Shown here piece by piece: positions 1-64,000 of a stretch of 64,000 nucleotides of DNA. The stretch comes from Polyangium fumosum. GTDB lineage: Bacteria > Myxococcota_A > Polyangia > Polyangiales > Polyangiaceae. A model generated the notes under the pieces. The model was not told the origin of the DNA, ran no database searches, and saw only the letters and a program-made list of their open reading frames with translations. The position numbers and the translations under genes are program-made. The stretch is taken from NCBI RefSeq assembly GCF_005144585.1, contig NZ_SSMQ01000074.1, positions 1 to 64,000 on the forward strand. The letters run 5' to 3'. Position 1 is the stretch's first letter; each line of letters opens with the position of its first letter.

Positions 1-111
1 AAGTCTTCGGGAGGTCCCCCCGGCTCCGTCACCATCAGTCGCGGCCTGGAACGCCTAGCTCCCGCAGCAGAGATGCTGCGCGTCCTCAGGGAGAATGGGC
101 TCGTAAGATGA
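1..111 (+). CDS. possible C-terminal end of a gene entering from the left (36 codons)
   Basis: Frame 1 is open from the window edge to a TGA at 109-111. It reads as a basic tail (…GSVTISRGLERLAPAAEM…, ending LRENGLVR). The tone is like the C-terminus of a DDE-type transposase, but the piece is too short to identify. In its favour, it ends just before a nested inverted-repeat element (146-323). Against it, any frame in this GC-rich DNA can stay open for 100 bases by chance. Confidence 0.3.
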   Translation, partial: KSSGGPPGSVTISRGLERLAPAAEMLRVLRENGLVR

Positions 112-145
112 GACCAGTGCTCAGGGCACGGCCTGGACCGAGGGG

Positions 146-323
146 GAAGAACTGCGCGATGCGCAGTTCTTCCCACGAGCCGGTGGCAAGACCACGGACG
201 TGCATGTCGAGCCGGCGACGTGCACGCTGCTGGTTGAACCCGCAGCGCTACGGCCTTGGTTGGCAGGGTCGCCTGTGGTCTTGCCACTGGCTGTTCGAGG
301 AACTGCGCGGAGCGCAGTTCCTC
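146..323. repeat. nested inverted-repeat element
   Basis: Two hairpins frame the element. In 146-172, 12-base arms pair around GAT; in 297-323, near-identical 12-base arms pair around a GGA-type loop. Inside them a further 13-base inverted repeat pairs exactly: GTGGCAAGACCAC at 183-195 with its complement at 275-287. The whole 178-base block can therefore fold as one long stem, with a central part that itself contains a GTGCATGTCG / CGACGTGCAC hairpin (about 202-223). No transposase is present. The form is that of a MITE or REP-type element. Confidence 0.65.
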
Positions 324-398
324 GACCCCGGGTCCAGCGCCTCGCTGGTCCAGGTCCAGGGGCGGATAGCCCCGGTGGGGTCTGGGGCAAAGCCCCAG
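297..398 (+). repeat. dispersed intergenic repeat, copy A
   Basis: The order is hairpin (297-323), a 22-base core at 330-351 that can itself fold (CCAGC…GCTGG), then GGGGCGGATAGCCCC, then a GGGGTCTGGGGC…GCCCCAG hairpin. The same order, with an identical 22-base core, occurs in reverse orientation at 40366-40492 (copy B). The hairpin arms differ in sequence between the copies but both stay self-complementary, which suggests selection or a mechanism acting on structure. Confidence 0.75.
382..398 (-). terminator. stem-loop downstream of the M61-like gene
   Basis: CTGGGGC-AAA-GCCCCAG is a perfect 7-bp stem with a 3-base loop. It lies 15 bases beyond the stop of the minus-strand gene ending at 413 and is part of repeat copy A. 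There is no clear T-tract, so a terminator role is an inference from position. Confidence 0.4.
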
Positions 399-412
399 CT
401 CCCGCTCCTGCC

Positions 413-2161
413 TTAGCGTGCCTTCGGCGCGTCGCAGCTCGTGGGGGCCTTCGGGCCAAACGCGAACGAGAAGCCATCCACGTTTTCGCCCCGCGGGAGC
501 CACCGCACCTTCGTGAGCTTGCCGCTGCGGTCGACCTCGATCTCGACGGGACGATCGACCGTCCCGTCCCCGAGATCCGCTGCCGTGATGCGATCTCCCT
601 CTGCGAGTCCTGCCTTTGCCGCTGCTGATTTTGGCGACAGACCACGCACCTTCTTTTCGGTCGCGGATGCTGCATCGAAGCCGAGCTCGTACCGCGGCAC
701 CTTTTTCTTCACCTTCACGAAGCAGGGGCCGAACGCGCCGTCCGGCACCTCGGCGGCGCCTCCTTTGCCGATGACTGCTGCAAAACGGGCCTCCCCCTCG
801 GGCCCGAGCTCCTTGCCGAGCGCCTCGCGCAGCGCAGCTTCGGGCACGCGGCGCGGCAGAGCTGCTTGGGCCTCGCCTTCGCCTGCTTTCGGCGCGACTT
901 CGCGCGCCACGTCCGCGAGCGAGCGCTTCCCGCCGCTCTTTGCCCGAATGCGCGCGTCGAGCTCGGCTGCGAACCACATGCCGCGATCCTCCGCGCGCAC
1001 CTCCGCCGACGAAAAATACCGCGTCGCCCGCGCGTCCACCTCGGCGAGCACGTCGCGCGCTGGGACGAGTTCCGCCCGGCGCAACGCGTCGACCGCGAAA
1101 TACGAGACGAACCCCTCGTCGAACCAGCCGGCCACCGAATACCCGAGGCTTGCCCGCGCCATCGCCTTCGCCAGCACGCGTTTTTCTGGCCAACCAAACG
1201 TGAGCCCCTCGTCGCCGACCGCGATTGCGCTCCGCCCTGCGACCGAAGCGTCGAAGCGGCGCCCGGCGCTCCCGCTCGATCGTAGGAAAAGCTCGAAATG
1301 GCCGGGCGGCGTGTCGGCGAGGGGTCGCACCGAGGCCCAGGCCCGGCTTGCCCAGGCGCCTGCGTCGAGCACGTCGAACACGCCGCGCCCGAGTGAGGTC
1401 ACCGCGAACGAGGCGCCCTCGCCTTCGCGCGTCGCTGGCCTTTCGATCGTCACGCGATGCAGGGGCCCCGCGGCCCACGTCGCGCCTGCGAGCGCTGTCG
1501 GCGAGCCGCTGACTTCGACGTCGCCCGCGCCGAGCGATGACGCGCCGCTCACGCCGTCTCCGAGCCCCGCCATGTCCCAGCGCACGCGCATGACGTGCGG
1601 CTCGGTCGTCTCCGGCACGAGCAAGAATGCGCGCCCGACTCCGAGGAAACCACCCGCGGATGCGGAGAGCGGCGCGGCGCCGCCGGCCGCGAGCTTTCGT
1701 GTGTAGCTCACGGTCACGGGGCCACGCGCGCGACGCTCGGCGCGCCAGGCGGCGGGCGCGACGGCTCCGTCGTTGCTTTCGCCTTCGTCTCGCACGAGCC
1801 CGAGGGAGCCTTCGGCGTCACGCGCGGCGAGCTCGTCGATGTCCTCGACACGCGCGTCGTCGAGCCGGAACACGAGCGGCCGCGCCTCGCCGAAATCCAC
1901 GGGCGGTACGGAGAAGCGCATCGACACGTCGATCGCGACGACCTCGTTCCCTCCGTCGCGCGTCGGCGCGAGCCGCACTTCGAGTGTGCGCGGCGCGTTC
2001 TCGGCCTTCGGCGGCGTCGTGGCCGCCGGAGCTGTGCTCTTCGCGGGCGGCGGACAGGGGCTTTCTGCGATGAGCGGCTCGGACGCGCAAGCGGCGAGGC
2101 ACGAGGCCAGGGCGAGCGCGACGAGCATTTGTGCCGAGGAGGAGGGGCGGGGGAGACGCAC
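413..2161 (-). CDS. lipoprotein resembling M61 (glycyl aminopeptidase) family, active site apparently lost
   Basis: The protein is 582 residues with a lipoprotein signal (LASCLAAC, Cys about 24). An N-terminal beta-rich region (about 60-270) ends in features usual for M61 proteins (VSYTRK, FLLVPE). A helical domain follows with GWFDEGFVSYFA, close to the 'WLxEGFxxYxA' element downstream of the M61 zinc site. A C-terminal PDZ-like segment reads LSPKSAAAKAGLAEGDRI. The HExxH zinc motif expected just before GWFDEGF is absent, since that stretch reads AKAMARASLGYSVAGW. I therefore infer a non-catalytic M61 relative anchored in the envelope. The upstream minus-strand genes at 2208 and 2902 run the same way, but a 46-bp gap separates it from the nearer one. 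Confidence 0.6.
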   Translation of the reverse strand: MRLPRPSSSAQMLVALALASCLAACASEPLIAESPCPPPAKSTAPAATTPPKAENAPRTLEVRLAPTRDGGNEVVAIDVSMRFSVPPVDFGEARPLVFRLDDARVEDIDELAARDAEGSLGLVRDEGESNDGAVAPAAWRAERRARGPVTVSYTRKLAAGGAAPLSASAGGFLGVGRAFLLVPETTEPHVMRVRWDMAGLGDGVSGASSLGAGDVEVSGSPTALAGATWAAGPLHRVTIERPATREGEGASFAVTSLGRGVFDVLDAGAWASRAWASVRPLADTPPGHFELFLRSSGSAGRRFDASVAGRSAIAVGDEGLTFGWPEKRVLAKAMARASLGYSVAGWFDEGFVSYFAVDALRRAELVPARDVLAEVDARATRYFSSAEVRAEDRGMWFAAELDARIRAKSGGKRSLADVAREVAPKAGEGEAQAALPRRVPEAALREALGKELGPEGEARFAAVIGKGGAAEVPDGAFGPCFVKVKKKVPRYELGFDAASATEKKVRGLSPKSAAAKAGLAEGDRITAADLGDGTVDRPVEIEVDRSGKLTKVRWLPRGENVDGFSFAFGPKAPTSCDAPKAR

Positions 2162-2207
2162 GGTGCGCGCGAGGATACTGCCTCGGCGCGCGCGCTTGCA
2201 CGCGGAT

Positions 2208-2897
2208 TCAGAAGCCGAGCGGGTCGTTCGTCGAGAGGAAGTAGGTGTGCTTCGCGGTGGTCTTCGCCCCGTCGAAGGGGCGGAACGCGAGGCTCCGGTA
2301 GGCCTTGGCGACGCAGCGCTCGAAGTCCGCGCTCCACCAGGGTTTCAGGCCGACCGACATGGGGCTCAAGCTCACCCGACCGACCTTGCCCTCGGGCTCG
2401 ACCTCGAAGACGACCGAGAGAAACCCCTTCGCGTCGGGCTGTTTCTTTCGCTCCTCGACGTGACAGGCCCGCACCTCGGGGCGCATGCGGTCGTTCGACT
2501 GCGTGATCGCGCTCTCCTCGCTTTCGCCGTCCGTCGCCTTGCCCTCGACGCTCGGGGTCGGGGGGTGGGCGGCGGGGTCGTCCGCGAGGGCCAGCGCGGG
2601 GGGCGGGGGAGGGCACTCGGGGCAGTTGACGTACGAGGGCGACCGTCCGAACGCGCCGAGGAAGATCAGGCCGCCGAGGCCCGCGACGGCGACGTGGGTG
2701 AACACGAGGAGCGTGATCCAGACGCCGCGGGATTGCGGGGGCTTGCCGGCGGCGGTTTGTCGCAGCCGCGTGTTCTCGGTGATTTGCTCGGCGAGCTCCG
2801 CCTCCCGCACCCGGAGCGACGCCGCGCGCTCGGCGAGCTTCGCTTCGAGCGTCTCGATGCGCATCTGCGCGGCGTCGAGGTTGTCCCGGTACTCCAT
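2208..2897 (-). CDS. TonB/AgmX-type membrane protein with coiled-coil N-terminus
   Basis: The protein is 229 residues. Residues 1-50 are a charged coiled coil (MEYRDNLDAAQMRIETLEAKL). One membrane span lies at about 60-83 (WITLLVFTHVAVAGLGGLIFLG), followed by a Pro-rich linker with CPEC. The C-terminal 100 residues have the pattern of the TonB-C-like domain common in Myxococcota: a Cys in 'RACH', then GFLSVVFEVEPEGKVGRVS, then a second Cys (FERCVAKAYRSLAFRPF) before the final aromatic segment. The two Cys may form a disulfide. The start lies 4 bases after the stop of the murein endopeptidase gene, so the two are probably one transcript. The role is unknown; envelope-spanning is inferred. Confidence 0.65.
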   Translation of the reverse strand: MEYRDNLDAAQMRIETLEAKLAERAASLRVREAELAEQITENTRLRQTAAGKPPQSRGVWITLLVFTHVAVAGLGGLIFLGAFGRSPSYVNCPECPPPPPALALADDPAAHPPTPSVEGKATDGESEESAITQSNDRMRPEVRACHVEERKKQPDAKGFLSVVFEVEPEGKVGRVSLSPMSVGLKPWWSADFERCVAKAYRSLAFRPFDGAKTTAKHTYFLSTNDPLGF

Positions 2898-2901
2898 GGC
2901 G

Positions 2902-4140
2902 TTAACGCCCGTGCGCTGATGGCCCGCGCGTCGCGCCCGCGGCAGCGCGCGGCGGCGGGGCCACGCGCCGCTTCGGGACGGGCGGCGCCTTCGGAGGCGC
3001 CTGCGGCTTGGGCACCGGAATCCGGTACGTCCGGCCCATCTTGATGTCGATGGTCTTGAGCCCGTTCGCGCCCTGGATCGCCTCGACGGTCGTCCCGTAC
3101 CGGCGGGCCAGGATCTGCAGCGTGTCGCCGCTCCGGGCCTTGTGCATCACGACGGCGTCGGCCACGTGCGGCGGCGCGACCTTTTCCCGCTTGAGGAACG
3201 CCCCCGCGCGGCGCCCGAGCTCCTGCGCGACGGGGCTCACGTAGCGCACGTGCAGGTGGTTGCCGTGCCCGCGCGCGTGCCGCACGACGGGCCGGGGGTG
3301 TTTTCCGCGGACCTGGAAGACCTGATCCAGCCAGGCCTCGTCCTCGCCCTTGCGGAGGGCGTGCGCCACGAGCAGGCGCTGCACGGCCGTGTCGATGAGC
3401 ACGAGCTCCACGTCGGACTCGCTCACGATCGTCTTCACGAAGGCAAACGTGCGTTCGAGGTCGAGGTTCGACTCGGTCGCCCGGACGAACGTGGTCTTCG
3501 GCGGGTTGTGGTAGTAGCCGAGGTCCACGTCGCGGCCCGACTGGTGGCTCCTGTGGGGCGAGAGGTGGCCGCCCTTCTTGCTGCTGATGTGCCCGATGGC
3601 GAGGGGCGGGGCGCCCGGGTGCTCGGCCGCGACCTTCTCGATGCTGCGCGCGATCGCGTCCACGGTCTCCTGCGTGCCCCAGGCGCACGAGGGATCCTGC
3701 ACGATCCACTTCTCGCTCTTCGGCATCTGCACGCCGTTCACGAGCGCGCCCGCGTTCGTCGCGCCGAGCGAGAGCGGACCCACGGAGGCGGGATCGCTGC
3801 GGTAACGCGCTTCGAGCTGGGTCACGCTGAGCGCCAGCAAGGGCGACGGCGGCTTGGGCGGCGGCGGGGCCGCGACGGGGGCTTCGGCGTCGGAGCCTTC
3901 CGCTTCGGCGGCTTCGGCTTCGTCGTCGTCGGGCCCTTCCTCGTCGTCGTCGTCGGGGTCCGCGGCGGGCTCGTTCGTCGCGACGGGCGTGGCGATCGGC
4001 GCGGGCTTGCGTGCCGTGGCTTGCACGGGCTGCACCAGCATCGGCGCGCGCCCGCTCGTCTTCGGCCCTGCTTCCGCGGGCGCGGTGGCCGCGCAGCCGG
4101 GGAAGACGAGGAAAACGAGCCCGAAGAACCACCGCCGCAT
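2902..4140 (-). CDS. MepA-like (M74) murein endopeptidase lipoprotein with C-terminal LysM
   Basis: The protein is 412 residues with an N-terminal lipoprotein signal (LVFLVFPGC). An acidic, Pro-rich linker occupies about 25-110. The M74 catalytic domain follows and shows the family zinc ligands: HLSPHRSHQSGRDVDLGYY (H-x6-D) and later RHARGHGNHLHVRY. A LysM module (SGDTLQILARRYGTTVEAI, NGLKTIDIKMG) sits near the C-terminus and ends in a Pro/Lys/Arg tail. Family members cut D-Ala-mDAP cross-links in peptidoglycan; the LysM would hold it to the wall. The coding order with the TonB-type gene downstream (4-bp gap) suggests a shared envelope role. Confidence 0.85.
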   Translation of the reverse strand: MRRWFFGLVFLVFPGCAATAPAEAGPKTSGRAPMLVQPVQATARKPAPIATPVATNEPAADPDDDDEEGPDDDEAEAAEAEGSDAEAPVAAPPPPKPPSPLLALSVTQLEARYRSDPASVGPLSLGATNAGALVNGVQMPKSEKWIVQDPSCAWGTQETVDAIARSIEKVAAEHPGAPPLAIGHISSKKGGHLSPHRSHQSGRDVDLGYYHNPPKTTFVRATESNLDLERTFAFVKTIVSESDVELVLIDTAVQRLLVAHALRKGEDEAWLDQVFQVRGKHPRPVVRHARGHGNHLHVRYVSPVAQELGRRAGAFLKREKVAPPHVADAVVMHKARSGDTLQILARRYGTTVEAIQGANGLKTIDIKMGRTYRIPVPKPQAPPKAPPVPKRRVAPPPRAAAGATRGPSAHGR

Positions 4141-4301
4141 CGAGACGACTCTACCCGAGGCTGGCTGGACCTGGCCACTCTCTTGGGTCGCGTAGGTCTT
4201 TGCGCTTCTTCACACCGAGCGGGGCGCGCCCTTCACACGCGCGAGGGATGTTCCTCTGCGTGAACGACGCGGCGCGCGAAAAGCCGCGGAAGAGAGGGAA
4301 C

Positions 4302-4913
4302 ATGCTCGGATTTCTGATCGGAACCGCTTGCCTCATCGGCCTCGTCAAGGTGCTGCGCCACGGCGGGTGCCACCGCGGCTACGGCTACCGCAGCTTCGGG
4401 TACGGCGGCGCTTGTGGCTCGTACGGCGGCGGCGGGTGGGGCGGGCGCGGCTACGGCCCTGGAGGCTGGGAGGGCGGCGGGTACGACCGCGAGCACGGCG
4501 GGCCCTTCCGGACGCACGGGCGGGCGGGCTTCCGGCCCGGCGGGTACGGCATGACGCACTTCGTCCTGCGGCGGCTGTTCGAGGCGCTCGACACGACGCC
4601 GGGCCAGGAGAAGGCCATCGCGGCGGCGTTCGAGGAGATGCGCGAGGTGATGACCAAGCACCGCGGCGAGCTGCGCAAGAGCCGCGAGGACCTGGCGAAG
4701 GCGATGCGCAGCCCGAGCTTCGACGAGACCGTGATGGGCGAGCTCTTCGCGCGGCACGACGCGGCGCTCGAGGCGATGCGCAAGGCGACGGTGGGCTCGA
4801 TGGCGAGGGTGCACGAGGTGCTCGACGAGCGGCAGCGGGCGCGCCTCGCGGACTTGATCGAGCAATCCCCGGGGTTCTGGGGCGGTTTCGGCGGGCGAGG
4901 CGTGGAGATTTGA
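4302..4913 (+). CDS. Spy/CpxP-like Gly/Tyr-rich periplasmic protein
   Basis: I chose ATG 4302, preceded by GAAGAGAGGGAAC, giving 203 residues. The N-terminus is a short hydrophobic segment (MLGFLIGTACLIGLVKVL). Next comes a Gly/Tyr/Arg-rich, low-complexity region (about 20-80, with Gly-Gly-Trp and Tyr-Gly-Gly runs). A helical domain follows (LDTTPGQEKAIAAAFEEM … LAKAMRSPSFDETVMGELF … RQRARLADLIEQ), matching the LTxxQ/Spy pattern of small alpha-helical chaperones or metal-resistance proteins. Upstream reading in the same frame is not convincing coding. The small gene at 4947 follows after 33 bp, so co-transcription is likely. Confidence 0.7.
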   Translation: MLGFLIGTACLIGLVKVLRHGGCHRGYGYRSFGYGGACGSYGGGGWGGRGYGPGGWEGGGYDREHGGPFRTHGRAGFRPGGYGMTHFVLRRLFEALDTTPGQEKAIAAAFEEMREVMTKHRGELRKSREDLAKAMRSPSFDETVMGELFARHDAALEAMRKATVGSMARVHEVLDERQRARLADLIEQSPGFWGGFGGRGVEI

Positions 4914-4946
4914 GGCGCGGTGCGCGTTGAATCGAGAGGTGAGACC

Positions 4947-5141
4947 ATGAAGCGGAGACTTGCGATCGTGCTTTTGACCCTGGGGACCATCGGCGGGTAT
5001 GCCGCCGGCTTCGCGAGCCTGCGTTGTCATAGCTGGCAGCGAAGGCAGCACTTCGAGAACCACGTCGCGAAGGTGTGCGTGGACGCCGCGCGGAGGGCCG
5101 AGCCGCCCGCGCCGCCGCCCCCGCCCGCGCCGCCGCGTTAA
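4947..5141 (+). CDS. small single-span protein with Pro tail
   Basis: ATG 4947 follows a GAGAGGTGAGACC Shine-Dalgarno region, giving 64 residues. One hydrophobic N-terminal segment (RRLAIVLLTLGTIGGYAAGFA) is followed by a charged segment with two Cys (RCHSW, KVCVD) and a Pro/Ala tail. No family is recognised. Its TAA shares three bases with the TAA of the convergent gene ending at 5138 (TTAA at 5138-5141). The position behind the Spy-like gene suggests it is a partner in the same membrane stress unit, which is inference only. Confidence 0.6.
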   Translation: MKRRLAIVLLTLGTIGGYAAGFASLRCHSWQRRQHFENHVAKVCVDAARRAEPPAPPPPPAPPR

Positions 5142-6256
5142 CGTGATTCCGGCTGGGTCTCGGTCGGGGCAGGCCGCGCCTGCTCCGGCCCGGGCCAGAG
5201 CTCGGGCGGGTAACTCAGCTCCACGAGCAGCTTCTCGAAATCCGCGATGGGCATCGTGCAGCGGCCGTAGCGGTCGACGATGTGCGTCCGGATCCCCTCG
5301 AACCAGGTTTGTTGGGGGTCCATCGGATCGTCGTACAACACGGTTCCGTTCGGACGATCGAGCTTCAGCACCCGGATCTTGTGCGCCGCGTGATCGGCGC
5401 TGCCCGCGGCCCTCCGCACGGGGCTGCGCACCTTCGGCAGCTCCAGCGTGGCGAAGACCGCCTCGCCCGCGGCGGTCACACGCTCGATGATCGAGAGCGC
5501 GTCGCGGTGCAGATCGGCGACGCCGCTCGTGTCCAGGCCGAGCCGCTTGAACAGCGCCGCGAATTGCGCGTGTCCATCGGAGAGCGTCTCCCAGCGGTGC
5601 CCCGTGATCCCGACGAGCAGCCGATCGAAGGCGCCGAGGCTCAGCCCCGTCCCGGTGTTCTTCACGCCCTCGAACTGCCCATCCTCCGTGTTGTGGTAGT
5701 CGAGCTCGGGGTAGGCAAACTCCATGCAGGCGACCTGGAACAACCGGCTCACCGGGCTCCTGCGGAATTCGTGTTCGTCCGGTTCGAGGACGTCCTCGTC
5801 GCGCACGAGCTCCCCGCCGCTCCGGACCGCCACCTGGCCCGTGGGGCTCACGAGCCCCGCGATGATTCGCGCGTACTCCGCCGGATCTCGCTCGGCCACG
5901 TAGATCTCCACGCACGTCGCGGCGCACGTGCCCTTGAGGCCCTGCGTGATGCGGCCCGGATGAACGATGTTGCGGATGAGCTCGCCGAGCAGGATGGTTC
6001 GTCCCGGCGCGTCCTCGAACGACGCCACCATCGGCGCGTCGGCCACGGCCCAAAGGCTCTCGTGCAGCGGTTTTCCGAGCGCGTCCTTGCGCGTGAGCAG
6101 GCCGCGGCTCCCGAGCTCGCGGAGCGCTTCGACGCTCCGTTTGCGCCAGATGCCCACGATTTCCCGGTCCCTGAGGGGATAGGTGGGATGGACCGGGAGA
6201 TCGAGCTGCTCCTCGAGCCGATCGACGATCTCTTGAAGGTCCTCGTGATCCGTCAT
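5138..6256 (-). CDS. unrecognised protein with cysteine-peptidase-like GTCAATC motif
   Basis: I chose ATG 6256 because GGAG lies 7 bases upstream (ccGGAGaaaaacc); the frame stays open another 45 codons but without a good start. This gives 372 residues, acidic, with no signal peptide or membrane span. A central motif QGLKGTCAATCVEIYVAE resembles the QGxxGTCxA nucleophile region of papain-like folds. Farther on, HAAHKIRVLKLDRP and VLYDDPMDPQQTWFEG could supply His and Asp/Asn. I cannot name a family. Catalysis is inferred from the Cys-His order only. It is convergent with 4947 and divergent from 6422. Confidence 0.55.
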   Translation of the reverse strand: MTDHEDLQEIVDRLEEQLDLPVHPTYPLRDREIVGIWRKRSVEALRELGSRGLLTRKDALGKPLHESLWAVADAPMVASFEDAPGRTILLGELIRNIVHPGRITQGLKGTCAATCVEIYVAERDPAEYARIIAGLVSPTGQVAVRSGGELVRDEDVLEPDEHEFRRSPVSRLFQVACMEFAYPELDYHNTEDGQFEGVKNTGTGLSLGAFDRLLVGITGHRWETLSDGHAQFAALFKRLGLDTSGVADLHRDALSIIERVTAAGEAVFATLELPKVRSPVRRAAGSADHAAHKIRVLKLDRPNGTVLYDDPMDPQQTWFEGIRTHIVDRYGRCTMPIADFEKLLVELSYPPELWPGPEQARPAPTETQPESR

Positions 6257-6421
6257 GGTTTTTCTCCGGAATTCCCCGCCCCGGGTCATTCGCCCCCGAC
6301 GTTGGGCCCGATCCTGACGTGTTTCCCAGCGCCGAGCAAGGATTCGCGGCTTGCCCCGGGCCTCGATCCTGCTAGGGCGCGCCGCCGCCACGTGGAGCCG
6401 ATTTCGAGTAGCATCCGCGCC

Positions 6422-7657
6422 GTGCCCCGTGCCCGCGCATCACTTTGCGTCTCCGCCACGAGCGTCGTGTTCCTGGCGCTCGCGCCGGCCCTCGTGGAGG
6501 CCCATACGATTCCGGGCGGGCTCACGTTGCACCAGATGGCGAGCGCGGCCGACGTCATCGCGGCCGCGCGCATCGAGCATGTCGGCGCCGAGCCCCACGG
6601 CGCCGGCCCCTTGCCGCCCGTCGAGGTCCGGATCCTCGAATGGTTGCGAGAGGGCGACACGAAGGTGGAAAATATTCGTTTCGTGCCGCACCGCCATGCC
6701 GATGAGAGGTATGTCGTCGGCGAGGAGATCCTCCTCTTCCTCGAACGCAGGCGACCCGATGCAAAGGACGCCGCGGCCGTGCCTTATCAATCCGTCGAGG
6801 CCATCGCCGATCGGATCGTGCTCGTGCCCGCGACCCGCGCGACGTGGATCGACGCCACGCGCGCGTATGCCGCGCTCGGCAAGGGCGCGCGGGCGAGCGA
6901 CGATCCCGCTGCGCTCGGGCGCGTCACCGTCTCCATGCTCGGCTCCGCGGAGCCTCGGATCGTGACCTTCGCGCTCCGGGATCTCACGCTCGCCGGCGCG
7001 GCGCCCTTGATCGGCGAGGCCGACGTCCCTGCGCTCACCGCGCTCCTCGACGACGGCGCGCGGCCCGCCACCTTGCGTGTCGGCCTGCTCATGGAGCTCG
7101 AACGCCGCAAGCTCGTGCCCGTGGGGCCGAGCTGGATTCCGCTCCTCCGCGCGGCGCCTCCGAACGATCGTGTGCAGGTCATCCGCGCGGCCGCGGCGCG
7201 CGCCTTCGTCCCGGCCGTGACGGCGGAGCTCGCCTCCATTCTGGAGAAAGGCGAGCGCGACGCGGCCATCGCGGCGGCGCGGGCGCTTGGCGCCGAGGGG
7301 AATGAGGCCGCTGTCGAGCCGCTCGGGCGCGCCGTGGATCGGGAGCCGGAGGAGCTGCGCTTCGCCGCGCTCGGCAGCCTGCGCCGCGTAGGCTCGCCGG
7401 CCGCGCGGGAGATCCTCGCCCGCGTGGCGAAATCGCACGCCGATCCCGAGACCCGGCGCGTGGCCACGACCGAGCAGAACCTCCTCGACGCCCGCGCCGC
7501 TGCGCCTCCGCCCGCGCCCGCGCCCGCCGGGACGAGCGCGCCTTCGCCGTCGTCGGGCACGGGGCTCGGCTGGAAGGGCATCACAGCGGGGATCGTCGCC
7601 GTGATGCTCGCATGCCTTGTGGTTTTTCTTCGCAAAGGGAAAGGAAAGTCGGAATGA
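6422..7657 (+). CDS. exported HEAT-repeat protein with C-terminal membrane anchor
   Basis: GTG 6422 gives a normal signal peptide (SATSVVFLALAPALVEA, cut before HT) and 411 residues. The N-terminal domain (about 28-150) is unassigned. Helical HEAT-like repeats follow at about 150-360 (ELASILEKGERDAAIAAARALG, EELRFAALGSLRRVGSPAAREIL). A Pro/Ala linker leads to a final membrane helix (ITAGIVAVMLACLVVFL) with a basic tail. Such proteins are scaffolds, and the partner is unknown. Its TGA overlaps the ATG of the next gene (ATGA at 7654-7657), so the two are translationally coupled. Confidence 0.65.
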   Translation: MPRARASLCVSATSVVFLALAPALVEAHTIPGGLTLHQMASAADVIAAARIEHVGAEPHGAGPLPPVEVRILEWLREGDTKVENIRFVPHRHADERYVVGEEILLFLERRRPDAKDAAAVPYQSVEAIADRIVLVPATRATWIDATRAYAALGKGARASDDPAALGRVTVSMLGSAEPRIVTFALRDLTLAGAAPLIGEADVPALTALLDDGARPATLRVGLLMELERRKLVPVGPSWIPLLRAAPPNDRVQVIRAAAARAFVPAVTAELASILEKGERDAAIAAARALGAEGNEAAVEPLGRAVDREPEELRFAALGSLRRVGSPAAREILARVAKSHADPETRRVATTEQNLLDARAAAPPPAPAPAGTSAPSPSSGTGLGWKGITAGIVAVMLACLVVFLRKGKGKSE

Positions 7658-8325
7658 GTTTGCAAGGACGAACCGCGCTCCTCGCGGGCGCGACGGGCCT
7701 CGTTGGCCGGAGCTGCCTCGAGCGCTTGCTCGAACACCCGGCGTATGCGCGTGTCATCGTGCTCGTGCGCAGGCCGACCGGAATCAACCACGACAAACTG
7801 CAGGAGATCCGCGCTGATTTCGACGCGCTTGAAGGCGTCTCGTCGTTGCCCGCCGTGGATGACGTATTCATCACGCTTGGTACGACCATCAAGGCGGCAG
7901 GATCACGACCGGCATTTGCCAAGGTCGATCACGATTATGTGGTCTCTGTCGCGAAGCTCGGAAAACGTGCGGGAGCCCGCCGGCTTTCGCTCGTGTCCAG
8001 CATCGGAGCGGATCGCACCTCGATGAATTTTTATCTGCGTGTCAAAGGCGAGGCTGAGCGCGACATCAGCGATCTCGGATACGAATGCGTCGATATCCTG
8101 CGCCCGAGCATGCTCCTGGGCGATCGCACCGAGCACAGGGCGGGGGAGGCGTTCGCTACCCCCATCCTGCGCGGCGTGAGCGGGGCCATGATCGGTCCTT
8201 TGCGTGTGTATCGCCCGATTGAGGCGCGCGACGTCGCGGCGGCGATGGTGGCAGGCTTGGTGTCCGATGCCACGGCAGGCGTGCGTATCCGCACGTTCGA
8301 CGACATTCGCCAACTCGCGTCGTAG
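7654..8325 (+). CDS. NAD(P)-binding SDR-type oxidoreductase (HTATIP2/YbjT-like)
   Basis: The protein is 223 residues. ATG 7654 overlaps the stop of the HEAT gene by 4 bases. The N-terminal Rossmann motif is AGATGLVGRSCLERLL. A DVFITLGTT strand, SLVSSIGAD and YLRVKGEAERDI follow, which correspond to the Ser and Tyr-xxx-Lys-like positions of atypical extended SDRs. CVDILRPSMLLGDR is typical of the NAD(P)H-binding subfamily that includes HTATIP2 and YbjT. The substrate cannot be told from sequence. Coupling to an exported HEAT protein is odd for a cytoplasmic enzyme. Confidence 0.75.
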   Translation: MSLQGRTALLAGATGLVGRSCLERLLEHPAYARVIVLVRRPTGINHDKLQEIRADFDALEGVSSLPAVDDVFITLGTTIKAAGSRPAFAKVDHDYVVSVAKLGKRAGARRLSLVSSIGADRTSMNFYLRVKGEAERDISDLGYECVDILRPSMLLGDRTEHRAGEAFATPILRGVSGAMIGPLRVYRPIEARDVAAAMVAGLVSDATAGVRIRTFDDIRQLAS

Positions 8326-8340
8326 CAGCAAAAAACAGCC

Positions 8341-8359
8341 TGGTTGTCCGGGCCAACCA
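8341..8359 (+). terminator. possible terminator after the oxidoreductase gene
   Basis: TGGTTG pairs with CAACCA around a 7-base loop, 16 bases after the stop at 8325. Further on, CGGG-TTTTT-CCCG at about 8377-8390 forms another small hairpin with a T-run. Both are weak; the position at the end of the operon is the main support. Confidence 0.35.
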
Positions 8360-8538
8360 TGGGCGCTCGAACGGGTTTTTCCCGGTCGTTGGACCGCACA
8401 CGATCGACAAGCACGAATTCCACAGGGGCATAAGGGTGTGCCCTACGCCGGAACCGGTGAGCGCCGGATTTCGCCAAAGGGGGCCCTCGGTAGGATGCAA
8501 TCTGTTGCGGGCGGCGCGTCGTCGTCCCAGGGGATGCC

Positions 8539-14973
<6,435 letters not shown>

Positions 14974-15004
14974 GCCGCGTCCATCACGCGGAGGAGAGAG
15001 CGGC

Positions 15005-17104
<2,100 letters not shown>

Positions 17105-17120
17105 CGGCGAGCCCGGATGA

Positions 17121-17564
17121 ATGGCGATGGGGGACCAGCAGGATCGCGGTTCGAAGCCGGATGGAGGCCTCAGGACGTCCTCGGGGCCCATTCCGACGGA
17201 GCTCGTGCAGTTCATCCAGGAGCACGTCTCGTCGCTCGAACAGCTCGAGGTAATGTTTCTTTTGCGGGACACGGCGGCGCGGGAATGGCGCGCCGAGGAG
17301 GTGAGCCGCGAGCTCGGATCGAGCTTGATGTCGATTGGGCGCCGCCTCGAGCACCTCGCGGAGGCGCGTTTCGTCAAGGTTCGCCCTACCGAGCGCGGGC
17401 CCGTGTACCAGCACGGCCCCGAATCCGAAGAGATCGCGGCGCTGATCGACGCGGCGGCGAAGCTCTACAAGGAGAGGCGGCTCGCGGTGATCGATCTCGT
17501 CTATGGGCGTCCCGAGAGTGATTTGCGCGCGTTTTCGGACGCGTTCATGCTGAAGAAGAAGTGA
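17121..17564 (+). CDS. winged-helix transcriptional regulator-like protein
   Basis: The protein is 147 residues; ATG 17121 or ATG 17127 could be the start (only GGA upstream). A helix-turn-helix-like core (WRAEEVSRELGSSLMSIGRRLEHLAEARFVKVRPTERG) is followed by a helical C-terminus ending in Met-Leu-Lys-Lys-Lys. It lies 16 bp after the second kinase and overlaps, or nearly touches, the next small membrane gene. A role as transcriptional output or co-regulator of the kinase pair is inferred from the neighbourhood; the family is not named. Confidence 0.65.
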   Translation: MAMGDQQDRGSKPDGGLRTSSGPIPTELVQFIQEHVSSLEQLEVMFLLRDTAAREWRAEEVSRELGSSLMSIGRRLEHLAEARFVKVRPTERGPVYQHGPESEEIAALIDAAAKLYKERRLAVIDLVYGRPESDLRAFSDAFMLKKK

Positions 17565-17572
17565 GGGCAAGC

Positions 17573-17836
17573 ATGATACCGGCCGTCGTGTACATTCTCT
17601 GCACGCTCACGAGCCTCGTCGCGATGACGCTGCTCCTGCGTGCCTATGCCGCGCGCAAGGTGCGCCTGTTGTTATGGAGCGGCCTCTGCTTCGCCGGGCT
17701 CGCCTTGAACAACGTGCTCCTGTTCGTCGATCTGATCATGATTCCGGAGCACGATCTCTCGACGGTGCGGCAAATTCCCGCCGTGATGGGCGTTTCGTTT
17801 CTCCTGTATGGTCTCGTGTACGATTTGCGCGATTGA
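17573..17836 (+). CDS. small DUF5985-like membrane protein 1
   Basis: ATG 17573 is preceded by GAGGGCAAGC. An in-frame GTG at 17561 overlaps the previous stop and is an alternative. This gives 87 residues with three hydrophobic helices (IPAVVYILCTLTSLVAMTLL, LLLWSGLCFAGLALNNVLLF, IPAVMGVSFLLYGLVYDL). The family is known only as a pair of small membrane proteins near signalling genes. It is adjacent to a second copy (17853). Confidence 0.7.
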   Translation: MIPAVVYILCTLTSLVAMTLLLRAYAARKVRLLLWSGLCFAGLALNNVLLFVDLIMIPEHDLSTVRQIPAVMGVSFLLYGLVYDLRD

Positions 17837-17852
17837 GGCGACGGGTGAGGCG

Positions 17853-18131
17853 ATGAACGATCTGATCAGCGGAGCCCTGATTCTCGGATTCCTGGTGATC
17901 GCGCTGTTTTTTTTGCGCTTCTGGCGCAGCACGCGGGATCGGCTTTTCGCCATTTTTGCGCTCTCGTTCTCGCTCATGGCCGTGAACCGGCTGATCCTGG
18001 CCATCGTGAAGCTGCCCGAGGACGATTACCCTTACGTGTACCTCGTGCGGCTCGTCGCGAACGCCCTCATCATTTACGCCGTGATCGACAAGAACCGCGC
18101 GCACAAGGCGACGCCTCGACCGATTCCCTGA
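17853..18131 (+). CDS. small DUF5985-like membrane protein 2
   Basis: ATG 17853 follows GGGTGAGGCG, giving 92 residues. Hydrophobic helices (LISGALILGFLVIALFFLRF, LFAIFALSFSLMAVNRLIL, YLVRLVANALIIYAVIDKN) resemble those of the preceding protein in spacing and sequence (a Leu/Phe/Ala-rich span, then an Asn in the second helix), so the pair probably arose by duplication. It is the last gene of the kinase operon. Both soluble kinases lack membrane anchors, so these proteins could provide the membrane-linked part, which is inference. Confidence 0.7.
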   Translation: MNDLISGALILGFLVIALFFLRFWRSTRDRLFAIFALSFSLMAVNRLILAIVKLPEDDYPYVYLVRLVANALIIYAVIDKNRAHKATPRPIP

Positions 18132-18198
18132 AGACGAGAGCGATTCACTCCGAGATCCACGGGCGGCGAAAGCGCGTGCTCTTCTTTGCTTCACGCCT

Positions 18199-19179
18199 TC
18201 AAGATGTGCCTCGGCGCAGAGGCGAGACGTGCTCGACATGGACGAAGTGGACCCGCGCGAGCGTCTCGTCGTCCAGGTGATCGAGCGCCTCCATTTCAAT
18301 GATTGTCGCGGACCCTCGACCGGCGATAAACCAGAGGAGCGGGAGGATCGGCCCGGCGCCGCAGGCGCAAAACCAGGGGTGCGAGGCTTCGAGGACGCCG
18401 AATCGCTCCCCCAGGACGACGGGGCGTTTCGCATGGTAAAGGTGCGTGCTGCCGGGCGGGATCGGGACGGGGATCTCCTCGCCCGCGACCGACTCCGCGT
18501 AGGACGGCGCCTCCAGATCTTGAAAGAGTGACGTATGGCAAAATCGCGTCCGGCGGTCACCACATGCCCGGCAGCGCATGGGCGCCGAGAGGAAGTCCGA
18601 CCCCCCGGGCGAGGGCGTTCGCGGCGTGGAGACGAGCGGTAGGAACGCGTGTTCTCGATATGCGGCAGCGAGGATCCGCCGGCGCTCCTCGGGCGTTCCG
18701 TCCTTCAGGGCCTTCGACCCTTGCGCGTGCTCCGAGAGCGGGACGAGACCCGGCGGAATCAGCTCGGAGAAATGAACGCCGACGAGCGCGTCCTCGCGTG
18801 AGAGGAGCTCCGCTTCGACGCCGATGAGGCGGACGTCGGCGTGGTCGCCGTCCGCGCAGAGGTCGAAGCGGAGCTCCGGCGCGACGAACGCGGCACAGGA
18901 GCAATAAAACGACTGATCTTCGAGGAGGGCCACGAGCGGCGTACCACGCTGCCACGGCGCGAGCGCGATCCAATCGTCGTCCCAGCCCTCACGGCCTGCG
19001 CGTTTTTCGAAGTGCTCGACCGAGAGGTGCGCCCGGATCGGCGCGCCTCCGATCTCGAATGTCCCGCCGGGGCGCTCGTCGTAGTCGGGCTCGAACAGCT
19101 TCGTTTGAAAGCCGCGATCGTGCTGCGCGCCGCACGCGGGACAAGACACCTTTGCGAGGACTTCGTCGAAGGCTCCCAT
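18199..19179 (-). CDS. Cys-rich protein with two related zinc-ribbon-like halves
   Basis: The protein is 326 residues, soluble and acidic. The first half opens with CPACGAQHDRGFQTKLFEP. The second (about 195 on) has CRACGDRRTRFCHTSLFQD and a CACGAGP motif, and the two halves share the 'C-x2-C-G … TxLF' pattern, suggesting an internal duplication. Single Cys pairs (FYCSCAAF, WFCACGAG) sit before matching positions in each half. Zinc binding is inferred. It is third in the operon with the MoxR ATPase and VWA genes (9-bp gap). No family is recognised. Confidence 0.6.
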   Translation of the reverse strand: MGAFDEVLAKVSCPACGAQHDRGFQTKLFEPDYDERPGGTFEIGGAPIRAHLSVEHFEKRAGREGWDDDWIALAPWQRGTPLVALLEDQSFYCSCAAFVAPELRFDLCADGDHADVRLIGVEAELLSREDALVGVHFSELIPPGLVPLSEHAQGSKALKDGTPEERRRILAAAYREHAFLPLVSTPRTPSPGGSDFLSAPMRCRACGDRRTRFCHTSLFQDLEAPSYAESVAGEEIPVPIPPGSTHLYHAKRPVVLGERFGVLEASHPWFCACGAGPILPLLWFIAGRGSATIIEMEALDHLDDETLARVHFVHVEHVSPLRRGTS

Positions 19180-19188
19180 CTCGGCACC

Positions 19189-20394
19189 CTATCCGCGCGC
19201 GCGGCGGCGCTCCAGGATCGCACGTTCGCCCCACGGGCACGCGAAATTCTGCGGCTTCGTGAGGATCCAGAGCGTCGGCACGGGCGGCGGCTCCTCGGGG
19301 AAGGGGCCCTCGCCGTCCGTGAAATACACGATTCCGTCGGGCGCGTGCGGGCGCCAAAAACGCTCGGCGAAGACCTTGCGGAGATCCGTGCCGCCGCGCC
19401 CCTGCACGTCCTCGATCGCGCCCGTGAATGGATAGACGCGCTGGATCTCGCAGTCGCATTCGACGACCGTGAGGCGGGCCTCCTCGGCGAGGAGCGTGAG
19501 CTGCTTTGCGATCTCGGCGAGCTCGGCATCCGTCATGCTCATCGACGTATCAATCGTCACGAGCACGCGCGGCCGCGCCATCGCCCGCGGCGACCACGCG
19601 CGCCCCGGCACTTCGCCGATGCGCGAAGGGAAACGCCGGCTTGGCCGCGCGAACGTGCCGACGGGCGTGCGCCGCCGCGACGTGAACATGCGCAGCGCCG
19701 TTTTCCAATCGACGAAACATTCGGGCGGCCCGAGCACGCCGTCGAGCTCCGCGAGTAGCCTCCCCGGCTCCTTTCCCGCGAGCAACTTGCGCTCGGGTGG
19801 GCCCTCCGGCCCGACGTCGCCCGCGGTCTCCATGGCCCGCGCCACGAGCATCCGGGCTTGTTCGACCGATCCGGGCGCGCCCGCCGCGCGCCGAAGCAAT
19901 CTGTGCTCGTCGACGCTCTCGCCGCCCGGCGCGTGTTTCGCCGTGAGTTTGCCAGCCCGCGCCGCTTCGAGCAGTCTTTCGTAGCGCTCCAGGCTGCTCT
20001 GGCCCGCGCGAATGCCGAAGCCCGTGTATTTTTGCCACGTGATCGGGTCGGGCAGGGGCTCCTCGATGAACTCGTTCGCGCTCATTTCGAGCGCCAGTTC
20101 GAGGAGCTCCGGCTCGGCCGGATCTGCGAATTTGGGGTGCGAGAGGTGCCCGAGCACCACGTGGTGCACCTCGTGCAGGAGCACGCCGCGCAGCCATTGC
20201 GGCTCGCGCAGGAACGACTCGACGTTCACGTGCAGGAAAAACCGCCCTTCGTGGAGCGAGACGGCCATCCGTTTCACCGACGGATCGGCGACCGGCACCA
20301 TGTTCGCAAGGGCGGCCGCATAATACGGGTACCGCCGCGCGAAATCGCTCGTTTGCACGAAATCGTCGAGGAAGGCGCGGACGGGATCGACCAT
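19189..20394 (-). CDS. VWA-like metallopeptidase-domain protein (DUF2201-type) partner of MoxR
   Basis: ATG 20394 gives 401 residues. The N-terminal part has a zincin motif (LLHEVHHVVLGH, H74-E75-x-x-H78), and a third ligand may lie in the helix near NEFIEEP. A linker follows, then a VWA-like domain in the last third (VTIDTSMSMTDAELAEIAKQL, ending with DGIVYFTDGEG and TLWILTKPQ). The MIDAS-like DTSMS is present. The family always travels with MoxR ATPases and is thought to act in complex assembly or metal insertion. It lies 14 bp downstream of the MoxR gene, and a Cys-rich protein follows. Confidence 0.85.
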   Translation of the reverse strand: MVDPVRAFLDDFVQTSDFARRYPYYAAALANMVPVADPSVKRMAVSLHEGRFFLHVNVESFLREPQWLRGVLLHEVHHVVLGHLSHPKFADPAEPELLELALEMSANEFIEEPLPDPITWQKYTGFGIRAGQSSLERYERLLEAARAGKLTAKHAPGGESVDEHRLLRRAAGAPGSVEQARMLVARAMETAGDVGPEGPPERKLLAGKEPGRLLAELDGVLGPPECFVDWKTALRMFTSRRRTPVGTFARPSRRFPSRIGEVPGRAWSPRAMARPRVLVTIDTSMSMTDAELAEIAKQLTLLAEEARLTVVECDCEIQRVYPFTGAIEDVQGRGGTDLRKVFAERFWRPHAPDGIVYFTDGEGPFPEEPPPVPTLWILTKPQNFACPWGERAILERRRARG

Positions 20395-20408
20395 GTGTAG
20401 TATTTCCG

Positions 20409-21767
20409 TCAACCGGGGCGGATGGGGGTGATGCCGAGGCGCTTGCACGTCGCCACGAGATCGAGCGCCCAGCGCTCGGGCAGCTCGGCGAGCAGCACGC
20501 CGAGGCTCGCGCGCACCACGTTGCTGCGCTTGACCTCCGCGAGCTTGGTTTGTCGTTCGAGGTGCGACGAGAGCGCCGTCACGGCGAGCCCCACGCGGTG
20601 CTGCTTCAAGGGATCGGCGGCCCACGCATGTAGCTTGCGCTGCGCCGGGCTATTCGCATAACGCTCGCAGAGTTCCTCGGGGCGGACCTCGAGGAGCGAG
20701 GTCGCCGTGGGGTTTCGTCCGAGCGCCTCGACGAGTTTGTCGCGCTGATCGCCGGGCAGATCCGCGAGCAGCGCCTCGAACGAGGCGAGCGTGATTTGCC
20801 GCTCGGCCGCGAGTACGCCGGCCTCGGGCCCTTCGAGCAGGCGCACGAGGCGCGTCGTGATCTCGTCGAGCCGATCGGTTTGTCCGGCCTCGGCAAAGCC
20901 TCGCACGGCGCGCGAGAGATCGGCGCGGCGATCGTAGTCGGCGAGCAGCGCGCGCACGTCGAAGGGCAGGCGGCTCGACCACACGCCGCGGCTCGAAACG
21001 ACGAGCTCGATCCACGACGTCGGCAAATACCCCGAGAGCGCATCGCGGAGGAGGCCCACGTTCTCGATTTCGTCGGGCCGCAGCGTCTTGAGCAGGTGCG
21101 AGACGTAGGTCCACGTCCGCGGCGGCACGTCGTCGAGCACGCGCTCGTGCGCCTGCGCGATCGCGATGACGCCCGGGTGCACGTCGTTCACCTGCGCCCA
21201 CGCGAGCCAGTTCGGGCGGTCGGCGCGCACGGGCAGGCTCAAAAAACGCGCTCGGAGCGCCTTGTCGAGCGGCGTCACGTGGTAGCCCTCGGTCTCGGGG
21301 TTGACGGCGGCGAAGCAGGCCCAGCCCGGCGGCAGCTCGTATCCGTGCAGGCGCCGCGCGCTGAGGAGCTGCAGGGCGGGCTGCTGGATGTAGCGCTCGG
21401 CGCGGTTCAGCTCTTCGAGCATCAGGATGCCCGCGCCGTCTTGCGGCAGGATGTCGGGCACGGCGTAACGCGTACGGCCCTCCTGAATGACGGGCAGGCC
21501 CACGAGGTCCGGCGGTTCGAGCAGCGACAGGTCGAGCACCACGTGGGAAATCCCGAGGCGATCGGCGAGCTTCTTGACGATGTCGCTCTTGCCGATGCCG
21601 GTTGGCCCTTCGAGCAGCACGGGGCGCCGCGCGCGATAGGCGAGCTCGAGCACGGCTTCGAGCCGGGGGCCGACGGGGATGTGCGCGGGGCGGCTTTCGA
21701 GGACGGGAGCGGAGGAAGGTTTTGCCACGGGATGCTTTCGGCTAGCACGTGCGCGGGCCGCTGCCAC
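20409..21767 (-). CDS. MoxR-family AAA+ ATPase
   Basis: The protein is 452 residues from a GTG at 21767; no in-frame ATG lies near, so a later GTG is possible. Walker A is GPTGIGKS (54-61). Walker B is ILMLEELNRA. Sensor-like segments are FAAVNPETEGYHVTPLDKALRARF. A long helical C-terminal part (about 240-452) has no known domain. MoxR ATPases remodel or insert cofactors into partners. Operon order (ATPase, VWA-metallopeptidase, Cys-rich protein) supports a three-part chaperone system. Confidence 0.9.
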   Translation of the reverse strand: MAAARARASRKHPVAKPSSAPVLESRPAHIPVGPRLEAVLELAYRARRPVLLEGPTGIGKSDIVKKLADRLGISHVVLDLSLLEPPDLVGLPVIQEGRTRYAVPDILPQDGAGILMLEELNRAERYIQQPALQLLSARRLHGYELPPGWACFAAVNPETEGYHVTPLDKALRARFLSLPVRADRPNWLAWAQVNDVHPGVIAIAQAHERVLDDVPPRTWTYVSHLLKTLRPDEIENVGLLRDALSGYLPTSWIELVVSSRGVWSSRLPFDVRALLADYDRRADLSRAVRGFAEAGQTDRLDEITTRLVRLLEGPEAGVLAAERQITLASFEALLADLPGDQRDKLVEALGRNPTATSLLEVRPEELCERYANSPAQRKLHAWAADPLKQHRVGLAVTALSSHLERQTKLAEVKRSNVVRASLGVLLAELPERWALDLVATCKRLGITPIRPG

Positions 21768-21888
21768 GCCCCTTCCAAGCGTGTCGTGCCGCGAGACATC
21801 GACCCTTGCGCCTCGATACCGGTTTCCTTATCCTCTCGGCTCGCGCATGTGGGGCGCGCGAGCCGCCCCGTCCACGCCGGAGAGAGCC

Positions 21889-23322
21889 ATGACGACGTCC
21901 ATGACTTCGAGCGCCGAGAGCCCCGCGCCGCCGCCTTATCTGTCGGGCAACTACGCGCCCGTCGATCGCGAGATCACGGCGCACGATCTGCCCGTGATCG
22001 GCGAGATTCCGCGAGACCTCGCGGGCGTGTTCGTGCGCAACGGCTCGAACCCGCGATTCCGCCAGAAGGGCCGGTACCACTGGTTCGACGGCGACGGCAT
22101 GATCCACGCGCTCCGCTTCGAGGACGGTCGCGCGCGTTATGCGAACCGCTGGGTGCGCACGTGGGCGTTCGTGGAGGAGGAGAAGGCGGGCGCGTCGCTC
22201 TGGACGGGCGTCACCGAGCGGCCGGATTTCACGAATCCGCGCGGGCCTTTCAAGGACACGTCGAACACCGACCTCGTGTTTCACGGGGGCCGGTTGTATT
22301 CGCTCTGGTGGCTCGGCGGCGCGGCGTACGTCGTGCATCCGGCTTCGCTCGACACGTGCGGCACGGAGACGTGGGGCGGCAAGATGCCCACGATCTCGGC
22401 GCACCCCAAGGTCGACGCGGTCACGGGCGAGCTCATGCTCTTCGATTACAAGCCCTTCCCGCCGTACCTCACGTACGCCGTCGTCTCGCCCGCGGGCGAG
22501 CTCGTGCACAAGACCGAGATCGACCTGCCCGGGCCGCGCCTCCAGCACGATCTCGCGATCACCGAGCATTTTACCATCTTCTTCGACATGTCGATGCAAT
22601 GGGACCCGCAGCTCCTCGCCGTCGGCAAGACGAAAGTGAAATATTTTCGGGACAAACCTGCGCGCATCGGCGTGCTGCCGCGCCACGCGCCGGGCTCCGA
22701 GATTCGCTGGTTCGAGACCGATCCGTTTTACATGTACCACACCATCAATGCGTGGGAGGAGGGGGATCGGATCGTGCTCGTCGGCTGCAAGATCGACGCG
22801 CCCGTGGCCGGGGATCCGCAAAACCCCGCGCGCGAGGTACCGACGATCGGGTTTTTGCGGCTCGAACCGAACCTGTATCGGTGGGAGCTCGATACGAAGA
22901 CGGGCGCCGTGAAGGAGTCGCGCCTCGACGACGTGCTCACGGAGTTTCCGCGCATGGATAACCGCGCGCTCGGCCGGAAGACGCGGTACAGCTACAACCC
23001 GCGGCTTCACGCGTCCGCGCCGACGCTGCTCTTCGACGGCGTGATCAAATACGATTACGAGGCGGGGACGAGCACGGCATTTTCGTATCCGGCGGGCCGC
23101 TTCGGCAGCGAGGTCGTATTCGCGCCACGCGTGGGCTCGAAGGGCGAGGACGACGGGTACCTCGTGACGTTCGTCGTCGACGAGGCGAGCGGCGAGAGCG
23201 AGGCATACGTGCTCGACGCGAAAGACGTCACCCGGGCCCCTCTCGCGCGGGTCAAACTCCCGCAGCGCGTGCCGACCGGGTATCACGCGTGGTGGGTGCC
23301 GGGATCGGACCTTCCGGCGTGA
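21889..23322 (+). CDS. carotenoid cleavage oxygenase (RPE65/CCD family)
   Basis: ATG 21889 (after GGAGAGAGCC; ATG 21901 also possible) gives 477 residues, typical for the family. The four iron-binding His are visible in order: H172 (TISAHPK), H220 (LQHDLAITEH), H284 (MYHTINAWE) and H466 (TGYHAWWVPG). The second-sphere pattern GVFVRNGSNPRF … YHWFDGDGMIHALRF is diagnostic. There is no signal peptide, so it is cytoplasmic. It cleaves carotenoid or stilbene-like double bonds; the substrate is not readable. It is divergent from the MoxR gene and convergent with the pentaheme gene. Confidence 0.95.
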   Translation: MTTSMTSSAESPAPPPYLSGNYAPVDREITAHDLPVIGEIPRDLAGVFVRNGSNPRFRQKGRYHWFDGDGMIHALRFEDGRARYANRWVRTWAFVEEEKAGASLWTGVTERPDFTNPRGPFKDTSNTDLVFHGGRLYSLWWLGGAAYVVHPASLDTCGTETWGGKMPTISAHPKVDAVTGELMLFDYKPFPPYLTYAVVSPAGELVHKTEIDLPGPRLQHDLAITEHFTIFFDMSMQWDPQLLAVGKTKVKYFRDKPARIGVLPRHAPGSEIRWFETDPFYMYHTINAWEEGDRIVLVGCKIDAPVAGDPQNPAREVPTIGFLRLEPNLYRWELDTKTGAVKESRLDDVLTEFPRMDNRALGRKTRYSYNPRLHASAPTLLFDGVIKYDYEAGTSTAFSYPAGRFGSEVVFAPRVGSKGEDDGYLVTFVVDEASGESEAYVLDAKDVTRAPLARVKLPQRVPTGYHAWWVPGSDLPA

Positions 23323-23325
23323 CGT

Positions 23326-24390
23326 TCAGGGCGGGGCGAGCGCGCCTTCCGCGAGCACGACCTCGCCCTCCACCACGGCGAGATCCGAGCTCTCTTCAAT
23401 CGGGTGCTCCACGCGCTCGTAGGTGACTTGCCACAGGATCGGCGCAGGTTTGGCCTTTTCGCCGAGCGAGAGCGTGATGACGGACGGCGCGCCGGGCATC
23501 ACGCGATCGTCGCCGGTGAGCACTTTTATGGAGTGGCCGTCGCGCCCTTTGCCGCGGCCGAAGCGCCGCGAGAGGTAACGCGTATCCTCGGAGAGCACGT
23601 TTTGCTCCGGGCCCACCGCCTCGGCGCGGATGGTGAGGCGCCGAAAGAGATCCCCGGTGGGGAAGGCGTGTCCAAGGGCGAGGGGCTCGATACGTACCTC
23701 GACGGTGCCCGCGCCCGCGCGCGTGGCCGTGATGCGGGCCGCGGCGCGCAGGAGCGCGGGATCCCGCGAGGCCGAGAATACGTGGCTGCGGTGCTTCGAC
23801 GTGCCTTCGCCCACGAGGGGCATGTGGCATTCGGCGCAGCTCGCGCCGGCGAACGGCGAGGCCCGGTGCTCGCTCGCCGTCGTCTGCATGAAGAGCGGTG
23901 TGAAGCGGCGATCGGGGTCGGGAAAGGAAAACTCGTGGCAAGCCGCGCAGGCGGAGGCCGAGGCGAAGGCGGCCGCGCGCACGACCGGGTGCGGCGCGAT
24001 TCGTTGCGTCTCGCGCGGGGCGGCGAGCACGCGCGAGCTGTCGCCGTGGCACGAGGTGCAGGCGACGCCGAGGGCGCCGAGATCGGGCGGCGGATCCCGC
24101 ATGGGATCGGCCTCCGGCGCATGGCAGCCGCGGCAAAAGGGCAGGGGCTCGATCGCGAGGGCCCTTTGGTAGGCCGGATCGTCGTGGGCCTTTTTGTGCA
24201 GCGAGGCGCGCCATTCCGCGGCGATGTCCGCGTGGCAGCCCTCGCAACGCGCGTTCTCCTCGGCCGCGTGGGCCGTGCGGGCCGCGGGCGCGGGCCCCGG
24301 CATTCTCGTGGGCTCGGCCGATTCGGCGGCGGCGAACCCGAGGAGCCCCGAGGCGAGTGTGGCGAGGAGAATGATCCTTCCGGAGGTCAT
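23326..24390 (-). CDS. exported pentaheme c-type cytochrome
   Basis: ATG 24390 gives 354 residues with a signal peptide (ILLATLASGLLGFAAAESA). Five CxxCH heme sites are present: CEGCH (49-53), CRGCH (86-90), CTSCH (111-115), CAACH (148-152) and CAECH (185-189). Distal His/Met candidates are numerous (HKKAHDD, HRSH). A beta-rich C-terminal part (about 200-354) with GHAFPTGDLFRRL is typical of multiheme 'cytochrome c554-like' proteins. Its ATG overlaps the stop of the upstream lipoprotein gene (ATGA at 24387-24390). It probably carries electrons in the periplasm; the redox partner is unknown. Confidence 0.88.
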   Translation of the reverse strand: MTSGRIILLATLASGLLGFAAAESAEPTRMPGPAPAARTAHAAEENARCEGCHADIAAEWRASLHKKAHDDPAYQRALAIEPLPFCRGCHAPEADPMRDPPPDLGALGVACTSCHGDSSRVLAAPRETQRIAPHPVVRAAAFASASACAACHEFSFPDPDRRFTPLFMQTTASEHRASPFAGASCAECHMPLVGEGTSKHRSHVFSASRDPALLRAAARITATRAGAGTVEVRIEPLALGHAFPTGDLFRRLTIRAEAVGPEQNVLSEDTRYLSRRFGRGKGRDGHSIKVLTGDDRVMPGAPSVITLSLGEKAKPAPILWQVTYERVEHPIEESSDLAVVEGEVVLAEGALAPP

Positions 24391-26216
24391 GGGTTCGCCT
24401 TGACAATCTCCCCGGTGCGCAGGTCGATGCGGATGTCCCGGTTCGTCCGGGCAGGTTTTCCGCAGAGGAGCTGCGGCGTCGAGCCCTTCACGCCTTCCTG
24501 GACGGTCTTCACGAGCTTCTGGCCCAGGGAAAAACTCGGGACGAAGGCCACGAAATAACGGCGGCCCGTCTCCTCGGTCTCGGCGAATTTCACGCCCGAA
24601 AGTTCGGTGTGGCCCTTGAGCGCGGCGCGGGTGAGGGGAAAATCGTAATCGGGCGGGGCCACCTTCGCGAGCTTGTAGAGCACGACGAAGAGCTCCTTGC
24701 AGCTCGGCGTCCCGGGCGTGATGCGGGCGAATGCGTGGGGCTCGGACTTTGGCGCAGGGCGCGGCGGTGGCGGTGCGCCTTCCCCGGGCTCCTGTGGGGC
24801 GTCGAGATCCAGCTCCTTCGTGGGCTTTTTCGTGGAGAGCACCGTCACCTGGCCGCCGGCGCGCGCCGCGACCAGGGTCTCGTCGCCGCGGAAGACGATG
24901 TCGATCGGCGTGCCTTCCTCGGCGGGATCGAGCTCCGGCAGGGGGATCACGTGGAAGCTGTCTTTTTCGAAGGTCAGGAGCTGTTCCGAGCGTCCGGCCC
25001 AGATCGTGCCGTTCGGGCCGAGTTTGGCCCATTCGAGCGGCCGGTCATCGCCGGGGAGCGTGAGGCTCGACCATTTCCCGGATGTATATCGATCGAGCCC
25101 CCTCTCGCGCACGAGCCAGAGCGCGCCGTCCTTCGTGCGGAAGGCATCGTTGACATTCTCCTTTTTGCCGGGCGAGACGTCGCTCCAGGCCTTGCCATTC
25201 CAATGCGCCACGTAGGCCCCGTGGTCGGCGGGCTGGGCCACGGCGAGGACGTCGTTCGGGCCGAGCACGTAAAGGCGCGAGCCGGGCGGGAGCGAGGTCA
25301 CGGCCTCCGAGCCTGGAAGCACATCGATCACCGACGTGCGCGCCCCCTTGGGCCAGCGCTCCACGGCGAGCGGCCCCGCGCCCGATTGCCCGAAAAACGA
25401 AGGCTTGTCTCCCTCGCCGCATACCTTCCCGAAGCCGATCAGATCCCCCGATGGCAGCAGCGCGAGGTCGGCATGCCCGAGCAGCTTCGTTTTGCAGCTC
25501 CCTGCGCCTCGGGTGATTTCGGGCGCGGGCGGGCTGCTCCCGCCGGGGCCGAGCACGAAGATCGGTTTGGCTTCGTCGAGCTTGGGGTCGTTGATCTCGT
25601 ACAACGTCCTATCGCCCCAGGGCGCGCTTGAATAGATCGCGCCGGCGTAATACGCGTTCGAGACGGCCGGCGGCATGGGTTTGTCGGGGTCGCGCGCCCA
25701 GGCCGAGCCTTTCCAGGAATAAAACACGTCCTCGCCGCCACGCTCACCGGGCAGGTTGAGCCCGAGCTTGCCATGGTTCGGCGGATCGCCCGTGATCCAC
25801 ATGACGTAAAAGGCATTGGGCTCGCCGAGGCCCTTGAGCCCGGCATAGAGGCTGCTGTCGACCCGCGCGCCGGTGTCGTCGATCCGAATGGGCGTCGAGA
25901 GGTAATCCCCGCTGATGGCCGCGACGAACGAGGGGAGCACGAACATCCGGAAGCTCGGCTGTCCGTGCACGATCAGCGGGTGGAAGGGGCTCGGCGATCG
26001 CGCGGGTCTTTCGGAGGCGGTGGGGCCCGGCGTTTCGTTCGTGGGGGGCGCGTCGGTTGTCGTCGGCGCGGCGCTCGCGTGCGGGGCTTGGGTGTTGGGC
26101 TTCGAGGCGGTCGCGTCGACGTTCGCGGGGCTTTGCGGCGCGCCGCAACCGAGGGGGAGGGCGGCGAGCAGCGCGGCGAGGGCAGGGGAGGGCGAGCGGC
26201 GGGCGCGGGAGACCAT
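24387..26216 (-). CDS. lipoprotein of unknown function, beta-propeller-like
   Basis: The protein is 609 residues with a lipobox (LLAALPLGC, Cys24), then a Ser/Thr/Pro/Ala-rich tether to about 75. The body has repeated aromatic/Asp/Gly strands (APWGDRTLYEINDP, NGKAWSDVSPGKKE, DGALWLVRERGLDRY, NGTIWAGRSEQ) that look like propeller blades, about five or more. A separate C-terminal segment (from 480) is alpha/beta and ends KANP. The stop overlaps the start of the pentaheme cytochrome, which suggests the two work together at the cell surface. No named family. Confidence 0.6.
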   Translation of the reverse strand: MVSRARRSPSPALAALLAALPLGCGAPQSPANVDATASKPNTQAPHASAAPTTTDAPPTNETPGPTASERPARSPSPFHPLIVHGQPSFRMFVLPSFVAAISGDYLSTPIRIDDTGARVDSSLYAGLKGLGEPNAFYVMWITGDPPNHGKLGLNLPGERGGEDVFYSWKGSAWARDPDKPMPPAVSNAYYAGAIYSSAPWGDRTLYEINDPKLDEAKPIFVLGPGGSSPPAPEITRGAGSCKTKLLGHADLALLPSGDLIGFGKVCGEGDKPSFFGQSGAGPLAVERWPKGARTSVIDVLPGSEAVTSLPPGSRLYVLGPNDVLAVAQPADHGAYVAHWNGKAWSDVSPGKKENVNDAFRTKDGALWLVRERGLDRYTSGKWSSLTLPGDDRPLEWAKLGPNGTIWAGRSEQLLTFEKDSFHVIPLPELDPAEEGTPIDIVFRGDETLVAARAGGQVTVLSTKKPTKELDLDAPQEPGEGAPPPPRPAPKSEPHAFARITPGTPSCKELFVVLYKLAKVAPPDYDFPLTRAALKGHTELSGVKFAETEETGRRYFVAFVPSFSLGQKLVKTVQEGVKGSTPQLLCGKPARTNRDIRIDLRTGEIVKANP

Positions 26217-26246
26217 GCCCGACGATAACGCGACTCGCCCGGAGGC

Positions 26247-28004
26247 TCAACAGCCGCAGCCGACGAACTCCAGGGAGAGGTTGTCGAGCCAGAGCGCGTT
26301 CTGGCCCGTGCCGTGGTCGAAGCGGATGTACACGCCCTTCGAGCTGCCGAACGGGATCGTGATCTGCGTCTGCGCCGCGCACGCCTTGAGCGTGTTATGG
26401 CCCGTGACGCTGGTGAAGAGGCCCGATTTCTCGCAGGATTCGATCGTATCGTTGCTCTGCTGGTAGGAGACATTCACGTTCGCGAGGTCGTACTGGTAAT
26501 AGGTGTAATTCAATCGCACGGAGGTGCAGCTCGCGTCGCCCTTGTAGACCCAAATCGTGGGATCGATCGTGGATTCGTTCGTGCGGAGGGTGCGGCCCGT
26601 CATGCAGGCAGGCGTGTTCGAGGCGAGCGGGATGTAATCGTCGCACCAGTCGACTTTGTACACGCCTGCGGTGAGGGGGCTCGCGTTGCCGTCGTCGAAG
26701 TTCTCCTGGTAGACCGCGCAGGTCTGAGCGGCGCACCCTTCGTTGGTTTGCCCGTCGCAATCGTCATCGGCGGCCGTCATGCAGCTCTCGGGTTGCGGAT
26801 GGATCTCGCCGGTGCAGGCCCCGTATCCCGTCCCCTGTGCATTGCAGGCCCGCGTGCCGGCCTTGCAGGCGCCGACGCCCGACGTGCCCGCGGGGCCGGT
26901 GTAGCAGCTCTGCGTGCTGCCCGGGGCGCAGACGCAGCCCTCGTTGGTCTGGCCGTCGCAATCGTCGTCGCCGGGCGTGGCGCACGTCTCGGTGGCCGGG
27001 AGGGTTTGTCCCATGCAGTCCCCGAGCGCGGTGCCGAGCGCGTTGCACATCGCCGTTCCGGCCTTGCAGAGTCCGACGCCGAGCGTGCCCACCGGCCCGG
27101 TATAACAGGGGAGGACGGCGTTCGGAGGGCAGACGCAACCGGCGCCTTCCTCGTTGGTTTGTCCGTCGCAATCGTCGTCCTCCGCGGTGGCGCAGGTCTC
27201 GGCCACGGGCGTGACTTCGCCGGTGCAGGGGCCGTAGGCCGTGCCGAGGTCGTTGCAGACCTGCGTGCCCGCCATGCAGATGCCGAGGCCGGCGGTTCCC
27301 ATGGGGCCGGTGTAGCAGGGCTCGGACGAGCCGGGGGCGCAGACGCAATCAGCGCCTTCTTCGTTGGTTTGTCCGTCGCAATCGTCGTCGGCGGCTGTCG
27401 CGCAGACCTCGGGGACCGGGGTCACTTCGCCGGTGCAGGGGCCATAGGCCGTTCCATCCGGATTGCAGGTGATCGTACCGGGCTTGCAAGCGCCGATGTT
27501 TTGTGTGCCGCACGGGCCCGTGTAGCAGGTCTCGATGGAGCCGGGCATGCAGAACGGAGGGGCGCCGCCCATGCCGCCATTGCCGCCCATGCCGCCGCTG
27601 CCGCCGCCGCCATTGCCGCCCATTCCGCCGACGCCCCCGACACCGCCGCTGCCGCCCGCGCCGCCATTGCCGCCGATACCACCGCTGCCGCCCGCGCCGC
27701 CGCTCCCGCTCCCGCCGCCGCTCCCGCTCCCGCTTCCGCCGCCGGCACCGCCTCCGCCGCCGTTTCCGCTCCCGCCATTGCCACCGTTGCCGCCAGCGCC
27801 GCCCATTCCCCCGTTGCCGCCCATTCCCCCGTTGCCGCCCATTCCGCCGGATCCCACGATCGCGCCGCCCATGCCGCCATTGCCTCCGGATCCGACGGTG
27901 CTCGCGCCGGAGCCGGTTGCGCTGGTCTCCCCGATCTCGCCGGCGTCACCACAGCCGAGAACCACGACACCAAACCAGAGCGGAAGAACGAGCGAAGTGC
28001 GCAT
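26247..28004 (-). CDS. secreted lipoprotein with Gly-rich stalk and four MopE-type metal-binding repeats
   Basis: ATG 28004 gives a lipobox (FGVVVLGC) and 585 residues. A Gly/Asn/Ser stalk (about 30-160, GGNGGMGG-type) is followed by four repeats of about 70 residues. Each begins C-x-P-G-…-CYTGP-x-GT and ends with DDDCDGQTNE, the putative metal (Ca/Cu)-binding motif of MopE proteins. The C-terminal domain (about 435-585) has Cys pairs and a carbohydrate-binding-like strand pattern (NFDDGNASPLTAGVYKVDWC … YIRFDHGTGQNALWLDNLSLEF). It is likely a surface adhesin or metal binder. The stalk DNA (27541-27900) is very repetitive. Confidence 0.8.
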   Translation of the reverse strand: MRTSLVLPLWFGVVVLGCGDAGEIGETSATGSGASTVGSGGNGGMGGAIVGSGGMGGNGGMGGNGGMGGAGGNGGNGGSGNGGGGGAGGGSGSGSGGGSGSGGAGGSGGIGGNGGAGGSGGVGGVGGMGGNGGGGSGGMGGNGGMGGAPPFCMPGSIETCYTGPCGTQNIGACKPGTITCNPDGTAYGPCTGEVTPVPEVCATAADDDCDGQTNEEGADCVCAPGSSEPCYTGPMGTAGLGICMAGTQVCNDLGTAYGPCTGEVTPVAETCATAEDDDCDGQTNEEGAGCVCPPNAVLPCYTGPVGTLGVGLCKAGTAMCNALGTALGDCMGQTLPATETCATPGDDDCDGQTNEGCVCAPGSTQSCYTGPAGTSGVGACKAGTRACNAQGTGYGACTGEIHPQPESCMTAADDDCDGQTNEGCAAQTCAVYQENFDDGNASPLTAGVYKVDWCDDYIPLASNTPACMTGRTLRTNESTIDPTIWVYKGDASCTSVRLNYTYYQYDLANVNVSYQQSNDTIESCEKSGLFTSVTGHNTLKACAAQTQITIPFGSSKGVYIRFDHGTGQNALWLDNLSLEFVGCGC

Positions 28005-28169
28005 GGCCCGACGGGACACGAGCACGCGCGGAACGTCAAGAGGAAGCCGGGCCTTGCGCGGTCACGAGGACGGTCGCGCGAGGCAAAGGCGCCAAGGGCG
28101 CGTGCTGCGGGCGGGCCTCCCCCACCGCGCATGATGTGACTTGCACAACGGTTTACACTGCCCAAAGAT

Positions 28170-28188
28170 GAGAACGATTTTCATTTTC
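28170..28188 (+). promoter_or_regulatory. candidate Fur box
   Basis: The 19 bases GAGAACGATTTTCATTTTC match the Fur consensus GATAATGATAATCATTATC at 14 of 19 positions, including the central GAT…TCAT. It lies 32 bases before the ATG of the multicopper oxidase gene, in the only AT-rich part of a divergent 216-bp intergenic region shared with the MopE-repeat gene. Iron repression is inferred. Confidence 0.55.
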
Positions 28189-28220
28189 ATGTTCGGCGGG
28201 GACTGGTAGCTTCATGTCCC

Positions 28221-29708
28221 ATGAATCGCTACACGATGGGCGCGTTTGCCCTTGTCGGGTTCCTCATGGGCTGCGGGAGCGAGGCGCCCCCCGCGCCGAG
28301 CACGACCGTCGGAGAGGTCGTACACCCCGAATTGCCGCCGCTTCCCGAGGTATCGGGGCTCACGCCCATGCCGGACCTGAACCCCGACCCCCACATCGTG
28401 GAGGTCGACCTCGTCGCGCGGCCCCACGCCGTGCAACTCCTCCCGGGCCAGGCCACACAGCTCTTCAATTACAATGATCAATTCCCGGGGCCGCTGCTCC
28501 ACGCGCGGGTCGGCGATCGGGTCATCATCCATTTCAGGAACGATCTCGCCGAGGAGACGGTCATCCACTGGCACGGGCTCCGCATCTCCGATCAAATGGA
28601 CGGATCCCCCGTGATCCAGACTCCGGTGCAGCCGGGCGCGTCGTTTACGTACGATTTCGTCGTCCCCGACGCCGGCACGTTCTGGTATCACACGCATTAC
28701 CACCAGATCCAGCAGCTCGAATACGGCCTCTACGGCGCCCTCGTCGTCCACGAGCGTGATTTCCCCGTGTTCTCGGCCGAGCGAATCTTCGTCGGCGACG
28801 ACATCCGGCTCCGGACCACGAACAACCAGATCTCGGCCTTCCAGACGAGCGGACCCGACATCGGCGGAGGGCGCGTGGGCAATCGTCTCCTCTCCAATGG
28901 CAGGGTCATCAACGGCGAGGACGGCGACGGGCCCGTGACGTTCACGATTCCGCGCGGGGCCATCGAGCGGTGGCGCTTCGTGCTCGCGACGAACGCGCTC
29001 TCGTACGGGCTCCGGATCCGGGGCGCGGACGCGCGTGTCATTTCCACCGACGGCGGGCTCTTGCCCGAGGCCTTTGCGCTGGAGCGCGTGGAGATCGCGC
29101 CGGGACAACGGTACGATTTCGAGGTGCGCCCGCAGGCGGACGCCACCGAGGTCGTGCTGGAGGCGCTCGTCCTCGTGCTCGACGAAAACGACAACGTGGT
29201 CGAGGCGCCCTTCGTGCTCGCGCGCGGGACGATCGAAGGCGAGACCGTGACGCCGGAGCCCGTGTACCCGAAGGTCTCGTTGCCCGCGACGTCCGTGGAG
29301 GCGGCGGGGCACGAATGGAAGCTCTCGGGCGGGGTCGTGGACGGGCAGGTGCAATTCACCATCAATGGCGTGCCGTCGTATGTGGGGGAGGGGCACGAGC
29401 ACGTGCTGCTCGAGACGTTCGAGCCGAACGTACCCGTGAAGATCACGTTGTCGAGCAACGTGAGCCCGCGACACCCGTTCCACATCCACGGCCAGTTCTT
29501 TCAGATCCTCGAGCGCGGCGGAAAACCGGTCTTCGAGCCCGGGCTGCGCGACACCGTGGAGGTCCGCGGCAACGAGACCGCCACGATTCTCTCGTACTTC
29601 GAGAACCACGGGCGCTGGATGGTGCACTGCCACATCTCGGAGCACAGCGAGAACGGGATGATGGCCGATGTCCAGGTCGGCACGCAGGCCGCCGGGCACG
29701 GACATTGA
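28221..29708 (+). CDS. multicopper oxidase lipoprotein (ferroxidase/laccase-like)
   Basis: The protein is 495 residues with a lipoprotein signal (LVGFLMGC). All four copper-ligand blocks are intact: HWHG, FWYHTHYH, HPFHIHGQF and HCHISEHSENGMM (H469-C470-H471, H475, axial M480). Three cupredoxin domains are expected at about 55-185, 190-340 and 350-490. Families with these ligands oxidise Cu(I), Fe(II) or phenols in the periplasm. The candidate Fur box upstream favours an iron role, which is inference. There is no Met-rich segment as in CueO. The thiolase gene follows after 44 bp and may be co-transcribed. Confidence 0.92.
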   Translation: MNRYTMGAFALVGFLMGCGSEAPPAPSTTVGEVVHPELPPLPEVSGLTPMPDLNPDPHIVEVDLVARPHAVQLLPGQATQLFNYNDQFPGPLLHARVGDRVIIHFRNDLAEETVIHWHGLRISDQMDGSPVIQTPVQPGASFTYDFVVPDAGTFWYHTHYHQIQQLEYGLYGALVVHERDFPVFSAERIFVGDDIRLRTTNNQISAFQTSGPDIGGGRVGNRLLSNGRVINGEDGDGPVTFTIPRGAIERWRFVLATNALSYGLRIRGADARVISTDGGLLPEAFALERVEIAPGQRYDFEVRPQADATEVVLEALVLVLDENDNVVEAPFVLARGTIEGETVTPEPVYPKVSLPATSVEAAGHEWKLSGGVVDGQVQFTINGVPSYVGEGHEHVLLETFEPNVPVKITLSSNVSPRHPFHIHGQFFQILERGGKPVFEPGLRDTVEVRGNETATILSYFENHGRWMVHCHISEHSENGMMADVQVGTQAAGHGH

Positions 29709-29752
29709 CGCCCTTGCCGCCGGGGTCACGCGCGCCGTAGAGTCGTCGCACC

Positions 29753-31021
29753 ATGACGGCTTCCCCCCGCCTCGCGCCGCGTGATCGCGCGCTCCCCCCG
29801 GTCTTCGTCCTCGGCGGCCACCAGACCGATTTCGCCAGAAACATCACGCGGGAAGGCAAGGGCCTGTTCGACCTCGTCGGCGAGGCGGCGACGCGCGCGC
29901 TCGAAGCCACGGGCGCCGAGGCCCGCGAGGTCGAGGTGGGGCACGTGGGCAGCTTCATCCCCGAGCTTTACACGGGCCAGAGCCACCTCGGCGGGCTGCT
30001 CGCCGAGGCGCATCCGGACCTCGCAGGAATCCCCATCACGCGGCACGAGGCCGCCTGCGCCTCGGGTGGCGTGGCGGTGCTCGCGGCGATGGCCGATCTG
30101 CAAGCCGGGCGTTATGACGTCGCGCTCGTCCTCGGCGTGGAGCTCATGCGCGCGCAGTCGGGCTTCGAATCGCAGCAGAAGCTCGGCGCGGCCGCGTGGG
30201 TGCCGCGCGAGACGGCCGGCGTCGCGTATCCCTGGCCGGAGCTCTTCAGCCACGTGGCCGAGGAATACGATCGGCGTTATGGGCTCCGGCGCGAGCACCT
30301 CGCGGCGCTGGCGCGGAACAACTACGAGAATGCGCGGAGGAACCCGAACGCGCAGACCCGCACCTGGACGCTCTCCGAAGGCGCGTTCGCCGAGGACGAC
30401 AAGGAAAACCCGGTGATCGCCGGCCGCACGCGCCGCTACGACGCGAGCCCCGTGACCGACGGCGCCGCCTGCGTGGTGCTCGCGTCGGCGGACTACGCGG
30501 CCGCGTGGGCGCGGCGGCGCGGCGTCCCGATCGAGAGCGTCGCGCGCATCGAGGGGTACGGGCATCGGACAGCGCGTATGGGCATGAAGGACAAACTCGA
30601 GGCGAGCCGGGGGGAGCCGTACGTGTTCCCGCACGTGCGCGGCGCGGTGCTCGACGCGTTCTCGCGGGCGAGGATCGAGGGGCCGAGCGCGCTCTCCGCC
30701 GTCGAGGCCCACGATTGCTTCACGATCTCGCATTACATGGGGATCGATCACTTCGGCATCGCGCCGCCGGGCGAGCCGTTCCGGGCCATCGAGGACGGCA
30801 CGGTCCTCCGCGGCGGGAAGCTTCCGGTGAACCCTGGCGGCGGGCTCATGGGCATTGGCCACCCCGTGGGCGCGACGGGCGTGCGCATGCTGCTCGACGC
30901 GCAAAAGCAGGTGACGGGCGCGGCGGGAGAAAATCAGGTGCCGGGCGCGAAACGCGTGGCGACGCTGAACATCGGCGGGAGCGCGACGACGGCGGTGGTG
31001 CTCGTCATCGGGCGGGCGTGA
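29753..31021 (+). CDS. thiolase-family acyltransferase (SCP-x/acetyl-CoA acetyltransferase-like)
   Basis: The protein is 422 residues, ATG 29753. The N-terminal nucleophile is EAACASGGVAV. The C-terminal catalytic motifs are HDCFTISHY, and NPGGGLMGIGHPVGATG with the base His. SCP-x-like features are HDCFTISHYMGIDHFG and the absence of the classical second Cys motif 'CxGxGxG' (the end reads NIGGSATTAVV). It degrades or builds acyl-CoAs; the length suits degradative thiolases. It is cytoplasmic. Whether it is translated with the upstream oxidase is unclear. Confidence 0.88.
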   Translation: MTASPRLAPRDRALPPVFVLGGHQTDFARNITREGKGLFDLVGEAATRALEATGAEAREVEVGHVGSFIPELYTGQSHLGGLLAEAHPDLAGIPITRHEAACASGGVAVLAAMADLQAGRYDVALVLGVELMRAQSGFESQQKLGAAAWVPRETAGVAYPWPELFSHVAEEYDRRYGLRREHLAALARNNYENARRNPNAQTRTWTLSEGAFAEDDKENPVIAGRTRRYDASPVTDGAACVVLASADYAAAWARRRGVPIESVARIEGYGHRTARMGMKDKLEASRGEPYVFPHVRGAVLDAFSRARIEGPSALSAVEAHDCFTISHYMGIDHFGIAPPGEPFRAIEDGTVLRGGKLPVNPGGGLMGIGHPVGATGVRMLLDAQKQVTGAAGENQVPGAKRVATLNIGGSATTAVVLVIGRA

Positions 31022-31403
31022 TTCGATCGTCATCGGGGGGGACCCGAGGGCAACGCGCGAACGCGGCGGAAGCGCGCGCCTGACGGACGCCTGCGCATTC
31101 CGTCGGGTCGAGCTCTCGTTCGATTTGCCGGGTTCTCTGGGGCGAGCCGGGGGGAAGGGCGTCCGCGGCGCGCCGATATGCCCGGGACGCCGAAGGCGCC
31201 TGCGCGCGGCCTACCCACGGAGCAATTTGCGCCCCGACGATAGCGCTTGAGGCGAAGGAAACCCTGGCCTGGCCGGAGGAGCGCCTGCCGAGGCGGGATC
31301 TTCGTCCTGGTTTGCCCGCGGCAGAACGATTGCATTGCGGGCGCAGTGCGTGGGGATGGCTCTCGAAGGGAGGGCGTCTTCTCTACGCAAACTGGAGGAA
31401 GCC
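31022..31403. other. 382-bp intergenic region, no gene recognised
   Basis: No convincing coding frame is present. A 7-bp inverted repeat (GGCGTCC at 31158-31164, GGACGCC at 31185-31191) could fold, and smaller GC-rich hairpins surround it. The last 25 bases hold the GGAGG ribosome site of the gene at 31404. I see no strong promoter or repeat. Confidence 0.5.
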
Positions 31404-31994
31404 ATGTTGAAGCGCATTTTCGCCATCGGTCTGTCTGTCGCCTCGTTCGGTTCTCTCGCATTCGTCGACGTGAAGACCTCGGAGGCTGCGGGCGGGCAGG
31501 AGAGCCTTCGGCCCATCGAGCCCGAAGCCACGTGTGCCAGGCAGTACGGTTTCGAGGAGCTCCAAAATAGCTGCGGAAACCCGCAATCCATGGGCTGGCA
31601 GAGGGGGCCGAAGTGGTTCAGCATTTCGTGTACGCGCACGGATCTCACATGGAAGCAGAGGGAGTTCCTCGTCCCGATCGATCTCGGGGTGAGCAGCTCG
31701 ACCTACGCGGAGCTGAGCTGCGAAAAGGCCTGCGTCAGCGACACGGGCAACAAAGAGCACTCGAAGACCATGGTGGTCCAGGCGCCTTGTCGCGAGTACA
31801 CCGAAATGGAAACCACGTTCAAGCGTGACGTCACCGTCCACGATTGCAAGGAGCTCTTGTCGTTCAGCAGCGTCGCCGAGCTGTGCGATGCCAAGCTGAA
31901 GGACGCCCAGGGAGCGTGGGCCTTCGTGGACACGAAGGAGACCGGCAACGTCGTCAACACCTGCCGCGAGGCGAAGCAGACGCCGCAGCAGTAG
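31404..31994 (+). CDS. exported Cys-rich protein of unknown function
   Basis: ATG 31404 has GGAGG 8 bases upstream. It gives 196 residues with a signal peptide (KRIFAIGLSVASFGSLAFVDVKTSEA). Ten or so Cys in the mature part (TCARQYGFEELQNSCGN, FSISCTRT, SCEKACVSD, VQAPCREY, HDCKELL, AELCDAK, NTCREA) suggest a disulfide-stabilised extracellular protein. No family is seen. It lies upstream of another exported gene (32118), separated by a likely terminator. Confidence 0.6.
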   Translation: MLKRIFAIGLSVASFGSLAFVDVKTSEAAGGQESLRPIEPEATCARQYGFEELQNSCGNPQSMGWQRGPKWFSISCTRTDLTWKQREFLVPIDLGVSSSTYAELSCEKACVSDTGNKEHSKTMVVQAPCREYTEMETTFKRDVTVHDCKELLSFSSVAELCDAKLKDAQGAWAFVDTKETGNVVNTCREAKQTPQQ

Positions 31995-32009
31995 AAGGAG
32001 CCGTCTCAC

Positions 32010-32049
32010 GCCGGGAAGGCGGGCCGCCTCGGCGGTCGGCCTTTCCGGC
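32010..32049 (+). terminator. terminator after the Cys-rich protein gene
   Basis: GCCGGGAAGGC (32010-32020) pairs with GCCTTTCCGGC (32039-32049), an 11-base stem with one mismatch and an internal GC-rich loop. It starts 15 bases after the stop at 31994. Confidence 0.5.
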
Positions 32050-32117
32050 GCTTTCCGTCGATAGCCGTTGGAGTCCAAAACGCGACAAATCGTTCGTTTG
32101 CACGGAGGAGTTCCACC

Positions 32118-33104
32118 ATGGCGTCTCGTGTCCATCCTGCTGCCCTCTTGCTGATGTTGTTCGCTACGGTCGCTGGGTGCGGGGATGACGCACCGGAAGA
32201 AGACGACGATGTCGAGATTTCCGTGGAGGAAGTCACCGAGAGACGGGGCAGCACCCGGAAAAACCTTGTGATATCGGAGGGCGAGTTCTCCGCAGAAGCG
32301 ACGAGCAAGCCCTGGTCCTCGTGGTGGTTCCCGACCGTGGACGATTTCCTCTTCACGGAGACGAACGGAGAGCTCTCGCCTCTCCAGAAGTACGACCTCT
32401 ACAGCAGCACGATCCAGCACAAGACGACGAACGCGGCGGCCTACGAGCGCAACAAGCTGTACGACGCGCGGGCCGATTCATGGTCGGGTCTATGCTTCGC
32501 GTGGGCGCTCGCCTCGATCATGGAGCCCGAGCCGAACAAACCGATGGTCCACGGTTCCCTGCGCTTCAAAGTGGGTGACTTGAAGGCGCTCCTTCTCAAG
32601 ACGTACGAGGCCGTGACCGACACGCCCACCCTCGGCGATCGCAACGACGGCGCGTGGAACGACAATTACGCGGACATCTTGCCGCACACGTTCCATCGGG
32701 CCCTCGTCGCCGAGCTCTTCATGAAACGGCGCCCGTTCATCATCGACAGGGACGCCGGGCACGAGGTCTGGAACCTGCCGGTGTACAAGGCCATCACGAA
32801 GATCACGCGTGACACGAGGGCGCGCGACGTCGTGCACGTCCGTACCGTCCTGTTCGTGGCGACCCCCGACGTGAAGACGTATGATTACGTGGGTACGGAG
32901 GTGACGACACGCGAGTACACCTACGACCTCTACGGCGTGTGGGAAGGGCGGCGCCTCGTCGTGCGCGGAGGCGCGTGGACCGGGAATTCGCGCGCCGATC
33001 ACCCCGATTTCGTGGTTCTACGTCCCGACACCGTGACACGAGCGAGCTTCAACCCCCAGATCGACGTCGCGACCGTCGACGCGATCCTGGGACGGGAGCC
33101 GTAG
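32118..33104 (+). CDS. lipoprotein resembling oomycete-type transglutaminase elicitor (GP42) fold
   Basis: ATG 32118 has GGAGGA upstream. The protein is 328 residues, lipobox TVAGC (Cys21), then an acidic tether. The core shows KPWSSWWFPTVDDF, KYDLYSSTIQ, a catalytic-type Cys126 in SWSGLCFAWALASI and H215 in DAGHEVWNLPVYK, with a later Asp in ADHPDF. This Cys-His-Asp order and the surrounding words resemble the transglutaminase-elicitor family of Phytophthora and some bacteria. Cross-linking or peptide-bond activity at the cell surface is inferred; the family call is from memory. Confidence 0.55.
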   Translation: MASRVHPAALLLMLFATVAGCGDDAPEEDDDVEISVEEVTERRGSTRKNLVISEGEFSAEATSKPWSSWWFPTVDDFLFTETNGELSPLQKYDLYSSTIQHKTTNAAAYERNKLYDARADSWSGLCFAWALASIMEPEPNKPMVHGSLRFKVGDLKALLLKTYEAVTDTPTLGDRNDGAWNDNYADILPHTFHRALVAELFMKRRPFIIDRDAGHEVWNLPVYKAITKITRDTRARDVVHVRTVLFVATPDVKTYDYVGTEVTTREYTYDLYGVWEGRRLVVRGGAWTGNSRADHPDFVVLRPDTVTRASFNPQIDVATVDAILGREP

Positions 33105-33129
33105 GCGGTTGGTTCGGAAGGTCCGCCGA

Positions 33130-34266
33130 TCAGGGGAGCGCGACCCGCAGGATGGACGACCCTGAAATCCAATAAAGGTGCGTCGCGTCCACCGCGATGT
33201 CCACGACCGCTTCTTGCCCGCTCGCGAGCACACGCGCGACGTCGGCGCCTGCCTTCGTCTTGCGCCGGAGCGCCGAGCCGCCGGTGTCCACCGTATCCAT
33301 GCTGAAATAAATGGCCTCGTCGTCGGTGACGATCTTCGGAAGGGAGAACGCCGTGACCTTTCCACCTTGAAAGATGCTCGTCGCGCCGGAGCCCGCGTGG
33401 TCGGAGACCCAGACCTTCGTGGCGCTCGCCTCGATGCTCACCCAAGAAACGCCGCTCTTGTCGACGGCGATTTGCCCGAGCATGCCAGGGCCAGGCGCGA
33501 GGACGTGCGGAACGCCGCCTGCCGCAGGCACGCGCGCGGCGCGCCCGCCGAGATACTCGCTGAAATACACCATCCCCTCGTGATGCGTGATGCCTGCCGC
33601 TTGCGAAATGTTGCCGTACCACTCCTGGTCGGTCACGAGATCCGAGACCGCTCCTCCCGTGACGGGCGCGCGGAGCAAGATCTGGGTGGTGGCGATGAAG
33701 AGTGTCGCCCCATCGGTGGCCAATCGTATCGGCGAGTTGACGTCGACGATCTTTTGCCCGAAGCCGCCGGCCGGATCCCCGAGCTTGGCCGTGGAGATCG
33801 AGTTGCCGTCGGTGTTGCACCAGAAGAGGACACCGTCCCGCTCGACGAGCTCACTCGGACCCTTTTGCCCCTTCACGAAAGGCGTGGGCACGGAGCCGGC
33901 CTTGGATTGGCGCATGATGTCCCCGCCCGTGTTGTTGGTCCAAAGGACCTCGTCCGCCGTGAGCACGAGTGAGCTCGGATAGTTCTGCCCCGAGGCAAAG
34001 AGCTCGGGCAATACACACGCGCCGCCGCCGCAATACCCGGGGGCGCATTCCCCGTCGTCGGTGCATTGCATGCCGCTGCTCGACGAGGCGCCGCCGCCCG
34101 CAGATGACGACGACGAAGCCGGCGCGCCGCCCGCGCCACCCGCGCCGCCCGTGCCGCCGCTGCCTCCTGCGCCCCCGGCGGAGTATTCCCGCGGTTCTGG
34201 AGCGCATCCAGCGGTAAGGAGCAGACATGCGGCGGCGGAGATGTATAGGGCGTGAGCGAGGTGCAT
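33130..34266 (-). CDS. lipoprotein, Gly-linker plus beta-propeller
   Basis: The protein is 378 residues with lipobox LLLTAGC (Cys21). A short GGAGG/Ser linker with one EGF-like Cys cluster (CTDDGECAPGYCGGGAC) covers about 30-85. The propeller domain (about 90-378) has repeated 'x-x-LxWxN/D-x-x' blades (ADEVLWTNNTGG, RDGVLFWCNTDG, GMVYFSEYLGG, EAIYFSMDTVD, THLYWISGS). Such proteins are numerous in Polyangiales and their function is unknown. It is convergent with the gene at 32118 (25 bp between stops). Confidence 0.75.
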   Translation of the reverse strand: MHLAHALYISAAACLLLTAGCAPEPREYSAGGAGGSGGTGGAGGAGGAPASSSSSAGGGASSSSGMQCTDDGECAPGYCGGGACVLPELFASGQNYPSSLVLTADEVLWTNNTGGDIMRQSKAGSVPTPFVKGQKGPSELVERDGVLFWCNTDGNSISTAKLGDPAGGFGQKIVDVNSPIRLATDGATLFIATTQILLRAPVTGGAVSDLVTDQEWYGNISQAAGITHHEGMVYFSEYLGGRAARVPAAGGVPHVLAPGPGMLGQIAVDKSGVSWVSIEASATKVWVSDHAGSGATSIFQGGKVTAFSLPKIVTDDEAIYFSMDTVDTGGSALRRKTKAGADVARVLASGQEAVVDIAVDATHLYWISGSSILRVALP

Positions 34267-34344
34267 AACTCGTCTTCACATTGAACGCGTGCATTCGTCA
34301 AGGCGTGTGCCCTGCACGACAGGACGAATGTCAACGCGAAAGCC

Positions 34345-34360
34345 GCTCCCGAGCGGGAGC
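34345..34360 (-). terminator. short stem-loop after the ceramidase-like gene
   Basis: GCTCCC-GAGC-GGGAGC is a perfect 6-bp stem 14 bases beyond the stop of the minus-strand gene ending at 34375. No T-tract is seen, so termination is a guess. Confidence 0.35.
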
Positions 34361-34374
34361 CCTGGAGCCCCCGT

Positions 34375-36009
34375 TCACTTCGCGTACATCTTGCCGAATT
34401 CGCTCGTGATCGTCGGCCCTGCCTGGTAGCCCGACGAGTTCTCCTCGCCGTATTCGTTGTCGTTGTCGCCGTAATCGTACGGCGGCAGCACATCCCATTG
34501 CGGCAGCGGGATGATGTAGCCTATCGCGTCGTTCGCGTTGTTCACCATCACCTTGATCGCGTCCTTCGGCAACACCGCCTGGATCGGCGTCTCGGGGACC
34601 GCGTCCGGGTAATCGGCGCCCTCGGGCTTTTCGATGTACGAGCTGCCGTCCGGCTTCTGGAGCCAGAGCTCGGTGTAGAGCTCGCCGGGCACCGTCGCGA
34701 TCGCCACCGGGCCGATGTGAATGCCGTTCACCTCGGTCGCGATGACCACGTCGCCGTTCAGCAAGAGGCCGACGCCGAGGGTCGGCCGCTCCTCCTCCGA
34801 CACGCGCTTGCCGTCGGACCAGTAGACGTCGCGCGGCATGAGCTCGGAGAGGACCGCGATCGCGAGCGAGGTGTTCGTCGCCGGCATCAGGAACGCCCGG
34901 CGGTGCACCGCGAGCGAGGGCGCCGCGTCCTTCGTCGTCTTCGCGCCTTCGAGCGCCGCGATCGCCGCTTCCGCCGCGCCCTTGCCGACGTACTCCGCGC
35001 GCTCCCACGTCCCCTGCTTGCACGTCTCCATGCCGGAGAAATCCGGGCAGCCGACGATCCCGATCGTCGTCGTGAGGCCGCCGAGCGGGCCATTGAAGAA
35101 GACCGCAGGCGCCCCCGGCCATTTCGCCTCCATCGTCTCGCGGAGGAAATGCGGATAGTCCGAGGTGAGGAGCGTGTTGTCCGATCCGAGCGCCTCGGGG
35201 TGGTTGCCCCAGAACACCACGTTCGTGAGGACGGCGTCGCTCTCGTCCCGGAACTGGAGCGTGGTGATGTTCTGATCGATGACGAAGGGCCTGCGCGTGT
35301 CGTTCACGAGCTCCGGCGCCTCGGCCTGCGCGACCACGAGGCTGGCCTTCTTCTGGCCCGCCTTCGCCTCCTTCAGCGCGAGGACGGCTTGCTTGACGAT
35401 GAAGTCCATGTAGGCCGGATCGATGCCCGTGTGGCTCGGGTCGCGGCCCCACATGCCCATCGTGTCGCGCGCCTCGTGCACGTGCGTGGAGGCGACGAGG
35501 ATGTGATCGAAATCGAGCCCCTCCGCCGCGGCGGCCCTGCGGATGTCGAGCACGTATTGCTGGAAATAGCCGACGAGGTCGAGCGAGACCATGCCCACGG
35601 AGACGTCGCCCTGCTCGACGACGACCGCGCGCGCCCAGACGTCGTCGTGCACGCCCGTCGCGGCGCGGCCATTGCCGAAGCCCGCGAGCCAGACGCCGTC
35701 CCATTTCCCATTGCCGTTCTGGTCCTCGAACGCCTCGCCCTCGTCCCACTGGCCATTCGGGTCGGTGTCCGTCCAGGTCTCGATCGTGGGCGTGATCTTC
35801 TGCGCGGAGGCGCCGACGCGCAGAGCCCCCTCGGCCTTTTCACATCCGGCCGCCCCGGGGCACGAGAGGTTCGTCGCTTTGCCTTGATCGTCGGCGATCG
35901 GGGTGCGCGCGGGGGTCGCAGGCGGCGATTCCTCCCCTCCGCAGCCGGCGAGCGTGGGGGCGAGGAGCGACGCGGCGAGGAGGGCGAACGACGGGCGGAG
36001 CGGGCGCAT
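34375..36009 (-). CDS. lipoprotein related to neutral/alkaline ceramidase N-terminal domain
   Basis: ATG 36009 gives 544 residues with lipobox LLAPTLAGC. The mature start has GASAQKITPT, the usual opening of neutral ceramidase domains, followed by an acidic insertion DTDPNGQWDEG and DQNGNGKWDGV that looks like a calcium-binding (EF-hand/dockerin-like) loop. HILVASTHVHEARDTMGMWG corresponds to the family's catalytic-site region THxHSxPG but with changed residues. NHPEALGSDN and TSDYPHFLRETME are further family words. It may hydrolyse ceramide-type lipids; changes at the active region leave this open. Confidence 0.7.
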   Translation of the reverse strand: MRPLRPSFALLAASLLAPTLAGCGGEESPPATPARTPIADDQGKATNLSCPGAAGCEKAEGALRVGASAQKITPTIETWTDTDPNGQWDEGEAFEDQNGNGKWDGVWLAGFGNGRAATGVHDDVWARAVVVEQGDVSVGMVSLDLVGYFQQYVLDIRRAAAAEGLDFDHILVASTHVHEARDTMGMWGRDPSHTGIDPAYMDFIVKQAVLALKEAKAGQKKASLVVAQAEAPELVNDTRRPFVIDQNITTLQFRDESDAVLTNVVFWGNHPEALGSDNTLLTSDYPHFLRETMEAKWPGAPAVFFNGPLGGLTTTIGIVGCPDFSGMETCKQGTWERAEYVGKGAAEAAIAALEGAKTTKDAAPSLAVHRRAFLMPATNTSLAIAVLSELMPRDVYWSDGKRVSEEERPTLGVGLLLNGDVVIATEVNGIHIGPVAIATVPGELYTELWLQKPDGSSYIEKPEGADYPDAVPETPIQAVLPKDAIKVMVNNANDAIGYIIPLPQWDVLPPYDYGDNDNEYGEENSSGYQAGPTITSEFGKMYAK

Positions 36010-36072
36010 GGAAATTTGGTACAGCGAATCCGCCGCACTTGGCAAGCGGCGCGTCCGCCCCGCGCGCCGGCG

Positions 36073-36855
36073 TCAATCGTGCGGCAAATTGCCAGCCCAG
36101 CGCTGGAGGTGCGAGGTGGGATCCATGAGGTCCGCGCGGCGCTGGTACGACGCGCCGCTCTCTGTCTTCGCCCCGCCCGAGCGCTGCGTGAGCGGGCCGG
36201 AGAGGTTGCCCTTGTACATCTCGAGGTGGAGCATGTCGCTCGGCACCTTGATGCCGACGAGGTGACCGACCTTGGCGATGCGGTCGCCGGCCTTGACCTT
36301 GTCGCCTTGCTTCACGGTCGTGAACCGCTGGATCTCGCCGTACCGGATGACGAACGATCCGTGGTTCACCTCGAGCGCGTACGTCTCGCAGTAAAACGGA
36401 TACGGCCCGAGGCTCACCTCGCCGTCGGCGATCGCGTGGACCCACGTCCCGAGCGAGGCGTAGAGGTCGCAGCCCGCATGCGCGCGCGTGCCGCCGCTCC
36501 TTCGTGAGCCGAACGAGCGCGGCGCGCTCGTCCAGTTCACGGTCGGGAGCTTGCTGAACGGGAAGCACTCGCTGCCCGTGACGATGGGCGTGTCGCGCAC
36601 GGAGGTGCCGACGGGCGTGGCCTTCTTCTGCAGCAGGACCTCCCACGTCCTCGGCCCCACGATGCCGTCGTCCGGGACCAACCCCTGGCGGCGTTGAAAG
36701 GTGCGCACGGCCCGCTCGGTGCCGGGGCCGAACTGTCCATCGGGCTTCACGTCGAACCCCCAGCCCGCGAGCGCGCGTTGGAGGATCTTCACCTCGTCCC
36801 GCAGGTGCGGGGATTTGTCGGCGTAACCTGCCGAGAGCCGAAGCGTGGGGTGCAT
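36073..36855 (-). CDS. peptidoglycan-binding plus M23-type peptidase protein
   Basis: The protein is 260 residues without a clear signal peptide. PG_binding_1 lies at about 15-75 (HLRDEVKILQRALAGWGFDVKPD, FGPGTERAVRTFQRRQGL). The M23 domain (about 100-240) has the first zinc ligands in RAHAGCDLYASLG and the beta-strand HGSFVIRYGEI. The usual HxH reads Met-Leu-His (DMLHLEMYKGN), so one ligand position is replaced, as seen in some M23 relatives. Endopeptidase activity is therefore uncertain. Confidence 0.75.
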   Translation of the reverse strand: MHPTLRLSAGYADKSPHLRDEVKILQRALAGWGFDVKPDGQFGPGTERAVRTFQRRQGLVPDDGIVGPRTWEVLLQKKATPVGTSVRDTPIVTGSECFPFSKLPTVNWTSAPRSFGSRRSGGTRAHAGCDLYASLGTWVHAIADGEVSLGPYPFYCETYALEVNHGSFVIRYGEIQRFTTVKQGDKVKAGDRIAKVGHLVGIKVPSDMLHLEMYKGNLSGPLTQRSGGAKTESGASYQRRADLMDPTSHLQRWAGNLPHD

Positions 36856-37019
36856 GAGCGCATTCTAAACGAAACACCCGCCCATGCGGCAAGACGTCGA
36901 GATGCTGCCGTTCCGGCCCACGTTGTGCCAGGCACGTCACCAGGGCCAGACGCAGCGCGGCGTGGGTCTGGCCTGAATCGATTTTTCCGCTGGCATGCGG
37001 CGTGCTGGAAGGGGTGGGC

Positions 37020-37610
37020 ATGAAACGGATTCACTCACTTGCAATGGTTCTTTCACTTGTGGCGACGACTGCGTTCCTCCAGGCCTGCGACAAGGGGCAA
37101 ACCTGCGACGCCGACTGCGGCGCGGGGGGCGAAGGTGGGGAGGGAGGTCAAGGCGGCGAAGGAGGGCAGGGCGGCGGCGGTGGGCAAGGCGGTCAAGGCG
37201 GCGCCGGTGGTCAAGGCGGCGAAGGCGGGCAGGGCGGCGCGGGCGGCGGCAGCGCGCTTTGCGAGGATCGGACGGGCGGCGCGCTCGTGACGTTCGACGT
37301 CGTCGATCAGCCGTTCACGGTCTGGATCACGAACCAGGCCTTCATCGAGGAGGCGAAGCTGCTCAAGGAGATGGGCACGAGCCGCATCCCGAACTTCGAG
37401 GTGGTCCTCGACGGGCAGGACTGCGATCCGAAGTGGACCTTCCACGTGGATCCCGAGAAGGTCGCCTTCGCGGACTCCACGATCGAGCTCTGCGACGGGA
37501 CGCCCGAGTACGTCGAGGAGCACACGGCCGAGTGGATCGAGCAGGTGAAACAATACTGCCCGTGGAGCGCGAAGGTCACGAACGTGGAGGAGCGTCCGGG
37601 CACGCCTTGA
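37020..37610 (+). CDS. lipoprotein with Gly-Gly-Gln stalk and BP74-like domain
   Basis: ATG 37020 has GGAAGGGGTGGGC upstream. The protein is 196 residues with a signal peptide and lipobox (TAFLQAC). A Gly/Gln/Glu stalk covers about 38-78. The C-terminal domain (about 85-190) reads VTFDVVDQPFTVWITNQAFIEEAKLL, then NFEVVLDGQDCDPKWTFHVDP, then ELCDGTPEYVEEH and YCPWSAKV. This order matches the N-terminal domain of Dictyostelium BP74. The role is unknown; a surface protein is likely. Confidence 0.6.
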   Translation: MKRIHSLAMVLSLVATTAFLQACDKGQTCDADCGAGGEGGEGGQGGEGGQGGGGGQGGQGGAGGQGGEGGQGGAGGGSALCEDRTGGALVTFDVVDQPFTVWITNQAFIEEAKLLKEMGTSRIPNFEVVLDGQDCDPKWTFHVDPEKVAFADSTIELCDGTPEYVEEHTAEWIEQVKQYCPWSAKVTNVEERPGTP

Positions 37611-37620
37611 TCACGCCGCA

Positions 37621-38202
37621 TCAGCGCACGCGCGCGGCCACCTCCGCCTCGGCGAGCACGCGCGCGATGCGCTCCCAGTGCGAGCCCCTCCAGAGCAACT
37701 TGCCGCAGCCCTCGCAGCGGTAAAACGTCTCGACCCTCGAAAGCGTCTTCGGCGGCGCCTCGGCGCGCGCCTCGTCCTTCGTGAGCTCGCGGAGCGCGCC
37801 GCCGCAGGTCATGCACCGCGGCGGCAAGAGCGGGAGCGAGAACGCGCCGAGGACGAACCGAAGCTCCCCGGACAACCCCAGCGCGCGCGGGACGAAGAGC
37901 GAGCGCACGCGCCCTTCGCGGACAGGCGTGCGCTCGAAGATGCCTCCATCGGAGCTCAAGAGGACACGCCCGCTCTCCCCGGCCCGCGCGACGAGGACGG
38001 CGTCGTCGATGCCTTGTTCGAACGCGGCGTCGTAGCCCGCGGCGCGCAGCCACCGCGCGAGCCCGCCCAGCATCGCGTCGCAAAAGAACCGCGGCTCCAC
38101 GAGGCTGGATTGTATGCCGCGCCGGGCCGAGCGAAAGGTCACGGAAAACGGGGAGGCGGGCGCGGGCGCATTGACGTGCCCCGCCCCGGGCTCGACGAAC
38201 AT
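37621..38202 (-). CDS. Mut7-C RNase-domain protein with zinc ribbon
   Basis: ATG 38202 gives 193 residues, but the true start is unclear; a GTG at 38142 or further upstream is possible and no Shine-Dalgarno stands out. The Mut7-C core opens with EPRFFCDAMLGGLARWLRAAGYDAAF, then GRVLLSSDGGIFERTP. A C-terminal zinc ribbon has CMTCGGAL and CEGCGKLLWRGSHWERI. Such stand-alone proteins are thought to be RNases. It is divergent from the DUF4139 gene at 38301. Confidence 0.8.
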   Translation of the reverse strand: MFVEPGAGHVNAPAPASPFSVTFRSARRGIQSSLVEPRFFCDAMLGGLARWLRAAGYDAAFEQGIDDAVLVARAGESGRVLLSSDGGIFERTPVREGRVRSLFVPRALGLSGELRFVLGAFSLPLLPPRCMTCGGALRELTKDEARAEAPPKTLSRVETFYRCEGCGKLLWRGSHWERIARVLAEAEVAARVR

Positions 38203-38300
38203 GGCAGCGCAGTCGGGCGGCCTGCCGCCTCGGCGCGGGCCTCCGGGCTCCGCGCGGGCGAGCCAGGCGGAGCCCGAGAGGCGCGAAAGGGGAGGGGCAC

Positions 38301-40355
38301 ATGAGAACATCGAGGATCGGGGCCGCGTGGGCGCTCGGGCTCATCACCACGTCGTTCGTCACGGGCTCGGCGTCGGCCGAGGAGCTCGCGCTGAGGCGCG
38401 TGATGCTCTCGACGGGCGGCGTCGGGTACTTCGAGCACGAGGCGCAGGTGTCGGGGGACGCCGAGCTCACGTTCGACGTGCGGCTCGATCAGGTGAGCGA
38501 CGTGCTGAAGAGCCTGCTCGCGATGGATCCCCAAGGTCGGCTCGGACAAGCGAGCCTGCCGGGGCGCGCGCCGCTCTCCGAGATCTTCCGGGATCTGCCG
38601 TTCTCCCAGGAGGACCTGTCCTCCACGGCGTCGCTGCTCCGCGCGCTGCGCGGTCAGATGCTGCGCGTGTCGGCGCACGCCACGACGATGGAGGGGCGGC
38701 TCGTCGCCGTGACGGAGGAGAAGGTCTCGCTCGGCGAGGGGCAAGGCACCATCGTGCGCAACAGGCTGTCGCTGCTGACGCCGACGGGCATGCGGCAGGT
38801 CGTGCTCGAAGAGGCGGACGCGATCGAGATCGTGGACACGCGGCTGCGCGCCCAGGTGGAGCAGGCGCTGGCCGCGATCGCGGCCTACGCCGCGGCAGAT
38901 CAGCGCACGATCACGATCGACGTGCACGGGCAGGGCGAGCGGACGGTGCGCGTGGGCTACGTGGTCGCAGCGCCGCTGTGGAAGGCGACGTATCGGCTCG
39001 TGGTGCCCAAGACCTCGGGCGAGGCGAAGCTCGAAGGGTGGGCCCTGCTGGAGAACATGAGCGGGCAAGATTGGAAGCGCGTGGAGCTGTCGGTGGCGTC
39101 GGGCAACCCCGTGACGTTGCGGCAAGCGGTCTACGACTCGTATTTCGTGAATCGACCGGAGGTGCCGGTGGAGGTGCTCGGGCGCAGGCTGCCGCCGGTC
39201 GACGTAGGGGCCGTGCCAGAGGCCGAGGTCGCCGAGGAAGCCGACGGCGCAGGGGGCGGGCGCGTCATGATGCGTCGTGGCTTCATGGCCGTGCCATCCG
39301 CCGCGGACGCCTTGATGTTCAACGCGCAGCCGGCCGGAGAGGCGCCCATGCCGGAGCCGTCGCCAATCGCCGAGCCCTCGGAAGGCGCAACGCAGGTGGT
39401 CTTCCACTTCCCGGATCCCGTGGACCTGCCGCGCGGCCAATCGCTGCTCGTGCCGATCGTGAGCGAGTCGCTCCCCGTCGAGCGGGTGTCCTGGTATCGC
39501 TACGACGTCGACGCACGGAACCCGCTCGCGTCGGTGCGACTCACGAACGACACCGAGACAGGCCTGCCGCCCGGAATCCTGTCGATCTACGAGAACACAC
39601 AGGCAAACGAGCCGCCGTCGTTTGTCGGCGACGCGCGGCTCGGCGCGCTCCCCGCCGGGGAAGATCGGCTCGTGAGCTACGCCGTCGATCTCGACGTGCG
39701 CGTGAACCGCGAGGAGAAGTTCGCGCAAGTCGTGACAGGCGCGAAGATCGCGCGGGGCGTGCTGGAGGTGTATCGCGCAGAGCGGCGGACGACGACGTAC
39801 AAGATCAAGGGCGCAGCCGACGAGGCGCGTGTCCTCGTCGTGGAGCACCCGCGCATCCAGGGTTTCACCCTGAAAGCGCCGACGGAAGGCGTGATCGGGA
39901 CGACGGACACGCACGTGCGGATCCGGCGGGAGGTTCCCGCAGGACAAACGGTGGACCTGGAGGTGGTGCTGGAGCGGCCGATCGAGCAGAGCATCGTGAT
40001 CGGATCGATCACGGCGCAAGAGCTCGGCGTGTTGCTCGCGTCGACGGAGATATCTGCCGAGGTGCGGGCCGCCCTCGAGCACGTGGCCGCGCTCCAGCAG
40101 ACGCTCGCGTCGCGGGAGCAAGCGCTCGCGCTCCTGCGGACCGAGCGGCAGGCGCTGGTGTCGGATCAGGATCGGCTGCGGCGAAACCTCGCGTCGTCAC
40201 CCCAAGGCAGCGATCTACACACGCGGTACCTGGCAGCACTCGCATCCACCGAGGATCGGATCGGCGAGCTCGATCGGGCCATCGAGACAGCCGACGCCGC
40301 CGTGCGGGTCGCACGGGAAGAACTCGCGGACTACATCGCGAACCTGTCGATCTGA
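38301..40355 (+). CDS. exported DUF4139 (MuiA-like) protein
   Basis: The protein is 684 residues with a signal peptide (ALGLITTSFVTGSASA before EEL). The N-terminal beta domain has the 'GGVGYFEHEAQV' start typical of these proteins. The DUF4139 region (about 200-560) has VRVGYVVAAPLWKATYRL, WALLENMSGQDWKRVELSVASG and SVRLTNDTETGLPPG. A Gly/Met patch (GGGRVMMRRGF) lies near 315. A coiled coil (about 575-680) closes the protein. It acts outside the cytoplasm; function is unknown. Confidence 0.85.
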   Translation: MRTSRIGAAWALGLITTSFVTGSASAEELALRRVMLSTGGVGYFEHEAQVSGDAELTFDVRLDQVSDVLKSLLAMDPQGRLGQASLPGRAPLSEIFRDLPFSQEDLSSTASLLRALRGQMLRVSAHATTMEGRLVAVTEEKVSLGEGQGTIVRNRLSLLTPTGMRQVVLEEADAIEIVDTRLRAQVEQALAAIAAYAAADQRTITIDVHGQGERTVRVGYVVAAPLWKATYRLVVPKTSGEAKLEGWALLENMSGQDWKRVELSVASGNPVTLRQAVYDSYFVNRPEVPVEVLGRRLPPVDVGAVPEAEVAEEADGAGGGRVMMRRGFMAVPSAADALMFNAQPAGEAPMPEPSPIAEPSEGATQVVFHFPDPVDLPRGQSLLVPIVSESLPVERVSWYRYDVDARNPLASVRLTNDTETGLPPGILSIYENTQANEPPSFVGDARLGALPAGEDRLVSYAVDLDVRVNREEKFAQVVTGAKIARGVLEVYRAERRTTTYKIKGAADEARVLVVEHPRIQGFTLKAPTEGVIGTTDTHVRIRREVPAGQTVDLEVVLERPIEQSIVIGSITAQELGVLLASTEISAEVRAALEHVAALQQTLASREQALALLRTERQALVSDQDRLRRNLASSPQGSDLHTRYLAALASTEDRIGELDRAIETADAAVRVAREELADYIANLSI

Positions 40356-40365
40356 GGGAGATGTC

Positions 40366-40406
40366 GGGGCCTGGGGGCGCCTCGCTGGGGCGTCGCCCCA
40401 GGCCCC
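40366..40406 (+). terminator. strong stem-loop after the DUF4139 gene
   Basis: GGGGCCTGGGG (40366-40376) pairs perfectly with CCCCAGGCCCC (40396-40406), 10 bases after the stop. An alternative inner hairpin (CTGGGGCG…CGCCCCAG) shares the loop. It is part of repeat copy B. It has no T-run, as is common in GC-rich genomes. Confidence 0.55.
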
Positions 40407-40492
40407 AGGAGGGGGCTGTCCGCCCCCTCCACCCCGGACCAGCGAGGCGCTGGACCCAGGGTTGAAAACCTGCGCGGTACGCAGGTTTTCAA
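40366..40492 (-). repeat. dispersed intergenic repeat, copy B (inverted relative to copy A)
   Basis: Read on the minus strand: a 13-base hairpin (arms 40462-40474 and 40480-40492), the 22-base core (40436-40457) identical to 330-351, GGGGGCGGACAGCCCCC, then the GGGGCCTGGGG hairpin. The end hairpin differs in sequence from copy A's but is equally self-complementary. It sits just after a gene end, as copy A does. Confidence 0.75.
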
Positions 40493-40589
40493 ACAGGTCG
40501 ATGAAGGAGCCGGGGGGGCGCCCGGTCCGTGCAACGGGGGCGCGGGACGTGGGGACGCGCTTGGCGGGAGGGACAATGCACGCGACAAC

Positions 40590-40910
40590 GGCGAAACGCT
40601 CGTTCCGCTTCGTCGGAACGAGCCCCACCCCGCGGCGGGACGTGTTCCCGGAATCGGGAACGTCCCCGGAAGCGAATCCCAGCGCGTTGCACGATGTGGG
40701 AAGGACCTCGGGGCACCGTCGCGCGGCGCTCCGAAAAAGGGGAAGGGTCCCGGAAACGAGGCGGAGGGCGTTCCGACAAAGGGGAACGATCTGGGAGACG
40801 GCTCCGCGCGTGGTCCAGGAGCGCGGAATCGAGCTCGGCGCAGAGGCGAGGGGCGTTCCGGCAAAGGGGAATCGGTCGGGCCGCGGATCCGGGCGCATTG
40901 CGAGGAGGTG
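40590..40910 (+). repeat. tandem array of imperfect 42-bp units with GTTCC…GGAAC inverted repeats
   Basis: Variants of GTTCC open each unit at 40602, 40644, 40686, 40728, 40770, 40812 and 40855 (spacing 42,42,42,42,42,43), with a weaker eighth near 40897. In most units GTTCCG is followed after 5-8 bases by GGGGAAC or CGGAAC, so each can form a small hairpin. On the plus strand, in the frame that runs into the gene at 41080, the array reads as 14-residue repeats of type R-x-F-x-x-x-G-T-x-x-E, but codon choice there (GGA, AGG) is unlike neighbouring genes. The array is unique in this window. Confidence 0.7.
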
Positions 40911-41079
40911 GAGGCGGGTTGAAGCCCGCCCCGAGGGCAGTCGATGGAGCGGCTCCTGTCAAGGCTTTGCGCTCCGGGGTCGTTGGCCCTTCGGGCCGGA
41001 TGTACGACGCCGCGCATGGATTGCGACCTCGGGGTGGGGAGGCCTGCCGGTCTTGAAAGCGGGGCGCCTTCTGGCGAAC

Positions 41080-42381
41080 ATGCGGTCCATGTTTGATGCG
41101 CAGAGGATCCTGGGCGCGCTGGTCTCGGATGGAGTCGAAGGCGGGAGCTTCCGCGATTCCAGCCGTCGTCGGCGTTACCGCGACGAGGAGTACGAGCGTC
41201 GCGACGACGAGAGCGGTATCGGCGCGGGGACGCTGCTCGCAGGCGCCGCGGGGGTCGCGGCGGCGGGCGGGCTCGCCTACATGGCGTATCAGCACTTCAA
41301 GCAGCCGGCGGCGCCGGGAATGCCGGGGGCGCCGGGGATGCACGGGATGCCGGGGGCGCCGGGGATGCACGGGATGCCGGGGGCGCCGGGGATGCACGGG
41401 ATGCCGGGGGCGCCGGGGATGATGCCGGGGGCGCCTGCGCAGCAGCAGCAGGGGTTTTTGGGGCAATTGATGGGGTCTTCGTCCGGGCCGATTCCGCCGG
41501 GTGCGCCGCAGGGGGGCGGCGCGACGAATTTCGGGGTGCCGGTTTATCACAAGGATCCGTCGACGTGGGGGACGAGCGCGCCTGCGGCGCCTGCGCAGGG
41601 ACACGCGCCCTGGGGGGGCCCGCAGGGCGGCCCGCCGCAGCCGGCGCAGCCGTGGGGAGCGCCGCCGAACCCGGGGCCGCAAGCGGGCTGGGGCGGGCCT
41701 CCGCCGCCGGCGCAAGCGGCGCAGCCGCCCGCGCAATGGAACGCGCAGCCGAACACGACGCCGACGGCGCAATGGGGGGCGCCGCCCCACGCGGCGCCGC
41801 CTGCGCCGCCTGCACCTTCGCAATGGAACGCGCAGCCGAGCACGACGCCGACGGCGCAATGGGGCGCTCCGCCGAACATAGCGCCGCCGGCTCCGGCCGC
41901 GCCGCCTGCGCAATGGGGAGCTCCGCCAAACCCGGTCGCCGCTCCCGCGCCCGCAGCCGCTCCCGCTCCCGCTCCCGCTCCCGCAGCCGCTCCCGCTCCC
42001 GCTCCCGCTCCCGCAGCCGACGCCCAGGCCGACGCCTTGCTCCTCGTGCGCGCCATGATCACCGCCGCCTTCATCGACGGCCAGATCGATCCCGAGGAGC
42101 GCGCGCGTATCCTCGACCGCCTCGCGCGTGCCGGCCTCGGGCCCGAGGATCGCGACGCGCTCAACCGCGAGCTCGAAGCCCCGCAGCCACCCTTTGCGCT
42201 CATCGGGCAGATCCGATCACCCCAGATGGCCGAGCAGTTTTACGTGGTCTCGCTCCTCTCCGCGGGCACCGAATCCGAGGCCGAGCGCGCCTACCTCAAA
42301 GGCCTGCCCTCCATGCTCGGCCTGCGCCCCGAGGACGTCGCCCGCTTGCATGCGGGCCTCGGCCTTCCGCCCCTCCCGTGA
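41080..42381 (+). CDS. DUF533/TerB-domain protein with collagen-like and Pro/Ala/Gln-rich linker
   Basis: ATG 41080 (or ATG 41089, which gives the neat start MFDAQRILGAL) yields about 433 residues. The start shows the DUF533 'FDAxxxLxxLV' helix, a charged Arg/Glu/Asp patch, a membrane-like segment (GTLLAGAAGVAAAGGLAYMAYQ, about 48-70), then a collagen-like PGAPGMHGM stretch and a long Pro/Ala/Gln/Trp linker (to about 320). TerB-like helices close the protein (ALLLVRAMITAAFIDGQIDPEERARI … YLKGLPSMLGL). The 42-bp array lies directly upstream. Function is unknown. Confidence 0.8.
   Translation: MRSMFDAQRILGALVSDGVEGGSFRDSSRRRRYRDEEYERRDDESGIGAGTLLAGAAGVAAAGGLAYMAYQHFKQPAAPGMPGAPGMHGMPGAPGMHGMPGAPGMHGMPGAPGMMPGAPAQQQQGFLGQLMGSSSGPIPPGAPQGGGATNFGVPVYHKDPSTWGTSAPAAPAQGHAPWGGPQGGPPQPAQPWGAPPNPGPQAGWGGPPPPAQAAQPPAQWNAQPNTTPTAQWGAPPHAAPPAPPAPSQWNAQPSTTPTAQWGAPPNIAPPAPAAPPAQWGAPPNPVAAPAPAAAPAPAPAPAAAPAPAPAPAADAQADALLLVRAMITAAFIDGQIDPEERARILDRLARAGLGPEDRDALNRELEAPQPPFALIGQIRSPQMAEQFYVVSLLSAGTESEAERAYLKGLPSMLGLRPEDVARLHAGLGLPPLP
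41320..41421 (+). repeat. 27-bp tandem repeats coding PGAPGMHGM
   Basis: Exact 27-base units start at 41320, 41347 and 41374, with a partial fourth at 41401. They encode the collagen-like nonapeptide repeat of the DUF533 protein. A second low-complexity stretch of GCTCCC triplets runs at about 41940-42022 (Ala-Pro linker). Confidence 0.9.
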
Positions 42382-42412
42382 CGTCCGCCCCCCGGCGACG
42401 ATATTCCCCCGC

Positions 42413-42844
42413 ATGACGTCCGGCCCGCATGGCCCACGCCACACCTTCGAGGACCACACGGCCGAGCTTCGGCTCGGCCTCTTCGCGCCCACGCTGCCCG
42501 AGCTCTTCGCCGAGGCAGGCCGCGCCCTCGCCGAGCTCGCCGTCGGGGAGGGGGCGCCGCTGCCCGAGGCCTCCGGCGAGCCTGTCTCCGTCTCGCTGCA
42601 TTCGGTCGACCGCGAGGCGTTGCTCGTCGACTGGATGAACGAGCTCGTCTTCCGGACCGAGGTGGACGCGCGGGTCTATGTCGATTTCCATTTCGACGAG
42701 CTCGCCGCCGATCACCTCGTGGCCCGGGTGCGCGGCGCGCTCGTCCCCGACCTCCGGCCCCTCGTCAAGGCGGCCACCCTGCACGACGTCCACATCACGG
42801 AGGATTCGCATGGCTACTCGGTCCACGTCGTCCTCGACATCTGA
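42413..42844 (+). CDS. archease
   Basis: The protein is 143 residues, ATG 42413, 31 bp after the DUF533 gene. It has the small family fold: HTFEDHTAELRLGLFAPTLPELFAEAGRALAELAV at the start (archease 'HTADxxxxxxGxxLxELFxxAAxAL'), then VDREALLVDWMNELVF and a C-terminal AATLHDVHITEDSHGYSVHVVLDI. Archease activates RtcB guanylylation and turnover. The next gene is RtcB and overlaps its 3' end by 35 bases, which fixes the pair's function. Confidence 0.92.
   Translation: MTSGPHGPRHTFEDHTAELRLGLFAPTLPELFAEAGRALAELAVGEGAPLPEASGEPVSVSLHSVDREALLVDWMNELVFRTEVDARVYVDFHFDELAADHLVARVRGALVPDLRPLVKAATLHDVHITEDSHGYSVHVVLDI
42799..42803 (+). promoter_or_regulatory. Shine-Dalgarno of rtcB inside the archease gene
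   Basis: GGAGG lies 6 bases before ATG 42810 (ggaGGattcgcATG), within the archease reading frame. It decides the rtcB start and gives overlap-coupled translation of the two RNA-repair proteins. Confidence 0.8.
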
Positions 42845-44291
42845 ACCCGCATCGACAAGGCCGCCGCCGCCCTTCGTCGAGGTCGCTCCCTCCGTGTACG
42901 AAATTCCGACCTCCTATCGCAGCGACATGCGCGTGCCGGCGCGGATCTTCGCGAGCCCGGAGACCTTGCCCGGCTTGCTCGCGGACCATTCCGTCGAGCA
43001 GCTCGTGAACGTGACCACGCTCCCCGGCATCGTGGGCGCCGCCTGCGGAATGCCCGACATGCACGAGGGGTATGGGTTTCCCGTCGGCGGCGTGGCCGCG
43101 ACGGCCCTGCCCGACGGCGTGATTTCGCCCGGCGGGATCGGGTTCGACATCAACTGCGGCGTGAGGCTGCTCGTCTCGAACCTCGAACACAAGGCCATCG
43201 CCGCGCGGGTCGAGGGCCTCGTGCACGAGCTCTCGCGCAGCGTGCCCTCGGGCGCCGGGCGCGGGGGGCGGTGGTCGTTCGCGGGCAAGAAGCTCGACAG
43301 GATCCTCGAAGGCGGCGCCGGCGCGCTCGTCCGGGAGCACGAGGTGGGGACGGCGTCCGACCTCGAGGCCATCGAATCGGGTGGCGCGCTCGAAGGCGCG
43401 GACGCGTCGGCGGTGTCGGAGCGCGCGAGGCAACGCGGCGCCGATCAGCTCGGCACGCTGGGGAGCGGCAACCATTTCCTCGAAGTGCAGGTCGTCGACG
43501 AGGTGTTCGACGAGGGGGCGGCCGGGCGGCTCGGGCTCGTGGTCGGGCGCGTGGCGGTGCTCGTGCATTCGGGATCGCGCGGGCTCGGCCATCAGGTGTG
43601 CACGGACCACGTGCGCCTGATGGACGGCGTGATGCAACGGTATGGCATTCACGTGCCGGACCGGCAGCTCGCCTGCGCGCCGCTCTCGTCGCCCGAGGGA
43701 CAACAATATTTTGCGGCCATGTGCGCCGCCGCGAATTTCGGGTTCGCGAACCGGCAGCTCATCGCGCACCTCGTGCGGGACGTGTTCCGGCGGATGTTCG
43801 GGGAGCGGGACGGCTTTTTGCGGTTGATCTACGACGTCGGGCACAACACGGCGAAGATCGAGAAGTACGAGGGAAAGAAGGTGTGCGTGCATCGCAAGGG
43901 CGCGACGCGCGCCTTTGGGCCGGGGAGCCGGGACGTGCCCGCGGCGTATCGGGATATCGGGCAGCCCGTGTTCATTCCTGGCAGCATGGGGACCTCGTCG
44001 TTCGTGTGTGTCGGGACCGAACACGGGAGCGAGGCCTCGTTCGGGAGCACCTGCCACGGCGCCGGGCGGCAAATGAGCCGCACCGCCGCCAAGAAAAAGG
44101 TGACGGGGCAGGCGCTGCGCAAGGAGCTGGAGGGGCGCGGCATCGTCATTCGTTGCGCGTCGAACGCCGAGCTCGCCGAGGAGGCGCCCGCCGCCTACAA
44201 GGACGTCGATCGGGTGGTCGACGTCGTGGCCGCGGCGGGCATCGCCCGAAAGGTCGCCCGGCTGCGGCCGCTCGGCGTGGTGAAAGGGTAA
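42810..44291 (+). CDS. rtcB: RtcB, tRNA-splicing/RNA-repair ligase
   Basis: ATG 42810 gives 493 residues. Metal and GTP residues are all present: C116 in GIGFDINCGVRLL, GSGNHFLEVQ (Asn-His), VLVHSGSRGLGHQV, YDVGHNTAKIE, HRKGATRAFGPG and H416 in CHGAGRQMSR (the guanylylated His). RtcB joins 2',3'-cyclic phosphate or 3'-phosphate and 5'-OH RNA ends with Mn2+ and GTP. It is cytoplasmic. Stops of rtcB (44289-44291) and the convergent ABC gene (44292-44294) abut with no spacing. I see no rtcR or sigma-54 site upstream of the pair. Confidence 0.97.
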   Translation: MATRSTSSSTSEPASTRPPPPFVEVAPSVYEIPTSYRSDMRVPARIFASPETLPGLLADHSVEQLVNVTTLPGIVGAACGMPDMHEGYGFPVGGVAATALPDGVISPGGIGFDINCGVRLLVSNLEHKAIAARVEGLVHELSRSVPSGAGRGGRWSFAGKKLDRILEGGAGALVREHEVGTASDLEAIESGGALEGADASAVSERARQRGADQLGTLGSGNHFLEVQVVDEVFDEGAAGRLGLVVGRVAVLVHSGSRGLGHQVCTDHVRLMDGVMQRYGIHVPDRQLACAPLSSPEGQQYFAAMCAAANFGFANRQLIAHLVRDVFRRMFGERDGFLRLIYDVGHNTAKIEKYEGKKVCVHRKGATRAFGPGSRDVPAAYRDIGQPVFIPGSMGTSSFVCVGTEHGSEASFGSTCHGAGRQMSRTAAKKKVTGQALRKELEGRGIVIRCASNAELAEEAPAAYKDVDRVVDVVAAAGIARKVARLRPLGVVKG

Positions 44292-44918
44292 TCAGGTCTC
44301 GAGCTTGCCGGCCGAGAGCCGGACCCGCGTCGCGCCGATCGCCTCGGCAAACCCGGGATCGTGCGTCGCGACGAGGACCGTCGTGCCCGCCGCGCGTCGC
44401 TCGGTCACGAGCCCCGCGAGCTCGCGGACGCCGGCCGCGTCGAGGCCGTTCGTCGGCTCGTCGAGCAAGAGCAAGCGCACGTCGCCGAGGATCGCCGCGC
44501 ACAGGCAGCTCCTGCGCCGCTGGCCGAGGGAGAGGCCGCCGAAAGGACGATCCCAGTACGCGCGGAGGCCGAGCCGGTCGAGGAGCGCTTCGTCCGGGGG
44601 CGGGACGCGCTTCAGCGCAGCGACGAGCGCAGAGAGCTCGCGCGGCGAGAGGTGGGCCGGCGCGTCGGCGGCCTCGGGCACGTAGCCGACGCGCGCGCGG
44701 GCAGCGGCGCGCGGGCCGAGGATCGAGGCGCCGTCGAGGGTCGCGTGGCCCCGATCCGCGTCGAGCACGCCGGCGAGGATGCGCAAGAGCGTGGACTTGC
44801 CCGCGCCATTGTCGCCGAAGATCGCCACGACCTCGCCCCGCGCAGCCGAGAGGCCCGCCGCGTCGAGCACGAGCCGCCCGCCGAGCCGCTTGTCCAGGTC
44901 CACGATCGAGAGCGTCAC
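44292..44918 (-). CDS. ABC transporter ATP-binding protein
   Basis: GTG 44918 gives 208 residues. Walker A is FGDNGAGKST (35-43). The Q-loop region is GYVPEAADAPAHLSPREL. The signature is GGLSLGQRR, Walker B is LLLLDEPTNGLDAAG, and the switch His is in VATHDPGFAEA. The GTG overlaps the TGA of the membrane gene upstream (GTGA at 44915-44918), so both are translated together. It is of the drug/heme exporter (CcmA-like) type; the substrate is not evident. Confidence 0.92.
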   Translation of the reverse strand: MTLSIVDLDKRLGGRLVLDAAGLSAARGEVVAIFGDNGAGKSTLLRILAGVLDADRGHATLDGASILGPRAAARARVGYVPEAADAPAHLSPRELSALVAALKRVPPPDEALLDRLGLRAYWDRPFGGLSLGQRRRSCLCAAILGDVRLLLLDEPTNGLDAAGVRELAGLVTERRAAGTTVLVATHDPGFAEAIGATRVRLSAGKLET

Positions 44919-46156
44919 GCCGCACCTCGGATCCTGCGTAGCACCTCGGCCCGGCGCGTGGCCGTGCCGATCCGCACGATTCCGACACCGAGGACCATCC
45001 CGAGCGAGAGCTCCCCGGCGAGCGACGCCATGGCAGCGCCGAAGGCAGCCCACACGAGCGCCTCGATCATGCCGCGATCGCCGCGCCGCGGAGAGGCCTC
45101 GGCCTCGCGCGCGCCGCCGACGAGGACCGCGCCCGTGGCGAACCCGGAGGCGACCGCGAGCACGACGAGGCGCGCCGCGAGCGCGAGCGGCGCATGCAGG
45201 CCGAGGGCCCCGACGGTCGCGAGGACGAGGCCGCTCGTGGCCCCGAGGAGGCCACCCGCGAGCGCCGCGGCGAGCGCGCGGGTGCGCGGCGCCGTCCCCG
45301 TCGCGTCGCAGAGCCAGGAGGCCGCGCGCTCCGCCCGCACGACCGCCGCCACGGCCCCCGAGAGGCCCGGCGCGAGGGCGACCGCCGCGAGGCCGAGGGC
45401 GAGCGCGCCGATCGACGTGTCCGCATCGAGATCGTGCCCGCGGGCGGCGAGCGGGAGGATGAGCCCGGCGAGCGCCGCGAGCGCGAGCGCGCGCCCGAGG
45501 ACGGCAGGTTCGCCGCGCAGGACGCCGAGCAGGTACGTCGAGGCGAGCGCGCCCAGCGGGGATCGGCCCCAAAACCCGCGGGCCGCCCCGGACGACACCT
45601 CGGGCGCGCGGCGGAAAGCGGCCGGGACGGCCAGGCACGCCGCGACGAGGGCCGCCCCGAACGCGAGCGGCGGGAGGTGTCCAAAGACGGCGAGGCCCAC
45701 GCCGGCCGCCGCCAGCGCCTCCTGCGCGCCCCACGGCCGCGTGGCGGCGAGCGCGTGCCCCGCGAGGGCCGCGAGCCCGGCCGTGGAGGCCGAGAGGAGG
45801 CCCTCGCCGCGCCCGAACAGGAGCATCCACGGCGCCTCGACGACGAGCGCGCATACGCCGCCCGCGAGGTGAAACACGAGGCGCGGCGCGGGCAACCATC
45901 GGAGATACGTCGCTGACGAAGGAACGAGCGCCGCGCGCGCGGCGGGCAGGCCGAGCATGAGCCACCCGGCCCAGAGGACGGTCATCAGCGTGGGGGAGGC
46001 GCGCATGACGGCGAGCGCCTCGGGCGGGCTCATCCCGTTCGGCCCGAAGAGGACGGTGGCGACGAGGAAGATGCCGAGCAGGAGCGGAGCGGCGAGGGGA
46101 TAGGCCGCGCGCATCGAGAGGACGACGAGGATCTTCGCGAGAGCGAGGTGTCGCAT
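44915..46156 (-). CDS. multi-span membrane protein, partner of the ABC ATPase
   Basis: ATG 46156 has GGAAGGGG upstream (a GTG at 46162 is less likely). The protein is 413 residues, with 10 or more hydrophobic Ala/Leu-rich segments and few charged loops (such as RRAPEVSSGAARG and ARGHDLDADTSIG). There is no signature family motif. Its stop overlaps the GTG of the ATPase gene, so it is very probably the permease of this transporter. No periplasmic partner is adjacent. Confidence 0.75.
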   Translation of the reverse strand: MRHLALAKILVVLSMRAAYPLAAPLLLGIFLVATVLFGPNGMSPPEALAVMRASPTLMTVLWAGWLMLGLPAARAALVPSSATYLRWLPAPRLVFHLAGGVCALVVEAPWMLLFGRGEGLLSASTAGLAALAGHALAATRPWGAQEALAAAGVGLAVFGHLPPLAFGAALVAACLAVPAAFRRAPEVSSGAARGFWGRSPLGALASTYLLGVLRGEPAVLGRALALAALAGLILPLAARGHDLDADTSIGALALGLAAVALAPGLSGAVAAVVRAERAASWLCDATGTAPRTRALAAALAGGLLGATSGLVLATVGALGLHAPLALAARLVVLAVASGFATGAVLVGGAREAEASPRRGDRGMIEALVWAAFGAAMASLAGELSLGMVLGVGIVRIGTATRRAEVLRRIRGAA

Positions 46157-46266
46157 TCGCACGCCCCTTCCGTGTGCGCGTGGGGGCAGGATACCGGGGA
46201 GCTCCGGGCGGGAGAAGCGCGGAGGCTCCGGGAGTCCGTTCGTCCGAGGATGCCGAGGGGGAGAGC

Positions 46267-46293
46267 GCCGGCCGCGCGGAGAGCGCGGCCGGC
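46267..46293 (-). terminator. perfect GC-rich terminator hairpin after the P-domain lipoprotein gene
   Basis: GCCGGCCGCGC (46267-46277) pairs with GCGCGGCCGGC (46283-46293), an 11-bp stem with a 5-base loop. It lies 14 bases beyond the minus-strand stop at 46308. A pyrimidine run (GCTCTCCCCCTC) follows on the minus strand. Confidence 0.65.
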
Positions 46294-46307
46294 TTGGCGA
46301 GGTGGGA

Positions 46308-49300
46308 TCAGGGGTTCGTGCAGAGGATCAGGGCCCAGTTCTGGAGCGGGCCGGTGATGGCGCCCGCGTCGTCCACGGCGTTGAGCTTCCAGTTGCCCTG
46401 CATGGACGTCCCGACGAGCGACGCGAAGGAGGCCTCGGGGGCGAAGCACCCGGTGTACGGCGCCGTGAAGCTCGTGTTCGTGATCAAGTTGGGGCAGGTC
46501 GAGTCGAAGACCGTGTTGATGAGGTCGTCGTTGCTGCTGCCGTTGTCGCTCGTCACGTCGAACGTGGTGTTGCCTGGCGAGATCAACGAGAGGTCCACGT
46601 CCGCCATGAAGTCGTGGTCCATGTTGACCAGGATCGCCGCGCGCGCGATCGTCCCCGTGGCGCCGACGTTGATGATGCTCGTGACGCCCGTGGTGTTGTT
46701 GTCCGGGATGCTGAGCGGGGTGTCGATCGACCGGTAGACGTGCAGCCTCTGCCCGGCGGCGCACGCGGGGAAGTAGGCCGGCAGCGTGCAGTTGGGATCC
46801 GCGGCGTCGATGAACCCGTTGCTGTTGTTGTCGATGCCGTCGTTGCAGAGCGTCTCGAAGGCGACGCACACGCTCGGGCTGCCGGTGCACTTGTACCCGG
46901 ACTCCACGGCGCAGGTCGGCGAGCAGCCGTCGCCGCCGACCGTGTTGCCGTCGTCGCACGCGTCGACGCCGTCGACGACGCCGTTGCCGCAGCTCAGCGT
47001 GCAGACGCTGGGCGTGCCCGTGCACTTGTAGCCCTGCTCGATGACACAACTCGACGAGCAGCCGTCGCCGCTGTTCGTGTTGCCGTCGTCGCACGTCTCG
47101 CTGCCCGTGATCACGCCGTTGCCGCAGAGCGCGGTGAACGTCACCTGGAGCTGGTAGGCGCTGATGGCCGCGTTGTTTTGATATTCCTCCACGCGGACGT
47201 AGTACGTGCCCGGGGCGAGCTTGCGCGCCGCCGTGTCGGTCGTCGTCGTCGGATCGATCAGGGAGCAGCTATTGAGGCCGTCGTCGTCGTCCGTCATGAT
47301 GATCGTCGTGCAGTTCGCCGCCCGGAGCTCGATGACCGTGTCGTTGCCCGTCGTGCAGGTGCCCACCGACGGGACGAAGGTCTCGATCCTCACGTCCGCG
47401 ACCGCGGGCACGGTGAACGCGTAGTAGTCCTGGTCGCCGGCGGGGCTGATCTTGCCGGTGATCGCGAAGGGCGGCTTGAGCGGGCCGCTCGCGCTCGCGC
47501 ACGCGGCGTTCGGCTCGGTCTCGACGAGGACGCAGGTGCTCGGCGTGCCGAAGCACACGTAGAACGGCTCGGATTGGCAGGTGGCGTTGCAGCCGTCCCC
47601 GGGCGTGTGGTTCCCGTCGTCGCAGGTCTCGGTCGCCACGTTCACGTAGCCGTCGCCGCAGGTCGCCACGATGCAGCCCGGGAGGCAGGCATCGTCGTCG
47701 TTCATGTTGCCGTCGTCGCACGCCTCGGCGCCGGCCGGGATGCCGTCGCCGCAGACCGTCTTGCAGGCGCTCGGCTGGCCGGTGCACACGTACCCGAGCT
47801 CGGCCTTGCAGGTGGCGTTGCAGCCGTCGCCGGGGTTCGTGTTGCCGTCGTCGCAGGTCTCGGCGCCCTTCAGGAGGCCGTCGCCGCAGATCGGGGTGCA
47901 GGTGTTCGGCGTGCCCGCGCAGAGCCAGCCCACCTCGAGCGCGCACGCGGCGTCGCAGCCGTCGTCGGCCACGGCGTTGCCGTCGTCGCAGGTCTCGGCG
48001 CCCGTGAGGATGCCGTCGCCGCAGAGCGAGAGGACGCAGACGTTCCCCGCGCAGATGTTGCTCGTGCAGTCGCCGTTCGCGAGGCACGCCTTGCCGAGGT
48101 CGCAGGTCGTGCAGGTGCCGCCGCCGCAATCTACGTCCGTCTCGGCGCCGTTTTTCACGGTATCCGTGCACGTCGGCACCTGGCAGAGGTTGCCCGTGCA
48201 GATGCCGCTCTGGCAATCGGTCGGCTGATTGCAGGCGAGGCCGTCGCCGCAGGGGCTGCAATCCGCGCCGCCGCAGTCGACGGCGGTCTCGGTCCCGTTC
48301 TGGACCTGGTCGGTGCAGTTCGAGGGCTGGCAGATGCCCGCCGTGCAGACCGTGCTCGCGCAATCCGAGTTCACCGCGCAAATGAGGCCGGCGGCGCAGG
48401 GCGAGCAGTTCGGGCCGCCGCAGTCGACGTCCGTCTCGTTGCGGTTCGTGACCTCGTCCGTGCAGGTCGGGAGGCAAATCGAGCCCGAGCAGGAGTCGCC
48501 CACGCAGTCGCTGTCCTGCGCGCAGCCGAGGCCGGGGCCGCAGGCGTTGCACGTCGCGCCGCCGCAATCGACGTCCGTCTCCTCGCCATTCTCGACGGTA
48601 TCCGTGCACGTGGGCGCCTGGCAGACACCGGCGTCGCACACGCTGCTCTGGCAATCGGAGGCCGCCGCGCAGACGAGGCCGTCGGCGCAGGGGGCGCAGG
48701 TGCCGCCGCCGCAGTCGACGTCCGTCTCGGCGCCGTTCTTCACGGTGTCGCCGCACTCGGCGGGGACGCACATGTTGTTCGCGCAGACGTTTTCAGGGCA
48801 GTCGGCGGGCGCGAGGCACTCCACGCACGTGCCCGCGCCGTCGCAGAGCTTGCCCTCGTTCGAGGCGCAGGCGGCGCCGGCCGCGAGCGGATTGTTCCCA
48901 GGTTGCCCCGCATTGCAGACGTCCTCGGTGCAATCGTTCTGATCGTCGAGGACGTCGGTGTCGTCGTTCTCGAGCGTGAGCTTCCCTTGGCCGTCGCAAA
49001 TTTCCCGGGCGCAGTCACCGGCCGTCTGCGCGTCGCTCGGGGTGCCCATGGGGGCGAGCTCTTCGCCGCAGACGCCCGCCGTGCAGGTGCGCGTCCGGCA
49101 GGCGGTGTCGGCGCCGGGGCAATCCTCGGGCGTCGTGCACGCGCCCATGCCGCCCGTCCCACCCGTCCCACCCGCACCGCCGGTGGACTGGTTGATGTCC
49201 GAGCGATCAGGCCGCGAGATAATCTCGCAGCCCGCGGAGGCGCTCATGCACGCCGCGAGGAGCGCGAAGGTCGCCGCGGCGTACCTCTTGATTCCCAAGC

Positions 49301-49325
49301 TTCTCCATCGACTCATGGGCGACAT
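46308..49325 (-). CDS. giant Cys-rich lipoprotein with DUF4215 repeats, PPC-like and P (proprotein convertase) domains
   Basis: ATG 49325 (GGGAGAAAGGGC upstream; ATG 49316 also possible) gives 1005 residues with lipobox SASAGC. A short GGTGGTGG linker follows. Cys-rich repeats come next: five of type 'ETDVDCGG-x-x-C' (about 150-410), then six DUF4215 units (CDDGN-x5-DGC-x3-C), four before and two after a PPC-like beta domain (GDQDYYAFTVP … PGTYYVRVEEYQ). The C-terminus is a P domain (NMDHDFMADVDLSLISPGNT, MQGNWKLNAVDDAGAITGPLQNWALIL). It has no catalytic domain. It is likely a surface or matrix protein. Confidence 0.85.
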   Translation of the reverse strand: MSPMSRWRSLGIKRYAAATFALLAACMSASAGCEIISRPDRSDINQSTGGAGGTGGTGGMGACTTPEDCPGADTACRTRTCTAGVCGEELAPMGTPSDAQTAGDCAREICDGQGKLTLENDDTDVLDDQNDCTEDVCNAGQPGNNPLAAGAACASNEGKLCDGAGTCVECLAPADCPENVCANNMCVPAECGDTVKNGAETDVDCGGGTCAPCADGLVCAAASDCQSSVCDAGVCQAPTCTDTVENGEETDVDCGGATCNACGPGLGCAQDSDCVGDSCSGSICLPTCTDEVTNRNETDVDCGGPNCSPCAAGLICAVNSDCASTVCTAGICQPSNCTDQVQNGTETAVDCGGADCSPCGDGLACNQPTDCQSGICTGNLCQVPTCTDTVKNGAETDVDCGGGTCTTCDLGKACLANGDCTSNICAGNVCVLSLCGDGILTGAETCDDGNAVADDGCDAACALEVGWLCAGTPNTCTPICGDGLLKGAETCDDGNTNPGDGCNATCKAELGYVCTGQPSACKTVCGDGIPAGAEACDDGNMNDDDACLPGCIVATCGDGYVNVATETCDDGNHTPGDGCNATCQSEPFYVCFGTPSTCVLVETEPNAACASASGPLKPPFAITGKISPAGDQDYYAFTVPAVADVRIETFVPSVGTCTTGNDTVIELRAANCTTIIMTDDDDGLNSCSLIDPTTTTDTAARKLAPGTYYVRVEEYQNNAAISAYQLQVTFTALCGNGVITGSETCDDGNTNSGDGCSSSCVIEQGYKCTGTPSVCTLSCGNGVVDGVDACDDGNTVGGDGCSPTCAVESGYKCTGSPSVCVAFETLCNDGIDNNSNGFIDAADPNCTLPAYFPACAAGQRLHVYRSIDTPLSIPDNNTTGVTSIINVGATGTIARAAILVNMDHDFMADVDLSLISPGNTTFDVTSDNGSSNDDLINTVFDSTCPNLITNTSFTAPYTGCFAPEASFASLVGTSMQGNWKLNAVDDAGAITGPLQNWALILCTNP

Positions 49326-49594
49326 GCCCTTTCTCCCGATCGGCGCCATGCCGGCGCGAGGGACCACACGGCCCGCAGCCCCCGGGGACGCCGGCCTTTC
49401 CGGTTTGCCAACCCGAGACCTCACCACAGGCGAAAAACCCGGTCAAGGGGTAGATCGGCCCGGAAGCACCCTCGGACAGGCGTTTTCGGGGCTATGGCCG
49501 GCCTCGCCTTCGGGCGCATGCTCCCGCTTCGCGTCGACTCTGCGGTCTGCCCTACGCAACCCCGCGGTCTTGGTGGGGGAACACGCGCGTCGGA

Positions 49595-50683
49595 TCAAGG
49601 CCGCGCGGGGGCGCCAGATTGTTTCTTCTTCAGGTAGAAGAAGTCCCGAGGTGCGGGCTTCGATACATATCCGGTCTTCGTGTATTCGACCTTTTCGATG
49701 AGCGTCGAGACGACCGCGGGCGGGGTCGAATGGTCGTACAGGAGGAACCGTGTATACGACCAGTTGATGTCGAGCTCCGCGGCGGACGCGGCGCCGGCCG
49801 ATTTCATCGCCGCCGCGAGGTCACGCGCCCATACCCACTCGCCGATCGCGAAGAGCAGCGTCGTGCCGTCCTCGTGCAGGCCGATCGCCGTGCGGCGAAT
49901 CTCGCGATCGCCGCCCTCGGCCGCGCCCCAGAGCCGCGCCGTGTCCTCGGCCGAAAGCCGCGGGTGCAGCGCGCCGCCCTCGATCAGGCAGGGCGGCGTC
50001 TGCCGGTAGGACCGGATCTCCGCGGTCAAGGGCGCGAGCGCCGGGAAGCTCGCGACGCGCACGGACCCGTCCCCGAGAAGCGCCACCGTGCAGCCGTCCT
50101 CCCGCGGCGCCAGAAAAACGTCGCCGTCGACCATCATCCCCCATTGGCCGTGCTTCGCCATGAACCCGCCATTGAACACCGCAATCAACGAAGGCAGATC
50201 CGCCGCGGGGACGAGGCCGGGACGTCGATCTTTTGACACCCCCGTGGACGTGGGCTCTTCCGTGCCTGCGACGAGGCGCAGATCGACCCGGCGTAGATCG
50301 ATCGCCACGAGGACGACGGAGGGGTGGGGTTTGATCCGGTGGGGGTGGACCGTGGCGCGCGCGAGCGCGCCGGTCCCGCGCGCGGCGCCCTCCTCGATCC
50401 GCGTGAAGACCCCGTCGCCGGGTTTGGCGGTGCGTGCGTGGGGCGGCGGGAACGCGGGGGGTGGAAAAGGAGGACCCGAATTCGTGGGAGCAGGAACCTT
50501 TGGTGCAGCAGCGGTCTCCGGAGGGCTCGGTTCCGCAGGCTTCGGCGGCGGCGCCATGACGGGCGGCGCCGCGGGGATCGCCGTGGATCGCGGCGGCGGC
50601 GCCGCAGGATCGAGGGGAGGGGGCGTCCCGCCGCACCCGCAGGCGAGGATCGAAAGGAACCACGGGAAGAACCGACGTACCAT
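49595..50683 (-). CDS. phosphodiester-glycosidase (NAGPA)-like lipoprotein
   Basis: The protein is 362 residues with a lipobox in LSILACGC. A long Pro/Ala linker reaches about 85. The domain has family marks: IAVFNGGFMAKHGQWGMMVDG, DGTTLLFAIGEWV, and an Asp-rich end AAELDINWSYTRFLLYDHST. Members remove GlcNAc from phosphodiesters or act on cell-wall glycans. The C-terminus is basic (FFYLKKKQSGAPARP). It is divergent from the M36 protease with 268 bp between. Confidence 0.75.
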   Translation of the reverse strand: MVRRFFPWFLSILACGCGGTPPPLDPAAPPPRSTAIPAAPPVMAPPPKPAEPSPPETAAAPKVPAPTNSGPPFPPPAFPPPHARTAKPGDGVFTRIEEGAARGTGALARATVHPHRIKPHPSVVLVAIDLRRVDLRLVAGTEEPTSTGVSKDRRPGLVPAADLPSLIAVFNGGFMAKHGQWGMMVDGDVFLAPREDGCTVALLGDGSVRVASFPALAPLTAEIRSYRQTPPCLIEGGALHPRLSAEDTARLWGAAEGGDREIRRTAIGLHEDGTTLLFAIGEWVWARDLAAAMKSAGAASAAELDINWSYTRFLLYDHSTPPAVVSTLIEKVEYTKTGYVSKPAPRDFFYLKKKQSGAPARP

Positions 50684-50951
50684 GCCCGGCCGCCATTAGC
50701 ACAAGTCGCGCGCCTGGCACCTGAACTGCGAAAGAAAAGCAGCGCGGTGGGAATTTCCAAGCCGCGGTCGACGGAATCTTGCATCATCGTCCGAATACGT
50801 GTGGAGGCGCGCGGCGGCCCTCGGAGAGGCCATAACGTTCCGCGCAAATGTGCTTCCCTCTTTCGCGATAACCGAGTACGCCTAGCCCTTGCCCGTCTCT
50901 TGCCCACTTCCCTTTCGAGGGGCGAGAGCGTCTCCGTTGGTGGAGGATTCG

Positions 50952-53900
50952 ATGAAGCGCTCCGTTCGTTGTCTCACCATGCTCACGGCGCTGGTCGGGG
51001 CTTCCTTCGCGCATGCGAAGGAGCTGCCGAACTTCGATGCTTATTATCGTGCGCAGCCGACGCCCGCCGGCGCACCGCGCGTCTCGCGGTCCCCCATCGG
51101 CGGACACGTCACCTCGGTGCATCCGCACTCGGGGGCTCCCACGTTCTTTTGGGCCGCGCGGGATCAGGCCGGCGCGCAGGCGCTCGTGGCTTCCACGAAG
51201 CCCGACCTGGCCGCGCGCAGGGCGCTCGTCTCCGCGGCCGAGATGCTGAAGGTCCCCGAAGCCGCCATCCAGGCCACGGTGGTGCGTGAAATTCACGATC
51301 GCGGCGCGGGCGGCGTCGTCGTGCGCCTCGGCCAGGAGATCGACGGCGTCGAGGTCTTCCGCGGCGGCGCGAACGTCATGCTCGATCGGAGCCACCGCCT
51401 CGTGGCGGCCGCGAACAACCTCCACCCGGCCGGGTTTGCGGGGAACAAGCGGGTCCCGCGCACCTTCGTCGTGACCCCCCAGGGCGCCCTCGCCAGCGCG
51501 TTCCGGGATTTCCACGGGACCGACCTCGCCGCGGCGAACCTCGTCCCGCGCGGGGAAAAAGGCCGTTACCAGACCTTTGATCTCCTGCCCGCGCAGGGGC
51601 ACGAGTTTGCCGGCCCTGCGCGCGTGAAAAAGGTGTATTTCCCGCTGCCGGATCGCCTCGTTCCCGCGTACTACCTCGAAATCCGCCCGCGCGAGGTGGG
51701 CCAGAAAGACGCGGGCCTTTATGCCTACGTGATCGCGGCCGACGACGGGCGTGTCCTCTCTCGGCAGAACCTTTCTCACGACGCGGTCTTCAATTACAGG
51801 GTATGGGCCGACGCGAACGGCGACAAACGCCCCCTCGACGGCCCGCAGGCCGATTACACGCCGCACCCGACGGGCGTCCCCGACGGCTCCCAGCCCGACT
51901 TCATCGCGCCGGTGCTGGTGTCGATGGATGGATTCAACAAGAACCCCCAGGGCACCTTCGATCCGTGGCTGCCCTCCGGGGCGATCTCGACGTCGGGCAA
52001 CAACGTCGACGCATACGCCGACCACAACCAGCCGGACGGCTTCAACAATGGCGACACGCGCCCGAGCGTGACGGCGCCCGGCGTGTTCGATCGGACGTAC
52101 GACGTGAACCTCGCGCCGACGGCGAACCCGAACCAGATCATGGCCGCCGCCACGCAGCTCTTCTACGTGACGAACTGGCTGCACGATTACTGGTACGACT
52201 CGGGCTTCGACGAGGCCGCTGGCAACGCGCAGAAGAGCAACTACGGCCGCGGCGGCGAGGAGGGTGATGCGCTCCGCGCCGAGGCGCAGGACGACGCGTT
52301 CAACAACCAGAGCCGCAACAACGCGAACATGCAGACGCCTGCGGACGGCGCGTCGCCGATCATGCAGATGTACCTCTGGTCGGGCGCGAGCGCGCGGAGC
52401 CTCACGACGAACCCCGGCGGCAAGAACCACAGCACCGACGTGGCCGAGTTCGGGCAGCAGACGTTCAACACGACCGGCGCCGTCTCGCTCGTCAACGACG
52501 AGTCCACGGCCACGACGAACGAGACGCCCGGCACGTTTGGTGATGGCTGCCAGGCCATCAAGAACAACGTGGCCGGAAAGATCGTCCTCATCGATCGCGG
52601 CTCCTGCACGTTCAAGCAGAAGGCCGTGAACGCGCAGGCCGCAGGCGCGATCGGCATGATCCTCGCGAACAACATCAACGAGCCGGCCCCGCCGTACATG
52701 CCGAACGGGCAGCCGAACGGGGCGGTGACGATCCCGGTCCTGTCCACCACGCTCGCGTCGGCCGCGGCGATCAAGCTGGCCATGATGGGCAGCGATGTGA
52801 CGGCCACGATGGTACGGGCGGCCGAGGGCGTCGAGCGCGACGGGACGATCGACAACCACATCGTCGCGCACGAGTGGGGCCACTACCTGCACAACCGGCT
52901 CGCCTACTGCGGCTCCAACATGTGCGGCGGCATGGGCGAGGGCTGGGGCGACACGGTCGCGCTCCACATGGCCCTGCGCGAGGGCGACGACCTCGACGGC
53001 GTCTTCGGCATGAGCGTCTACGCCACGGCGTCGCTCGGCGACAGCGGCTACTACGGCATCCGGCGTGTCCCGTACTCGACCGACATGACGAAGAACGGCC
53101 TGACCTACCGGCACATCGCGGACAACGAGGCGCTGCCGAGCCACCCGATGGCCGTGGTCCCCGCGCCGAACTCCGAGGTGCACAACGCCGGCGAGGTGTG
53201 GGCGACGATGATGTTCGAGGCGACGATCGCGCTCCTCAAGCGCAGCCAGGAGCCGGGCGCCCCCTACGACTTCGAAGGGGCTCGCCGGCGCATGGCCGAC
53301 TACATCGTCACGTCGCTGAAGATGGTCCCGCCGGACGCGACGTACCTCGAGCAGCGCGACGCGATCCTCATGGCCGCATCCTCGGTCGACCTGAAGGACA
53401 TGGAGGTCCTCGCCAAGGCCTTCGCCAAGCGCGGCGCGGGCTCGTGCGCGGTCTCGCCGGAGCGCGACTCCGGCGACAACGTGGGCGTGGTCGAGAGCTT
53501 CGAGGTCAAGGCCTCGGTCTCCGATCTCGCGAGCGGGCTCGACGACGCCGTCCAGTCCTGCGACGCCGACGGGCGCCTCGACGCCCAGGAGACGGGCCGC
53601 GTGACGATCGAGCTCCAGAACACGGGCGTCGCGCCGCTCACGGACGCGGTCGCGAGCGTGACGGCGCAGCAGGCGGGCATCTCGTTCCCGAAGGGCACGC
53701 AGGTGCAGTTCGGCACGGTCCCGCCCTTCGGGAAGGCGAAGGCCACGATCGACGTGGCCCTCGACGGCTCGGTCGCCGGCATCAGCTCGGTGAAGCTCGA
53801 CATCGCCGTGACGAGCGCGCAGACGTGCGAGCCCAAGTCGACGCTCGTCGAGGTGCCGTACATCAACTACGACAACGTGCCGGAATCGGCCACGATCGAG

Positions 53901-54950
53901 AGCGCCGAGAGCGACATCGAGACGTGGACGAAGTCGGGCGACGGCGCCGATCGGGTCTGGAGCCGCATCCAGAACGGCCCGCCGAACCACGTCTTCCACG
54001 GCGTGGACCTCGGCAGCATGAGCGACACCTCGTTCGAGTCGCCGCCGATCGTCGCGGGCCCGGGGCCGCTCACGATCACGATGAAGCACCGCCACGAGTT
54101 CGAGGTGGGCCCGTCCCCGCAGGGGGGCGGGAACGTCAACTACGACGGCGCGGTCCTCGAGATCTCGACGAACGGCGGGCAGAGCTGGCAGGACGCGAGC
54201 CAGTTCGTGAACGTGCCCTACACCGGCACGATCACGGACATCTCCGACAACCCGCTCGGCAACCGGCAAGGCTTCACGAACCGGAACGCGGCGTGGCCGG
54301 GCTTCAACACGATGACGCTGAACTTTGGCACCTCGCTCGCCGGCAAGTCGTTCAAGCTGCGCTTCCGCATCGGCACCGATCCGGCGGCGGGCGCGCACGG
54401 CTGGGAGATCGACGACATCGACGTGCAGGGCGCGGTGAACAAGCCGTTCGCGTCGATCGTGGAGGACAGCACGAGCTGCGTGGGCCTGCCCGTGGCGAAC
54501 GCCGGCCCGGACCTCGTGGTGTCGGGCGGGGATCAGGTCGAGCTCGATGGTTCGAAGAGCAGCGATCCGGAGGGCGACAAGCTCACGTTCAAGTGGACGC
54601 AGTCGGAAGGGCCCGAGGTCGCGCTCGTGGACGGCGACGGGCCGAAGCCGACGTTCGTCGCGCCGGACGTTCAGGCCGAGACGTCGCTCACGTTCCAGCT
54701 CACCGTCTCCGACGGCAAGGGCCTGGCGAGCGACCTCGTGAAGGTGACCGTTCTGCCGGGCACGGGGAGCGGTGACAGCAGCGCGGGCGTCGGAGGGAAC
54801 ACGGGCGCCGGTCCGATCATCGTCGACGACGGTGGTTGCGGCTGCGCGGTCGTGGGAGACGAGCAGAAGAGCCCGGCCCTGCCTGCGGCGGCGGCCCTCG
54901 GCCTGCTCGGCGCGGTGTTCGCGCGGCTGCGTCGCCGGAACCGCAACTGA
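50952..54950 (+). CDS. M36 (fungalysin) metalloprotease with PA, PKD-like and MYXO-CTERM domains
   Basis: ATG 50952 has GGTGGAGG upstream. The protein is 1332 residues with a signal peptide (TMLTALVGASFAHA). FTP-type propeptide is followed by the M36 domain with zinc motif HEWGH (H640-E641-x-x-H644) and GEGWGD (E663). A PA domain is inserted (GKIVLIDRGSCTFKQK … AAGAIGMILANN). Two beta-domains follow, then a PKD/REJ-type domain (GDQVELDGSKSSDPEGDKLTFKW). The end has GGCGCAVV, a hydrophobic span (LPAAAALGLLGAVFA) and RLRRRNRN, the MYXO-CTERM sorting signal. It is likely surface-anchored by sortase-like processing, then released. Confidence 0.92.
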   Translation: MKRSVRCLTMLTALVGASFAHAKELPNFDAYYRAQPTPAGAPRVSRSPIGGHVTSVHPHSGAPTFFWAARDQAGAQALVASTKPDLAARRALVSAAEMLKVPEAAIQATVVREIHDRGAGGVVVRLGQEIDGVEVFRGGANVMLDRSHRLVAAANNLHPAGFAGNKRVPRTFVVTPQGALASAFRDFHGTDLAAANLVPRGEKGRYQTFDLLPAQGHEFAGPARVKKVYFPLPDRLVPAYYLEIRPREVGQKDAGLYAYVIAADDGRVLSRQNLSHDAVFNYRVWADANGDKRPLDGPQADYTPHPTGVPDGSQPDFIAPVLVSMDGFNKNPQGTFDPWLPSGAISTSGNNVDAYADHNQPDGFNNGDTRPSVTAPGVFDRTYDVNLAPTANPNQIMAAATQLFYVTNWLHDYWYDSGFDEAAGNAQKSNYGRGGEEGDALRAEAQDDAFNNQSRNNANMQTPADGASPIMQMYLWSGASARSLTTNPGGKNHSTDVAEFGQQTFNTTGAVSLVNDESTATTNETPGTFGDGCQAIKNNVAGKIVLIDRGSCTFKQKAVNAQAAGAIGMILANNINEPAPPYMPNGQPNGAVTIPVLSTTLASAAAIKLAMMGSDVTATMVRAAEGVERDGTIDNHIVAHEWGHYLHNRLAYCGSNMCGGMGEGWGDTVALHMALREGDDLDGVFGMSVYATASLGDSGYYGIRRVPYSTDMTKNGLTYRHIADNEALPSHPMAVVPAPNSEVHNAGEVWATMMFEATIALLKRSQEPGAPYDFEGARRRMADYIVTSLKMVPPDATYLEQRDAILMAASSVDLKDMEVLAKAFAKRGAGSCAVSPERDSGDNVGVVESFEVKASVSDLASGLDDAVQSCDADGRLDAQETGRVTIELQNTGVAPLTDAVASVTAQQAGISFPKGTQVQFGTVPPFGKAKATIDVALDGSVAGISSVKLDIAVTSAQTCEPKSTLVEVPYINYDNVPESATIESAESDIETWTKSGDGADRVWSRIQNGPPNHVFHGVDLGSMSDTSFESPPIVAGPGPLTITMKHRHEFEVGPSPQGGGNVNYDGAVLEISTNGGQSWQDASQFVNVPYTGTITDISDNPLGNRQGFTNRNAAWPGFNTMTLNFGTSLAGKSFKLRFRIGTDPAAGAHGWEIDDIDVQGAVNKPFASIVEDSTSCVGLPVANAGPDLVVSGGDQVELDGSKSSDPEGDKLTFKWTQSEGPEVALVDGDGPKPTFVAPDVQAETSLTFQLTVSDGKGLASDLVKVTVLPGTGSGDSSAGVGGNTGAGPIIVDDGGCGCAVVGDEQKSPALPAAAALGLLGAVFARLRRRNRN

Positions 54951-54954
54951 CCCG

Positions 54955-55755
54955 TCACGGGCTGGAGGCGGCGGCCCTCTGCGCCGCTGCCTCCAGCGCC
55001 TTCTGCCAGTCCCCCCGCATCGATGCGCTCACCGTGTGCCCCACGCCGGGGTAGGTGGTGAGCTCCGCCGAGAAGCCCACCGCGACGAGCGCGCGTACGG
55101 TCTCGGTCGCGCCGGCGTGCGGCACCATCGTGTCCGCGTCGCCGTGGAACGCGTGGACGGGCGGGGCGACTTTCCCCATGGGCCACGCGCTCGGGTAGAG
55201 CGGCGGCGCGAGCAAGCCGGCGAGGGGGAGCGCTTCGCCGACGCGCTCGGGGTGTTTGACCACGAGCGTGAAGCTCAGCATGCCTCCCTGGGAAAACCCC
55301 GTCACGATCGGCCGGCCGCGTGTCGGCCGTGTTCGTTCGAGCTCCTCCAGCATCGCCGCGAGCCCGTCGGCCGCGAGCGACGTGCCCTCCGCGAGTTTTG
55401 CCGGGTCGCGCCGCGCGAGCGGGAACCACGAGAAGCCGTCGCTGTAGGGCGAGGTCCCGTACGGAACGACGACCCGCATGCGGCCTTCGATCCGATCGAA
55501 GAGCCGAACGAACGACTCCGGACGATCGCCGAGCCCGTGGATCGCCACCACGAGCGGCAGCCGTTCGGTCGCGGCGGCGCCTCCCGTCACGCGTTCGAGG
55601 TAGCGGATCCCGGCGGCTTCGGGCGGCCCGGATGCGGGCTTCGCCTCGGTCCGCGGGGCCGCGCTGCTCGGCGGGGGCTCCGGCGGCGTGTCTCGGCCGC
55701 ACGCGGGCGCGAGCCACACGAGCGCGAGGAGGACGCGGCCCGTGGCGTGGATCAT
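54955..55755 (-). CDS. esterase lipoprotein (alpha/beta-hydrolase, phospholipase/carboxylesterase type)
   Basis: ATG 55755 gives 266 residues with lipobox (WLAPAC, Cys19). The catalytic triad is readable: S155 (GFSQGGM), D208 (HGDADTM) and H240 (GVGHTVSAS). IHGLGDRPES is the oxyanion loop. Family PF02230-like. The start overlaps the stop of the large membrane gene (ATGA at 55752-55755). The stop is 4 bp from the convergent M36 stop, with no room for separate terminators. Confidence 0.85.
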   Translation of the reverse strand: MIHATGRVLLALVWLAPACGRDTPPEPPPSSAAPRTEAKPASGPPEAAGIRYLERVTGGAAATERLPLVVAIHGLGDRPESFVRLFDRIEGRMRVVVPYGTSPYSDGFSWFPLARRDPAKLAEGTSLAADGLAAMLEELERTRPTRGRPIVTGFSQGGMLSFTLVVKHPERVGEALPLAGLLAPPLYPSAWPMGKVAPPVHAFHGDADTMVPHAGATETVRALVAVGFSAELTTYPGVGHTVSASMRGDWQKALEAAAQRAAASSP

Positions 55756-58700
55756 GCCGAGGCCAGGCGCGCGGCCCGCTCCCGTTCGAGCCGCGGCGGC
55801 GGCAGGATCGACGCGCCGAAGAGCACGCGCCGCGGCGCCTCGCCCGCGACCTCCTCGCGCCACGACAGGGCCCATTCGGCCCAGGGGATGTGCTGATCCC
55901 GGAACAGGATTTTTCGTAGATCGAGCGGCTTCGGGGGTGTCGCCGGGCGATCGCCGCGCACCGTCGGAGGCACGATCGGCCCGCTGAAGGCGGCGTCGAG
56001 CGGGTAGATCACCTCGGTCCGGTAGCCTTCGCCCGGCCAGAGCACGAGGCCCTCGTCGGCGATGTCGTACGGCACGTCGTCGCCGAGCGCGGCGCGGATC
56101 TGCTCGCGCACGAGATCCACGCCGGCCATGCGGTAAAATCCGGCGATCGCGTTCTCGAACAGGATCCGATCCGCGCCGTCGAGCGCGTCGACGAAGCCCG
56201 GCTCGGTCACGCTCGCCACGACGAGCCCGCTCTGCTCCTCGAACGCGATCACGGCCTTCGCCTTGGAGAGCGCGTCGCACGCGAGCTCGAGGCGCAGCCG
56301 GTTCGATCCGAGCTCGACGCTCTGCACGGTGATGGCGCCTGCGCGGAAGCGGGGGCAGGCGGCGAGCAGGCCGCTCACCTCGCGATCGACGGCGCGCCGC
56401 ACGGTCTCGCGCAGATCGTCGAGCTGCTCCTGCAGGCCGCGCAACGAGCCGTGGCCGTGCTCGATGCCGCGGGACTCGTCGAGATCGGCGCGGCGCGCGG
56501 CGCGCCTCAGTTTTCCGTACAGCTTGGGCAACGTGCCCGAGTGAAAGCCGGGCCGCATCAGCGTGCCCACGGTCTCGCCCTGGTGGCCGATCGGCACGGG
56601 CCCCAGGTTCTTCGCGCGGTTCTCGCGGTAGAGGCGGAAGTTCTCCTTGAACTCCCACACGAGGAAGCCGAACACGCTCGGGAAGAGGAAGACCGTGGTC
56701 GCCGCGATCGTCCCGCCGATCACCGGGCCGAGCGGGGCGAGCGCGTGGTTCATGACCGTCAGCATCTCCGCGAGCTGCTGGATCAGCATCTTCTGCGCGA
56801 CCGTGACCACCGGGAAGTGCTTCACCGGGTTGATCTCGGGCTCGATCAGCAGCGTGATGTAGAGCCGGATCACGTACGCCACCAAGAACCACACGAGCCC
56901 GAGCGCGGCCTTCAGCGGGATCGTGGCGCGCTTGTCGCCCTCCCGGAAGCGCAGGAATTCGTCGACCCGGTAGAGCGTGCGCTCCGAGAGCTCCAGCATC
57001 GCGCGGAAGATGCCCATCACGAGCCGCAAGAGCCCCGGCAGCGCGCGCCCCTTGAGCGCCTCCCAGCCGAGCGCGATCTGATCGAACACGACCTCCTGCG
57101 CGACGAGGCCCGCGCGTGTGTTGAGCAGGACGCTCGCCGCGACGAACACGCCGGCCGCGCCGAGGGGCCCGATCACGCCAGGCACGTCGCGCAGCGGCGT
57201 GGCCATGTAGAGGATCGCCGCGACCACGAGCGGCATCAGCACGTACCGCGCGAGCGCCCGCGCGAGGCCGCTCTCCAGCACGCGCCGGATCGGCCCGAGG
57301 GAGAGGACCCACCGCGGCAGGCGCACGAAGACGGCGGCGAGCGCGTGGCCGAGCATCGACAGGAGCCGCATCACCCCCGCGCGCAGGGCCTCGCTGTGGA
57401 TGAGCCCGAAGATCACGGCGGTCGTCACGAGCAGGGACGGCGTGCTCACGAGGTGCGGCGGCACGAAGCCGAGCGCCTTCGCGGCCGGCCCGACCATGTG
57501 CTGCAGGCCCTCCAGCACCACGAACGCGCCGCCGGCCGGCAGGATCACGAAGAGCGTGACGAGCCGACCGAGCTTCGTGCCGAAGAACACGCTCGACACC
57601 TTCTGCAGGGCGCGCAGGTACACCTCGCCGCGCCGGTAGACGCCGTCGAGCGCGACGTCGAGCGCGCGATCGGCGAGCAGCAGGGGATCGCCGCGCACGA
57701 GCTCGCGCGGGTGCGCGACGTCGCCCATCTTGAGCTGGTTCCGCGAGAGCGCGTCGCGGAGCTGCCCGATGCTCAAGAACCCGCGCGCCACCACCTGATC
57801 GCAGAGCTCCTCGACGAGCTTCTTGCGCGCCACGTGCTCGGGCACGCTCGCGGGCCGGAGCCCCACGCCGTCGAGCGTCCCTTCGAGGACCGGCCGGAGC
57901 GTCTTCCGCACGTTCTCCTCGGCCCGCCGCACCGCCATCCGCAGGAGCCGCGCGATGAGCCGTCGATCCGCGGACGGCATCTCCACGTGCCGGAGCTTTT
58001 GCAGCGCGCTCCGCAGGTGGCGCGCGACCTTGAGCGCCCGCGTCGCCGGCAGCTTCCGCACGATCGGGCGCTTGCCGAGCGAGAGCGCCCACGTCACGAG
58101 ATCGACCGCCGACGACCCGCGCTCGTGCGCCACGCAGGCCCGCTGCAGATCGTAGAGCAGCCGCGCCTCGACCGGATACCGCAGCGCCTGCCGTTCGCTC
58201 GCCGTCGCCGCGAGCGGCATGAGCGACGAGGTCCATGGCACCCGCGGCGCGCTCTCCGCGCTCTCGCCGGGGCCCACGAGCGCGCTGTCGAGCCGCGCCC
58301 CGAGCGCGTCGAGATCCCGCTGCACCTGGGCGCGCAGCTTGACCTGTTGGTCCTCGCCCGCGGCCGGCATCGCCGCGAGCAGCGAGAGCGCGGCCCGCAC
58401 GTGGTTGCCTTCGGCGCGCGCCTTCTCGGCCTGGACCACGAGCTTCTGCGCCCCCGTGACCGTCGTCGCGCGCCGCGACAGGAACGCGGGCAACACGTCG
58501 AGCGCGGGGAGCGCCGAGTACGTGGGCGTCGTCGACTCCCTGCTGAGCGGCGCGTCCGTCGGATCCGCCGCGCCCTCGGGCCGGCACGCCGCGAGCAGGG
58601 CGCGTGCGTCCACGTCTCCGCCGATCACCACGAGCGCCCGCGACGTGTCCCGCAGCGTCGGGAACGTCCTCGCCACGAGGCGCGGGGCGAAGTGGTGGAG

Positions 58701-59207
58701 CTCGAGGAGGAGCGCCGCGAACTCCGTGTACACCTCGGCGTCGTCGGCCGGGGGCAGGAGCAGATCGTCGGAGCGGAGCACCCGCCGGATCTCGTCGAAC
58801 TCCGTCTGCCCGATCCGATCGATCCGCGCCCGGATCCCCGCCTCGTCGAGCGCGCCGCGGCGCCGCGCGGCTTCGAGCGCGAGGTGCACGTGCCCGTGGA
58901 ACGCCCCGCGCCAGAGCCGCGTCAGCACCTCGGCCGGCGACGCGGCGAGGATCTCCGAGCCCTTCGGCCGGGGCAGGAGCACCACGTGCTCGGGCAGCTT
59001 CGCGCCGGCCTCGCCGAGCTCCGCGGCCGGCACGAGCGCGAGCAGGTCGTCCCGCCCGAGCGCGTAACACGACGCATGCGGCACCTGCAGCCCGATGCCC
59101 ACGATCCGCCGGTGGCGCTTGATCACGCGGGCGACGAGGCGGCTGTCCACCACGAGCGTCCCTGTCTCCGCGCTTCGCAGGCTTCGCTCGATGGGGGTCG
59201 TGTCCAT
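55752..59207 (-). CDS. 1151-residue membrane protein of unknown function
   Basis: ATG 59207 gives 1151 residues. The N-terminal 540 residues are soluble and helical with scattered LeuArg-rich segments. Six or so membrane spans lie at about 545-845 (VTLFVILPAGGAFVVLEG, LLVTTAVIFGLIHSEA, VLMPLVVAAILYMATPL, GVFVAASVLLNT, LVWFLVAYVIRLYITLL, GTIAATTVFLFPSVFGFLVW). A C-terminal soluble part follows (IEHGHGSLRGLQEQLDDLRET … VELGSNRLRLELACDALSKAKAVIAFEEQSGLVV). No family is recognised. The overlap with the esterase gene suggests a joint role at the inner membrane. Confidence 0.6.
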   Translation of the reverse strand: MDTTPIERSLRSAETGTLVVDSRLVARVIKRHRRIVGIGLQVPHASCYALGRDDLLALVPAAELGEAGAKLPEHVVLLPRPKGSEILAASPAEVLTRLWRGAFHGHVHLALEAARRRGALDEAGIRARIDRIGQTEFDEIRRVLRSDDLLLPPADDAEVYTEFAALLLELHHFAPRLVARTFPTLRDTSRALVVIGGDVDARALLAACRPEGAADPTDAPLSRESTTPTYSALPALDVLPAFLSRRATTVTGAQKLVVQAEKARAEGNHVRAALSLLAAMPAAGEDQQVKLRAQVQRDLDALGARLDSALVGPGESAESAPRVPWTSSLMPLAATASERQALRYPVEARLLYDLQRACVAHERGSSAVDLVTWALSLGKRPIVRKLPATRALKVARHLRSALQKLRHVEMPSADRRLIARLLRMAVRRAEENVRKTLRPVLEGTLDGVGLRPASVPEHVARKKLVEELCDQVVARGFLSIGQLRDALSRNQLKMGDVAHPRELVRGDPLLLADRALDVALDGVYRRGEVYLRALQKVSSVFFGTKLGRLVTLFVILPAGGAFVVLEGLQHMVGPAAKALGFVPPHLVSTPSLLVTTAVIFGLIHSEALRAGVMRLLSMLGHALAAVFVRLPRWVLSLGPIRRVLESGLARALARYVLMPLVVAAILYMATPLRDVPGVIGPLGAAGVFVAASVLLNTRAGLVAQEVVFDQIALGWEALKGRALPGLLRLVMGIFRAMLELSERTLYRVDEFLRFREGDKRATIPLKAALGLVWFLVAYVIRLYITLLIEPEINPVKHFPVVTVAQKMLIQQLAEMLTVMNHALAPLGPVIGGTIAATTVFLFPSVFGFLVWEFKENFRLYRENRAKNLGPVPIGHQGETVGTLMRPGFHSGTLPKLYGKLRRAARRADLDESRGIEHGHGSLRGLQEQLDDLRETVRRAVDREVSGLLAACPRFRAGAITVQSVELGSNRLRLELACDALSKAKAVIAFEEQSGLVVASVTEPGFVDALDGADRILFENAIAGFYRMAGVDLVREQIRAALGDDVPYDIADEGLVLWPGEGYRTEVIYPLDAAFSGPIVPPTVRGDRPATPPKPLDLRKILFRDQHIPWAEWALSWREEVAGEAPRRVLFGASILPPPRLERERAARLASA

Positions 59208-59447
59208 GCGCAAGGGCGGAGCGACGGATCCCGAGCGCCGCGCTCGGCCCCCCCTTACACCACGCAGCACGGAGGCACAACGACGCGGGCGGAAAGCAAT
59301 TTCCCGTCCGGGGCCCCCCGACGTCGGGAGACGGTAAGCCCGGCTCTCGGCGCGCGCCGCGGGGCCTCATGGGCAGGGGGGCGCTGGCGCGTGGATCTCG
59401 GCGAGGGCCGAAGCGAGCGGGCGGCGCGTTTGAAGAGGAGACGACGC

Positions 59448-60050
59448 ATGGCTCACGCATTCCATCGGTCCTTTGGCCGCGCCTTCACGTGGCTCGCGCT
59501 CGCGTCCGCGGGCGTGGCGGGCTGCGGCACGGACGCGGGGGAGAACCGTCCGAGTCCGGCCAGGGAGGAGCCCTCGGAGCCGCTCTCGCACGGACAGATC
59601 CTGGCCGTCGTGTCGACCATCGATCAGAACGAGATGACGAACGCGGAGACGGCGCGGCTCCGGGCCACGAGCGAGGGGGTCCGGTCCTACGCGGAGCGCG
59701 TCACCGCCGAGCACCAAGCGATCCAGACGCGCATCCTGGCGCTCCAGGAGAAGCTCCGGGTCAAGCAGGAGGGCAGCGAGATGCAGTCGAACCTCCGCCG
59801 CGACGCCGAGCGCGCGGCGGAGCTGCTCCGGACCGTGCCGGCCGCGGATTTCGACGTCACCTACCTGAACGCCCAGATCGGCGGGCACCAGCGCGCGATC
59901 ACGCTGCTCGACGCGCAGCTCATCCCGAACGCCGATTCGGCGGAGGTCGAGACCTTCCTGCGCGAGGTGCGCGCCACGCTCGCGCAGCACCTCGCCCAGG
60001 CGCGGCGCCTCCGCAGCCGCTTCCCGATGCTGCCGGGCGACCGCATCTGA
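59448..60050 (+). CDS. DUF4142 ferritin-like lipoprotein
   Basis: ATG 59448 has AAGAGGAG upstream, giving 200 residues with lipobox (GVAGC). The core matches DUF4142: QILAVVSTIDQNEMTNAETARLRATSEGVRSYAERVTAEHQ, then LNAQIGGHQRAITLLDAQLIP and VRATLAQHLAQARRL. The four-helix bundle family has His and Glu in these positions (EHQ, GGHQ, QHLAQA). Function is unknown, probably periplasmic. The structured 60053-60172 element lies just downstream. Confidence 0.85.
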   Translation: MAHAFHRSFGRAFTWLALASAGVAGCGTDAGENRPSPAREEPSEPLSHGQILAVVSTIDQNEMTNAETARLRATSEGVRSYAERVTAEHQAIQTRILALQEKLRVKQEGSEMQSNLRRDAERAAELLRTVPAADFDVTYLNAQIGGHQRAITLLDAQLIPNADSAEVETFLREVRATLAQHLAQARRLRSRFPMLPGDRI

Positions 60051-60052
60051 GG

Positions 60053-60172
60053 CGGGTGTCCCCCAGGCTGCTGCGCGGCTCGATGCGTCGGTCGGCCTCG
60101 CTCGACGTACGGTCGTACGCCTCGCTCGGCCTCCCTAGCCTCGAGCCGCTCGCGACGCCTGGGGGACACCCG
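60053..60172. repeat. 120-base inverted-repeat structure (terminator, REP or small RNA)
   Basis: CGGGTGTCCCCCAGGC (60053-60068) pairs perfectly with GCCTGGGGGACACCCG (60157-60172). Immediately inside, GGCTCGA (60077-60083) pairs with TCGAGCC (60141-60147), and a central CGTAC-GGT-CGTAC hairpin sits at about 60106-60118. It starts 3 bases after the DUF4142 stop, so it could act as terminator, but it is longer and more structured than that task needs. Confidence 0.7.
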
Positions 60173-60216
60173 CTCGGAATCGGCGCAGCGTTGATAAATA
60201 CGGAAAAGATCCGGAG

Positions 60217-60251
60217 CGCCCAGATCGGACAGGGTACGTCCGATCTGGGCG
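60217..60251. terminator. perfect 14-bp stem-loop, bidirectional terminator or regulatory hairpin
   Basis: CGCCCAGATCGGAC (60217-60230), loop AGGGTAC, GTCCGATCTGGGCG (60238-60251). On the minus strand it is followed by a T-rich stretch (GATCTTTTCCGTATTTATC); on the plus strand by only short T runs. It is a strong hairpin within a region that has no gene (60051-60475). Confidence 0.6.
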
Positions 60252-60475
60252 TCGATTTCGGGCGGCCGTCCGCCATTGCATGATAATCTCGGCGATGGGT
60301 GGCGTCATGGACGGGGAGCCGGCGGCCGTCGGGCTCGCCGCGGCCGATCGTGGCCTCTCGTCCCACGCCCGGGGTCCGCCTTATTTCGGTCTTACCTGCG
60401 AAGGAATGGATGTCATGCTTGTCTTGACAAACAATCGCCTCGGCCTCGTCTCGCCGACCGTGCGACGGACGCGCC

Positions 60476-61324
60476 ATGCCGCCGCTCGGTGATCGCCGGA
60501 CGTATCTGCCGCGCGTCGTGGCCCCGCGCTGGGTGGTCTTCGCCGATTTCGACGAGACCTACCTCGCGCACGACGGCTCGCCCGAGCGACGCCGCGATCG
60601 GCGCTCGCTCGAGCAGCTCCTCCTCGAAGAGGCCTCCGCGCTCGGCCTCGTCTTCGGCTGGGTCGCCGACGGGCCCATCGACGTCGTCGCCGCCACGGTC
60701 GGCACCCACGGCCTTCGCGTCGTGCCCCATTTCATCGCGAGCTCCTGGGGCGCCGAGCTCGATTTTTTCTCCCGCGAGGAGGGCCGCCGCCCGGTCGCCG
60801 AGTGGGACGCGCGGGTCGCGCAGAGCGGCTTTTCGAGGGCCCGCGTCGCCGCCGCGCTCGACGATCTCCTCCGCCGCGGCATTCCCTTGGTCCGCCGCGA
60901 GCAAGCGGGCCGGCGCATCGACAGTTACATGTTCCAGCCGAGCGGACGCGGCAGATCCCCCGAGATCCCCTCGACCCTCCACAAGGTCGCCGAGCGCCAC
61001 GGGATCGGCGTCCACGTCTATCCCTGCCATCCCGCGCTCGGTGAGCCCGAGGGCACGTACGACGTGGATTTCGTGCCGCGGGGCGTCGGAAAACGCCAGG
61101 TCGTCGATTTCGTCCTCGATCGCCTCGGCATCCCGCGCGCCCGGGCCATGAGCTTCGGCGACGACGTGGGCGACGTCGACATGCTCTCCGCCGTCGAACA
61201 CGGCTACCTCGTCGACAACGCCACCGACGACGCCCGCCGCCGCTTCTCCCGCACCGCCGGGGCCAGTTATGCCCGCGGGATCCTCGACGTGATCGAGCGA
61301 CGCATCGAGCGCATCCGCCTCTGA
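60476..61324 (+). CDS. HAD-superfamily phosphatase, sucrose-phosphatase/Cof-like
   Basis: The protein is 282 residues, ATG 60476. HAD motif I is FADFDETYLAH (D24, D26); the residue after the second Asp is Glu, an unusual variant of DxDGT. Motif III Lys is in GVGKRQVVDFVLDRLG. Motif IV is SFGDDVGDVDMLSAVEHGYLV. A cap domain lies between (about 90-190). It is likely a sugar-phosphate phosphatase. A palindromic TTGTCTTGACAA lies at 60419-60430, 46 bases upstream, and may be an operator. Confidence 0.8.
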   Translation: MPPLGDRRTYLPRVVAPRWVVFADFDETYLAHDGSPERRRDRRSLEQLLLEEASALGLVFGWVADGPIDVVAATVGTHGLRVVPHFIASSWGAELDFFSREEGRRPVAEWDARVAQSGFSRARVAAALDDLLRRGIPLVRREQAGRRIDSYMFQPSGRGRSPEIPSTLHKVAERHGIGVHVYPCHPALGEPEGTYDVDFVPRGVGKRQVVDFVLDRLGIPRARAMSFGDDVGDVDMLSAVEHGYLVDNATDDARRRFSRTAGASYARGILDVIERRIERIRL

Positions 61325-61418
61325 TTCGGGCGGTGCCGCGACCGCCGCGACACCGCTGTCAGGGCCGCAGGGCAGCCCGCGGAGCAAGCTCCCTCCTTGA
61401 ATGCCGGGAATACGTGCA

Positions 61419-61434
61419 TGGCACATCGTTTGCT
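61419..61434 (+). promoter_or_regulatory. sigma-54-type promoter
   Basis: TGGCAC-N5-TTGCT matches the -24/-12 consensus (TGGCACG-N4-TTGCW) with the invariant GG and GC 10 bases apart. It is 42 bases before ATG 61477, so transcription would start near 61445 and include the GGAG ribosome site. Sigma-54 promoters are common in myxobacteria and need an enhancer-binding protein. Confidence 0.7.
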
Positions 61435-61476
61435 CGCCGTGCCCAGCCTTCGTTTTTCCCTCATCCAGGAGATGAA

Positions 61477-63057
61477 ATGTCGATGGAACGACCTTTCGCG
61501 GCGCGTCGCGCGCTGCTGCACCCCCTGTGGCTCGGGTCCCTCGCCCTGCTCGCCCTGAATGACCACGTCCTCAAGGGCGCGGGCATTCTCCCCGGCGCGA
61601 TCACGGGCAAATTGAGTGATTTTGCCGGGCTCGTGGTGGCGCCCGCGCTGCTCGCGGCGCTCCTCCGCCTCGGGAGCCGCCGGAGCCTCGTCCTCGCGCA
61701 CCTCGCGACGGGCGCCGTCTTCGCCGCGATCAAGCTCTCGCCCGCGGCGGCGCGCGCCTTCGAGGCCCTCGCGGCGCTCACGCCTTTCCCCTGGCAGATC
61801 ACCGTCGATCCCACCGATTTGATGGCGCTGCCCGCGCTCGCCCTCGCGTTCCGTGTCCTCGTCCCGGCCATGCAGCGCCCGCTCCCGGAGCGCCCCCTGG
61901 CCCAGCGCACGGCCGTCGTTTTCGGAGCCCTCGCGTGTGCCGCGACCAGCGAGCCCACCGAGCCGCCGCCGCCCTGCGGCCCCGATTTCTGCGGCGTCAC
62001 GCCCACCGAGAGCGGCGCACTCTCCCTCGGCAATACCACGGAAGGCGAGCGCCTCGTGCGCCTGCGCCCGCTGAAGGACTCGGTCCAGGTCGATTGCCCG
62101 ACGCTGCTCGCCGATCCCGAATCCGCGCTCTCGCGTGAGCTCTTCGCCCCCGCCGAGGCGTGGCTCCTCCAGCCGGGCCGGGGTTTGCCCCTCGAGAACA
62201 ATGATACGGCGGGCTGCGTCGCCTACCTCGTCGACGCCGACGGCCTCGCGCCCACGCTCCTCGCCTGGTCCTCGCAGAAGTTCCCGACCCAGCTCGTCTC
62301 CACAGCGACGAATTCGGACGATCGCCTCATGATCCCGCTCTCGCTCGATTCGAATGGCAAACTCTCGCTCGGCCCGCACGAGGCCGTCTTCAAGGCGCCC
62401 GCGCTCGAAGATCCGCCCGCCGCCCCCGGCTGCGCCTCGCCCGGCAAGACCGTCGGGGTCGAGTGGTCCACGCCCGTGCCCCTCCACGGACCCTACGTCC
62501 TGGAATCCGTCGTCTCGTCCCCCGACGATTGCCACGCCCTCGTGCTCCAGAACCAATCGACGATGTACGTCTGCGTGCCCGGCGCGGCCATGCCGTTCAA
62601 GGCCGGCGACAGCATCGCCATCGAAGCCTTCGAGATCGCCGGCGGCTCCTATCCCGAGACGAACGGCGAAGCGCCCGAGGGCAAGGCGCTCGTGCTCCGC
62701 AGCGACACGCACACCGTGCTCGCGGTGCGCGGCAATGTCCTCGCGCGGTACGAGTCCACGGACGCCGCCGAGCCGCTCACCGAGCCCGCTGTCGAGTCCG
62801 AGCTCGCCCAGGGCTGCGCCGGCGCGCACGACGAATGCGGCAGCCTGCTCGTCCCGCTCGAGGTCAGCTACCTCGGCGCTCACGTCCCCTCGATCACCTT
62901 CCTGCGCGCGGGCAAGAGCCTCGATCTCGCAGACGGCTACGGCACGCTGCACCTCGTGCGCGCCGATGCCATGCCCATCCGCGACACGGAATGTCCGCCC
63001 TTCGCTCGCAAGAGCCGTCATTACGAATCCGTTCTCGTCGTCTCCGCGGCGCCTTGA
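61477..63057 (+). CDS. membrane protein with extracytoplasmic Cys-rich domain
   Basis: ATG 61477 has CAGGAGATGAA upstream, giving 526 residues. Hydrophobic segments at about 15-130 (LWLGSLALLALNDHVLKGAG, AITGKLSDFAGLVVAPALLAALL, ALPALALAFRVLV) precede a long domain with several Cys (CGPDFCGV, VDCPTLL, GCVAYLV, PGCASPG, DDCHAL, YVCVPG, GCAGAHDECGS, TECPPF). A sigma-54-type promoter lies upstream. The VWA gene follows after 18 bp. No family is recognised. Confidence 0.7.
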   Translation: MSMERPFAARRALLHPLWLGSLALLALNDHVLKGAGILPGAITGKLSDFAGLVVAPALLAALLRLGSRRSLVLAHLATGAVFAAIKLSPAAARAFEALAALTPFPWQITVDPTDLMALPALALAFRVLVPAMQRPLPERPLAQRTAVVFGALACAATSEPTEPPPPCGPDFCGVTPTESGALSLGNTTEGERLVRLRPLKDSVQVDCPTLLADPESALSRELFAPAEAWLLQPGRGLPLENNDTAGCVAYLVDADGLAPTLLAWSSQKFPTQLVSTATNSDDRLMIPLSLDSNGKLSLGPHEAVFKAPALEDPPAAPGCASPGKTVGVEWSTPVPLHGPYVLESVVSSPDDCHALVLQNQSTMYVCVPGAAMPFKAGDSIAIEAFEIAGGSYPETNGEAPEGKALVLRSDTHTVLAVRGNVLARYESTDAAEPLTEPAVESELAQGCAGAHDECGSLLVPLEVSYLGAHVPSITFLRAGKSLDLADGYGTLHLVRADAMPIRDTECPPFARKSRHYESVLVVSAAP

Positions 63058-63075
63058 TTTCGGGAGGAAACCACC

Positions 63076-64000
63076 ATGGACCATCGAATCGGTACAGCGC
63101 TCCTTTCGACCTTGCTCGCCTCGCTCGTGCTCACGGGCTGCGCGGCCGACGCCTCGGAATCGGGCGCCTTCGGCGGCAACGTAGATCCCGAGCCCGGCGC
63201 CACCGGCATCTCGCAAGGCGGCGCGCAGGACTTCGGCCTCTTCCGGAAGATCCTCGAAGACGGGAAGATCCCGGGCCCCGGCGCGCTCGACGACCTCGGC
63301 TTCTTCGCCGAGCACAAGCTCGATTACGCCCCGCCGAACTGCGGCAACAACATCTGCATGCACGGCCTGCTCGGCGTGATGGGCAACATGATCACCGGCT
63401 CGAATTGCACCCTCGTCCAGATCGGCATGAACTCGCCGATCGACGTCGGCAGCATGACGCGCCCGCCCCTGCACCTCGTCGTCGCCGTCGACGTGAGCGG
63501 TTCCATGGTCGGTGAGCCCATGGATTACGTAAAGGCGGGCCTCGTCGAGATGATCCCGGCGCTCGAGCCCACGGATCGGATCTCGCTCGTCACGTACTCG
63601 ACGAGCGCCAACCTCGTCCTCGATCACGTGAGCGCGTCCAATACCCAGGCCCTCCAGAGCGCGTTCCAGGGCCTCTTCGCCGCGGGCTCGACGAACCTCT
63701 ACGACGGCCTCTTCACCGCGTTCTCCGTCGCCGACAAGTATTTCGATCCAGCGTACCAGAACCGCGTGCTTTACCTCTCGGACGGCATGGCCACGGCAGG
63801 CCTGACGAACCCGAGCAAGCTCACCTCGCTCGCCGAGGCCTACGCGAAGAAGGGCATCGGCGTAACCACGATCGGCGTCGGCGAGGCATTCGACGTCGAG
63901 GTGATGCGCGATCTCAGCGAGGTCGGCGCCGGCAATTTCTACTTCCTCGAAGACCCGAAGGCGGTCGTCGAGGTCTTCACCGACGAGGTAAAGACCTTCC
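63076..64000 (+). CDS. VWA-domain lipoprotein, truncated at window edge
   Basis: ATG 63076 has GGGAGGAAACC upstream; the frame is open to the end of the window, giving 308 residues so far. Lipobox is SLVLTGC. The VWA domain from about 135 has an intact MIDAS (VAVDVSGSMVG), then STNLYDGLF, VLYLSDGMATAG and GIGVTTIGVGEAFD. A Cys pair (PPNCGNNICMHG) precedes it. It is co-transcribed with the gene at 61477, probably under sigma-54 control. Binding partners are unknown. Confidence 0.85.
   Translation, partial: MDHRIGTALLSTLLASLVLTGCAADASESGAFGGNVDPEPGATGISQGGAQDFGLFRKILEDGKIPGPGALDDLGFFAEHKLDYAPPNCGNNICMHGLLGVMGNMITGSNCTLVQIGMNSPIDVGSMTRPPLHLVVAVDVSGSMVGEPMDYVKAGLVEMIPALEPTDRISLVTYSTSANLVLDHVSASNTQALQSAFQGLFAAGSTNLYDGLFTAFSVADKYFDPAYQNRVLYLSDGMATAGLTNPSKLTSLAEAYAKKGIGVTTIGVGEAFDVEVMRDLSEVGAGNFYFLEDPKAVVEVFTDEVKTF

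Follow-up and report, generated by a model that had tools for sequence, protein, structure and literature searches.

Modules that pair a gene for a mainly helical, uncharacterised protein of about 230 amino acids with an adjoining tandem array of short repeats were found to recur across the phylum of Polyangium fumosum, each module with its own unit sequence, nearly all with a period of 41-44 bp, and usually with a palindrome in the unit. The stretch of 64,000 nucleotides of P. fumosum DNA analysed here (the window) holds an array that was shown to be an orphan, MITE-linked paralogue of these arrays, one home locus of which lies beside the gene for the ~230-residue protein; it is considered an orphan because no member of the protein family is encoded in the window. 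An unexplained repeat, which would otherwise be filed as genus-specific junk on sequence similarity alone, is thereby explained and becomes one half of a system. The pairing of genes with arrays that each have their own palindrome and a near-constant spacing of 41-43 bases, seen in relatives of this bacterium and, beside a different protein, in Bacteroidota, suggests that such protein-array pairs form a class of bacterial systems not described before. The statement of the first-pass annotation that no described element fits the array holds for the libraries searched (Rfam, Pfam, NCBIfam, PHROG and PADLOC), and a gene and array module of this sort was not named in those parts of the open-access PMC literature that the search covered.

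The window array and its copies

The array occupies positions 40602 to 40923 of the forward strand and consists of eight units of 42 or 43 bp with the core TTSC-N8-GRAA. Perfect dyads are carried by units 1 (40602 to 40643; GTTCC-N8-GGAAC), 2 (40644 to 40685) and 5 (40770 to 40811), so the GTTCC...GGAAC inverted repeats earlier ascribed to every unit hold in full for these units and with imperfect arms for the others, as in units 3 (40686 to 40727; GTTGC...GGAAG) and 4 (40728 to 40769; GCTCC...GGAAG). Unit 6 (40812 to 40854) is 43 bp long, and unit 7 (40855 to 40896) is followed by a degenerate unit 8 (40897 to 40923), at about which homology with the sister copies stops. The earlier count of seven units spaced by 42, 42, 42, 42, 42 and 43 bp was thus correct in its spacing and is extended by the degenerate unit at 40897, which adds a final step of 42. 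That the 42-bp array is real was confirmed by its lag-42 self-identity, which was 0.479 over positions 40576 to 40930 and was reached by none of 2000 shuffles (maximum 0.380). The pattern GTTCC-N{5,10}-GGAAC occurs three times in the 64 kb against an expectation of 0.42, and all three occurrences fall inside the array.

Neither neighbouring gene is part of the array. Upstream is an ordinary neighbour encoding a DUF4139 protein (38301 to 40355, forward strand), and downstream is a gene encoding a DUF533 protein (41080 to 42381, forward strand), the start of which is conserved in congeneric genomes. An open frame had been described as running through the array into the latter gene; it appears to be incidental, with sister copies differing by 1-nt indels and with the start region kept in five congeneric genomes corresponding to ATG 41080/41089, downstream of the array. 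A decaying peptide repeat, one of the options offered earlier, is contradicted by the same indels and by related arrays with 43-bp units, and a coding repeat was rejected since no frame is kept among the copies. Two further repeats were observed in the window, viz., a large, probably coding tandem repeat of 276 bp (9133 to 12101; 10.8 copies, 88% matches) and a collagen-like repeat of 27-bp units inside the DUF533 gene (41304 to 41421).

By BLAST, six full-length copies with 72-100% identity were identified in the genome of the window (G000; 13 Mb in 201 contigs), and 12 copies in three of 59 related genomes (its own counted), all in a single genus. Weaker matches in the same genome (L008-L030), considered as further arrays, almost all looked like chance by eye, and no plasmid match for the array was found that would indicate a plasmid origin. 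The start and end of the array are largely common to the copies, which differ by 1-nt indels. Whole arrays are taken to have been copied after their units arose, because the window array shares 71-90% identity with the other copies, whereas its neighbouring units are only ~48% identical to one another. Over 12 copies, the dyad arms were conserved at 0.890 compared to 0.743 for loops and 0.774 for the remainder, the value for the arms being the best of 42 phase shifts, with shifts of one or two bases close to it. In three copies (L046 (C119), L050 and L051), the stretch of the unit-1 dyad agrees with a later unit at 20-21 of 24 positions when that unit is reverse-complemented and at 11-12 when it is read directly, an inversion that looks as it would after template switching between inverted repeats.

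At the window site itself, the array is absent from all five congeneric genomes compared. The segment 40359 to 41042 (684 bp) has no counterpart in G001, G003 and G005, where only 41-55 bp are present, and in G002 and G004 the site holds MITE-like sequence without an array. In the window, half of this fold-back, MITE-like dispersed repeat lies at 40387 to 40516; whole, it measures ~300 bp, with a minimum free energy of -217 kcal/mol for the example in L049, and dozens of copies are present in G000 and G004. It is followed by a leader (40517 to 40600, forward strand) that includes a doubtful unit at 40560, is common to the MITE-linked sister copies and is absent from copies of the C11/C47 type. 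MITE sequence stands on both sides of the array, inverted, in five copies (L044, L046, L049, L050 and L051); the window copy has its half on one side only. Array and MITE are found together at C114 in G000 where four genomes keep a gene of ~550 codons (L088, 91-1809), a 49-bp piece of which remains in G000 (L045, 9801-9849), and at 3.86 Mb in G004, a site at which a gene of ~515 codons is retained by three other genomes and similar DNA is present in G000. The C11 and C47 copies adjoin no MITE, and their sites are common with G004 and, for C47, also with G005. Array edges coincide with breakpoints at both C11 and C47.

Gene and array modules across the phylum

Use of the dyad pattern genome-wide recovered arrays that had been missed by BLAST, and a three-unit profile (R1) located arrays in all six genomes of the genus. 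The restriction to one genus suggested by BLAST (three of 59 genomes) was overturned by the profile search, and the arrays are likewise not confined to this strain, as the first-pass annotation had allowed they might be, given both the copies and the diverged arrays in other genomes. R1 had been built from a MAFFT alignment slipped by whole units, and an in-phase alignment with a second model (R2) was used for the taxonomic family. Of 79 genomes of that family searched with R2, a broader profile, four being from the genus, 19 were matched at E≤0.01; outside the genus only G036, of a second genus, was strong (best E 1.7e-11, all others above 1e-4). Six loci of G036 have 42-bp repeats with self-identities of 0.62-0.90 and different dyads, and one has a 43-bp repeat. 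Terminal inverted repeats on the G036 arrays were considered and found to be weak, the inverted similarity of the array ends being equalled by two of 1000 shuffles. In three of the six cases (L250-L255), GCG and a run of five or six T come directly after the array.

Among 27 arrays that were segmented, 23 had eight or nine units, with end units often degenerate and steps mostly of 42 or 43 bp. Two loci recognized by their flanks, X and Y, are occupied in all six genus genomes; the sequences of the units have undergone turnover and, here and there, homogenisation. Orthologous arrays were conserved no better than the alignable DNA that neighbours them, although at two of three loci one flank was replaced while the array stayed. 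In G001, an insertion of ~3.9 kb adjoins the array of locus X at its edge (L205, 1900-5808).

At locus Y, the array lies upstream of a gene encoding a 232-amino acid protein in each of the six genus genomes, and in G036 an array lies upstream of a homologue of this gene. A search with the protein gave matches in 10 of 97 related genomes, including all six of the genus, G036, and G065; in the last, a weak array match (E 0.0035) was located ~270 bp from the family gene and scored 45.6 in a matrix scan compared to at most 12.0 in shuffles. With a profile of 18 homologues (A6), the protein family was found in 35 of the 377 genomes searched from the phylum; several of the 35, the window's own included, have at least seven matches.

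Tandem periodicity was assessed at 66 loci of the protein family, 45 from the A6 search (L287-L331) and 21 from the search with the 232-residue protein (L282-L286 were excluded as repeats), by scoring lags of 30-60 bp at distances of up to 900 bp from the gene. The best lag was 41-44 bp at 58 loci, with the array upstream of the gene at 40 and downstream at 18, and 43 of the 58 had self-identities of at least 0.5. Control segments, drawn from some but not all of the genomes tested, had a best lag of 41-44 bp in 12 of 63 cases and a self-identity of at least 0.5 in one. These controls comprised 38 segments from the genus (five at lag 41-44) and 25 from nine loci found by DNA pattern (seven at that lag), and their rate is raised because the nine loci had been picked by a pattern of that period. 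The single control at or above 0.5 (L011, ~1500-1700) bears a real 43-bp array of unrelated sequence with no partner gene in the 3-kb stretch examined. Between modules, the unit sequence differs and the period hardly does: it was 41 bp at one of the 58 loci, 42 bp at 30, 43 bp at 24 and 44 bp at three. Eight loci lacked a best lag in this range (L272, L290, L296, L298, L299, L317, L321 and L324). Matrix scanning found an array at L272 (70.3 compared to a shuffle maximum of 10.7), the repeats at L324 measure 48 bp (0.97) and 43 bp (0.84), L321 has a 42-bp repeat 1.7 kb away, and at L290 a contig end cuts the sequence just upstream.

The association was also met from the opposite direction. L128, from Deltaproteobacteria bacterium STA_58, was found by DNA pattern, without protein information, and encodes a family protein (E 1e-11) ~0.2 kb from its 43-bp array; it was the only one of 71 such loci, most of the others being from Bacteroidota, with a significant family match. 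An AlphaFold2 model of the L128 protein from its single sequence (pLDDT 75, pTM 0.58) has two long helices (residues 32-88 and 141-207) separated by a conserved FPxG region modeled with low confidence, and the protein is thus predicted to form a long helical hairpin. Searches of PDB and viral folds with this model gave nothing at E 0.001 or below, and nothing useful emerged among solved structures and folds. In four family members, no Pfam or NCBIfam match exceeded its cut-off (two NCBIfam matches at E 5e-4 and 7e-4 had 19 bits against cut-offs of 350 and 436), no PHROG match was convincing, and no DNA-binding domain was recognizable. No relatives of one family protein were found in viral contigs or phages.

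DUF6261 arrays and the palindromic units

A sub-threshold match of one family homologue to Pfam DUF6261 (PF19775; 16.2 bits, cut-off 27), together with DNA-pattern matches in Bacteroidales, led to examination of DUF6261 proteins. These were found in three of 14 genomes, two of Prevotella and one of Parabacteroides, with 19, 23 and 15 copies, and the DNA-pattern loci of these genomes have local 41/42-bp periodicity. Among the 30 of 57 matches at which adjoining DNA was scored, 28 had a palindromic array of 41/42 bp, in all cases upstream of the domain; the test had no matched control set, and its strength lies in the height of the self-identities, which ranged from 0.47 to 0.97 and in many arrays were at least 0.9, with whole units near-identical. 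At the two loci without an array (L338 and L355), only 230 and 189 bp separate the start from the end of the stretch, which cuts the upstream DNA. The one DUF6261 match in a plasmid collection was to a 568-kb replicon of Prevotella nigrescens. A 41-bp array also adjoins the 5' end of a DUF6261 gene annotated on a replicon of this species; no relatives of one DUF6261 protein were detected in viral contigs.

Homology between DUF6261 and the 232-residue family was not supported (hhalign probability 0.3%, in addition to the Pfam score above). The two resemble each other as small proteins associated with palindromic arrays, and, as they are not detectably homologous, the parallel may be one of convergence or of remote descent. 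Local periodicity of 42/43 bp was also observed in genomes of other phyla without DUF6261 (L128, L137, L144 and L158). No family protein is encoded in the sequence adjoining L137, L144 and L158, which come from contigs that are gammaproteobacterial, verrucomicrobial and labelled as Akkermansia, and have 42-bp periodicity around GTTCC-N8-GGAAC pairs.

Consensus units from both phyla contain longer perfect inverted repeats than expected. The length was 6.14 compared to 4.16 in shuffled units for 28 arrays of Bacteroidota and 5.76 compared to 4.54 for 37 arrays from the window's phylum, with none of 200 shuffles as long in either case; the arrays were a chosen set, five of the 37 being G036 orphans, and the shuffles keep base composition only. 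Where arms were of five or more bases, they were more conserved than the rest of the unit in 18 of 23 and 16 of 24 arrays. Within chosen arrays (28 and 29), changes broke the pairing of arms in 177 and 245 cells and compensated it in 12 and 20, respectively. The dyad is therefore kept while its sequence varies between modules, and within a module it is the sequence that is held rather than the pairing.

A candidate role for the arrays and its alternatives

We propose, with moderate confidence, that each array is the cognate binding-site array of the neighbouring protein, the copy in the window being an orphan of such an array. The protein would bind a helically phased array, with about four turns of DNA per unit, each paralogue having its own dyad specificity, and cooperative binding would either regulate the protein's own gene or assemble a nucleoprotein structure; the array in the window, far from the gene, could be a spare target or a decaying relic. 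We infer that the recognition between protein and array is mutual and occurs at the level of DNA. Phased, protein-binding dyads would fit the pattern of change better than RNA hairpins do, because compensating changes within arrays are far rarer than those that disrupt pairing and because the period is near four helical turns. A protein-binding array, one of three options in the first-pass annotation, is accordingly the best supported of them from comparison of sequences, short of proof. Counting against it are the conservation of orthologous arrays, no better than that of neighbouring DNA, the eight loci missed by the lag test, the lack of a binding-domain match in the members scanned, the helical-hairpin model with its uninformative fold matches, the absence of detectable homology with the Bacteroidota protein, and the 18 of 58 arrays that lie downstream of the gene, which is odd for a simple operator. 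Iterons, parS sites and multi-site operators are likewise palindromic sites, phased along the DNA and adjacent to the gene for their binding protein, a role that is putative here. They differ from the present modules in that many paralogous modules occur per genome, each with its own site, and in that no ParB or Rep match was obtained with the family members scanned.

More tentatively, and with somewhat less than an even chance of being correct, the class may extend over two phyla or more, and each of its paralogous helical proteins would recognize a tandem array of palindromes of its own, with near-invariant spacing and variable sequence. If so, it would constitute a natural family of evolving nucleic-acid recognition pairs, with conceivable roles in chromosome organisation, self/non-self marking or RNA-mediated recognition. 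With 15-23 copies of DUF6261 per genome in the three Bacteroidota genomes and at least seven copies of the present family in the window's genome, the many diverged pairs of a single genome would provide a natural set for the evolution of protein-nucleic acid specificity and, perhaps, for new recognition modules. Two protein families of obscure function thus gain a visible DNA array of near-fixed period as a testable partner; no curated family was found for the one described here, and the other is known only as a domain of unknown function, mention of which was traced, in the portion of the open-access PMC literature searched, only to work on Streptococcus oralis.

An unlikely alternative is that the arrays are transcribed into repeat RNAs that are bound or processed by the neighbouring protein, as with stem-loop TIGR-Tas systems or a CRISPR-like guide or decoy. 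In the sections available of the account of TIGR arrays (Faure et al., 2025; PMC12045711), an array up- or downstream of one gene is made of short repeated units, usually 5-15 in number, the repeats are constant within a locus and different between loci, and a stem-loop variant has variable palindromes, traits that are shared by the palindromic arrays beside 58 of 66 family loci and 28 of 30 DUF6261 loci. A regulatory RNA array, as suggested earlier, also finds some favour in the palindromes kept across modules and in the minus strand of the window array, which folds better than all 100 shuffles (z -3.10); for the plus strand, z was -1.69 and five of 100 shuffles were as good. The GCG and T tracts that follow half of the G036 arrays are of the same tendency. 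Covariation of the hairpin arms, by contrast, was not found: RNAalifold detected none over 12 copies of the genus-level family (term +1.01), and arm pairing over 212 units was close to independence, with a slight excess at one pair (0.47 compared to 0.40). Against guide RNAs in particular, the same account of TIGR arrays describes alternating repeats with variable 9-nt spacers and guide RNAs of 36 nt, whereas the period here is 41-43 bp and units are often near-identical without such alternation, so that many arrays hold no variable guides (PMC12045711). Nor was a convincing Nop, Cas or other RNA-guided protein matched. The Nop domain had no Pfam match at E≤1 in four family members, and no Nop fold was named among the best 50 of 600 Foldseek matches to the single-sequence model (pLDDT 75), which a very divergent Nop could escape; in PADLOC, the best match for three family members and one DUF6261 protein, to Cas11e, was not convincing (E 0.014, 14.3 bits). 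The neighbours of the window array, unlike those of a CRISPR-Cas array, are the DUF4139 and DUF533 genes and no Cas. Rfam 15 gave a single match within 38-43 kb of the window, below its cut-off and outside the array, and only an unrelated tRNA-Sec among ten module loci.

That the arrays are passive or selfish minisatellites, hitch-hiking on MITEs without function and linked to the gene by inheritance alone, is considered rather improbable. The independent homogenisation of units in different loci and species, the existence of orphan arrays, the MITE linkage of the window copy, and the absence of extra conservation at orthologous sites are each in keeping with it. A passive repeat should, however, lose its period and its place. 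Here, a period of 41-44 bp persists through turnover of the sequence, the palindromes exceed those of shuffles, and the pairing of gene and array is seen in distantly related taxa and has a counterpart in a second phylum. A likeness to the MITE-linked window copy, which may itself be carried by its MITE, is offered by BrickBuilt, a minisatellite within a MITE in Porphyromonas gingivalis, for which no gene and array module is described in the portion of the report available (PMC4596501).

Binding-site arrays of a neighbouring protein thus remain the preferred reading. RAYT transposases and REP elements offer a further comparison, in which a gene is adjoined by matching palindromes with orphan copies elsewhere, as is the case here, but the palindromes of the present modules stand in tandem arrays of near-fixed period. 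It is very improbable that gene and array are themselves a mobile or domesticated element of this kind, the protein moving or maintaining its arrays: the array family is dispersed, its presence varies between species, and the G036 array ends have their weak inverted similarity, but no transposase or HUH family was matched in the members scanned (for Y1_Tnp, none at E≤1 in Pfam in four of them), the MITE may explain the dispersal of the window copy, and the home loci have stayed in place in six genomes.
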